IMG/VR virus record: IMGVR_UViG_3300036985_001063
Span: 1-29,986 of that record
Reading direction: 5' to 3' (one strand)
Source: a virus
Length of the DNA stretch: 29,986 bases
Made by a program: the position numbers and the translations under genes. The notes beneath the pieces were generated by a model. It saw nothing but the letters and a program-made list of their open reading frames with translations. It ran no database searches and was not told the origin of the DNA. This document shows, piece by piece, positions 1 to 29,986 of the stretch. Position 1 is the first letter of the stretch; the number at the start of each line of letters is the position of its first letter.

Positions 1-1
1 A

Positions 2-172
2 TTAACAGCATATCCTGATATGTACTTACACTGTTGTTTAATATACGCAGCAACCTATATTAGAGATGCAGAGTTAGTTGGTGGAATGGAATCATTGTAT
101 AATGCAGATAAAGAACGAGCCAATACATCAAATTGGAATCAAGATGCGGCTATGGCTACCAAACAGGGGTAA
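2..172 (+). CDS. Head-tail adaptor protein, C-terminal part (partial)
   Basis: The open frame enters from the left edge and stops with TAA; 56 residues are visible. The start of the visible part, around YPDMYLHCCLIYAATYIRD, followed by NADKERANTSNW, fits the C-terminal helices of the adaptor (head-tail connector) proteins of SU10-like podophages, where a Pro-Asp-x-Tyr-Leu helix and a second helix with conserved acidic and basic residues close the protein. The role would be to seat on the portal and carry the tail nozzle. The next gene begins 3 nt after the stop. Assignment rests on pattern memory of a short fragment and on the presence of the portal gene at the other end of the window, so it is moderate. 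Confidence 0.55.
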   Translation, partial: LTAYPDMYLHCCLIYAATYIRDAELVGGMESLYNADKERANTSNWNQDAAMATKQG

Positions 173-175
173 AAA

Positions 176-1036
176 ATGGCACTAGAAAGCGGAAATTATA
201 TTAATGATTTGGTTATTACCAACCCAACATCATCAGACCCTAAGAGTCAAGGTGACGATCATTTAAGATTAGTTAAGACAATACTAAAAGAAACGCTCAA
301 CGGCTTTACTGGTGCTATCTTAGTTACTGCAACCGATACAGGTACAGCAACAGGACATGTTTTAGCGCCTAGCACTGCTCTAGTTGGCTACACGCCTATG
401 TTATGTTTGCTATATATGGCAAATATTACTAATACTGGTGCATTAACCGTTAATGTTTCTGGTTTAGGTGTTAGATCAATCAAAACAATGGCTGGTGCTG
501 ATCCAACTGCTGGTGACATCGTTGCTGGTTATCCAATGCTATTAATGTATGACGGAACTAATTTTGTTACTTTAGGTGGTTCTGAGTTCTTAAGCAAAAC
601 AGGTACGCAAAAGTTAACAGGTAACTTTACTGTTGATGGTAATGAGTTAATTACTGGAACCTTAGGCGTTACAGGCAATACAACTCTTACCGGAACATTA
701 GGTGTTACAGGTCTAACAACACTTAATGCAGCGGTAGGATTAACACGCACGGCTGGTGACAATACGGTTAATCTTGCAACAACAGCTTTTGCAATGAATA
801 TGTTATCGCCAACATTTTCTGGTGTACCAATTTCTACAACTGCATCCCCTGGAACAAATACAACACAAGTAGCAACTTGCGCTTTTGTTGCGGCTCAGGC
901 GTTTAACTCTGCACTACCAGCACAAGCAGGAAACGCAGGAAAGTATGTTACAACTGATGGCACAAATGCAAGTTGGGTATCAATCGTTTTTCCACCTATT
1001 CCAGATTATTTATTATTAGCACAAGGAATTATTTAA
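176..1036 (+). CDS. Tail fibre-like protein with beta-repeat shaft
   Basis: 286 aa. The N-terminus (MALESGNYINDLVITNP, then SDPKSQGDDHLRLVK at about residues 20-34) is the attachment motif seen in many phage tail fibres and tail-collar proteins, normally fixing the fibre to the tail. The middle carries short near-repeats of TGTLGVTG at about residues 160-180, typical of a trimeric beta-helical shaft. The C-terminal third (NTVNLATTAFA, then GNAGKYVTTDGTNASWV) matches motifs common near the ends of fibre proteins. An AGGGG stretch precedes the ATG. The gene is followed 1 nt later by another virion gene. Length is short for a full receptor-binding fibre, so it may be an adapter fibre working with the Gly-rich adhesin encoded at 1439. 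Role inferred from motif; receptor unknown. Confidence 0.72.
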   Translation: MALESGNYINDLVITNPTSSDPKSQGDDHLRLVKTILKETLNGFTGAILVTATDTGTATGHVLAPSTALVGYTPMLCLLYMANITNTGALTVNVSGLGVRSIKTMAGADPTAGDIVAGYPMLLMYDGTNFVTLGGSEFLSKTGTQKLTGNFTVDGNELITGTLGVTGNTTLTGTLGVTGLTTLNAAVGLTRTAGDNTVNLATTAFAMNMLSPTFSGVPISTTASPGTNTTQVATCAFVAAQAFNSALPAQAGNAGKYVTTDGTNASWVSIVFPPIPDYLLLAQGII

Positions 1037-1037
1037 T

Positions 1038-1439
1038 ATGTCAACTACAGCACAATATTCAGCAACTCCTGTCTTTGGAGCGGCATTACTAACAACCGCA
1101 GATACTTCATTGACTGCGCCTACAACAGTTGGAACAGTTATAACTGCCGGAGCATCTGGCACTCGTATTGATTTTATTGAGGTCATGGGTGTAGCAACTA
1201 CAGTTGCAGGCATTGTTAATCTATTTATTTACAATGGTACGACCTATCATTTGTGGCAACAAATACCAATTATTGCTGTAACAACAAGTACAACTGCAAT
1301 ATCATTTAGTTCAGTAATAGCAACAAATAATGCGCCAAATGTTATGCCAATGATTATTCCAACTGGCTATTCATTAAGAGCAACAACAACCATTGCGCAA
1401 ACTGGCGTAAAAGTAATTGCTTATGGAGGTGATTTCTAA
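1038..1439 (+). CDS. Small Thr/Val/Ile-rich structural protein, unknown
   Basis: 133 aa. I cannot assign a family. The protein is almost all alternating hydrophobic and Thr/Ser/Ala residues with many Gly turns (for example TTVGTVITAGASGTRIDFI and IIPTGYSLRATTTIAQTG), which suggests a compact all-beta domain. No signal peptide or membrane segment is visible. It sits between the fibre and the Gly-rich adhesin and its TAA stop overlaps the next ATG (TAATG), so co-translation with the adhesin is likely. A tail-tip or fibre-associated decoration protein is a reasonable inference, nothing more. Confidence 0.6.
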   Translation: MSTTAQYSATPVFGAALLTTADTSLTAPTTVGTVITAGASGTRIDFIEVMGVATTVAGIVNLFIYNGTTYHLWQQIPIIAVTTSTTAISFSSVIATNNAPNVMPMIIPTGYSLRATTTIAQTGVKVIAYGGDF

Positions 1440-2503
1440 TGAATAAAGGAACATATGGTTATCCATTACCGCCTAATGGCTTTGTTAGGGTTGCTCCTCC
1501 TGAATGGAGGCAATATAAATTAATTACTGCAACTACATCAGTTGAAACTGTGCCACAGAATGTCTATCAAATGGGTGTGGCGGTGTTTGGTGGCGGGGGT
1601 GGGAAAGATATTGCGGGTGGTGGTGGCGGTGGGTTTGTTTTTGGCATTGTTGATGTAATTCCCGGTCAATTATTACCCACAATTACGATTGGGGCAAGCG
1701 CTGGAAGCTCATCATTTGGGACAATATTAACAGCTACAGGAGGAACAAACGCAACTGGGTTTACTAGCGGCACTGGTGGAACTGGATCAGGGTCATCTTT
1801 ATTAAGAGGATTTATGACAGCTACAGGAGGCACTGGTGGAACTGGGCCGATTGGTGGCGGTGGTGGTGGCGGTGCTGGTTCTTTTTATGGAAATGGGGGT
1901 AATGGTGGGACTGTAAGCGCTGGAACCACTCAAGGTGGTGGCGGTGGTGGCTTAGGCGGTGGCAACGGTGGATCAACAACCGTTAACACTTCATTTGGCG
2001 GTGGTGGTGGCGTAGGGTTTAATGGAGGAAGCGGAGGTTTATCCAACTATGGCGCTGGCGGTGGCGGCACAGCAACAGCAGGCGGGATTGCTTCATCCAC
2101 TTATGCTGTAGGAGGAAACGGTCTTTCTGGACAGGCAGGTTTTGGCGGAACAACAAATGCCACAGCTGGAACGTCTACTAATCAACAATCGCCATTTTTA
2201 CAATTAATACATAAAACCTTAGGTGGCGGTGGTGGTGGCGGAAGCGGTCTTACAGCTGGAATGGGCGCTGTTGGTGGTGGTGGTGGTGGTTCTCCAAGTA
2301 ATGCAGGAAGCGGAGGGTTTGGAGGCGGTGGCGGAGGGGCTGACAATTCCGCCAGGTCAGGAAGCGGGGGGTTTGGAGGCGGCAACGGTGGTGGTGGCGG
2401 TTTATCATTCCCAGGCATTGGTGGTGGACAGGGTTCTCTAAACAGTAATGCTCCCGCTGGTGGTGCTGGCGCAGTAGTGCTTTATTGGACAGAAGGTTAT
2501 TAA
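1439..2503 (+). CDS. Glycine-rich tail adhesin / receptor-binding protein
   Basis: 354 aa. A beta-strand N-terminal section (about residues 1-50, ending VYQMGVAVFGGGGG) is followed by roughly 280 residues with many runs of 4-8 glycines separated by short Ser/Thr/Asn/Phe loops, and an end reading GGAGAVVLYWTEGY. Poly-Gly runs of this type form polyglycine-II helical sandwiches in the adhesins at the fibre tips of some T-even-like phages (the S16 gp38 type), where the loops between runs contact the receptor. The family match here is by composition and layout only. The DNA is locally GC-rich because of GGN codons. The start overlaps the previous stop and the next gene begins 1 nt after its own stop. 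Probable host-range determinant. Confidence 0.62.
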   Translation: MNKGTYGYPLPPNGFVRVAPPEWRQYKLITATTSVETVPQNVYQMGVAVFGGGGGKDIAGGGGGGFVFGIVDVIPGQLLPTITIGASAGSSSFGTILTATGGTNATGFTSGTGGTGSGSSLLRGFMTATGGTGGTGPIGGGGGGGAGSFYGNGGNGGTVSAGTTQGGGGGGLGGGNGGSTTVNTSFGGGGGVGFNGGSGGLSNYGAGGGGTATAGGIASSTYAVGGNGLSGQAGFGGTTNATAGTSTNQQSPFLQLIHKTLGGGGGGGSGLTAGMGAVGGGGGGSPSNAGSGGFGGGGGGADNSARSGSGGFGGGNGGGGGLSFPGIGGGQGSLNSNAPAGGAGAVVLYWTEGY

Positions 2504-2504
2504 G

Positions 2505-2966
2505 ATGACTAATTACGCAAGAAATGTTAATGATGTTGCAGTTGATGTAACAACAACAGACCCAACCACTATTTATTACCCAACAGTTGCTGCTGAGTTT
2601 ATTGTTGTACCGGCAGATGTTCAAGATGGATGGTTATATGATGGCGCAACATGGAGCGCACCACCTGTGCCTCCTGCTCCTATTCCTGTGCCTCCTGTGC
2701 CTCCAATAGTATCAGCAGTACAGTTTATGATGTTGTTTTATCCACAAGAACAGGCGTATATTCAAAACTCAACTGATGCCATAGTAAAAGTGTTTTGGAC
2801 AAGATTTAGTGACCAAAGGGTAACAGAGGTTAATCTTGCGCTTGATTCTATGAGCCAGACTCTGGATTATTTATCAACAACAGATGTTTTACCAGCTTTG
2901 ACACCTCCTGCTCCTTATTTAGTGGCTGGACGTAAAGAGGCAATACTGACAGGTCAGGCTATATAA
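2505..2966 (+). CDS. Tail fibre assembly/chaperone-like protein with Pro-rich linker
   Basis: 153 aa. The N-terminal part (MTNYARNVNDVAVDVTTTDP, then FIVVPADVQDGWLYDGATWS at about residues 32-51) is a pattern found in many small proteins encoded just after phage tail fibres. It is followed by a Pro-Val rich linker with PVPPV/PPAPIPVP units (about residues 52-68) and a helical C-terminal domain (QFMMLFYPQEQAYI onward). The position directly after the adhesin fits either a fibre-assembly factor or a small capping protein. I cannot tell which from the sequence. Ends 1 nt before the next gene. Confidence 0.55.
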   Translation: MTNYARNVNDVAVDVTTTDPTTIYYPTVAAEFIVVPADVQDGWLYDGATWSAPPVPPAPIPVPPVPPIVSAVQFMMLFYPQEQAYIQNSTDAIVKVFWTRFSDQRVTEVNLALDSMSQTLDYLSTTDVLPALTPPAPYLVAGRKEAILTGQAI

Positions 2967-4598
2967 ATGCCTTTAGTTAAGGTAAAAGGAACTGGACAGA
3001 TAGGTCTTAATCGTGACCTATCACAGTCTGAAATGCCGATTAATGCATGGAGTGATGCAAAGAACATTAGGTTTTTAGATGGCTATGCCTTGCAATATTT
3101 AGGGCATGGCGAGGTCTATAACACTCCTTCTTATGCACCACTCCATGTACTGCCTTGTAATGTTCAAGGTAGTCGTTATTGGATTTATTTATCTAACTAC
3201 AAACAATTTTCTGTTACCAATACACCAACAGGCTCACAGCACACAGATATTACCCATGCATCATGGAATGGATTTTATCTTGACCTTATTACCGAGTCTG
3301 GGCTTACACTTACTGCCGAAAGCGGTGAAACATTAATTAACGGTGGCGTTGGTAATCCAATGAACTGGACATCTGCATTGTTGTCAGGTGTTCCCGTTAT
3401 TAATGCAGCAGATAGTAATTTTCCACCAATGGCGTGGAATCTTAGCAATACATCAAAGTTTGTAAACCTTCCTAATTGGCCTGTCAATATGTATTGCAAG
3501 TCAATCAGGGCTTATAAGAACTTCTTGATTGCTTTGAATGTCACCAAAGCAAATGCTACTTATCCTTTTATGGTGAAGTGGTCACAACCAGCAGACCCTG
3601 GTGGATTACCGTCAACATGGGATGAAACAGACCCAACTAACCTATCAGGTGAGTTTGACCTTGCTGAGGGTTATGATATTGTTATTGATGGCATGCAGTT
3701 GCGTGACTCGTTTATTGTGTATAAAGAAAACAGCACATGGCGACTAGATTATATTGGTGGTAATTTTATATTCAAATCATCAAAGGTCTTCAATAAATCA
3801 GGAATCATGAACCGCAATTGTGTTACTGATATTGATGGGTTTCATGTTGTATTAACCAATAATGATGTAATTATTCACGATGGAAGCACTGCACAATCTA
3901 TACTTGATAAGGCAACAAGGCGCTGGTTATTTCAAAATATTGATGTTGATAATGTCATCAAGTGTTTTGTATTTACCAACCCATTTTTTAATGAAGTATA
4001 TATATGCTTTCCGTCAATCGGTGCAACTTCATGCGATACAGCACTTGTATATAACTACAAGGACAAGACTGTATCAACTCGCCAGATGCCTAATATTAAT
4101 CATGCTGGGTATGGCCCAGTCGATAATGGATTAGCTGGTAACTGGGCGCAAGATTCTCAACCATGGGCTTCTGATTTAACCCTGTGGAATGGGCCAGACT
4201 TTGTTCCTAGTAATGCAAGGGTTATTGCAGGTAGTGCTGATGTTAAGCTTTATATGCTTGATGCTTCTGCATCGTTTGATGGTGTATTACCACAGGCATA
4301 CCTAGAACGCAGAGGATTGTCTTTTGAGATGCCAGAAAGCATTAAGTTGATAAAAGGTATTAGACCAAGAATAACAGGCAACATAGGCGACACAGTGCTT
4401 ATACAAGTAGGTTCTCAAGATGATCCGTGGGGCAATCCAACTTATTCTGATCCTATGACACATACAATAGGTAGTACAATTGCTAATGATTGTTTGGTAT
4501 CTGGTCGATACATTTCCATTAAATTCTTAACTGGTACTGCATACCAATGGCGTTTAGATTCTTTTGATATTGAAGTAGATCAAACAGGGGGTTGGTGA
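2967..4598 (+). CDS. Tail nozzle / DNA-stabilisation protein (P22 gp10-SU10 type)
   Basis: 543 aa. The opening (MPLVKVKGTGQIGLNRDLSQ, then PINAWSDAKNIRFLDGYALQ) and the body (RYWIYLSNYKQF; LIALNVTKANATYPFMVKWS; LRDSFIVYKENSTWRLDYIGG; NEVYICFPSIG) follow the beta-propeller-like tail tube proteins of short-tailed phages, called nozzle in SU10-like phages and gp10 packaged-DNA stabilisation factor in P22. It would attach below the adaptor ring, extend the tail and keep packaged DNA from leaking. Length is close to that of these relatives. It lies in the tail gene block, and its TGA overlaps the next ATG (TGATG). The exact family member is inferred, the tail role is well supported. Confidence 0.7.
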   Translation: MPLVKVKGTGQIGLNRDLSQSEMPINAWSDAKNIRFLDGYALQYLGHGEVYNTPSYAPLHVLPCNVQGSRYWIYLSNYKQFSVTNTPTGSQHTDITHASWNGFYLDLITESGLTLTAESGETLINGGVGNPMNWTSALLSGVPVINAADSNFPPMAWNLSNTSKFVNLPNWPVNMYCKSIRAYKNFLIALNVTKANATYPFMVKWSQPADPGGLPSTWDETDPTNLSGEFDLAEGYDIVIDGMQLRDSFIVYKENSTWRLDYIGGNFIFKSSKVFNKSGIMNRNCVTDIDGFHVVLTNNDVIIHDGSTAQSILDKATRRWLFQNIDVDNVIKCFVFTNPFFNEVYICFPSIGATSCDTALVYNYKDKTVSTRQMPNINHAGYGPVDNGLAGNWAQDSQPWASDLTLWNGPDFVPSNARVIAGSADVKLYMLDASASFDGVLPQAYLERRGLSFEMPESIKLIKGIRPRITGNIGDTVLIQVGSQDDPWGNPTYSDPMTHTIGSTIANDCLVSGRYISIKFLTGTAYQWRLDSFDIEVDQTGGW

Positions 4599-5161
4599 TG
4601 GCTGGATTGTTGGAGGCATTAAATAACCTTAGTAATAAAGACTATAAGTTTCTTGATAAGTTAAATATAAAGCAAATAAACATGCCTTATATTGGCAAAG
4701 GCTATGCAGAAACATGGCCTATTGATGAAACAGGTAGTCCAGATTATATGATGCGTCCTAATGAGCTTCCAATAAACCAACATGGAATTAGTGTTTTTCA
4801 GCCTGATAAGTGGACATCAAATGATACTGCTGGTGAAGGGTTGCATATTGATCCAATGGCAAAGCAATATAGAAAAAGACTATTAGAAACATTATCACCA
4901 GAACAATTAAATCAAGCAAAGGCTGAGTTTAATGATTATTCCTTTGGTGGAAATTTACCAGAAACTAAAAGAGTTGAAAATCTAACAGATGCTTTAATGA
5001 GAGGATATACTGTAGGACAAGCTCCAGAATCATTTAACAAAAGTTTTTATAACGATGAACAAAAAGGACTTTTAGATCAGTTAAAACGTTATATGAAAAC
5101 TGGTGTTAATGAAGGTGGTACTGTTCAAGACTATTTAAGAAACATTGGAGAAATAAGATAA
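4598..5161 (+). CDS. Conserved-type phage structural-region protein, unknown
   Basis: 187 aa from the ATG that overlaps the previous TGA. In-frame TTG and GTG codons lie 6 and 3 nt upstream but the overlapping ATG fits the coupled layout better. The pattern YAETWPIDETGSPDYMMRPNE followed by DPMAKQYRKRLLETLSPEQ and a C-terminal YNDEQKGLLDQLKRYM is one I recognise from uncharacterised proteins in the virion gene blocks of environmental podoviruses; no function is known to me. Soluble, no signal or membrane segment, mixed helical. The stop overlaps the following ATG (TAATG). Confidence 0.62.
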   Translation: MAGLLEALNNLSNKDYKFLDKLNIKQINMPYIGKGYAETWPIDETGSPDYMMRPNELPINQHGISVFQPDKWTSNDTAGEGLHIDPMAKQYRKRLLETLSPEQLNQAKAEFNDYSFGGNLPETKRVENLTDALMRGYTVGQAPESFNKSFYNDEQKGLLDQLKRYMKTGVNEGGTVQDYLRNIGEIR

Positions 5162-5310
5162 TGCCAACAAAATCAAAGAAACAACAAAAGCTTATGCTTG
5201 CAGTTGCACATAACAAAAAGTTTGCAAAGAAGGTTAATATACCTATGTCGGTTGCTGATGAATTTATAGCAGAAGATAAGAAACTTGGCCTATTAAAATC
5301 TCTTAAATAA
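5161..5310 (+). CDS. Small basic protein, 49 aa
   Basis: 49 aa; highly basic, starting MPTKSKKQQKLMLAVAHNKK and continuing FAKKVNIPMSVADEFI. This KSKKQQ...HN..FAKKV.IP.SV pattern is common among tiny proteins encoded in phage structural blocks; function unknown. It is bounded by TAATG overlaps on both sides (start in the previous stop, stop in the next start), which strongly supports that it is translated. A DNA-binding or packaged minor virion protein is possible because of the charge, but that is inference. Confidence 0.65.
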   Translation: MPTKSKKQQKLMLAVAHNKKFAKKVNIPMSVADEFIAEDKKLGLLKSLK

Positions 5311-5927
5311 TGGCAACCTTAATAAATGGCATAACCTCATTAGAATATGCACCAGCTCCTGTTCCTAATGAGGTTAATGATTTAAAACGCTACCTTGAGC
5401 ATGAATTTATACAGCTTCAGGCAGCGTTGCAGATTCTATATGATAACTCTAAGAGTTCTGCATTAACCTATTATGGTTCATTTTACGATACCACCATACA
5501 ATCAATAACAAGTGTTACTGATACTTATGTTATTAATATAGGGTCAACAGATGCATCAAATGGTGTTTCTATTGTTGATGGCTCTAAGATGACATTTGCT
5601 AACGCTGGTATATATAACATCCAGTTTAGTGTGCAACTTACAAATAATACAGCACAAATAAAGAAGGCAGATATCTGGCTTAAGAAGAATGGTGTTAATA
5701 TACCAACATCAAACAGCAAGTATTCTATCAATGAAACACACGGTGGAGGACATGGAGGAGCAATTGCAGCAATAAACTTTATTGCAACATTAGCGGCTGG
5801 CGACTATATACAATTAGCATGGCACGCTGATAGCACTGGCGTGGCAATAGAAACATTCCCAGCAGAATCACCAGCTCCAACAATACCTGTAACACCTGGT
5901 GTTATACTTACAGCAATTTTAATATAA
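5310..5927 (+). CDS. Virion protein with C1q/TNF-like jelly-roll domain
   Basis: 205 aa. A helical N-terminus (about residues 20-50, LKRYLEHEFIQLQAALQ) precedes a beta domain at about residues 55-205 with the strand pattern of phage C1q/TNF-like trimeric jelly rolls: SKMTFANAGIYNIQFSVQL, KKADIWLKKNGVNI, then ATLAAGDYIQLAWHADSTG. Such domains form trimers on fibres and virion decorations, often touching host surface glycans. The helix would serve as trimerisation stalk. The gene starts in the previous stop codon and the next begins 10 nt after its end. Domain recognition is fairly good; exact place on the particle unknown. Confidence 0.65.
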   Translation: MATLINGITSLEYAPAPVPNEVNDLKRYLEHEFIQLQAALQILYDNSKSSALTYYGSFYDTTIQSITSVTDTYVINIGSTDASNGVSIVDGSKMTFANAGIYNIQFSVQLTNNTAQIKKADIWLKKNGVNIPTSNSKYSINETHGGGHGGAIAAINFIATLAAGDYIQLAWHADSTGVAIETFPAESPAPTIPVTPGVILTAILI

Positions 5928-5937
5928 AGGATATACA

Positions 5938-6393
5938 ATGCCTTCAGTATCAATAAGCAATCTACCAGTGGTAATAACAGTTGTTCCAGCATCTGACTTG
6001 TTGCCATTAGTTTCTGGTGGTATTACTACAAAAGTAACGCCTAACCAATTATTTAATAGTGTAAGTGTAGACTCAACAATCAAGGTTTTTAATGGGTTTG
6101 GCCGTGGCGCACCAGTTACAAAGACAACTGCATTTACGGTTGGTACAACTGAAAACTTTATTATTGTTAATGGCACTGCATCGGTAACGGTAACATTACC
6201 ATCAGCATCAACCTATACAGGTCGTGAAATAAGCATAAAAACAATAGCTGCTTTTACTGTTGTTTCTGCGTCTTCTAATGTTGTTCCAATAACTTCTGCT
6301 ACTGCTAGCACAGCTATCCTTGCAGCTACAGCAGGTAAATGTGCAACATTAGTTAGTGACGGAACTAACTGGGTTATAATGTGCGCTAATTGA
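5938..6393 (+). CDS. Virion/tail-associated beta protein
   Basis: 151 aa. The start, SISNLPVV..., then ASDLLPLVSGGITTKVTPNQL (about residues 18-38), is the short attachment-like motif found at the N-termini of many phage tail and fibre proteins. The remainder (TENFIIVNGTASVTVTLPSA; GREISIKTIAAFTVV; CATLVSDGTNWVIMC) is a compact beta domain of the type that often follows it and can form a trimeric head or neck. AAGGA lies about 7 nt upstream of the ATG. Probably a small fibre or appendage; receptor unknown. Confidence 0.58.
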   Translation: MPSVSISNLPVVITVVPASDLLPLVSGGITTKVTPNQLFNSVSVDSTIKVFNGFGRGAPVTKTTAFTVGTTENFIIVNGTASVTVTLPSASTYTGREISIKTIAAFTVVSASSNVVPITSATASTAILAATAGKCATLVSDGTNWVIMCAN

Positions 6394-6394
6394 T

Positions 6395-6844
6395 ATGGCA
6401 ATTATAAAAAACAATTTATCGGTTCATGAGGTAACAGATGATTATGAACTGCACCATATATGGCCTTCTATAAGGCATGGCATAAATACTATTAATATTA
6501 AGTGCAATACCTCAAGAACTCTCCCAGAAGATATTTATCATGGGATTAAAAATAAAAATTTAAAACTTCTTGTTGGTACTATTGATAATAAATATGAAGG
6601 ATTTTTTGTTATTAAATATGAATCTTATCCAGATGGTATGAACGTGCATACTTATATGGCGCATAATAATGGAAATGATAAAGACTTTTTAGTTAACTTT
6701 TCAGATATTTTATATGATATTGCAAAAGAAATTGGTGCTGTACGATTAACATATACAAGCAACAGAAAAGGGTGGCTAAAAACATGCAAAAAAATGAAAT
6801 GCAAGCCAACAGTGCAAATTTATGAACGAGAGGTAGTGCAATGA
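6395..6844 (+). CDS. GNAT-fold-like phage protein in virion block
   Basis: 149 aa. The order of segments (IWPSIRHGI; EDIYHGIKNKNLKLLVGTID; YEGFFVIKYESYPDGMNVHTYMAHN; FSDILYDIAKEIGAVRLTYTSNRKGW; CKPTVQIYEREV) follows the GNAT acetyltransferase-like proteins that many podoviruses carry between tail and ejection genes. No clear acetyl-CoA P-loop (Q/R-x-x-G-x-G/A) is visible, so it may be a structural derivative without enzyme activity. Its TGA overlaps the start of the next gene (ATGA). Fold call is moderate, activity not supported. Confidence 0.5.
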   Translation: MAIIKNNLSVHEVTDDYELHHIWPSIRHGINTINIKCNTSRTLPEDIYHGIKNKNLKLLVGTIDNKYEGFFVIKYESYPDGMNVHTYMAHNNGNDKDFLVNFSDILYDIAKEIGAVRLTYTSNRKGWLKTCKKMKCKPTVQIYEREVVQ

Positions 6845-8292
6845 ATCCTATAAGAAAAATATTTGAAAGAATAATAAATCCAGTTACACTTTATGAAGAT
6901 AGTTCTAGCGGTGGTGGCGCTCCACAAACAAATATTACAAATACAAATTCTACCCCCTGGAAACCAACTATAAAATATTGGAATAATGAGCAAAGCAAAT
7001 ACGATCCTGTTACAGGCCAATATATACTAAATAAAAAACCAAAAGCGCCAATGGGTGTTCTGCAACAGACAGCAAACTTTGCTGATACCTATGGCACACT
7101 TAGTCCAGAAGAACAGCAACTGATGACAGGCTACCAAGATACTTTAGGTGGTCGTGGTATTGGTATAGGCAATATGCAGGGTTTAGGCACAAACCTGCAA
7201 AATGATTTAACTGGTGGTAGATATAATACTAATTTTGGTTATGTTTCTGACCCAAATGTAAGCTTAGGAACAGCCGCAAATGCTGATGTAAGTTTGGGAA
7301 CTGCGGCACTTTCTGAGGCTACTCGTAGTGACCTAATAAATGCAAGATTAGCTCAAGGAGAGCTTGACCCAACAGCGGCATTATCTCAAATATTGCGTGG
7401 CGATCCAAGCACTAATCCTTATCTAGCGCAAATGAATCAGGCAAGCATTAACCAGTCTATGCAAGGCTACAACGATATGCTTCAAAAGGCTAATCAGACT
7501 CTATTACCACAGATTAAACAAGATGCTTTTGCATCAGGCCAGTATGGTGGATCAAGGCAGGGTGTTGCTGAAGGTATAATTGGGCAACAACTAGGTATCA
7601 ATGCTAGAGATTTAGGTCAAAAGGCAATGGACACTGGTGCATCATTATATGGCGGAGCATTTGAAAATGCACAACAAAGGATGGCTGCTGCTGCTGGTGA
7701 TATTAATACACAAGCTGGACAGAATGAACAATATAATGCCACAAACTTGCAACAAAATAATCAGTATAACGCAACAAACTTGCAAAATATGGCATTAGCA
7801 AATATGGGTGCGCAAAATGAAGGCAATCAATTTAATGCTTTAAACTTGCAAAATATGAACTTAGCTAACATGGGTGCATTAAACGAGGGCGCTCAATTTG
7901 ATGCTGATTTAGCTCTTAAGAACAGAGCGCAGGGAATGGAGCAGATGCAAAACAACCTTAACAATGTATTACAGGCATATAATGTTGGCAAGGCTACCTA
8001 TGCTGATGTTACTGCGGCACAAGATGCATTGTATGGAACTCAGACTGATGTTGAGAAAACACAGCTCCAAAGAACTCTAGATATGTTAAATATACAATCT
8101 GGTATCTATGGAACTGCATCAGGATTAGGTGGGCAATCAGTATCAATGGGAACTTCATCAGCACCAAGTGGTGGCGGTAGCAGCACTGTTGGTAATATAT
8201 TAGGCGGTTTATCAGGTGCAACTGGGTTGCTTAGTATGGCAGGTGGTGGTGGTTTAGGGGGAGTAGGTGGCATTGTCGGAAGCCTCTTGTAA
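6841..8292 (+). CDS. Ejection / internal virion protein with Asn-Leu repeats
   Basis: 483 aa. After an acidic and Gly-rich N-terminus the centre reads ASGQYGGSRQGVAEGIIGQQ (about residues 222-243), a motif typical of long helical internal or ejection proteins of podoviruses. Next come at least four imperfect repeats based on QYNATNLQ and NLANMGA (about residues 297-355), alternating Asn, Gln and small residues. The C-terminus (GGLSGATGLLSMAGGGGLGGVGGI) is Gly-rich and hydrophobic, suited to contact with membrane. It begins in the previous stop (ATGA) and shares TAATG with the cupin gene. Likely leaves the head with DNA to help cross the envelope; inferred from layout. Confidence 0.58.
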   Translation: MNPIRKIFERIINPVTLYEDSSSGGGAPQTNITNTNSTPWKPTIKYWNNEQSKYDPVTGQYILNKKPKAPMGVLQQTANFADTYGTLSPEEQQLMTGYQDTLGGRGIGIGNMQGLGTNLQNDLTGGRYNTNFGYVSDPNVSLGTAANADVSLGTAALSEATRSDLINARLAQGELDPTAALSQILRGDPSTNPYLAQMNQASINQSMQGYNDMLQKANQTLLPQIKQDAFASGQYGGSRQGVAEGIIGQQLGINARDLGQKAMDTGASLYGGAFENAQQRMAAAAGDINTQAGQNEQYNATNLQQNNQYNATNLQNMALANMGAQNEGNQFNALNLQNMNLANMGALNEGAQFDADLALKNRAQGMEQMQNNLNNVLQAYNVGKATYADVTAAQDALYGTQTDVEKTQLQRTLDMLNIQSGIYGTASGLGGQSVSMGTSSAPSGGGSSTVGNILGGLSGATGLLSMAGGGGLGGVGGIVGSLL

Positions 8293-8711
8293 TGAGCAAC
8301 CTAAAACTACAAGGCAATATGCCAGAGATAATTGAAATTGAAAAATTTATATTATCTTGTCAGCAAGTTGAGATGCCTGTTAGCCATTACCATATTGATG
8401 GTGTTTATGTTCGGTCATTATTTATTCCTGCTGATACAGTATTGACAGGCAAGATACATAACTTTGAAAGCATAGCAATCTTAGCTCAAGGAACAATAAA
8501 GGTTGCTAATGGTGATGATGCTTATGAGATAACAGCACCAGCAATAATGGTTGATAAGCCTGGCATTAAACGCATAGGTTATGCGGTTACTGACGTTACA
8601 TTTATAACTGTTCATAAGACAGATAAAAAAGAAGTTCCTGATATTGAAGAAGAATTAGTATCAGCAACATTTGAAGAATATGAAACTAAAAAACTTGAGG
8701 TAATGGCATGA
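8292..8711 (+). CDS. Cupin-like beta-barrel protein
   Basis: 139 aa. Residues about 30-110 contain the cupin pattern: HYHIDGVYVRSLFIPADTVL, then GKIHNFESIAILAQGTIKVA, and ITAPAIMVDKPGIKRIGYAV. Histidines in HYHI and KIHN could bind a metal, but the full second cupin motif with a metal-binding His is not obvious. Similar small cupin proteins occur in the structural regions of many podoviruses with no proven role; sugar or virion-decoration roles are guesses. It is embedded in the ejection-protein block, overlapping both neighbours (TAATG before, ATGA after), so it is made together with them. Confidence 0.62.
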   Translation: MSNLKLQGNMPEIIEIEKFILSCQQVEMPVSHYHIDGVYVRSLFIPADTVLTGKIHNFESIAILAQGTIKVANGDDAYEITAPAIMVDKPGIKRIGYAVTDVTFITVHKTDKKEVPDIEEELVSATFEEYETKKLEVMA

Positions 8712-9385
8712 CATTTATAATTGGCGGTACAACAGGCGCTATCTTAGGAAGTGCAGTGCTTGGCGCAGGATTAGGCGCTGTAACTAATAAAGACGCTGGA
8801 AAAGGCGCTCTTATGGGTGGAATTATGGGTGGTTTAGGTGGAGCAGTTGGCCCAGCACTTGGTGCTTTAGGAGGTGCAGGAGCTGGTGGTGGAGCGGCTT
8901 CATTAGGTGGAACTGGAGGTTCTGCAATTGCTAATATGGGTAGTGTTGCACAACCAGGAGCCGCTGCATTAAATTCGGCATTAGCTCCATCAATAGGAAG
9001 CGCAGGAAGTTTATCAACACCAATGATGGGGTCTGCTGGAATGGGTGCAATGAACTCTGCTCTCGGTGGAAGTGTTGGTTCTGCTGGCTCATTAGCAACA
9101 CCAGCATTAGGAAGCATGGGTGCTTATCAATCAGCAAACCCTGGTCTTCTATCATCATTAATGAGCAAGCTTCCATCTTCTGATTCTTTAGATAAGGCAT
9201 CTCAGATGATGAAGTTAGGAAGTCAGCTATCTGGTGGAGATCAACAGCAACAACAACCACAGCAAATGATGCAACCTGCTCCTATGATGCCAACTAGAGG
9301 ATCAGGTCAGTTCACGCCAGTGCAGTTATCATCTATGCGTATGCGTCAACCACAAGGCGCTCCGCCACTACAGAGAATGGGTTAA
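8708..9385 (+). CDS. Gly/Ala-rich ejection-type protein
   Basis: 225 aa. The first 70 residues are almost entirely Gly, Ala, Leu and Ile with GxxxG spacing (GAILGSAVLGAGLGAVT; GALMGGIMGGLGGAVG), as in glycine-zipper proteins that insert into membranes. The middle repeats SIGSAGSLSTPMMGSAG and SVGSAGSLATPALGSMG (about residues 95-135), an internal duplication. The C-terminus has a Gln run (GGDQQQQQPQQMMQP). These traits match podoviral ejection proteins that form a channel in the host envelope. Start overlaps the cupin stop (ATGA). No specific family named. Confidence 0.55.
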   Translation: MTFIIGGTTGAILGSAVLGAGLGAVTNKDAGKGALMGGIMGGLGGAVGPALGALGGAGAGGGAASLGGTGGSAIANMGSVAQPGAAALNSALAPSIGSAGSLSTPMMGSAGMGAMNSALGGSVGSAGSLATPALGSMGAYQSANPGLLSSLMSKLPSSDSLDKASQMMKLGSQLSGGDQQQQQPQQMMQPAPMMPTRGSGQFTPVQLSSMRMRQPQGAPPLQRMG

Positions 9386-9389
9386 TAAA

Positions 9390-10502
9390 ATGGGATTACT
9401 AGACACTTTATCTAATATTGAATTTAAACCAACACCCATGAGCATGGGATTGATAAACGCTGGTGCAAATATGTTACAAGCGTCTAATAATCAACCAAGA
9501 CCGGTTTCTTTAGGTAGCGTCTTAGGTCAAGGTTTGCAAGGTTTTACTGCTGGCGTTGGTCAAGGTGTTGGTTATAATCAAAGCCAGTTAGAAAACCAAC
9601 AGACCAACCTTTTGCGACAGGTTCAGATGCAGGAGGTAGAGCTTAAAAAAAGAAAGCTAGAGCAAGACCTTATTGCACAAGAATCATTAAAGACTATTGA
9701 CTGGTCAATGCCGCCAAGAGAACTTGCAGCAAAACTAGGTCAACTAGGATTAACTGAAAAAGCATTTGACTTAATTAAGCAAGCAACTAAGGGGGGCGAT
9801 GCTCCTGCTAATTGGATGTATGGACCTGATGGTGTGTTGACTCCTATACCTGTTAGTATTCCTGGCAGTCCAGAAATAACTAATATGTATGAAGCTAATA
9901 TTGCAAAAAATCAGTATCTAACACCTTTGCAACAAAGCGTAGAAAGTAGGGCTATTGGTGCAGAAAGTAGGGCAATTGAGGCGGCTGAAAGGGCTAGAGT
10001 AAAAGAAGAGGCTGACAGGGCTGATAAACTTATAAAAGATGAGGCGGCAAAATATAAACCGATACCAGAAAAACAATTTGAAGCGCAGGTTGCTAATAAT
10101 GCGTTAATTAACAAGATAGATAACGCAATTGCTGAGATAGATAAAAGACCTGACGCATTTGGGTTTAAGAATTATATGCCAGATGCGGTTATGCAACGAT
10201 ACGATCCAGAAGGAGTAGCGGCAAGGGGTGCGGCTGCTGAAATTTCTTCCCAAAAACGCCATGACTTATCAGGAGCGGCAGTATCAATACAAGAAGATGA
10301 AAAGTTAAAACCATTTTTACCATCGTCAACAGATGATGCGCCAATTGCAAGACAAAAACTTGAAGCATTAAAGAAACAGGTTCTTGATATAAATAATGAG
10401 CGGAGAAAAACCTATATAAAAGATTATGGTTATAAGGGCAACCTGCCAGACTCACCAGATGCTGAGTTAGAAGCATTACGCAAAAAACATGGTGGTGGTT
10501 AA
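9390..10502 (+). CDS. Ejection / internal virion protein, unknown
   Basis: 370 aa. A Gly/Gln-rich N-terminal segment (VLGQGLQGFTAGVGQGVGYN, about residues 45-64) leads to long charged helices (QMQEVELKKRKLEQDLI), and a Glu/Arg/Ala coiled section with the short repeat AESRAI (about residues 187-215). The C-terminal half is soluble and helical (AAEISSQKRHDLSGAAVSI; ARQKLEALKKQVLDINNERR). This layout and the position between two ejection-type genes suggest an internal core or ejection protein. Its stop overlaps the next ATG (TAATG). I recognise no enzyme motif. Confidence 0.55.
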   Translation: MGLLDTLSNIEFKPTPMSMGLINAGANMLQASNNQPRPVSLGSVLGQGLQGFTAGVGQGVGYNQSQLENQQTNLLRQVQMQEVELKKRKLEQDLIAQESLKTIDWSMPPRELAAKLGQLGLTEKAFDLIKQATKGGDAPANWMYGPDGVLTPIPVSIPGSPEITNMYEANIAKNQYLTPLQQSVESRAIGAESRAIEAAERARVKEEADRADKLIKDEAAKYKPIPEKQFEAQVANNALINKIDNAIAEIDKRPDAFGFKNYMPDAVMQRYDPEGVAARGAAAEISSQKRHDLSGAAVSIQEDEKLKPFLPSSTDDAPIARQKLEALKKQVLDINNERRKTYIKDYGYKGNLPDSPDAELEALRKKHGGG

Positions 10503-12637
10503 TGGATAATATTGAAGAACTAAGAGCAGATGCCGAACGTGCATATAAGCTTGGTGATAAAGAATTAGCATTAAGTATCTATAAGAAGATAGATGCACAA
10601 GCGCCATCATTAACCCAAACATTCTCAACACCAGATCAATTGACTGGCGAGATAGATAAGTTGCGTAAGGGTGGCGACATCCAGAACGCTGATGCACTGC
10701 AAGCAGAACTTGAGCGTCAAACTGCAAAGGGTTCATTTAGCGGTACAAAAGATAAGCTTATCCAAGCTAGTCAACCTGCCCAACAAAATACAGATAGTCC
10801 ATTGCTTAACTTTGCAAGAGGCATTGAAGCAACTGGTAATAAAGCAATGCTTGGCCTAAATGAATTATTGCCTTTTGCTGGAGATTCAAACTGGTTAAAT
10901 AAACAGAGAGAACAGGTAGCAGCAGAACAAGAATGGATGAAGAACGCTCCAACAAGTGCTGGTGTTGGTGAGTTTACTGGTAACGTAATTAAGGCGCTTC
11001 CAGCTTTGGCTATTGCACCAGCAGCAAGTGCAACTGTTGGTGGTGCTGCATTATTAGGAGGATTGCAAAATTACTTAACAACACCAGGAAATGCTAATCA
11101 ACGTTCAATAGCAGGTCTTGAAGGTTCTGTTGGTGAGGCAGGTGGTGTGTTAATTGGTAAGGTATTAAAACCATTAGCTGCACCAATAGCAAGATTGCTA
11201 AAACCTGCATCAGAAGAAGTTGTGCAAAGAACTGCTAATGAGATGACAGATGATGCAGTATTAAGAACAATGCAGGATAGTGGGGTTGATGTTACTGGCA
11301 TGTCACCAGAAACAATCTCTAGCCTAAAACAAACAATAATGAATGTAATTAAAACTGGTGTAAAACCAGATACTGCTGCATTGGTTAGGAAAGCAGAGTT
11401 TGAAACACTTGGGATAAAACCAACACTAGGCCAGATTACAAGAGACCCTGCTCAATTTTCACAAGAAAAGAACCTGCGTGGTCTTATACCATCATTGACT
11501 AATCGTTTTGTTGAACAAGGTCAGCAGATGCGTGGTTTGTTGGACACATTATCTTCTGGCTCTCAAGAAGCTTATGCGGCAGGTAAATCAATCATATCTC
11601 CACTAGAGCAGTATCAGGCTGAACAAAAATCTGTTATTGATAACCTATATAAGGCGGCAAGAAATTCTGAGGGTCGTTATGCTCAGGTTAATACGCAACA
11701 ATTTAGCAAAATGGCTAATGATAAGTTAGACCAAGAGATGCTGGGTGGCCAGTTGCCTAGTGACATTAGGAATATGTTAAATGACATATCATCTGGAAAG
11801 ATTCCACTAAATGTTAATAACCTAGTACAAGCAGATACGGTATTTAGCAATGCACAAAGAACCGCAAATGTGTCAGGTAACAAGAATGCTGCACTAGCAA
11901 TTAGTTATGTGCGTGATGCCTTAAACAATGCAGATATTGTTGAAGGTTCTGGAAAAGATACCAAAGCATTATTTGATACTGCAAGGAAGGCAGCGGCAGA
12001 TCATTTTGCAACGTTAAGAAGAATACCAGCACTAGATGATGTTGTTAATAATAACGCTGTCAATGATACTTTTGTTAAGAAGCATATATTATTAAATCCA
12101 GATACAGATCAAGTAAAAGGGTTAACAGCGTTCTTACAAGATAAATCACCAGACGCATTTCAACAAGCAAAGGCACAGGTAGGTCAGTATTTAGAAGACG
12201 CAGCACTTGGTGTTAATCCTGCTGGAGATGCTGAGTTTAGACCAGATGCGTTTAAGAAATCATTAGATAAGTTTGGAATAGAAAAGTTATCAGCTTTTTA
12301 TGATGCTGATGAGATAGAAAAGTTATATAGCATGGCAAAGATTGGTGCTTATATTAATAAACCACCAGCGGCAAGCACGGTTAATGTTTCTAATACTGGT
12401 GCTATGTTAATGCAAAACGCACCAGGCATTGGTAAGATGCTTGGGTCAATACCAGGCGCTTCAATGGCAAAAGGCGCACTAGATATTGGATCAAATTATA
12501 GGGCTGGCGCTAATGCTTTAAAGGCAGAAGTTCCAACTTCTAAGATGATGTTTCCAGATCAATATTCATTATCTAATAAGATTAAAGAAGCGTTGCCTGT
12601 TATGGGTGGATTACTTGGCATGGGATTATCACGATGA
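10502..12637 (+). CDS. Large ejection / internal virion protein
   Basis: 711 aa, the largest protein in the window. Residues 1-50 form a TPR-like helical pair (ELRADAERAYKLGDKELALSI, ending in the start of YKKI). About residues 155-200 are hydrophobic and Ala/Gly-rich (AGVGEFTGNVIKALPALAIA; ASATVGGAALLGGL), a candidate membrane-active part. The rest is helical and soluble (FETLGIKPTLGQITRDPAQF; GLIPSLTNRFVEQGQQMRGL; KNAALAISYVRDALNNAD). No lytic transglycosylase motif was seen. It ends the virion block and its TGA overlaps the next ATG, linking virion and lysis genes. Function inferred from size, position and composition. Confidence 0.6.
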   Translation: MDNIEELRADAERAYKLGDKELALSIYKKIDAQAPSLTQTFSTPDQLTGEIDKLRKGGDIQNADALQAELERQTAKGSFSGTKDKLIQASQPAQQNTDSPLLNFARGIEATGNKAMLGLNELLPFAGDSNWLNKQREQVAAEQEWMKNAPTSAGVGEFTGNVIKALPALAIAPAASATVGGAALLGGLQNYLTTPGNANQRSIAGLEGSVGEAGGVLIGKVLKPLAAPIARLLKPASEEVVQRTANEMTDDAVLRTMQDSGVDVTGMSPETISSLKQTIMNVIKTGVKPDTAALVRKAEFETLGIKPTLGQITRDPAQFSQEKNLRGLIPSLTNRFVEQGQQMRGLLDTLSSGSQEAYAAGKSIISPLEQYQAEQKSVIDNLYKAARNSEGRYAQVNTQQFSKMANDKLDQEMLGGQLPSDIRNMLNDISSGKIPLNVNNLVQADTVFSNAQRTANVSGNKNAALAISYVRDALNNADIVEGSGKDTKALFDTARKAAADHFATLRRIPALDDVVNNNAVNDTFVKKHILLNPDTDQVKGLTAFLQDKSPDAFQQAKAQVGQYLEDAALGVNPAGDAEFRPDAFKKSLDKFGIEKLSAFYDADEIEKLYSMAKIGAYINKPPAASTVNVSNTGAMLMQNAPGIGKMLGSIPGASMAKGALDIGSNYRAGANALKAEVPTSKMMFPDQYSLSNKIKEALPVMGGLLGMGLSR

Positions 12638-12795
12638 AAATAGAATGGTCAGAAGCTTCAACTAAACGTGGTTTAATATGGGTCATAACAGCCATTGTAG
12701 GCGCAGTATTTTTGTTTATAGGAAAGCCTATTGATGAACTATTATTGTTGGCTACAGGGGTTGCAGGTGGTCTTGGCGTAATGTTAAAGGACTAA
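12634..12795 (+). CDS. Small two-TM protein, holin candidate
   Basis: 53 aa. Two hydrophobic stretches: RGLIWVITAIVGAVFLFIG (about residues 12-30) and ELLLLATGVAGGLGVML (about 35-51), separated by a short KPID turn, with a charged N-terminus (MKIEWSEASTKR). Size and topology fit a class II holin, which forms the inner-membrane lesion that lets a cytoplasmic endolysin out. The endolysin here has no export signal, so a holin is needed. The ATG overlaps the stop of the large virion gene and the spanin gene starts 1 nt after its TAA. A GTxAGGLGV-like end is common in such holins. Function by context and topology. Confidence 0.6.
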   Translation: MKIEWSEASTKRGLIWVITAIVGAVFLFIGKPIDELLLLATGVAGGLGVMLKD

Positions 12796-12796
12796 T

Positions 12797-13264
12797 ATGC
12801 CTTATATTTTTGTTGCCATTATTGTTACAAGCTTTGCTTCTGGATACGGTTTTGCTTATAAAGTATCCAAAGCAGAGATTAGAGAAATGTCAGAGAGTAT
12901 ATCTGATATGAACCGAGAAGCAGAATTACAACTAGCTACTCTTACTGAAGAAGCGGATAAGGCGCATACAGAGGCCTTGAAGCTTAATAAAGAACTTGAG
13001 GATGCCAATGTATCAGCAATCAACGCAATTAATAGCCAGCACGATTCTTTTAAGTCTGTGCGCATGTACGACAACAGCAGGAAAGGTAGTCGTTGCACCA
13101 CAACCAAAACTGGTGATACCAACACCACTACTGGAGCCGATGAAGATAGACACCAACTTTCAGACGAACTTGCAAACTTTCTCAAGTCTGAAGCCTATAG
13201 AGCAGATCAGATAGCGCAATATGCTATGATATGTCAAAAATTTATCTATACTTTAAAGGATTGA
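12797..13264 (+). CDS. Rz: Rz-like inner-membrane spanin (i-spanin)
   Basis: 155 aa. One N-terminal membrane segment (YIFVAIIVTSFASGYGFAY, residues 3-21) is followed by a long charged coiled coil (about 25-80; MSESISDMNREAELQLATL) and a periplasmic C-terminus with RHQLSDELANFLKSEAYRAD, which matches the usual ending of Rz proteins. It would join Rz1 across the periplasm to fuse inner and outer membranes at lysis. AAAGGA lies just upstream of the ATG. A second reading frame inside it encodes the Rz1 candidate. This makes a Gram-negative host very likely. Confidence 0.75.
   Translation: MPYIFVAIIVTSFASGYGFAYKVSKAEIREMSESISDMNREAELQLATLTEEADKAHTEALKLNKELEDANVSAINAINSQHDSFKSVRMYDNSRKGSRCTTTKTGDTNTTTGADEDRHQLSDELANFLKSEAYRADQIAQYAMICQKFIYTLKD
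13008..13214 (+). CDS. Rz1: Embedded Rz1-like outer-membrane spanin lipoprotein
   Basis: 68 aa, read in another frame wholly inside the Rz gene. The start chosen is the ATG 6 nt after GAGG (12998-13001); ATG at 13002 and TTG at 12996 are alternatives. The N-terminus, MYQQSTQLIASTILLSLCAC, is a lipoprotein signal with lipid attachment probably at Cys20. Cys at the -2 position of the lipobox is unusual. The mature part is Pro-rich early (APQPKLVIPTPLLEP), as in Rz1 proteins, which anchor in the outer membrane and bind the Rz C-terminus. Full nesting is a known arrangement in lambda-like spanin pairs. Confidence 0.72.
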   Translation: MYQQSTQLIASTILLSLCACTTTAGKVVVAPQPKLVIPTPLLEPMKIDTNFQTNLQTFSSLKPIEQIR

Positions 13265-13267
13265 ATA

Positions 13268-13498
13268 GTGACAGATGATATTAATATAAGACTTGTAAAA
13301 GTGGAACAAAGATTAGATGGCTTATGCAGGGAACTCACGGAAGATAAAGCAGAAAGCAAGCATCAGTATGAGCGTATTTGCGAATCTCTGGATATTTTAA
13401 AAACACAATCTGCAAATAACAAAGGTTTCTTTGGTGGCGTAGTGTTTGCTGTTGGGGCTATATTTGCTTTTCTAGCTTATATTATGGGTGTTAAATAA
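13268..13498 (+). CDS. XhlA-like tail-anchored membrane protein
   Basis: 76 aa, GTG start placed 7 nt after AAAGGA. The N-terminal part is a charged helix likely to form a coiled coil (IRLVKVEQRLDGLCRELTED), and a single membrane segment lies at the C-terminus (GGVVFAVGAIFAFLAYIMGV, about residues 56-75). This topology matches XhlA-type proteins that work with holins and endolysins in some phages and defective prophages. It sits between spanins and endolysin, and its stop overlaps the endolysin ATG (TAATG). It may be a second holin, an antiholin or an accessory; the sequence does not decide. Confidence 0.6.
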   Translation: MTDDINIRLVKVEQRLDGLCRELTEDKAESKHQYERICESLDILKTQSANNKGFFGGVVFAVGAIFAFLAYIMGVK

Positions 13499-13932
13499 TG
13501 TCTGCACTAGAGATATTGCTTAAGCTTATTAGAGATAGTGAAGGATGTAAATTAACCGCATACCAATGCCCAGCAGGGGTGTGGACTGTTGGTTATGGTT
13601 ATACTGGTATGGATATAAAAAAAGGTGTCTGCTGGACACAAGAGAAAGCAGATGAATGTTTGCTGGTAACAGCTATGGGTGTTCTTAACCAAGCAATAAA
13701 AGCTTCACCTATACTAGAAACCGCTAACATGGAAAAACAAGCTGCAATTGCTGATTTTATTTATAATCTAGGTATTGGTAATTATTCTAAATCAACACTA
13801 AAAAAACAGGTTAATGCTGGTAATTGGATGGCGGCCTCATCCGAAATTAAGAAATGGAACAAGGCCGCTGGTAAAGAATTAAAAGGTTTAACTATTCGTA
13901 GGCAGAAGGAAGCGGCTCTGTTGATGGTGTAA
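13498..13932 (+). CDS. Endolysin, GH24 lysozyme (muramidase)
   Basis: 144 aa, cutting the beta-1,4 bond between MurNAc and GlcNAc in peptidoglycan. The catalytic stretch RDSEGCKLTAYQCPAGVWTV holds Glu15, then eight residues to Cys24 and five to Thr30: the E-8-D/C-5-T pattern of T4/P21/P22-type lysozymes, with Cys in the Asp position as in one known subgroup. VGYGYTG follows, and the C-terminal helical part (QAAIADFIYNLGIGNYSKST; GLTIRRQKEAALLM) is typical. No signal peptide or SAR helix is present, so it should wait in the cytoplasm for holin. The last 41 nt overlap the oppositely transcribed secreted-protein gene. Confidence 0.93.
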   Translation: MSALEILLKLIRDSEGCKLTAYQCPAGVWTVGYGYTGMDIKKGVCWTQEKADECLLVTAMGVLNQAIKASPILETANMEKQAAIADFIYNLGIGNYSKSTLKKQVNAGNWMAASSEIKKWNKAAGKELKGLTIRRQKEAALLMV

Positions 13933-14233
13933 TATACGGATTATTTACACTTTCCGTGCTGTATGGTGAACCATACTTGCTATAAGGGTTCTTTATACTT
14001 GTTGGTGAGTATGGAGAACCATACTTTCCATAAGGATTGCTAATAGAGTTAGCATCGTATGGATTGGCGTTCATCTCTCCAAGATATGTTCCATCTCTTG
14101 CGTACAGACCAACAGCTTCTGCTGGTGCAATGTTAAACATGATTGATATAACTAACGCTACAGTTAAATATAAATTAATCATTCTTGATTTATAAAGTTT
14201 TGTTTCTAGTTCTTCGCAGTTGTAAAAGATCAT
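13892..14233 (-). CDS. Secreted repeat protein with NPYG-YGSPYS repeats
   Basis: 113 aa from the ATG at 14233, which lies 7 nt after GGAG. A signal peptide is clear: MINLYLTVALVISIMFNIAP then AEA (cleavage likely after AEA, about residue 40 from this start); a start at the Met before INLY (14182) is also possible but has no good ribosome site. The mature part has two to three copies of NPYGKYGSPYS-type units (SNPYGKYGSPYSPTSIKNPY, then SKYGSPYSTES). Similar repeats occur in uncharacterised secreted bacterial proteins, so it looks like a host-type cargo gene. Its 3' end overlaps the endolysin tail-to-tail by 41 nt. Function unknown. Confidence 0.68.
   Translation of the reverse strand: MIFYNCEELETKLYKSRMINLYLTVALVISIMFNIAPAEAVGLYARDGTYLGEMNANPYDANSISNPYGKYGSPYSPTSIKNPYSKYGSPYSTESVNNPYITPSTEPLPSAYE
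13961..14024. repeat. Two GTATGG...CCATAC hairpins at the convergent gene end
   Basis: 13961-13976 reads GTATGGTGAACCATAC, a perfect 7-bp inverted repeat with a 2-nt loop, and 14009-14024 reads GTATGGAGAACCATAC, a 6-bp stem with a 4-nt loop. They lie inside the repeat-coding part of the secreted protein, because GSPY is encoded over the dyad. Being at the junction of converging transcripts they could help stop transcription from either side, but there are no T-runs. They may simply result from the protein repeats. Confidence 0.5.
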
Positions 14234-14246
14234 TTTATTCTCCAAG

Positions 14247-14453
14247 TTAGTTTTTGTAATAATTGTTATCTCGAAAATCTATAAATAAATCACAATCTAA
14301 ATTTTTTAATTCTTTTTTAAAATCCCCATGCCACATGTAGTCTTTAGTATCTACCTCAATGCTAAGATAACGTGAACAGTTTTCTTTTTTATCACAGTTG
14401 CTTCCAAGACAACGTGCGTTTTCATCAGATAGTGGGCGTGTCATTTTACTCAT
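14247..14453 (-). CDS. Small Cys-containing protein, possible metal binder
   Basis: 68 aa. A GGAGG-containing leader sits just ahead of the ATG. The core CLGSNCDKKENCSRY (about residues 15-29) has three cysteines, with a fourth in LDCDLF (about residue 54), so a small zinc-binding site is possible. Such CxxxxC...C proteins occur in early regions of many betaproteobacterial phages; I know no function. The start lies within the end of the upstream gene (4-nt overlap), and it ends 13 nt before the next gene's ATG. Confidence 0.6.
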   Translation of the reverse strand: MSKMTRPLSDENARCLGSNCDKKENCSRYLSIEVDTKDYMWHGDFKKELKNLDCDLFIDFRDNNYYKN

Positions 14454-14830
14454 TTCCCACCTCCAATGCCGTATAAAATCTTAGCAAAAATAATACCTTC
14501 TTCAAAAGCTACTTGTTCAGCTCTGGTGCTATACGCTTTTGATATCCTTTGTCTTTCTTCATCACTCAACGGCTCACGTTTTGGTGGTACTAGGTAGAGC
14601 GGACGAAGATTTCTCATGCAATACTCTTCTTCTACAATCGGTGGATATTTTCCGTTTTTTACAGATGTCCATTCTTTGCCACCAATTTCTTCCCACTCAT
14701 ACATCCAAGCCACAGGCTCTTGCTCAGGTTGGGCGAGGAGTTCTTTTGTATCATTCATTAGCTTCATATACTCTTCAGGCAGTAAATCACCGTTATGCCA
14801 TCTTCCGAGTAACTCTCTTTCTTTACTCAT
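14450..14830 (-). CDS. Early phage protein of the QEPVAWMY type, unknown
   Basis: 126 aa from the ATG at 14830, preceded by GAGGTGGGG. The frame stays open upstream to 14902, but that part overlaps the next gene and lacks a ribosome site. The middle LLAQPEQEPVAWMYEWEE (about residues 31-48) followed by LRPLYLVPPKREPLSDEERQ is a pattern repeated in many uncharacterised early proteins of Gram-negative phages. Soluble, acidic. It starts within the end of the upstream HTH gene (8-nt overlap) and overlaps the next gene by 4 nt. Function unknown. Confidence 0.62.
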   Translation of the reverse strand: MSKERELLGRWHNGDLLPEEYMKLMNDTKELLAQPEQEPVAWMYEWEEIGGKEWTSVKNGKYPPIVEEEYCMRNLRPLYLVPPKREPLSDEERQRISKAYSTRAEQVAFEEGIIFAKILYGIGGGK

Positions 14831-15068
14831 TCCCCACCTCAACATTAATATAATCCCCAACCCTCGGAGGGGTTTCACCAGTTGCTTTAAGCCAATAATC
14901 AAGAATATTTATTGCTTCTAACCATCCTGTTGGAGGGCTTTTTAATTCTTGTTTAACAGTGGACAGCGTACTTATTGATGTGCCTGTCTTTCTTGCTATG
15001 TCTGCCAGACTAAAACCTCTCACATGCAACACTTGTAACATCAATGCAAAATCAATATCTCTATCCAT
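14823..15068 (-). CDS. Small HTH DNA-binding protein
   Basis: 81 aa from ATG at 15068, which follows GGAGG by 7 nt. An upstream in-frame ATG at 15083 would place that GGAGG inside the gene, so the later start is preferred. Residues about 14-50 (VRGFSLADIARKTGTSISTL, then STVKQELKSPPTGWLEAINI) form a Cro/C1-like helix-turn-helix with the usual SxxDIAxxTG turn. It ends acidic. It is probably a repressor or activator that acts in the phage early region; the target site is not known. It overlaps both neighbours by 8 nt. Confidence 0.68.
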   Translation of the reverse strand: MDRDIDFALMLQVLHVRGFSLADIARKTGTSISTLSTVKQELKSPPTGWLEAINILDYWLKATGETPPRVGDYINVEVGNE

Positions 15069-15528
15069 TGTTAATCCTCCCATCCATTTCTTTGCGTCTT
15101 AACTCATTACAAAACAATTCCATCTTCTTACTTCTACGCATAAACTCAACTATTTGTGCCGCCATGCCAGTAATCTTAATGGGTTTGCCTTTGCCAATAA
15201 AAGCTGAGGCCTCACGAATATAAGGAAGCCACTCCATGATTTCAGCACGGTTATAAAGAACCGTACCATCAAAGTGCATACCAGTATGCTTAGGAGCGCA
15301 ATATTTTTTATCTTTAAATATTTTTTCAAGGGTTAATATTTTAACGCCAACCAACTTGGCAATCTCTTTTTTAGTAATATTTAACTGTTCATCAATAACT
15401 GGCATATCAGGCATCTTTAACCTCAATGTTTTAGCTCTAGCACGAGCATTAATTGATAACTTGTTTTGTTGCCTGTAGCGTTGGTTATGCTCCTGCCTTT
15501 TTATAATTCGCTCCTGCTCCGTCATCAT
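15061..15528 (-). CDS. Putative DNA-binding protein (AlpA/MerR-like HTH)
   Basis: 155 aa from the ATG at 15528 (a second ATG follows directly; AGGA is 8 nt upstream). The N-terminal 40 residues are very basic (RIIKRQEHNQRYRQQNKLSI). About residues 50-105 read LNITKKEIAKLVGVKILTLE, then GTVLYNRAEIMEWLPYIREA, the layout of a winged AlpA/excisionase-like HTH with its wing and final helix. Start overlaps the stop of the small membrane protein upstream. Probably a regulator of phage or host genes; without an integrase in view, an excision role is not supported. Confidence 0.6.
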   Translation of the reverse strand: MMTEQERIIKRQEHNQRYRQQNKLSINARARAKTLRLKMPDMPVIDEQLNITKKEIAKLVGVKILTLEKIFKDKKYCAPKHTGMHFDGTVLYNRAEIMEWLPYIREASAFIGKGKPIKITGMAAQIVEFMRRSKKMELFCNELRRKEMDGRINNG

Positions 15529-15638
15529 AAACAAATTCCTTCTATCACTAACAAAATAAACGCAACTGTCATTGCAATTAATAATATCTTTTGGTGTTTT
15601 GTAAACGGGATTAATGGTGGGTTCTTGTAATCTTTCAT
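15525..15638 (-). CDS. Single-TM microprotein, 37 aa
   Basis: 37 aa: a polar N-terminus (MKDYKNPPLIPFTKHQK) and one membrane segment (ILLIAMTVAFILLVIEG, about residues 18-34). AGGA lies 9 nt before the ATG and the TGA overlaps the start of the DNA-binding gene, which supports real translation. Role unknown; tiny membrane proteins in phage early regions are often host-takeover factors, an inference only. Its leader begins immediately after the terminator at 15652-15681. Confidence 0.55.
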   Translation of the reverse strand: MKDYKNPPLIPFTKHQKILLIAMTVAFILLVIEGICL

Positions 15639-15651
15639 AATCTTATTTCCT

Positions 15652-15681
15652 AAAAAAAAATGCCAGCTTTTTACGGCTGGC
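15652..15681 (-). terminator. Rho-independent terminator inside leftward operon
   Basis: On the minus strand a GCCAGC / GCTGGC stem (6 bp, loop of 8 nt) is followed, after one A, by nine T residues: the classic intrinsic terminator. It lies 14 nt after the stop of the 15696-15968 gene and directly before the ribosome site of the 37-aa gene. It should reduce transcription into the last six leftward genes unless anti-terminated. Confidence 0.8.
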
Positions 15682-15695
15682 GAGTGGGCTTCCCT

Positions 15696-15968
15696 TCAAT
15701 AAGTTATTAGTTGTAATGCTCTCCAGTTCATGGCGTTTTGAACCAATACATTAATATCTGTGTACTTGGTGGATAATGTGGCGTTTTCTAGCAACTGAAA
15801 GAAACTTGATCCATCTGTTTCTATTATGTCAGCATTAATCAATGCTTGCAGATAATCTACAAATGCTTGGGCTACTAGCGATCCACCAATTTGCTGATCG
15901 GTTAGCATATCATCAATTACGCTATCAAACTCCATACTAGCCTCTTCACGGTCATCATAAGCAAACAT
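15696..15968 (-). CDS. Small acidic protein, unknown
   Basis: 90 aa, acidic N-terminal half (YDDREEASMEFDSVIDDMLT) followed by predicted helices (GGSLVAQAFVDYLQALINAD; TDINVLVQNAMNWRALQLI). No motif that I can name. AGGTGA precedes the ATG, which overlaps the upstream stop (TAATG). It is the last gene before the terminator at 15652-15681. A protein-binding or inhibitor role (many phage DNA mimics are small and acidic) is conceivable but not shown. Confidence 0.6.
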   Translation of the reverse strand: MFAYDDREEASMEFDSVIDDMLTDQQIGGSLVAQAFVDYLQALINADIIETDGSSFFQLLENATLSTKYTDINVLVQNAMNWRALQLITY

Positions 15969-16186
15969 TAGAAGTCACCTCTTGGAGCTACAAATGATGG
16001 TACGTTGGTGGGTAACTCCAACACTTGGTAGATACGCTCACCTTTTGGGCTTGAATCAATGATAAACATGCCAGAGCCTGTTTTGTGTATTTGTACTGCA
16101 TGGCTTTCTTTGGTGTAAGTTGCGCCAATAAATCCACCTAATGTAAAAGCAGATAGGATTAGTATAATTGCTGTTTTATTGTTCAT
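15968..16186 (-). CDS. Small exported or membrane-anchored protein
   Basis: 72 aa. N-terminal hydrophobic segment (TAIILILSAFTLGGFIGATY, about residues 5-24), then a polar domain of about 48 residues (HAVQIHKTGSGMFIIDSSPK; VLELPTNVPSFVAPRGDF). It could be a signal anchor or a cleaved signal peptide; no clear cleavage site or lipobox is seen. An AAAAGGT sequence precedes the ATG. An intercistronic hairpin lies 30 nt ahead of the start. Shares a TAATG with the next gene. Function unknown. Confidence 0.6.
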   Translation of the reverse strand: MNNKTAIILILSAFTLGGFIGATYTKESHAVQIHKTGSGMFIIDSSPKGERIYQVLELPTNVPSFVAPRGDF

Positions 16187-16215
16187 GGTTTTTACCTTTT
16201 ATAGTTGTAGTTAAT

Positions 16216-16231
16216 GCCACATCCTTGTGGC
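16216..16231. repeat. Intercistronic hairpin, copy 1 (AGGA loop on minus strand)
   Basis: GCCACA TCCT TGTGGC: a 6-bp perfect stem with a 4-nt loop, read on the minus strand as loop AGGA. It begins 8 nt after the stop of the upstream leftward gene and lies 29 nt from the ATG of the next one. A second copy at 22418-22435 has the same loop and spacing and a stem with compensated base changes. No T-run follows, so it is not a standard terminator. Confidence 0.7.
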
Positions 16232-16239
16232 GGTGGTTG

Positions 16240-16701
16240 TTATTTAATTTTTACAAGAACCCGATTATGTAGGCATTGAATATCCCCACCTGCCACTATC
16301 ACCTGTATTTCAATTCTTTTTTGTCCAGCATCGGTTTGAAAAAACCATGTTCCTTCAAATCCGCCTTGCTTATACTGTTCAACTCCATCAATAATCTCTT
16401 TAACTCCTGCATCAGTGAGTTTTTTAGCGATTTTCGCGTTTCGTTCAGAAGTCTTTTTTTCATGGTTTTTAGTTAAGACCTCAAATAAGCCATTATTTCC
16501 ATAACATCTTAAAAGCTCATACCAACCTTTGCCGCCACACAAACTAAACATCTTTTGATAATCCCAACCGCCAAAAGGTTTGGTATCTTGGTAAGCTCGA
16601 ACCGCTTTTCTTCTAGCAGGTATGCTATCAATGATGCTTTTTATTTCTGCATCATCAAACTCTTTCAAGACCGATTCGATTTTTTTTATAAATGTTGTCA
16701 T
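16240..16701 (-). CDS. Hypothetical protein, 153 aa
   Basis: 153 aa. N-terminal helices (IKKIESVLKEFDDAEIKSII), then an aromatic and Gly-rich stretch (TKPFGGWDYQKMFSLCGGKG, about residues 40-59; WYELLRCYGNNGLFEVL), and a C-terminal beta portion (GTWFFQTDAGQKRIEIQVIV). I do not recognise the family. GGGG sits about 6 nt before the ATG. Flanked by the nuclease gene upstream and the hairpin downstream. In a replication/early operon; function open. Confidence 0.62.
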   Translation of the reverse strand: MTTFIKKIESVLKEFDDAEIKSIIDSIPARRKAVRAYQDTKPFGGWDYQKMFSLCGGKGWYELLRCYGNNGLFEVLTKNHEKKTSERNAKIAKKLTDAGVKEIIDGVEQYKQGGFEGTWFFQTDAGQKRIEIQVIVAGGDIQCLHNRVLVKIK

Positions 16702-16747
16702 CTTATTCCCCTTTCTTTTTCTTGTTAAGTTGGGTAAATAATAATAT

Positions 16748-17170
16748 TTATTTTACAACATGTAAAGATTTTTTATCATTCCACAAATTAAATGCTTTAT
16801 AAGCTCCAACATAACCAAGAGCAACACAGACAAAAGCGCCCTGTTTCTGTGCCTCCAAGAGGTATTCTTGTTGTCCATCTTGCCATTTTGACTTGGTGTG
16901 GTCTTGCCGTTTTAATTCACAGACGAACGCAGGGCTTGCCGGAATAATAATATCTGGCGCACCTTTTGTCATTCCCTCGCTCTTTTGCCTGGTGGCCTGG
17001 TAGAATGTACGCAGACCCTCATTCCTAATGTGCGTAGCAATCAAACCATAGGTTGCAGGGTGTTCCCTGCGTAGTTTTGCAAAAAATGTTACTGCTTCAG
17101 CAGATTCTGAAGGACATTCCCCTCTAAAGTCTGTATCACCAAACACTTGTATATCACTGTGGAACTTCAT
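16748..17170 (-). CDS. VRR-NUC domain endonuclease
   Basis: 140 aa from ATG at 17170, preceded by AGGA at 6 nt; the frame is open further up to 17251 but that part overlaps the helicase. The PD-(D/E)xK core is visible: IRNEG (about residues 50-54), KGAPDIII with Asp73, and FVCELKRQ with Glu85 and Lys87, then DGQQEYLLEA (Gln100/101) on the next helix. VRR-NUC enzymes cut structured DNA such as junctions or flaps. The gene overlaps the SF2 helicase end by 17 nt, a helicase-nuclease pairing common in phage replication/recombination modules. Confidence 0.82.
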   Translation of the reverse strand: MKFHSDIQVFGDTDFRGECPSESAEAVTFFAKLRREHPATYGLIATHIRNEGLRTFYQATRQKSEGMTKGAPDIIIPASPAFVCELKRQDHTKSKWQDGQQEYLLEAQKQGAFVCVALGYVGAYKAFNLWNDKKSLHVVK

Positions 17171-18932
17171 CGGCTGTCCTGTTGTAGTCGTATATCCTAA
17201 AGAAATCACCTTTTTTTCTGTAAGTGATAGTGCTTGGTGTTGTAAAGCCATTGTCGGTAAACTTCATAAACGCATCATAACTGCTCTGCATTTTCATGGT
17301 AAACCAAACAGGGAATGATCTATACTCAGTTATAAAATCAACTCGTAGGCACTCGTTTCCTGCCTTGCTCAATGTTGGTATTGCTCGCATTGAAACAACC
17401 TTGTCTGTTTGAATCTGCGTTGGATCTTTCTTTTTCATTTGGAAGTCAGCTATTAACTTGCTGTTTGGGTCTATCAATTCCCCTTTGCACTCACAACAAT
17501 ACCGAGCTGCAATATCATTTTCAGCTTCACAATGCACACACGGTTTAAACGTCCATCTATAACTGCACCTAACCAGTTTCTTTATAGTTTTGTTAAATAC
17601 TTCTCCGTAACATCTCCTGCCATGATGCGCTGACATTTCACCAAACTCTGTTTCTAATCTTATCCCCTCCAAGTCTATAAAATAGCCATTAACATCAATA
17701 TTATTATTTGCCTCATTGATTACTGGTGCAAATTCATTATGTGCCTTGCACTCTGGACATTGTGCTTTTATAGCTTCACCAGCAACATAATCTATTGATG
17801 CTTCTATCTCTGGATTAAAAATATCCCCATCAGGGCAATGGCGGTCTATGTTTTCTGCGTAATCTAGTATCAGACAATCATCTTTATTGTCGTCAATCCG
17901 CAAGCCTCTGCCTATTATTTGTTGCAACAGGCTAACGGACTCTGTAGCTCTTAAAATAGCTATCAAATCAACGTGTACACAGTCAAAACCTGTAGTTAAG
18001 ACTGACACGTTGACTAAATATTTTAATTGCCTAGCTTTGAATTTTTGCAGTATTTGTTCTCGTTCCTTCTTTGGTGTTTTACCTGTAACTATACAAGATA
18101 ATCCTGAAGGCAATGATTCTAAAACCTCGTGTGCATGTTGCACTGTAGCGGCAAAAATCATAATACCTTGACGATCTACTGCCTGTGACACAATATCGCC
18201 TACAATCGCACTGGTGAGCCTTCCTTGACCATGATAAGCCTTATCTACATCAGCTTTGGCAAAGTTACCCATGCTATTAAGTTGCATGTCCAACGTATCA
18301 TAATGACCAGAATTAATTGCGCCAATAATAGGTTGGGTTAAGTATCCTTGCTGGATTAGATCACGAGCGTAAACGGTAAACACTCTGGCGTTAAAATAAG
18401 GTTTCTTGGCTTTATTTTCCCCATGTGCATTGCCATGCTCATCCATCCTATATATATAACCATCCCCAAGACGATATGGAGTAGCTGAAAGACCTATTAC
18501 ACGCAGATTAGGATTATGCTGAACCAACGATTCAATGATACTTTTGACGGTTGGTGTGATACGATGTGCTTCATCCAGTACAACCGCACAAAATTTAGCT
18601 CCAAAACGATGAATCTTATTTTTAACGCTAACAGGCGTGCCAAAAACTACTGGATGTTTTAAACACGTTTCCCCAACGCTGGCACTAAACAAGCTACATT
18701 CATTGCCAGTATCACGGTACTTTTCTGCGTTCTGCTCCAGTAACTCTTTTGATGGTACAAGACACAATATGTGTTTGCCACCACTAACCTTATGCAATGT
18801 ATTAGCTATTGCTGCCACAATTAAAGACTTGCCACTCCCTGTTGGCAATTCTAAAACACATGGGCTGGTACATTTCTTTATCCAATCTATAGCTGCATCA
18901 TGCGCTTGGGATTGGTATGGGCGCAGTTTCAT
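17154..18932 (-). CDS. SF2 DEAD/DEAH-family helicase with C-terminal zinc motifs
   Basis: 592 aa. Motif I PTGSGKS (residues 30-36), motif II DEAH (120-123), motif III SATPYR (149-154), motif V-like TTGFDCVHVDL (313-323) and motif VI QQIIGRGLRI (337-346) give a full SF2 helicase of the RAD25/SSL2 type. After residue 390 two Cys pairs each look like zinc ribbons: CPEC at 392-395, and CVHC (465-468) with CCEC (479-482). It would unwind or remodel DNA using ATP. Starts within the stop of the gene upstream on the minus strand? No: its ATG at 18932 overlaps the TGA of the DUF3440 gene (ATGA), and its end overlaps the nuclease. Confidence 0.9.
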   Translation of the reverse strand: MKLRPYQSQAHDAAIDWIKKCTSPCVLELPTGSGKSLIVAAIANTLHKVSGGKHILCLVPSKELLEQNAEKYRDTGNECSLFSASVGETCLKHPVVFGTPVSVKNKIHRFGAKFCAVVLDEAHRITPTVKSIIESLVQHNPNLRVIGLSATPYRLGDGYIYRMDEHGNAHGENKAKKPYFNARVFTVYARDLIQQGYLTQPIIGAINSGHYDTLDMQLNSMGNFAKADVDKAYHGQGRLTSAIVGDIVSQAVDRQGIMIFAATVQHAHEVLESLPSGLSCIVTGKTPKKEREQILQKFKARQLKYLVNVSVLTTGFDCVHVDLIAILRATESVSLLQQIIGRGLRIDDNKDDCLILDYAENIDRHCPDGDIFNPEIEASIDYVAGEAIKAQCPECKAHNEFAPVINEANNNIDVNGYFIDLEGIRLETEFGEMSAHHGRRCYGEVFNKTIKKLVRCSYRWTFKPCVHCEAENDIAARYCCECKGELIDPNSKLIADFQMKKKDPTQIQTDKVVSMRAIPTLSKAGNECLRVDFITEYRSFPVWFTMKMQSSYDAFMKFTDNGFTTPSTITYRKKGDFFRIYDYNRTADEVPQ

Positions 18933-20128
18933 GCTTCAATGCCAGCTGTTTTTTGTTTTTTTAACTGCAAGTATTTTCCATATGCTTCACTTTTTGGCTG
19001 AGTTAAACCAAGTCCTTTGCACCAATGATCATTTCTTAATAAAACTTTACATAATCTTCTATATGATGGTGCCCATTGTTTATCTTCAAGAGTTTTTGGA
19101 GCAAAATCAGGTATTTCATTATATCCTCTTGATTTCCAGCCTTTAATAAAAACTCTAAATCGCTTTATATAATGATCTCTATTTTTTTTAGGCAAAGACT
19201 TTAATAATAAATTACAAAAACTTTTCCAAGTATGATTTTCAGGCTTAGAAATCTTGTTGCTTCCAGTTATATTTCCAGATTCTTGAACATATAAAGCTCC
19301 TGAATTAGCTCCATTTACTCTAGCTATTAACTTAAACCAAGTTTCAGGTTCAAGAATGTGGTACAGCCATAATCCTTTTTTTTGATCATCTCCATAAGGC
19401 TGACAAAGTCTTTGCTGACTTATTGGAACACCAGCTTTATGCATAAAATCATATATTTTATTATTAGGTAAATCTTTAAACTTAGAATGAAACCTCCATA
19501 TATCTTCTGTTTTCCAATCATAAATTGGATAAATATTAAACAAATTATCGCCAATATAAGTTGTATATCTATTGTTTCCATGCATTTTTTTATCAAATAC
19601 AGCAACAGTTCTATATCTATTTAAACTTTCATCTGCTCTTATTCCAATTAAACCAGCGCATGTTTTACCTTGTGCATACCATAATCCAAATAAAACAGTT
19701 AATTCTTCAAATTCCATATTTGGCTGATAAAATGGATAATCTTCACATTTAGCAGCAAGTTTTGGCTTTTTCCTTACCCATATATCTTTTTTTTCTTCAT
19801 CCCATGCTGTCCATCTTGGCTCAAAAACAGTTACTGCATTTCTTAACAATAATGGAAAACACAACCAATGAAGATCAATATTATCTTTATACATATCAAT
19901 CATTTCTTCTATATGCTCAATAGTAGATTTATACTGAGCTTCAAGATCAATAATTAATATTCCTACTTTTTTATTTCTTTTTTTTGCTTCCATCATTGTT
20001 AAATGGAACATAACGCTGCTATCTTTTCCTCCTGAAAAAGACAAATAAACTTTTTCAAAATTATCAAAAGAATAATTTATTCTTTGTTGAGCTGCTTCAA
20101 AAACATTAATTCCTAGTAATCTTTTCAT
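18929..20128 (-). CDS. DUF3440 PAPS-reductase-like protein (IbrA-like)
   Basis: 399 aa. The PP-loop SFSGGKDSSVMFHL (residues 30-43) marks an ATP-pyrophosphatase/PAPS reductase fold. Downstream GIRADESLNRYRTV and IYPIYDWKTEDIWRF are the usual second and third motifs, QRLCQPYGDDQKKGLWLYHI is typical of the DUF3440 group, and the end (APSYRRLCKVLLRND) also fits that family. IbrA of E. coli, paired with ParB-like IbrB, is a relative and affects gene expression; the chemistry is unknown. Enzymes of this fold adenylate a substrate, often for sulfur transfer. DNA is much more A/T-rich than the helicase next door. Start overlaps the stop of the next gene (TAATG). Confidence 0.85.
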   Translation of the reverse strand: MKRLLGINVFEAAQQRINYSFDNFEKVYLSFSGGKDSSVMFHLTMMEAKKRNKKVGILIIDLEAQYKSTIEHIEEMIDMYKDNIDLHWLCFPLLLRNAVTVFEPRWTAWDEEKKDIWVRKKPKLAAKCEDYPFYQPNMEFEELTVLFGLWYAQGKTCAGLIGIRADESLNRYRTVAVFDKKMHGNNRYTTYIGDNLFNIYPIYDWKTEDIWRFHSKFKDLPNNKIYDFMHKAGVPISQQRLCQPYGDDQKKGLWLYHILEPETWFKLIARVNGANSGALYVQESGNITGSNKISKPENHTWKSFCNLLLKSLPKKNRDHYIKRFRVFIKGWKSRGYNEIPDFAPKTLEDKQWAPSYRRLCKVLLRNDHWCKGLGLTQPKSEAYGKYLQLKKQKTAGIEA

Positions 20129-20553
20129 TAGTATAAATTTGCTTCTGTTTTAGATTGCGCTTGGTCAAGAGATAATTCATCTTCACCACGTTTTTTTAAC
20201 CATTTATTTAAAAATTTTAATGCACATATATTTGCTAACTTTTGTTGTTCCTCTGATAACAAATAAAATCCTCCGCAAAATTTTGATGGTATTCCAGTTG
20301 CATAACACGCTGATGCTTGACCAAGCCATGCAATTCTATTCATTTTTTCATTTGATAAATAATGTTCACATGAGTTTTTCCATTCCAATAATATTGATTG
20401 CATTGCTGCTTCAAACATTGGAATATCACTTAAAAATTCAGCATATTTTTTTTTGCAATCATCATCTGATAATGATTTGTCTTTAGATTTGTTTTCATAA
20501 AACCCAGCTGGATAGCACTCCCACTTATCCCAAGTATAATAAATTCTATTCAT
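20128..20553 (-). CDS. Unknown protein between ParB-like and DUF3440 genes
   Basis: 141 aa. It opens MNRIYYTWDKWECYPAGFYE and has a conserved-looking core MNRIAWLGQASACYATGIPS followed by KFCGGFYLLSEEQQKLAN (about residues 71-108), then a basic helix. Cysteines occur at several places but no clear metal motif. I recognise no family with certainty. It lies between the two halves of an IbrB/IbrA-like pair, overlapping the ParB-like gene by 8 nt and the DUF3440 gene by TAATG. So it is probably a third subunit or partner of that system (inference). Confidence 0.68.
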   Translation of the reverse strand: MNRIYYTWDKWECYPAGFYENKSKDKSLSDDDCKKKYAEFLSDIPMFEAAMQSILLEWKNSCEHYLSNEKMNRIAWLGQASACYATGIPSKFCGGFYLLSEEQQKLANICALKFLNKWLKKRGEDELSLDQAQSKTEANLY

Positions 20554-21208
20554 CTTCTAATCCTTCAAAATCATTATCATCATCAAAAACAACGTCCCAT
20601 GCCTCTGAAAAATCTTCATCTAAAAACATTTCAGCCAATCCGCTTATTTGTTTTAATCTTAAAACTTCATCAGAATCCATGCCAAGATTTTTAGCTATTT
20701 TTTCATCAGACCAATTTCTTTTACTAAGCTCAATAACAATATCAGACATAGATTCAACTTTATGTTTTCCTCTTGCTCTGTTATGCCTAATAGTTGATGC
20801 CATTCTGTCTGTTTTATTTTTTTGATTTTCTCTTATTTGAACAATAGGAAGATATCCAAGTATTTTTTCTTGTATGTCTTTACATTCTTTTCCAACTCTA
20901 TGTCTATGAAAACCATCAATAACTTCATATTTTTCACTTTTATCAGGCATAGAAACTATAGGTTGTGTATATCCATCTTCTGAAATAGACAATCTAAGCA
21001 ACTCCATTTCTGGAGGAGCAACACTATTTGGGTTGTAATCATTTTGATATACACTTTCATTTTTAACCCATTTAACAAAATCAACTGGCTCATTTTTAAA
21101 AGGGCTTATTAAATGTATTTTTTCTCTAACTTCATTTATTGCAATTATTTTTTTTTCTAAATCAAGTTCATCTATATTTTTTATTAATAATTCAATTAAT
21201 TTATTCAC
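20546..21208 (-). CDS. ParB/Srx-fold protein (IbrB-like)
   Basis: 220 aa, GTG start at 21208 placed 5 nt after GGAGG. The frame runs back to TTG at 21220, but that codon precedes the ribosome site. ParB features: NPNSVAPPEMELLRLSISED (about residues 60-80), GYTQPIVSM and the phosphate/nucleotide motif YEVIDGFHRHRVGKE (about 94-108), then RHNRARGKHKVESM and a helix-turn-helix (WSDEKIAKNLGMDSDEVLRL). IbrB of E. coli has this layout. The C-terminus is very acidic (FDDDNDFEGLEDE). The GTG overlaps the exonuclease stop (GTGA). It likely binds nucleotide or DNA and acts together with the DUF3440 protein. Confidence 0.8.
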   Translation of the reverse strand: MNKLIELLIKNIDELDLEKKIIAINEVREKIHLISPFKNEPVDFVKWVKNESVYQNDYNPNSVAPPEMELLRLSISEDGYTQPIVSMPDKSEKYEVIDGFHRHRVGKECKDIQEKILGYLPIVQIRENQKNKTDRMASTIRHNRARGKHKVESMSDIVIELSKRNWSDEKIAKNLGMDSDEVLRLKQISGLAEMFLDEDFSEAWDVVFDDDNDFEGLEDE

Positions 21209-22065
21209 GACAACCTCCAATAACTGCTAGGAGGTGATTGATATTTAGTAAGGTCAGCATCAGGCATTAGTTCTTTTATGGCTTTAGCGTACGATATAGA
21301 ACCATCACGGTGTACTTGTGTTAACTTGTGTCCAGCAATCTCACTATCTTTACCGCCAGCAAGGGTAACAATCTCAGCTAATATATCTTTGCGTGTTGCC
21401 TCCAGCTTCTTAATTTCTTCTGTTGCTGCAAGATATAACTCCAGCATAGCTTCACATTGCAACTGTTGGCGTTTATCTTCAAGATACTTTATACAAGCTG
21501 GTGCTTCACGCTCCACAAGATACTTATCATAAAATGCTCGTAGTTCCGGTAAGTATTTATCAATAGCTAGTGGATTAAACCTAACTGTTTCTAACATCTC
21601 CCCATGCGCAGACCATTGGTAAAAATGACACCATTCCCTGCCAGTTACCAGCAACTGGATTTGTATTTGCATCCAGTAATGCGTTTGGTAGTCTATAGAC
21701 TTAAACTCTGGTGGAAATTTATCACGCTGACCATACGGGCATTTAACTTCCAATAATCCATCATCATTAATCAAGCCGTCTGGTGATGCTCCAAGCCATT
21801 CTTCATAAAGACTAAACCCAGTTGGTATAACTACATTATCAGTTTTTTGCACATAATCCATTATTGCTAATGATTCATGGTATGTGCCATAGTCAGTAGC
21901 CACATTTCCTTTAAATTCAGATGGATAACCATGATATTGACGTACCATGTTGCGCATAACGTCTTCTGGTTTCATAAATGGTGACTTACCTAGTATTGCA
22001 CCAACACTTGAGCCTGTTACACGGTTTTTCCTAGCAGTAAACCATTCTTCTGTACGTTGCTCCAT
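21205..22065 (-). CDS. YqaJ / lambda-type recombination exonuclease
   Basis: 286 aa. Active-site motifs in order: EEWFTARKNRVTGSSVGAIL (about 6-25), Glu64 in GTYHES, GASPDGLI with Asp96, LLEVKCPYG with Glu106 and Lys108, and the Gln motif HYWMQIQIQLL (129-139). This is the lambda exonuclease/YqaJ family, which resects dsDNA to give 3' single strands. With the Sak4-like ATPase and SSB-like protein upstream in the same operon it forms a phage annealing recombination module. The C-terminal 80 residues add a coiled part and a small domain (SEIAGHKLTQVHRDGSISYA). GGAG lies upstream of the ATG. Confidence 0.88.
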   Translation of the reverse strand: MEQRTEEWFTARKNRVTGSSVGAILGKSPFMKPEDVMRNMVRQYHGYPSEFKGNVATDYGTYHESLAIMDYVQKTDNVVIPTGFSLYEEWLGASPDGLINDDGLLEVKCPYGQRDKFPPEFKSIDYQTHYWMQIQIQLLVTGREWCHFYQWSAHGEMLETVRFNPLAIDKYLPELRAFYDKYLVEREAPACIKYLEDKRQQLQCEAMLELYLAATEEIKKLEATRKDILAEIVTLAGGKDSEIAGHKLTQVHRDGSISYAKAIKELMPDADLTKYQSPPSSYWRLS

Positions 22066-22070
22066 TATTA

Positions 22071-22388
22071 TTACTCCTTATTTTTGTTAAAAATAGAAAG
22101 CAAAACTTCATCATTCTTCCATTTTTCAGTATTAAGCAAAAGATTTGCAATATATTGAATGTCTTTCTGAACTGAAGAAACTGGTTTTTCTCTTTGTCTT
22201 CCAATTTGCAAGCCTGTTACTTCCTTGATACGTTGAATATTTGCCACAGTAACGTTATAACCAAATATGTCAGTCATAGCATTTGCTATAATCTTATATT
22301 CTAAATCTGTGTATAACTCTATATTTGCTTCAATGTTTTTTGAAATTTCCCAAACTTGTTTCTGGGTTAATCTGTTTAACGTGGTCAT
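22071..22388 (-). CDS. Small protein, possible DNA binder, unknown
   Basis: 105 aa. Two-part helical protein: NRLTQKQVWEISKNIEANIE, then YKIIANAMTDIFGYNVTVAN followed by IQRIKEVTGLQIGRQREKPV. The second part has the shape of a helix-turn-helix with a basic end, but the match is not strong. A/T-rich. The ATG is preceded by AAGGT and by the hairpin of 22418-22435. It ends 5 nt before the exonuclease ATG. It could regulate or assist recombination; no family named. Confidence 0.55.
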   Translation of the reverse strand: MTTLNRLTQKQVWEISKNIEANIELYTDLEYKIIANAMTDIFGYNVTVANIQRIKEVTGLQIGRQREKPVSSVQKDIQYIANLLLNTEKWKNDEVLLSIFNKNKE

Positions 22389-22417
22389 TTTATTTACCTT
22401 ATATTTATAGTTAATTT

Positions 22418-22435
22418 ATGCACATCCTTGTGCAT
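22418..22435. repeat. Intercistronic hairpin, copy 2 (AGGA loop on minus strand)
   Basis: ATGCACA TCCT TGTGCAT: a 7-bp perfect stem with the same 4-nt loop as copy 1 (16216-16231). It begins 8 nt after the stop of the SSB-like gene and 29 nt before the ATG of the next gene, as copy 1 does. Two outer base pairs differ from copy 1 on both arms, keeping pairing. AGTTAAT lies beside both copies. Confidence 0.7.
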
Positions 22436-22443
22436 GGGGTTAT

Positions 22444-22953
22444 TTACCAGGGTACGTCAGCGTGTAGACCATCATCAACTACAACTGGTGTTTCTGTTGT
22501 AGTAACAGCGCCCTTACGAGGTGCTACAGAAACAACCCAGTTGCCTGTACGGTCATTTAATTCCCAAGTCATTACTTTTATTAACATTGGTTTATGTAGT
22601 AATGCTTTAGCCATTGCCGTATCGTTTGGAGATTCATCAGACTGGACTAACTTACCGCCACAGTTTGCATCAATAGCGGCAAGCATTTTTTTGGATTTGT
22701 CTGCTTTCTTTGTATCAACATCAAAAACCCTAACCTTTTGAAAGATTTTACGTCCTTTATAGATAGCTGGTTCTGCTATTACCCAGCGCAGTGAGATATA
22801 TTCATCACCTTGATACTCAGCAAGACCAGCCTCATCAATCATTGCAAGACAAGTTGTATTGTCTGGTATGTTTTCAATATTTCCGCCACCGGAAGTAAAT
22901 TCTCCATTGGAGGTAATTGTAGCGTTATCGCTTGTAGTCCAAAAATTTGCCAT
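22444..22953 (-). CDS. SSB-like protein (DUF669 type)
   Basis: 169 aa. The body (GGGNIENIPDNTTCLAMIDE; GDEYISLRWVIAEPAIYKGR; IFQKVRVFDVDTKKADKSKK; HKPMLIKVMTWELNDRTGN) matches the DUF669 group, an OB-fold-like family held to be phage single-stranded DNA binding proteins. The C-terminal tail is acidic and ends DDGLHADVPW, close to the SSB tail that recruits partner enzymes (usual end D-x-P-F). It lies between the Sak4-like ATPase and the exonuclease, so it should coat the resected strand during annealing. GGAG precedes the ATG by about 10 nt. Confidence 0.8.
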   Translation of the reverse strand: MANFWTTSDNATITSNGEFTSGGGNIENIPDNTTCLAMIDEAGLAEYQGDEYISLRWVIAEPAIYKGRKIFQKVRVFDVDTKKADKSKKMLAAIDANCGGKLVQSDESPNDTAMAKALLHKPMLIKVMTWELNDRTGNWVVSVAPRKGAVTTTETPVVVDDGLHADVPW

Positions 22954-22958
22954 TGTTG

Positions 22959-23717
22959 TTAAGCTCCTATGCTTGGAATTAAATTAATTAAAGGGTTTGT
23001 TCCGTTTACAACTAATAAGTCATCACTAATTCCATAGCGGTTCTTACTAACATTTGCAGCGGAGGCGTATGTTACCAGTATTCGTGTGCCATCGCTTATT
23101 GCTTTTTTACGATCCCCATCACCAAAGGTATGAGTTTCTAATTTTAAGTAACCAACCAAATCAACATTGTCTGTATAATGCGAAACGCTTTTCTTCTGCA
23201 TTCTAATGTTATAGCGTGTGTATGGGTCTTGGTCTGGTAGCTCTATTGTTTCTGTTTCGCTGTGCGCTATAAAAACAATGTTCATTCCATTGTATTCATT
23301 TAAGATACCAGCGGCCTTACGAACCCTTCCATGATAAGAACTTAATGCCTGAAAACCAGCTCCATAACCACCTAATGCTTGTGCTATGGTGCGTGGTTTT
23401 TTTGGATCAGTATCGACAATGTGATTTGTAAATAAATTATCAAGTTGAGTAATGCTATCAATAACCAATGTTTTATAATCATGTTCATCTTTTATAAGAG
23501 CTGTTAATTGCTCCCATAATTGCTCAACAGTATTAAGTATTGGAAAAGCATCAGGTCTTGATGATGCAGGTATTGCTTGCAAGCCATCTTCAGCACGAAT
23601 GAAGATAGGTTTAGGAAAGGTGGCGGCTAAACTGGTTTTACCCAATCCTGCATCACCTGTTAATGTGCAAATAATCGGACGATCATTTGGCTTTGCTATA
23701 GAGCTTAATATGCTCAT
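22959..23717 (-). CDS. RecA-like single-strand annealing ATPase (Sak4 type)
   Basis: 252 aa. Walker A GDAGLGKTS (residues 21-29) and Walker B KTLVIDSI (82-89) in a compact RecA-like domain; IVFIAHSETE with a His (about 149-158) is the usual sensor region. This size and order is that of Sak4-type ATPases, which stimulate strand annealing together with SSB. It is the first gene of the leftward operon; the region just upstream holds the divergent promoters. It ends 5 nt before the SSB-like ATG. GGAG precedes the ATG. Confidence 0.82.
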   Translation of the reverse strand: MSILSSIAKPNDRPIICTLTGDAGLGKTSLAATFPKPIFIRAEDGLQAIPASSRPDAFPILNTVEQLWEQLTALIKDEHDYKTLVIDSITQLDNLFTNHIVDTDPKKPRTIAQALGGYGAGFQALSSYHGRVRKAAGILNEYNGMNIVFIAHSETETIELPDQDPYTRYNIRMQKKSVSHYTDNVDLVGYLKLETHTFGDGDRKKAISDGTRILVTYASAANVSKNRYGISDDLLVVNGTNPLINLIPSIGA

Positions 23718-23764
23718 CTTTACTACTCCTTCATTGAGGGTTAAAAATCTTTTTCTTTATTCCG

Positions 23765-23793
23765 TTGCATATATTACCGATTTAAATTAGAAT
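23765..23793 (+). promoter_or_regulatory. Candidate rightward sigma70 promoter
   Basis: TTGCAT, then a 17-nt spacer, then TAGAAT at 23788-23793 (five of six -10 matches). It would transcribe the HTH gene, the primase-helicase and perhaps the terminase block. The -35 box matches only TTG, so an activator may be needed. Confidence 0.45.
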
Positions 23794-23798
23794 TGCAA
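23771..23798 (-). promoter_or_regulatory. Candidate leftward sigma70 promoter
   Basis: On the minus strand, TTGCAA (23798-23793), a 16-nt spacer, then TAATAT (23776-23771). It would feed the leftward operon starting with the Sak4-like ATPase. It overlaps the rightward candidate almost completely, so polymerase could use only one at a time. Confidence 0.4.
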
Positions 23799-23828
23799 CA
23801 CCTTAATAAAAATAAATAGGAAATAAAA

Positions 23829-23999
23829 ATGCTGACAATTGAACAAATACAAAACAAGTTAGTTTTCATGAACTTAAAAGCCGTCAGTAATGCTACTGAC
23901 ATTGGTTATAATTTATTGTGGAAAATTGCTAACAATAAAATGATAAACATTCCACATTTAGCTGTTGTTACTCTTAGTAAGTTTCTGGAGGACTTTTAG
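23829..23999 (+). CDS. Small HTH regulator, 56 aa
   Basis: 56 aa, AGGA ahead of the ATG. Nearly the whole protein is one helix-turn-helix domain: LVFMNLKAVSNATDIGYNLL then WKIANNKMINIPHLAVVTLS, matching the short Cro/C1-type regulators of phages (x-A-V-x-x-A-T-G-I-x-Y-x-T-L-W-x-I-A-x-x-K). It is the first gene to the right of the divergent spacer, so it may control the overlapping promoters there. The TAG overlaps the GTG of the primase-helicase (TAGTG), so expression of the two is linked. Confidence 0.75.
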   Translation: MLTIEQIQNKLVFMNLKAVSNATDIGYNLLWKIANNKMINIPHLAVVTLSKFLEDF

Positions 24000-25873
24000 T
24001 GTTACTTGAGTTGTGTGATGCAATTAGGGCAGTTGGTTATGAACCTCCTCCTAATATAGCTGTTGGCAAGGTTACAAGATTCTCCACCAATGGTAAGCGC
24101 AACGACAGGTCAGGTTGGGTTCATGTATTTGATGATGCACATGGCGCTGTGTTTGGTTGCTGGCGTAGTGGTGAGCAACATCAATGGCATGAAAAACGTG
24201 ATTATGTTCCTGATATTCATGAACAGGAGGCGATGCGCCAACAGTTTGAAGAGGCTAAACGTAAGGCAATTGCGGAACGTGACGCAGCGTATGCTGTAGC
24301 GGCAAAAGAAGCGCAAATATTATTTGATAATGCAGTTCCAGTTATAAGCCATGATTACCTCACCAACAAGGGAATACATCCAAACATGGCCCGTATGTTT
24401 GGCGGCAAACTTATCATACCTGTTTATGGCGCAGATGGAGAAATTCAGTCTGTTCAGTCAATATTTAGCGATGGCGCAAAAAGGTTTCACTCTGGCGGTA
24501 AGATGCTTGGTGGTCATTGTTGGATTGGTGATCCTAGTCAATCTGAAACTTTATTGATAGCAGAAGGGTTTGCAACTGCTGATAGTTTATTCCAAGCAAC
24601 AAAGCTTGCTGTATGCATAGCATTTAATGCTGGAAACCTTAAGCCTGTTACACAAATGATAGCAAGCCAGTATATTGGCAAGAAGATTGTTATCTGTGCA
24701 GATAATGATAGTTCTGGTGTTGGCATAAGCAAGGCAAAAGAATGTGGTGTTGATATTGTACTGCCCACCATCAATGGCGATTTTAACGATATGATGTCAG
24801 AGTTAGGCATTGATGCGGTTAAGGAAGTTGTTTTTGGAAAGGTAAAGCCAGAAGAGTTATTTGTCACCATTGAAGATATGATGGCAAGCATTAGCAAACC
24901 TGATTGGCTAATTAAAGGCATACTTGAGCGTGGTAGCATGAATCTTCTTTTCGGGGAGTCTGGCGCTGGTAAAAGTTTATTTGCAATGAACTGGGCGTTT
25001 TGCGCTGGTAATGGTGATGATTGGTATGGGCATAAGGTAAAAAAAGAGTTAAAAACATTAATCATCATGGGTGAGGGTTTGCGTGGTGCTTCTATGCGGT
25101 TTAAAGCTTTATCTCAAAAGTACGGTAAATCTCCAAAGAATATAAGGTTAAGCAGAAGATCAATAAATTTACTTGATAATAGTGCTGCTGATGAAATTAT
25201 AAAAATAGTCACAGAATTAGATTTTATACCTGACATTATTATTATTGATACACTGCACAGGAATATGGTTGGTGATGAGAACTCTAGTGAAGATATGGCC
25301 TTATACTTTAAGTCTATTGAATTACTTGCCAGACGTTTAGATGCGGCTATTGTTACTGTTCACCATAGTGGTCATGGTGATAAAGGAAGGAGTCGTGGAA
25401 GTAGCTCTATAAAAGCAGCAATGGACGCAGAGTTTTGTGTTACCAAGAATGGCGATGGCATTACTTTTTCATGCACCAAGTCTAAAGATTTTGGTTTTGG
25501 CGCTGATATGAGTTTTGCTATTCATGAAGTTGAACTTGATGGGGATGTCTTTTATGATGCAGATGATGATAAACAAGTTACCAGTGTTTATTTAGAATAT
25601 CAGGGTGTTGCAAAGGACAAGAAGGCATTGGCTACAAATGACCAAAAAGGGTTAGATTCACTTATACATTGTATGGAAATACATGGTAAATCTGGCAATG
25701 TATTGAAGCCTAATGGAGATGCACAACTTTCTGTACATTATAGAGATTGGCAACCCTTTGCAAAAGAAATATACAAGGGAAGTAATGCTTCACAGTACTT
25801 TACAAATGCAAGAAATAGTCTTTTAAAACAAAAGCTTATAGGAAATCAAGGGGATTTTTGGTGGCTAATATAA
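23999..25873 (+). CDS. Primase-helicase: TOPRIM domain plus RecA-like ATPase
   Basis: 624 aa, GTG start 8 nt after GGAGG. An N-terminal region (about 1-110) with RSGWVHVFDDAHGAVFGCWR is followed by a TOPRIM domain (about 183-265): Glu189 in LLIAEGFATA, VICADND with Asp235 and Asp237, and DFNDMM. A RecA-like ATPase follows, with GESGAGKS (319-326), IIIIDTLHRNM (413-423) and VTVHHSGHGD (452-461). The end is a winged-helix-like part. TOPRIM plus RepA-type ATPase proteins make primers and unwind DNA for replication. With no phage polymerase in view, it would recruit the host replisome (inference). Confidence 0.9.
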   Translation: MLLELCDAIRAVGYEPPPNIAVGKVTRFSTNGKRNDRSGWVHVFDDAHGAVFGCWRSGEQHQWHEKRDYVPDIHEQEAMRQQFEEAKRKAIAERDAAYAVAAKEAQILFDNAVPVISHDYLTNKGIHPNMARMFGGKLIIPVYGADGEIQSVQSIFSDGAKRFHSGGKMLGGHCWIGDPSQSETLLIAEGFATADSLFQATKLAVCIAFNAGNLKPVTQMIASQYIGKKIVICADNDSSGVGISKAKECGVDIVLPTINGDFNDMMSELGIDAVKEVVFGKVKPEELFVTIEDMMASISKPDWLIKGILERGSMNLLFGESGAGKSLFAMNWAFCAGNGDDWYGHKVKKELKTLIIMGEGLRGASMRFKALSQKYGKSPKNIRLSRRSINLLDNSAADEIIKIVTELDFIPDIIIIDTLHRNMVGDENSSEDMALYFKSIELLARRLDAAIVTVHHSGHGDKGRSRGSSSIKAAMDAEFCVTKNGDGITFSCTKSKDFGFGADMSFAIHEVELDGDVFYDADDDKQVTSVYLEYQGVAKDKKALATNDQKGLDSLIHCMEIHGKSGNVLKPNGDAQLSVHYRDWQPFAKEIYKGSNASQYFTNARNSLLKQKLIGNQGDFWWLI

Positions 25874-25876
25874 TTT

Positions 25877-25977
25877 ATACATACATACGTTATACATCGT
25901 TGTATAACATGTATGTATTTTGGGTCTTATTTATACATACAATACATCCCCCCTATAGGGGATGTATATTGTATAAA
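25877..25977. repeat. Palindrome cluster after primase-helicase (origin or operator candidate)
   Basis: Within this stretch two dyads stand side by side. The first (about 25881-25918) pairs ATACATACGTTATACA with TGTATAACATGTATGTAT around a short centre, with a 2-nt bulge. The second is ACATCCCC (25944-25951) with GGGGATGT (25958-25965), inside AT arms TACAATACAT and ATGTATATTGTA. TATACAT, TACATAC and TGTATA units recur many times. No T-run follows, so it is not a plain terminator. Position just behind the helicase suits a replication origin, but a regulator or packaging site is possible. Confidence 0.5.
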
Positions 25978-25996
25978 ACCTTGTATATAAATTTGT

Positions 25997-26134
25997 ATGG
26001 ATGAATTATTAGATTTTATAAAGGACATTGAAAAAGAGTTTGGAGAAGTAAAAGCAAAAGCAATTAGGGTTGATGGTAAAGTTGTTTTACATGAAGGTAA
26101 TTTTCAACAGAAAAAAAAGGATTTAAGGGTATGA
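25997..26134 (+). CDS. Microprotein, 45 aa
   Basis: 45 aa (MDELLDFIKDIEKEFGEVKA, then KAIRVDGKVVLHEG and a Lys-rich end). No family recognised. No good ribosome site is visible before the ATG, as the palindrome region ends right there; however, its TGA overlaps the next gene's ATG, and both codon use and chain position support it. Probably the lead gene of the small-protein row. Function unknown. Confidence 0.45.
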   Translation: MDELLDFIKDIEKEFGEVKAKAIRVDGKVVLHEGNFQQKKKDLRV

Positions 26135-26232
26135 TAAGAAGACAGGTAACAAAGTTATGGTTATTGCCTTTTGTGTTATTAGTTTATGTGGGAATTTTTG
26201 TGGTTGGTTTTTTTAGGATGATGTTTAGATGA
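26131..26232 (+). CDS. Single-TM microprotein, 33 aa
   Basis: 33 aa: basic start (MIRRQVTKLW), one membrane segment (LLPFVLLVYVGIFVVGFF, about residues 11-28) and basic end (RMMFR). ATGA overlap with the gene before, and its TGA overlaps the next ATG. AGGA lies about 8 nt ahead of the ATG. Membrane location likely; role unknown. Confidence 0.5.
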   Translation: MIRRQVTKLWLLPFVLLVYVGIFVVGFFRMMFR

Positions 26233-26366
26233 GTGATGAAGAGTATTTTTATGACATGTGCGATAAGATGAATAAAATGCCAACAGAAGCGCAGTTAGAT
26301 GAGTTTTTAAGAGAATTAAAGCATACCATTAGGGTAAAAGCATTTGTCATCGCTATGAGGCTGTAA
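26229..26366 (+). CDS. Microprotein, 45 aa
   Basis: 45 aa (MSDEEYFYDMCDKMNKMPTE, then AQLDEFLRELKHTIRVKAF). Acidic N-terminal, basic C-terminal half. No family recognised. The start overlaps the previous TGA and the stop overlaps the next ATG (TAATG), so translation in a chain is plausible. Confidence 0.5.
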   Translation: MSDEEYFYDMCDKMNKMPTEAQLDEFLRELKHTIRVKAFVIAMRL

Positions 26367-26611
26367 TGAATATTAAATACAATTGTTATTATAAAGATGT
26401 GCGGCATCTTGACGGCATTGACGTTTATAGGGTGTTGGAATTGTTTAATGTAACAGACCCTTGTTTGCAACATGCAATTAAAAAGTTATTATGCGCAGGT
26501 AAAAGAGGTGCAAAAGATGAAGAGCGAGATGTGGAAGAAGCAATTGATACTTTGGGTCGTTATCAGGATATGAAGGTTGAGGAAGAATTGCGTGAAGATG
26601 CCACCAATTAA
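26366..26611 (+). CDS. DUF3310-like small phage protein
   Basis: 81 aa. The core (NCYYKDVRHLDGIDVYRVLE; LFNVTDPCLQHAIKKLLCAG; KRGAKDEERDVEEAIDTLGR) follows the layout of DUF3310 proteins: a short metal/nucleotide-binding helical fold with H-A-I-K-K and K-D-x-x-x-D-V-x-E-A. Related proteins occur in many phages; some are called nucleotide kinases without proof. Start overlaps the previous stop and the end overlaps the next gene by 14 nt. Function unsettled. Confidence 0.65.
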   Translation: MNIKYNCYYKDVRHLDGIDVYRVLELFNVTDPCLQHAIKKLLCAGKRGAKDEERDVEEAIDTLGRYQDMKVEEELREDATN

Positions 26612-26750
26612 TTTATTTAGCTTTCCAAAACAGACAAAGATTTGTAAGCATAAGTACCAGGCAACTTATGTTTCATGGCGAAAGAAAGTTTGTATTGATT
26701 GCAATGAGGAGTTTCCATTGTATGATCTAAAGATTGAACACCAAAGATGA
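26598..26750 (+). CDS. Zinc-finger-like microprotein, 50 aa
   Basis: 50 aa. Cys16 and His18 (KICKHKYQ) and Cys32 and Cys35 (VCIDCNEEF) could hold one zinc ion in a small ribbon. The basic middle (VSWRKKV) suggests nucleic acid contact. It overlaps the DUF3310-like gene and its TGA overlaps the next ATG. No family named. Confidence 0.55.
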   Translation: MPPINLFSFPKQTKICKHKYQATYVSWRKKVCIDCNEEFPLYDLKIEHQR

Positions 26751-26866
26751 AGAAACCAAAGATTAAGTGGGCTGGAAACTATTGGAAGTGCTATAGTGTT
26801 GACAGGGTTGCCTATGGTGAAACACCAAAGGTGGCATGGGTTAATTGGAATAGTCAATATTTTTAA
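26747..26866 (+). CDS. Trp-rich microprotein, 39 aa
   Basis: 39 aa: MKKPKIKWAGNYWKCYSVDR, then VAYGETPKVAWVNWNSQYF. Five Trp and several Tyr in a tiny basic protein; the G-x-T-P...A-W motif is known from other tiny phage proteins of unknown role. ATG overlaps the previous TGA. Ends 22 nt before the terminase small subunit. Confidence 0.5.
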   Translation: MKKPKIKWAGNYWKCYSVDRVAYGETPKVAWVNWNSQYF

Positions 26867-26888
26867 TATTCGCAAAGTAGGTTTATCT

Positions 26889-27191
26889 ATGGAAGATAAC
26901 GTAGAAAAGAATAGGGCAGGTAATAGGGGTCTTGGAAGGGTAAAAGGAACTCCAAATAAGGCAACTGCACAAGCAAGAGAAGCTATTGCAGACTTTGTTG
27001 ATGGAAATGCGCACAGGTTAACCGGATGGCTTGACCAGGTGGCGGAAACAAATCCGGAAAGGGCCTTTCAATTGTTCCAGAGTGTAATTGAGTATCATGT
27101 TCCAAAGCTTGCAAGGAGTGATACAACTGTTACTGGTGCAGATGGTGGGCCTCTTGTGCATAGGATAGAAGTTTCTTATGGCGACGATTAA
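26889..27191 (+). CDS. terS: Terminase small subunit
   Basis: 100 aa from ATG at 26889; the frame is open upstream to 26796, but that part overlaps another gene and looks unlike coding for this family. The core NRGLGRVKGTPNKATAQARE, then ADFVDGNAHRLTGWLDQVAE and FQLFQSVIEYHVPKLARSD, matches small terminase subunits of many podoviruses. It would recognise the phage DNA and regulate the large subunit. The ribosome site is weak (AGTAGG, 7 nt upstream). It overlaps the large subunit gene by 14 nt. Confidence 0.8.
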   Translation: MEDNVEKNRAGNRGLGRVKGTPNKATAQAREAIADFVDGNAHRLTGWLDQVAETNPERAFQLFQSVIEYHVPKLARSDTTVTGADGGPLVHRIEVSYGDD

Positions 27192-28434
27192 GGCAAAGTT
27201 TCCACCAAGCTTAAAGGATATTTTTAAACCAAGACGTTATAAGGTTATCTATGGTGGTCGAGGCTCTGGCAAATCTTGGAGCTGTGCAAGGGCTTTGATA
27301 ATAAAGGCTGTTAATGAGCCAATAAGGGTGTTGTGCGCTCGTGAAACGCAAAAGTCTATACAAGAGTCGGTTCATAAACTTTTGAAGGATCAGATAGAAA
27401 TTCTTAACCTGCAGCACATGTTCACGGTTCTTGAAACAAAGATAGTTGGCATCAATGGTTCTGAGTTTAGTTTTGCAGGTATTCGGCAACAAGGCATTAC
27501 TAACCTAAAATCATTTGAGGGTGTTGATATTTGTTGGGTTGAGGAAGCGCAGGTTTGCACAAAGAAATCATGGGATGTTTTAATACCTACGATTAGAAAG
27601 CCTGGCAGTGAAATATGGATTACATTTAATCCAGAGCTGGACACTGATGAAACGTATAAACGGTTTGTATTGTCAGATAACGATGAGGCAACTGTTATAA
27701 AGTGCAACTACTCTGATAACCCGTGGTTTCCTGATGAGCTAGAGAAGGAACGTGTTAACTGGTTAAGGCGTGACCCTGAAGGATACAAGACAGTTTGGGA
27801 AGGTGAGTGCAGACCTGCTGTTGAGGGTGCAATATATGCACAAGAATTAACTCGTATGCAGCTGGAGAAAAGACTAGGAAAAGCTCCATACGATCCATTG
27901 CTTAAGGTGCATACTGTATGGGATTTAGGGTGGAATGATTCCATGTCTATAGGATTTGTGCAGCGATCTGGTTCTGGAGAGATAAGGATTATTGATTATA
28001 TTGAGGACAGCCACAGGACATTGGATAGCTATGTTGATGAGCTAAAGAGCAAAGGGTTTAATTGGGGAACTGATTTTATACCACACGATGGGCGTAATAA
28101 AGATTTTAAATCAGGTAAGTCAACAGAAGAAATATTGCAAGCAATGGGCCGAACGGTTATTGTATTAGGCAGAAATGACATTGAAGAAGGCATCAGGGCT
28201 TCAAGGATGATGTTTAGCAGGGTCTGGGTTGATGAGAAGGCACAAGATATAGTCAACAGGTTAAAACGCTATAGAAGGACGCAGAACCAGTCAACTGGTG
28301 AGTTTGGCGCTCCATTGCATGATGAGAGTAGTCATGGCGCTGATTGTTTCCGGTATATTGCAATGGCAGAGCAACAAATGAACAACGAAACATGGGGTGG
28401 AAAGCTAAAATATCCAAGTTTAGGTTATAATTAA
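27178..28434 (+). CDS. terL: Terminase large subunit (PBSX-type)
   Basis: 418 aa. N-terminal packaging ATPase: Walker A GGRGSGKS (residues 26-33), Walker B VDICWVEEAQ (116-125) with catalytic Glu, and a coupling-like motif WITFNPELD. C-terminal RNase H-like nuclease: Asp249 in VWDLGWNDS, IIDYIEDS (271-278) and the last acidic residue in HDESSHGADCFRY (about 381-393). It cuts concatemers and drives DNA into the head. Length is usual for this family. It is followed 27 nt later by the portal gene. Confidence 0.93.
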   Translation: MATIKAKFPPSLKDIFKPRRYKVIYGGRGSGKSWSCARALIIKAVNEPIRVLCARETQKSIQESVHKLLKDQIEILNLQHMFTVLETKIVGINGSEFSFAGIRQQGITNLKSFEGVDICWVEEAQVCTKKSWDVLIPTIRKPGSEIWITFNPELDTDETYKRFVLSDNDEATVIKCNYSDNPWFPDELEKERVNWLRRDPEGYKTVWEGECRPAVEGAIYAQELTRMQLEKRLGKAPYDPLLKVHTVWDLGWNDSMSIGFVQRSGSGEIRIIDYIEDSHRTLDSYVDELKSKGFNWGTDFIPHDGRNKDFKSGKSTEEILQAMGRTVIVLGRNDIEEGIRASRMMFSRVWVDEKAQDIVNRLKRYRRTQNQSTGEFGAPLHDESSHGADCFRYIAMAEQQMNNETWGGKLKYPSLGYN

Positions 28435-28461
28435 GCATAAACATATAAAAGGCTGATTAAA

Positions 28462-29986
28462 ATGGCAATAATGACAGACGATGAACTCAAGGCAATAACC
28501 GATCAAGAGATTAAACAATCACTTGGTTATGGCTCTGGAGAGATTAGCGACCAGAGGATGAGGGCGCTAGATTATTACATGGCAAAGCCTATCCGTGACC
28601 TTGCTCCACCTGCAATTGATGGGCGCTCTAGTGTTGTATCAACAGATGTTCTTGATACGGTGGAATGGATGTTGCCATCGTTGTTAAAGATGTTTGTTGG
28701 AACGGATAAGACGGTAGAGTTTGAGGCAAAAGCAGAAGAGTATGAAGAACAGGCTAGATGCGCTACTGCTTACATAAATGATTATGTACTGCGTGTGCAG
28801 AACAATGCTTTTACGATATTTCATACATGGTTTAAAGATGCACTGCTTAGTAAGGTAGGGGTGTTAAAAATATGGTGGGATACTATTGATGAGGAAGCAA
28901 GGGAAGACTATAACGGTCTTGATGAGATTGAACTTGCAATGCTGCTTAGTGATACAAGCGTAGAACCAATAGAGAACTCAACGTTTATTGATAACGATAC
29001 TGGTGCGATGTTATACAACGTTGCTGTTAAACGTAAGAAGACCAAAGGTTTCACAAGAATTGAGAATGTTCCACCAGAAGAGTTCTTGATTAGTAGACGT
29101 GCAAAGAATATAGAAGATGCAGACTTTGTAGCACATAGGTTTGAGCGTACTATTGGCGAACTAAAATCAGCAGGATATAAGAACGTTGATGAGTTATCTA
29201 GTGATGAGCTGGATGGGGCGTACCAACAAGAGCGTGTTGAACGTAGGACATTCTACGATGATATGCCTTATGCTGATGGTGGTAATCGTTCTGATACATC
29301 TGACAAGAGTAGTCGGGTAGTCTGGGTAACAGAATGCTATATGAAGGTAGATGTTGATGGTGATGGCATACCAGAGTGGCGCAAGATTACACGTTGCGGA
29401 AATAGTTTATTGGATAACATTGAGTGTGATGGCAATCCATTTGTAACTATTACGCCGATTCCTATGCCGCACCAATTCTTTGGACTATCTGTTGCCGATC
29501 TAGCGATGGAATCACAAAGAACAAAGACCAGCTTGATGCGTGCAATGATTGATAATCTATACTTATCGGTTAATGGTCGTTCATGGGCGCTTGAGGGTCA
29601 GGTCAACATGGATGATCTATTAACATCAAGACCTGGTGGTATTGTTCGTGTAAAAACTCCTAATGCGGTTGGTGCATTGCAGTCTGGTAATGGTGATATG
29701 GCTGGCGCTACAAATCTTCTTGAGATTGTAGAACAGGCAAAAGAAAATAGAACCGGATTCACTAGGGCTAGTCAAGGAACTAATCCTGATGCATTAAACC
29801 AGACAGCTACAGGCATGAACATCATAACCAATCGTGCAGATATGCGGATTGAGTTGATAGCTAGAAACTTTGCTGAAACTGGTGTAAGAAACTTATTCTT
29901 AAAGGTATTAGAACTTGTTAGCAAATACCAAGATAATGTTGAGCGTATAAAATCAAGTCATGGTAAATGGATTGATATTGATCCAA
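28462..29986 (+). CDS. Portal protein, N-terminal part (partial, runs off edge)
   Basis: 508 residues visible, no stop before the edge; AAAGG stands ahead of the ATG. MAIMTDDELKAITDQEIKQS, then ISDQRMRALDYYMAKPIRDL and GRSSVVSTDVLDTVEWMLPS (about residues 53-72), NAFTIFHTWFKDALLSKVGV and PIPMPHQFFGLSVADLAMES fit the long portal proteins of P22/SU10-like podophages. The dodecameric portal forms the DNA entry and exit channel, docks the terminase for packaging and the adaptor afterwards. Position directly after terminase is standard. Confidence 0.88.
   Translation, partial: MAIMTDDELKAITDQEIKQSLGYGSGEISDQRMRALDYYMAKPIRDLAPPAIDGRSSVVSTDVLDTVEWMLPSLLKMFVGTDKTVEFEAKAEEYEEQARCATAYINDYVLRVQNNAFTIFHTWFKDALLSKVGVLKIWWDTIDEEAREDYNGLDEIELAMLLSDTSVEPIENSTFIDNDTGAMLYNVAVKRKKTKGFTRIENVPPEEFLISRRAKNIEDADFVAHRFERTIGELKSAGYKNVDELSSDELDGAYQQERVERRTFYDDMPYADGGNRSDTSDKSSRVVWVTECYMKVDVDGDGIPEWRKITRCGNSLLDNIECDGNPFVTITPIPMPHQFFGLSVADLAMESQRTKTSLMRAMIDNLYLSVNGRSWALEGQVNMDDLLTSRPGGIVRVKTPNAVGALQSGNGDMAGATNLLEIVEQAKENRTGFTRASQGTNPDALNQTATGMNIITNRADMRIELIARNFAETGVRNLFLKVLELVSKYQDNVERIKSSHGKWIDIDP

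Follow-up and report, generated by a model that had tools for sequence, protein, structure and literature searches.

A mobile phage cassette with IbrB-like, P141 and IbrA-like proteins trades places with DNA-modification genes and probably marks phage DNA

The window analyzed here, a stretch of viral DNA of 29,986 nucleotides (IMG/VR record IMGVR_UViG_3300036985_001063), carries a three-gene cassette. Since it occupies slots that in related phages hold enzymes known to modify DNA, the cassette is likely to introduce a new chemical mark into phage DNA. Judging from sequence, we lean towards a phage DNA modification directed against restriction, in which IbrA would provide ATP-dependent activation and IbrB the targeting. 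No link of IbrA or DUF3440 to DNA modification was found in the open literature searched, and an earlier prediction may exist. IbrA homologues, which also occur in some bacteria including E. coli K-12 (ybdNM), are currently annotated as "co-activators" or as auxiliary metabolic genes of sulfate reduction.

Results

The three ORFs of the cassette were confirmed on the minus strand, at the place given in the original prediction, as were the overlaps (8-nt, GTGA and TAATG) that had been noted at the gene junctions. All features given here lie on that strand. The IbrB-like gene, of the ParB/Srx fold (20546..21208), has an open frame from 21220 and a likely GTG start (21208-21206) behind GGAGG, a putative ribosome-binding site (21214..21218) within the 3' end of the preceding gene. 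The latter encodes a YqaJ/RecE-like exonuclease of 286 aa (21205..22065; Pfam YqaJ, 6.6e-22), which overlaps the IbrB gene by GTGA (21205-21208) and forms the upstream border of the cargo slot, outside the cassette. IbrB and P141 (20128..20553; 141 aa) overlap by 8 nt (20546-20553), and P141 is joined to the IbrA-like gene (18929..20128; 399 aa) through TAATG, with a 1-nt overlap at 20128. The junction ATGA (18929-18932) connects IbrA to a DEAD/ResIII-type helicase of 592 aa (17154..18932; Pfam ResIII, 1e-23), the downstream border of the slot and likewise outside the cassette. The GC content of the cassette is low, 29.0% versus 39.1% in the remaining window.

IbrA is composed of a PP-loop ATP pyrophosphatase (PAPS-reductase-like) domain and DUF3440 (Pfam DUF3440, 4.8e-35; PAPS_reduct, 1.7e-14; phrog_2302, 1.3e-85), and homologues were found in 216 sequenced phage records. 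Cultured carriers of IbrAB include Mycobacterium phages Phlyer and Gaia, Streptococcus phage CHPC1230 and Pseudoalteromonas phage XCL1123. Motifs SGGKDS, GIRADESLNR and YPIYDW..EDIW are conserved; the first corresponds to the SxGKDS PP-loop, and together with a match to the HUP fold it places IbrA in the PP-loop ATP pyrophosphatase superfamily. Its AlphaFold model (pLDDT 82.9) matched CysH, FAD synthase, CysD, TilS, TtuA and NcsA, and a sequence search retrieved no solved structures of IbrA relatives. None of the cysteines was invariant among 15 diverse DUF3440 proteins compared, so that sulfate reduction ("cysH") is an unlikely function for IbrA. An auxiliary metabolic PAPS reductase serving sulfate assimilation, as annotated in published phage work (PMC10434257) and in keeping with the PAPS_reduct match and the CysH-like fold, is highly improbable: IbrA scored 26-29 bits against NCBIfam cysH/PAPS_reductase cut-offs of 154-254, the absence of a family-wide conserved cysteine implies the absence of a CysH-type catalytic one, and a ParB protein was always beside IbrA in the loci examined. 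Identity with DndC was also rejected (TIGR03183, 18.8 bits versus a cut-off of 290; no conserved Cys set), and the analogy with sulfur transfer by DndC-like enzymes that had been drawn earlier is not supported, for want of a cysteine conserved across the DUF3440 family.

IbrB matched Pfam ParB_N (4e-6) and phrog_2159 (7.3e-70). It has a nucleotide-pocket motif, DGFHR, and inspection of the sequence shows an HTH-like stretch in its C-terminal part. As in IbrA/IbrB pairs, the DUF3440 protein adjoins the ParB-domain protein. Regarding features of ParB partition proteins, IbrB has the ParB_N domain, and no ParA was named among the window genes scanned.

P141 had no family match in Pfam, PHROGs, NCBIfam or PADLOC, and its profile matched no PDB sequence. 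The AlphaFold model (pLDDT 92) is all-helical. Foldseek found no fold match in the PDB and a single one among viral models, A0A649V0K8 (E 2.6e-4), which from its length of 116 aa is probably the XCL1123 homologue of P141; weak matches with E above 1, to ribonucleotide reductase among other helical proteins, were dismissed. As modelled, the fold of P141 is new. The alignment yielded the motif EW-nSCEHYLtN-MNRIAWLGQ. P141 is nearly missing from bacterial genomes. It is encoded in 77 IMG/VR loci, and on every contig of sufficient length it is flanked by IbrB and IbrA, in nearly always the same order. This association is far beyond chance, and upholds the proposals that the trio is one unit and that P141 is linked to the other two proteins elsewhere. 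Contig L162, an apparent case of P141 without IbrB, was discarded as probably chimeric, the match starting abruptly at the contig end beside unrelated bacterial DNA. In half of the distinct cassettes (52 of 104) the ParB (IbrB) protein itself ends in P141 as its C-terminal domain, through at least three separate events of fusion or fission. The proposed role of P141 as a partner of the other two proteins is thus retained, but not as a general, independent third enzyme. Since P141 is absent from most cultured phages and from all four bacterial IbrAB loci examined, it appears not to be needed for the core activity.

Exchange of the cassette was analyzed in 47 distinct contigs of the window's phage family at slot 1, between YqaJ and the helicase. 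The slot is empty in 15 contigs, YqaJ abutting the helicase directly, and occupied in 32. Ibr cassettes of two types fill 15 of the occupied slots, homing endonucleases only were found in four, and a 356-aa protein, GTx, to which searches assigned no identity, in two; the remaining 11 all carry genes of DNA modification or what is left of such a gene. This cargo includes Mom (PF25680, 6.5e-43), methyltransferases (phrog_757, phrog_799, PF01555) and, in two contigs (L205 and L217), QueD with a phage TGT/DpdA-like protein (PF01242, 4e-28; phrog_887, 2e-79). QueD and TGT relatives may also have a role in tRNA. The second type of cassette has five genes, in the order IbrA-ectoine synthase-IbrB-P141-DUF3440 tail. 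Its cupin matches ectoine synthase EctC (PDB 5onm) over the whole length (E 1.9e-27), and in one phage (Gaia) EctC and IbrB are fused.

The cassette of the window is 95.5-97.7% identical in nucleotides to that of contig L168, versus 72-84% for the flanking genes; contig L163 has a backbone closer to that of the window phage than L168, yet its slot is empty. The cassette therefore moves independently of the backbone, and is mobile phage cargo.

A second slot, between HNH and TerL, was found empty in 46 cases and occupied by the Ibr cassette in 18, and by a helicase-DNA methyltransferase fusion in four; nine more held either a radical SAM protein or a different PP-loop protein. In mycobacteriophages the position compared is that left of the terminase, "same slot" here meaning the same position beside terminases that are only about 55-60% identical. 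Phlyer carries IbrA and IbrB at this position, RawrgerThat carries Tet_JBP, ADDT (amino acid:DNA transferase) and a P-loop nucleotide kinase, and FrenchFry carries DpdA-QueC-QueD-QueE-FolE. FrenchFry, which is classified in Rosebushvirus rosebush, served as a gene-content stand-in for Rosebush, in whose DNA dPreQ0, with a pathway as in FrenchFry, was measured by mass spectrometry (PMC6884629). In three phage groups the Ibr cassette and DNA-modification genes thus replace one another, and because of this, nucleic-acid modification by the trio, put forward in the original prediction, is now its best-supported function. Slot-sharing is an association, and slots 1 and 2 also carry homing endonucleases, GTx and a radical SAM protein.

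Discussion

We infer that DNA is the substrate of the cassette. IbrB, with its ParB/Srx fold, DGFHR motif and HTH-like stretch, would bind DNA and/or a nucleotide and select the target; P141 would complete IbrB and may dock IbrA; and IbrA would adenylate either the base selected or a group to be added, enabling attachment of a group. In the five-gene version, the ectoine-synthase-like cupin would then act on this group and convert it further, perhaps by cyclisation. The new helical domain of P141 and the link to ectoine synthase point to unusual chemistry.

Modification of a free nucleotide or of tRNA, whether from host or phage, in the manner of TilS, ThiI and QueC, would agree with the substrates of most PP-loop enzymes (tRNA and small molecules), with the matches of the IbrA model to TilS, TtuA, NcsA and FAD synthase beside CysH, and with the TGT and QueD relatives among the slot-mates, which come from a pathway shared with tRNA. 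Nevertheless, this is rather unlikely, given that Mom, DNA methyltransferases, ADDT and Tet_JBP work on DNA, that dPreQ0 sits in Rosebush DNA (PMC6884629), and that IbrB resembles ParB and contains an HTH-like stretch.

We know of no experimental phenotype of E. coli IbrAB other than altered gene expression. The original ibrAB genetics, the co-activator name repeated in annotations, and the prediction of YbdM, the IbrB homologue of E. coli K-12, as a transcription factor (PMC9068703) speak for a pair that co-activates phage or host genes without modifying DNA. We consider this quite unlikely, as it leaves unexplained the active-site motifs of IbrA, the presence of EctC and the exchange with DNA-modification genes, and a DNA mark could itself alter transcription. 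Little probability is also given to counter-defence, in which the ParB/Srx domain, with IbrA as partner, would hydrolyse a nucleotide signal or nick host DNA as Osa and DndI do: ParB/Srx-fold proteins can be NTPases or nucleases (PMC4619093, PMC12839542) and phage cargo also includes anti-defence genes, but every slot partner identified is either a modification enzyme or a homing endonuclease, with no known signal-degrading enzyme among them, and EctC is not accounted for.

DNA modification being preferred, a more specific form of it is advanced only tentatively. IbrA-IbrB(-P141, -EctC) may represent an unrecognised class of DNA base hypermodification without sulfur chemistry, in which a ParB-guided PP-loop enzyme would adenylate the base or an amino-acid-like donor and attach a side group, closed into a ring by the ectoine-synthase-like cupin of the five-gene version; the co-activator effect in E. 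coli would follow from the DNA mark. Should the cassette indeed modify phage DNA, the known phage DNA modifications would grow by a class, the "cysH" annotation that the IbrA family attracts would be corrected, and the effect of IbrAB on gene expression would be explained.

Comparison with known systems

ParB-like proteins are paired with PP-loop or TGT enzymes in the DNA-modification systems Dnd (DndB/DndC) and Dpd (DpdB/DpdA) (PMC10853773, PMC12839542). Dnd/Ssp phosphorothioation resembles the cassette in that a PAPS-reductase-like enzyme of the PP-loop kind accompanies a member of the ParB superfamily that has a DG.HR-type motif. By contrast, the cassette lacks DndA, DndD and DndE, IbrB has no DndB family match, and none of the neighbouring genes identified with Pfam and PHROGs is DndD/E-like, nor is any gene of the cassette. 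Dpd and phage 7-deazaguanine systems occupy the same genome slots as the Ibr cassette and combine a ParB-like ATPase with a base-modifying enzyme, and QueC of the 7-deazaguanine pathway is, like IbrA, a PP-loop enzyme, but TGT/DpdA and the preQ0 synthesis genes are missing from the Ibr cassette. Compared with EctC systems, the five-gene version lacks EctA and EctB, and its cupin is linked or fused to IbrB. The same two families, DUF3440 PP-loop and ParB, are adjacent in E. coli ibrAB, in K-12 ybdNM and in many temperate phages, and IbrA of E. coli phage phiR5_2 is 41% identical to that of the window. Whereas these pairs have the order IbrA-IbrB without P141 and are described as co-activators, the cassette of the window has the order IbrB-P141-IbrA, resides in phages and is swappable among DNA-modification genes.

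Organization and conservation of the cassette

In the window, a phage fragment of 29,986 bases from IMG/VR, five genes on the minus strand encode, in translation order, a YqaJ-type exonuclease (21205-22065), the IbrB-like ParB protein (20546-21208), P141, of 141 aa (20128-20553), the IbrA-like DUF3440 protein (18929-20128) and a helicase (17154-18932). The overlaps described for these genes (GTGA, 8 nt and TAATG) were all exact on re-reading of the sequence, and GC content was 29.0% in the cassette versus 39.1% in the remaining window. The original prediction that the trio is a unit was borne out elsewhere: a scan of viral contigs for P141 yielded 77 loci, and wherever the contig was long enough P141 was flanked by IbrB and IbrA, almost universally in the order IbrB-P141-IbrA. 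Examination of 80 of the 461 relatives obtained in a P141 profile scan left this picture unchanged. Loci seeming to break the rule were truncated contigs or one probable chimera, a Rhodobacteraceae MAG contig ending in a P141 fragment that adjoins unrelated DNA (L162, 3980-4163). Permuted cassettes were found in contig L077 (P141-DUF3440 tail-IbrA-IbrB) and in Pseudoalteromonas phage XCL1123 (IbrA-EctC-IbrB-P141-tail). Among 85,000 prokaryote genomes, P141 gave only 5 matches, every one on metagenome-assembled contigs.

At many loci one continuous reading frame of about 370-390 aa encodes IbrB and P141 together. A tree built from 104 distinct IbrA proteins comprised 52 fused and 52 split cassettes, the state having changed at least 3-4 times. 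P141 is therefore an IbrB domain for which a separate gene may exist.

A five-gene version consists of IbrA2, an ectoine-synthase homologue (EctC), IbrB2, P141b and a 75-aa homologue of the DUF3440 C-terminal tail (L184, 3222-5995); it is present too in L169, L171-L173, L183, L185, L188, L203 and L222. Its cupin matched the EctC structure 5onm (1.9e-27). The plan recurs in XCL1123 and in Mycobacterium phage Gaia, where EctC is fused to ParB (IbrB).

Protein features

Alignment of P141 revealed the invariant core W-E ... EW-(n)SCEHYLtN-x-x-MNRIAWLGQ. Its AlphaFold model was all-helical and confident (pLDDT 92), and no fold match to it was found in the PDB. IbrA retains the PP-loop SGGKDS and the stretches G[IV]R..ES..R and P[IL].DW...D[IV][WF], and its structure model resembles PAPS reductases, FAD synthase, CysD and TilS. 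Assignment of IbrA to cysH/PAPS_reductase or to DndC was rejected, scores being far under the cut-offs of these models. No conserved cysteine was found in IbrA across 15 diverse relatives. IbrB contains a ParB_N domain followed, by inspection, by an HTH-like stretch; the DGFHR motif of this domain is comparable to the pocket motif of Srx, GmrS and DndB (PMC4619093).

Exchange of cargo

Comparison with relatives of the window's phage identified a cargo slot, which lies between the YqaJ and helicase genes. It was empty in 15 of 47 distinct contigs, in which both genes abut. Among the occupied ones, 7 carried the cassette of the window or versions related to it, and 8 the five-gene set IbrA2-EctC-IbrB2-P141b-DUF3440 tail. 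Mom was present in 2. Seven had DNA methyltransferases, either by themselves, together with a fragment of Mom, or reduced to a remnant next to an HNH gene; 2 had QueD with a DpdA-type TGT, 2 a 356-aa protein without family match and 4 nothing but homing endonucleases. Save for the last two classes, all non-Ibr cargo is DNA modification. In one of the 7 contigs of the first class, L175/L220, an in-frame deletion that takes out P141 and the PP-loop fuses IbrB to the C-terminal part of IbrA (L175, 4508-6004); this cassette is decaying. In L178 (688-2019) the slot holds two methyltransferases, one of them for adenine, along with 23 codons left over from Mom, a direct sign of cargo turnover. The protein without family match, of 340-356 aa (L176, 4934-6004; L216, 5858-6882), shares the slot with DNA-modification genes and may be an unrecognised modification enzyme.

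Between the window and contig L168, nucleotide identity was 95.5-97.7% for the cassette and 72-84% for helicase, YqaJ, SSB and Sak4. In contig L163 the flanks are closer to the window (84-89% for YqaJ, Sak4 and helicase), and the slot is empty. Together, these sequence comparisons show that the cassette moves from backbone to backbone.

An unrelated phage group has a second slot, bordered by a small HNH gene and the terminase gene. It was empty in 46 contigs; 18 contained the fused Ibr cassette, 4 a helicase-DNA methyltransferase fusion (PF01555, 6e-18), 4 others a radical SAM protein and 5 a further PP-loop protein. The PP-loop protein (phrog_424, CVYCPFH motif) and the radical SAM protein (phrog_9298), seen at L295 (1972-2835) and L255 (3346-4317), trade this slot with a methyltransferase and the Ibr cassette, and may themselves modify bases.

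In mycobacteriophages, the position directly left of terminase is occupied by IbrA and IbrB in Phlyer (Pipefishvirus) and by a full DpdA-QueC-QueD-QueE-FolE pathway in FrenchFry (Rosebushvirus); in Rosebush DNA, dPreQ0 was measured at about 28% of G (PMC6884629). In RawrgerThat (Coopervirus; L336, 785-3462), the genes left of terminase carry the labels 'oxidoreductase', 'hypothetical' and 'adenylate kinase'. Their matches are to Tet_JBP oxygenases (weakly), to the amino acid:DNA transferase ADDT and to P-loop nucleotide kinase 3, likely a hypermodification pathway hidden under generic names. Identity among these terminases is only about 55-60%; what the phages share is thus a position, not an aligned insertion.

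Proposed function and relation to known systems

Pending mass spectrometry, we propose that the cassette is a phage DNA modification system. IbrB, completed by P141, would bind DNA and/or nucleotide and pick sites, IbrA would adenylate a target using ATP and, in the five-gene version, the EctC-like cupin would act on the attached group. The sequences show the unit, its fusions, its mobility and the exchange at the slots; DNA as substrate, what each protein does and the lack of sulfur chemistry are inferences. In a citR/ybdO study, one differential-expression table contains E. coli K-12 ybdN and ybdM plus several cys genes (PMC9068703), a possible hint of a connection to sulfur that bears on the argument against sulfur chemistry.

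IbrA/IbrB pairs were already known, and earlier descriptions call them co-activators or sulfate AMGs (PMC10434257). A search of the open literature found no link between IbrA/IbrB and DNA modification, and no earlier mention of P141 or its fused forms, of the EctC-containing five-gene version or of slot exchange. The pairing of IbrB, of the ParB superfamily, with the PP-loop protein IbrA parallels that of DndB with DndC in Dnd systems, and that of DpdB, a ParB-superfamily protein, with the TGT DpdA in Dpd systems (PMC10853773, PMC12839542).
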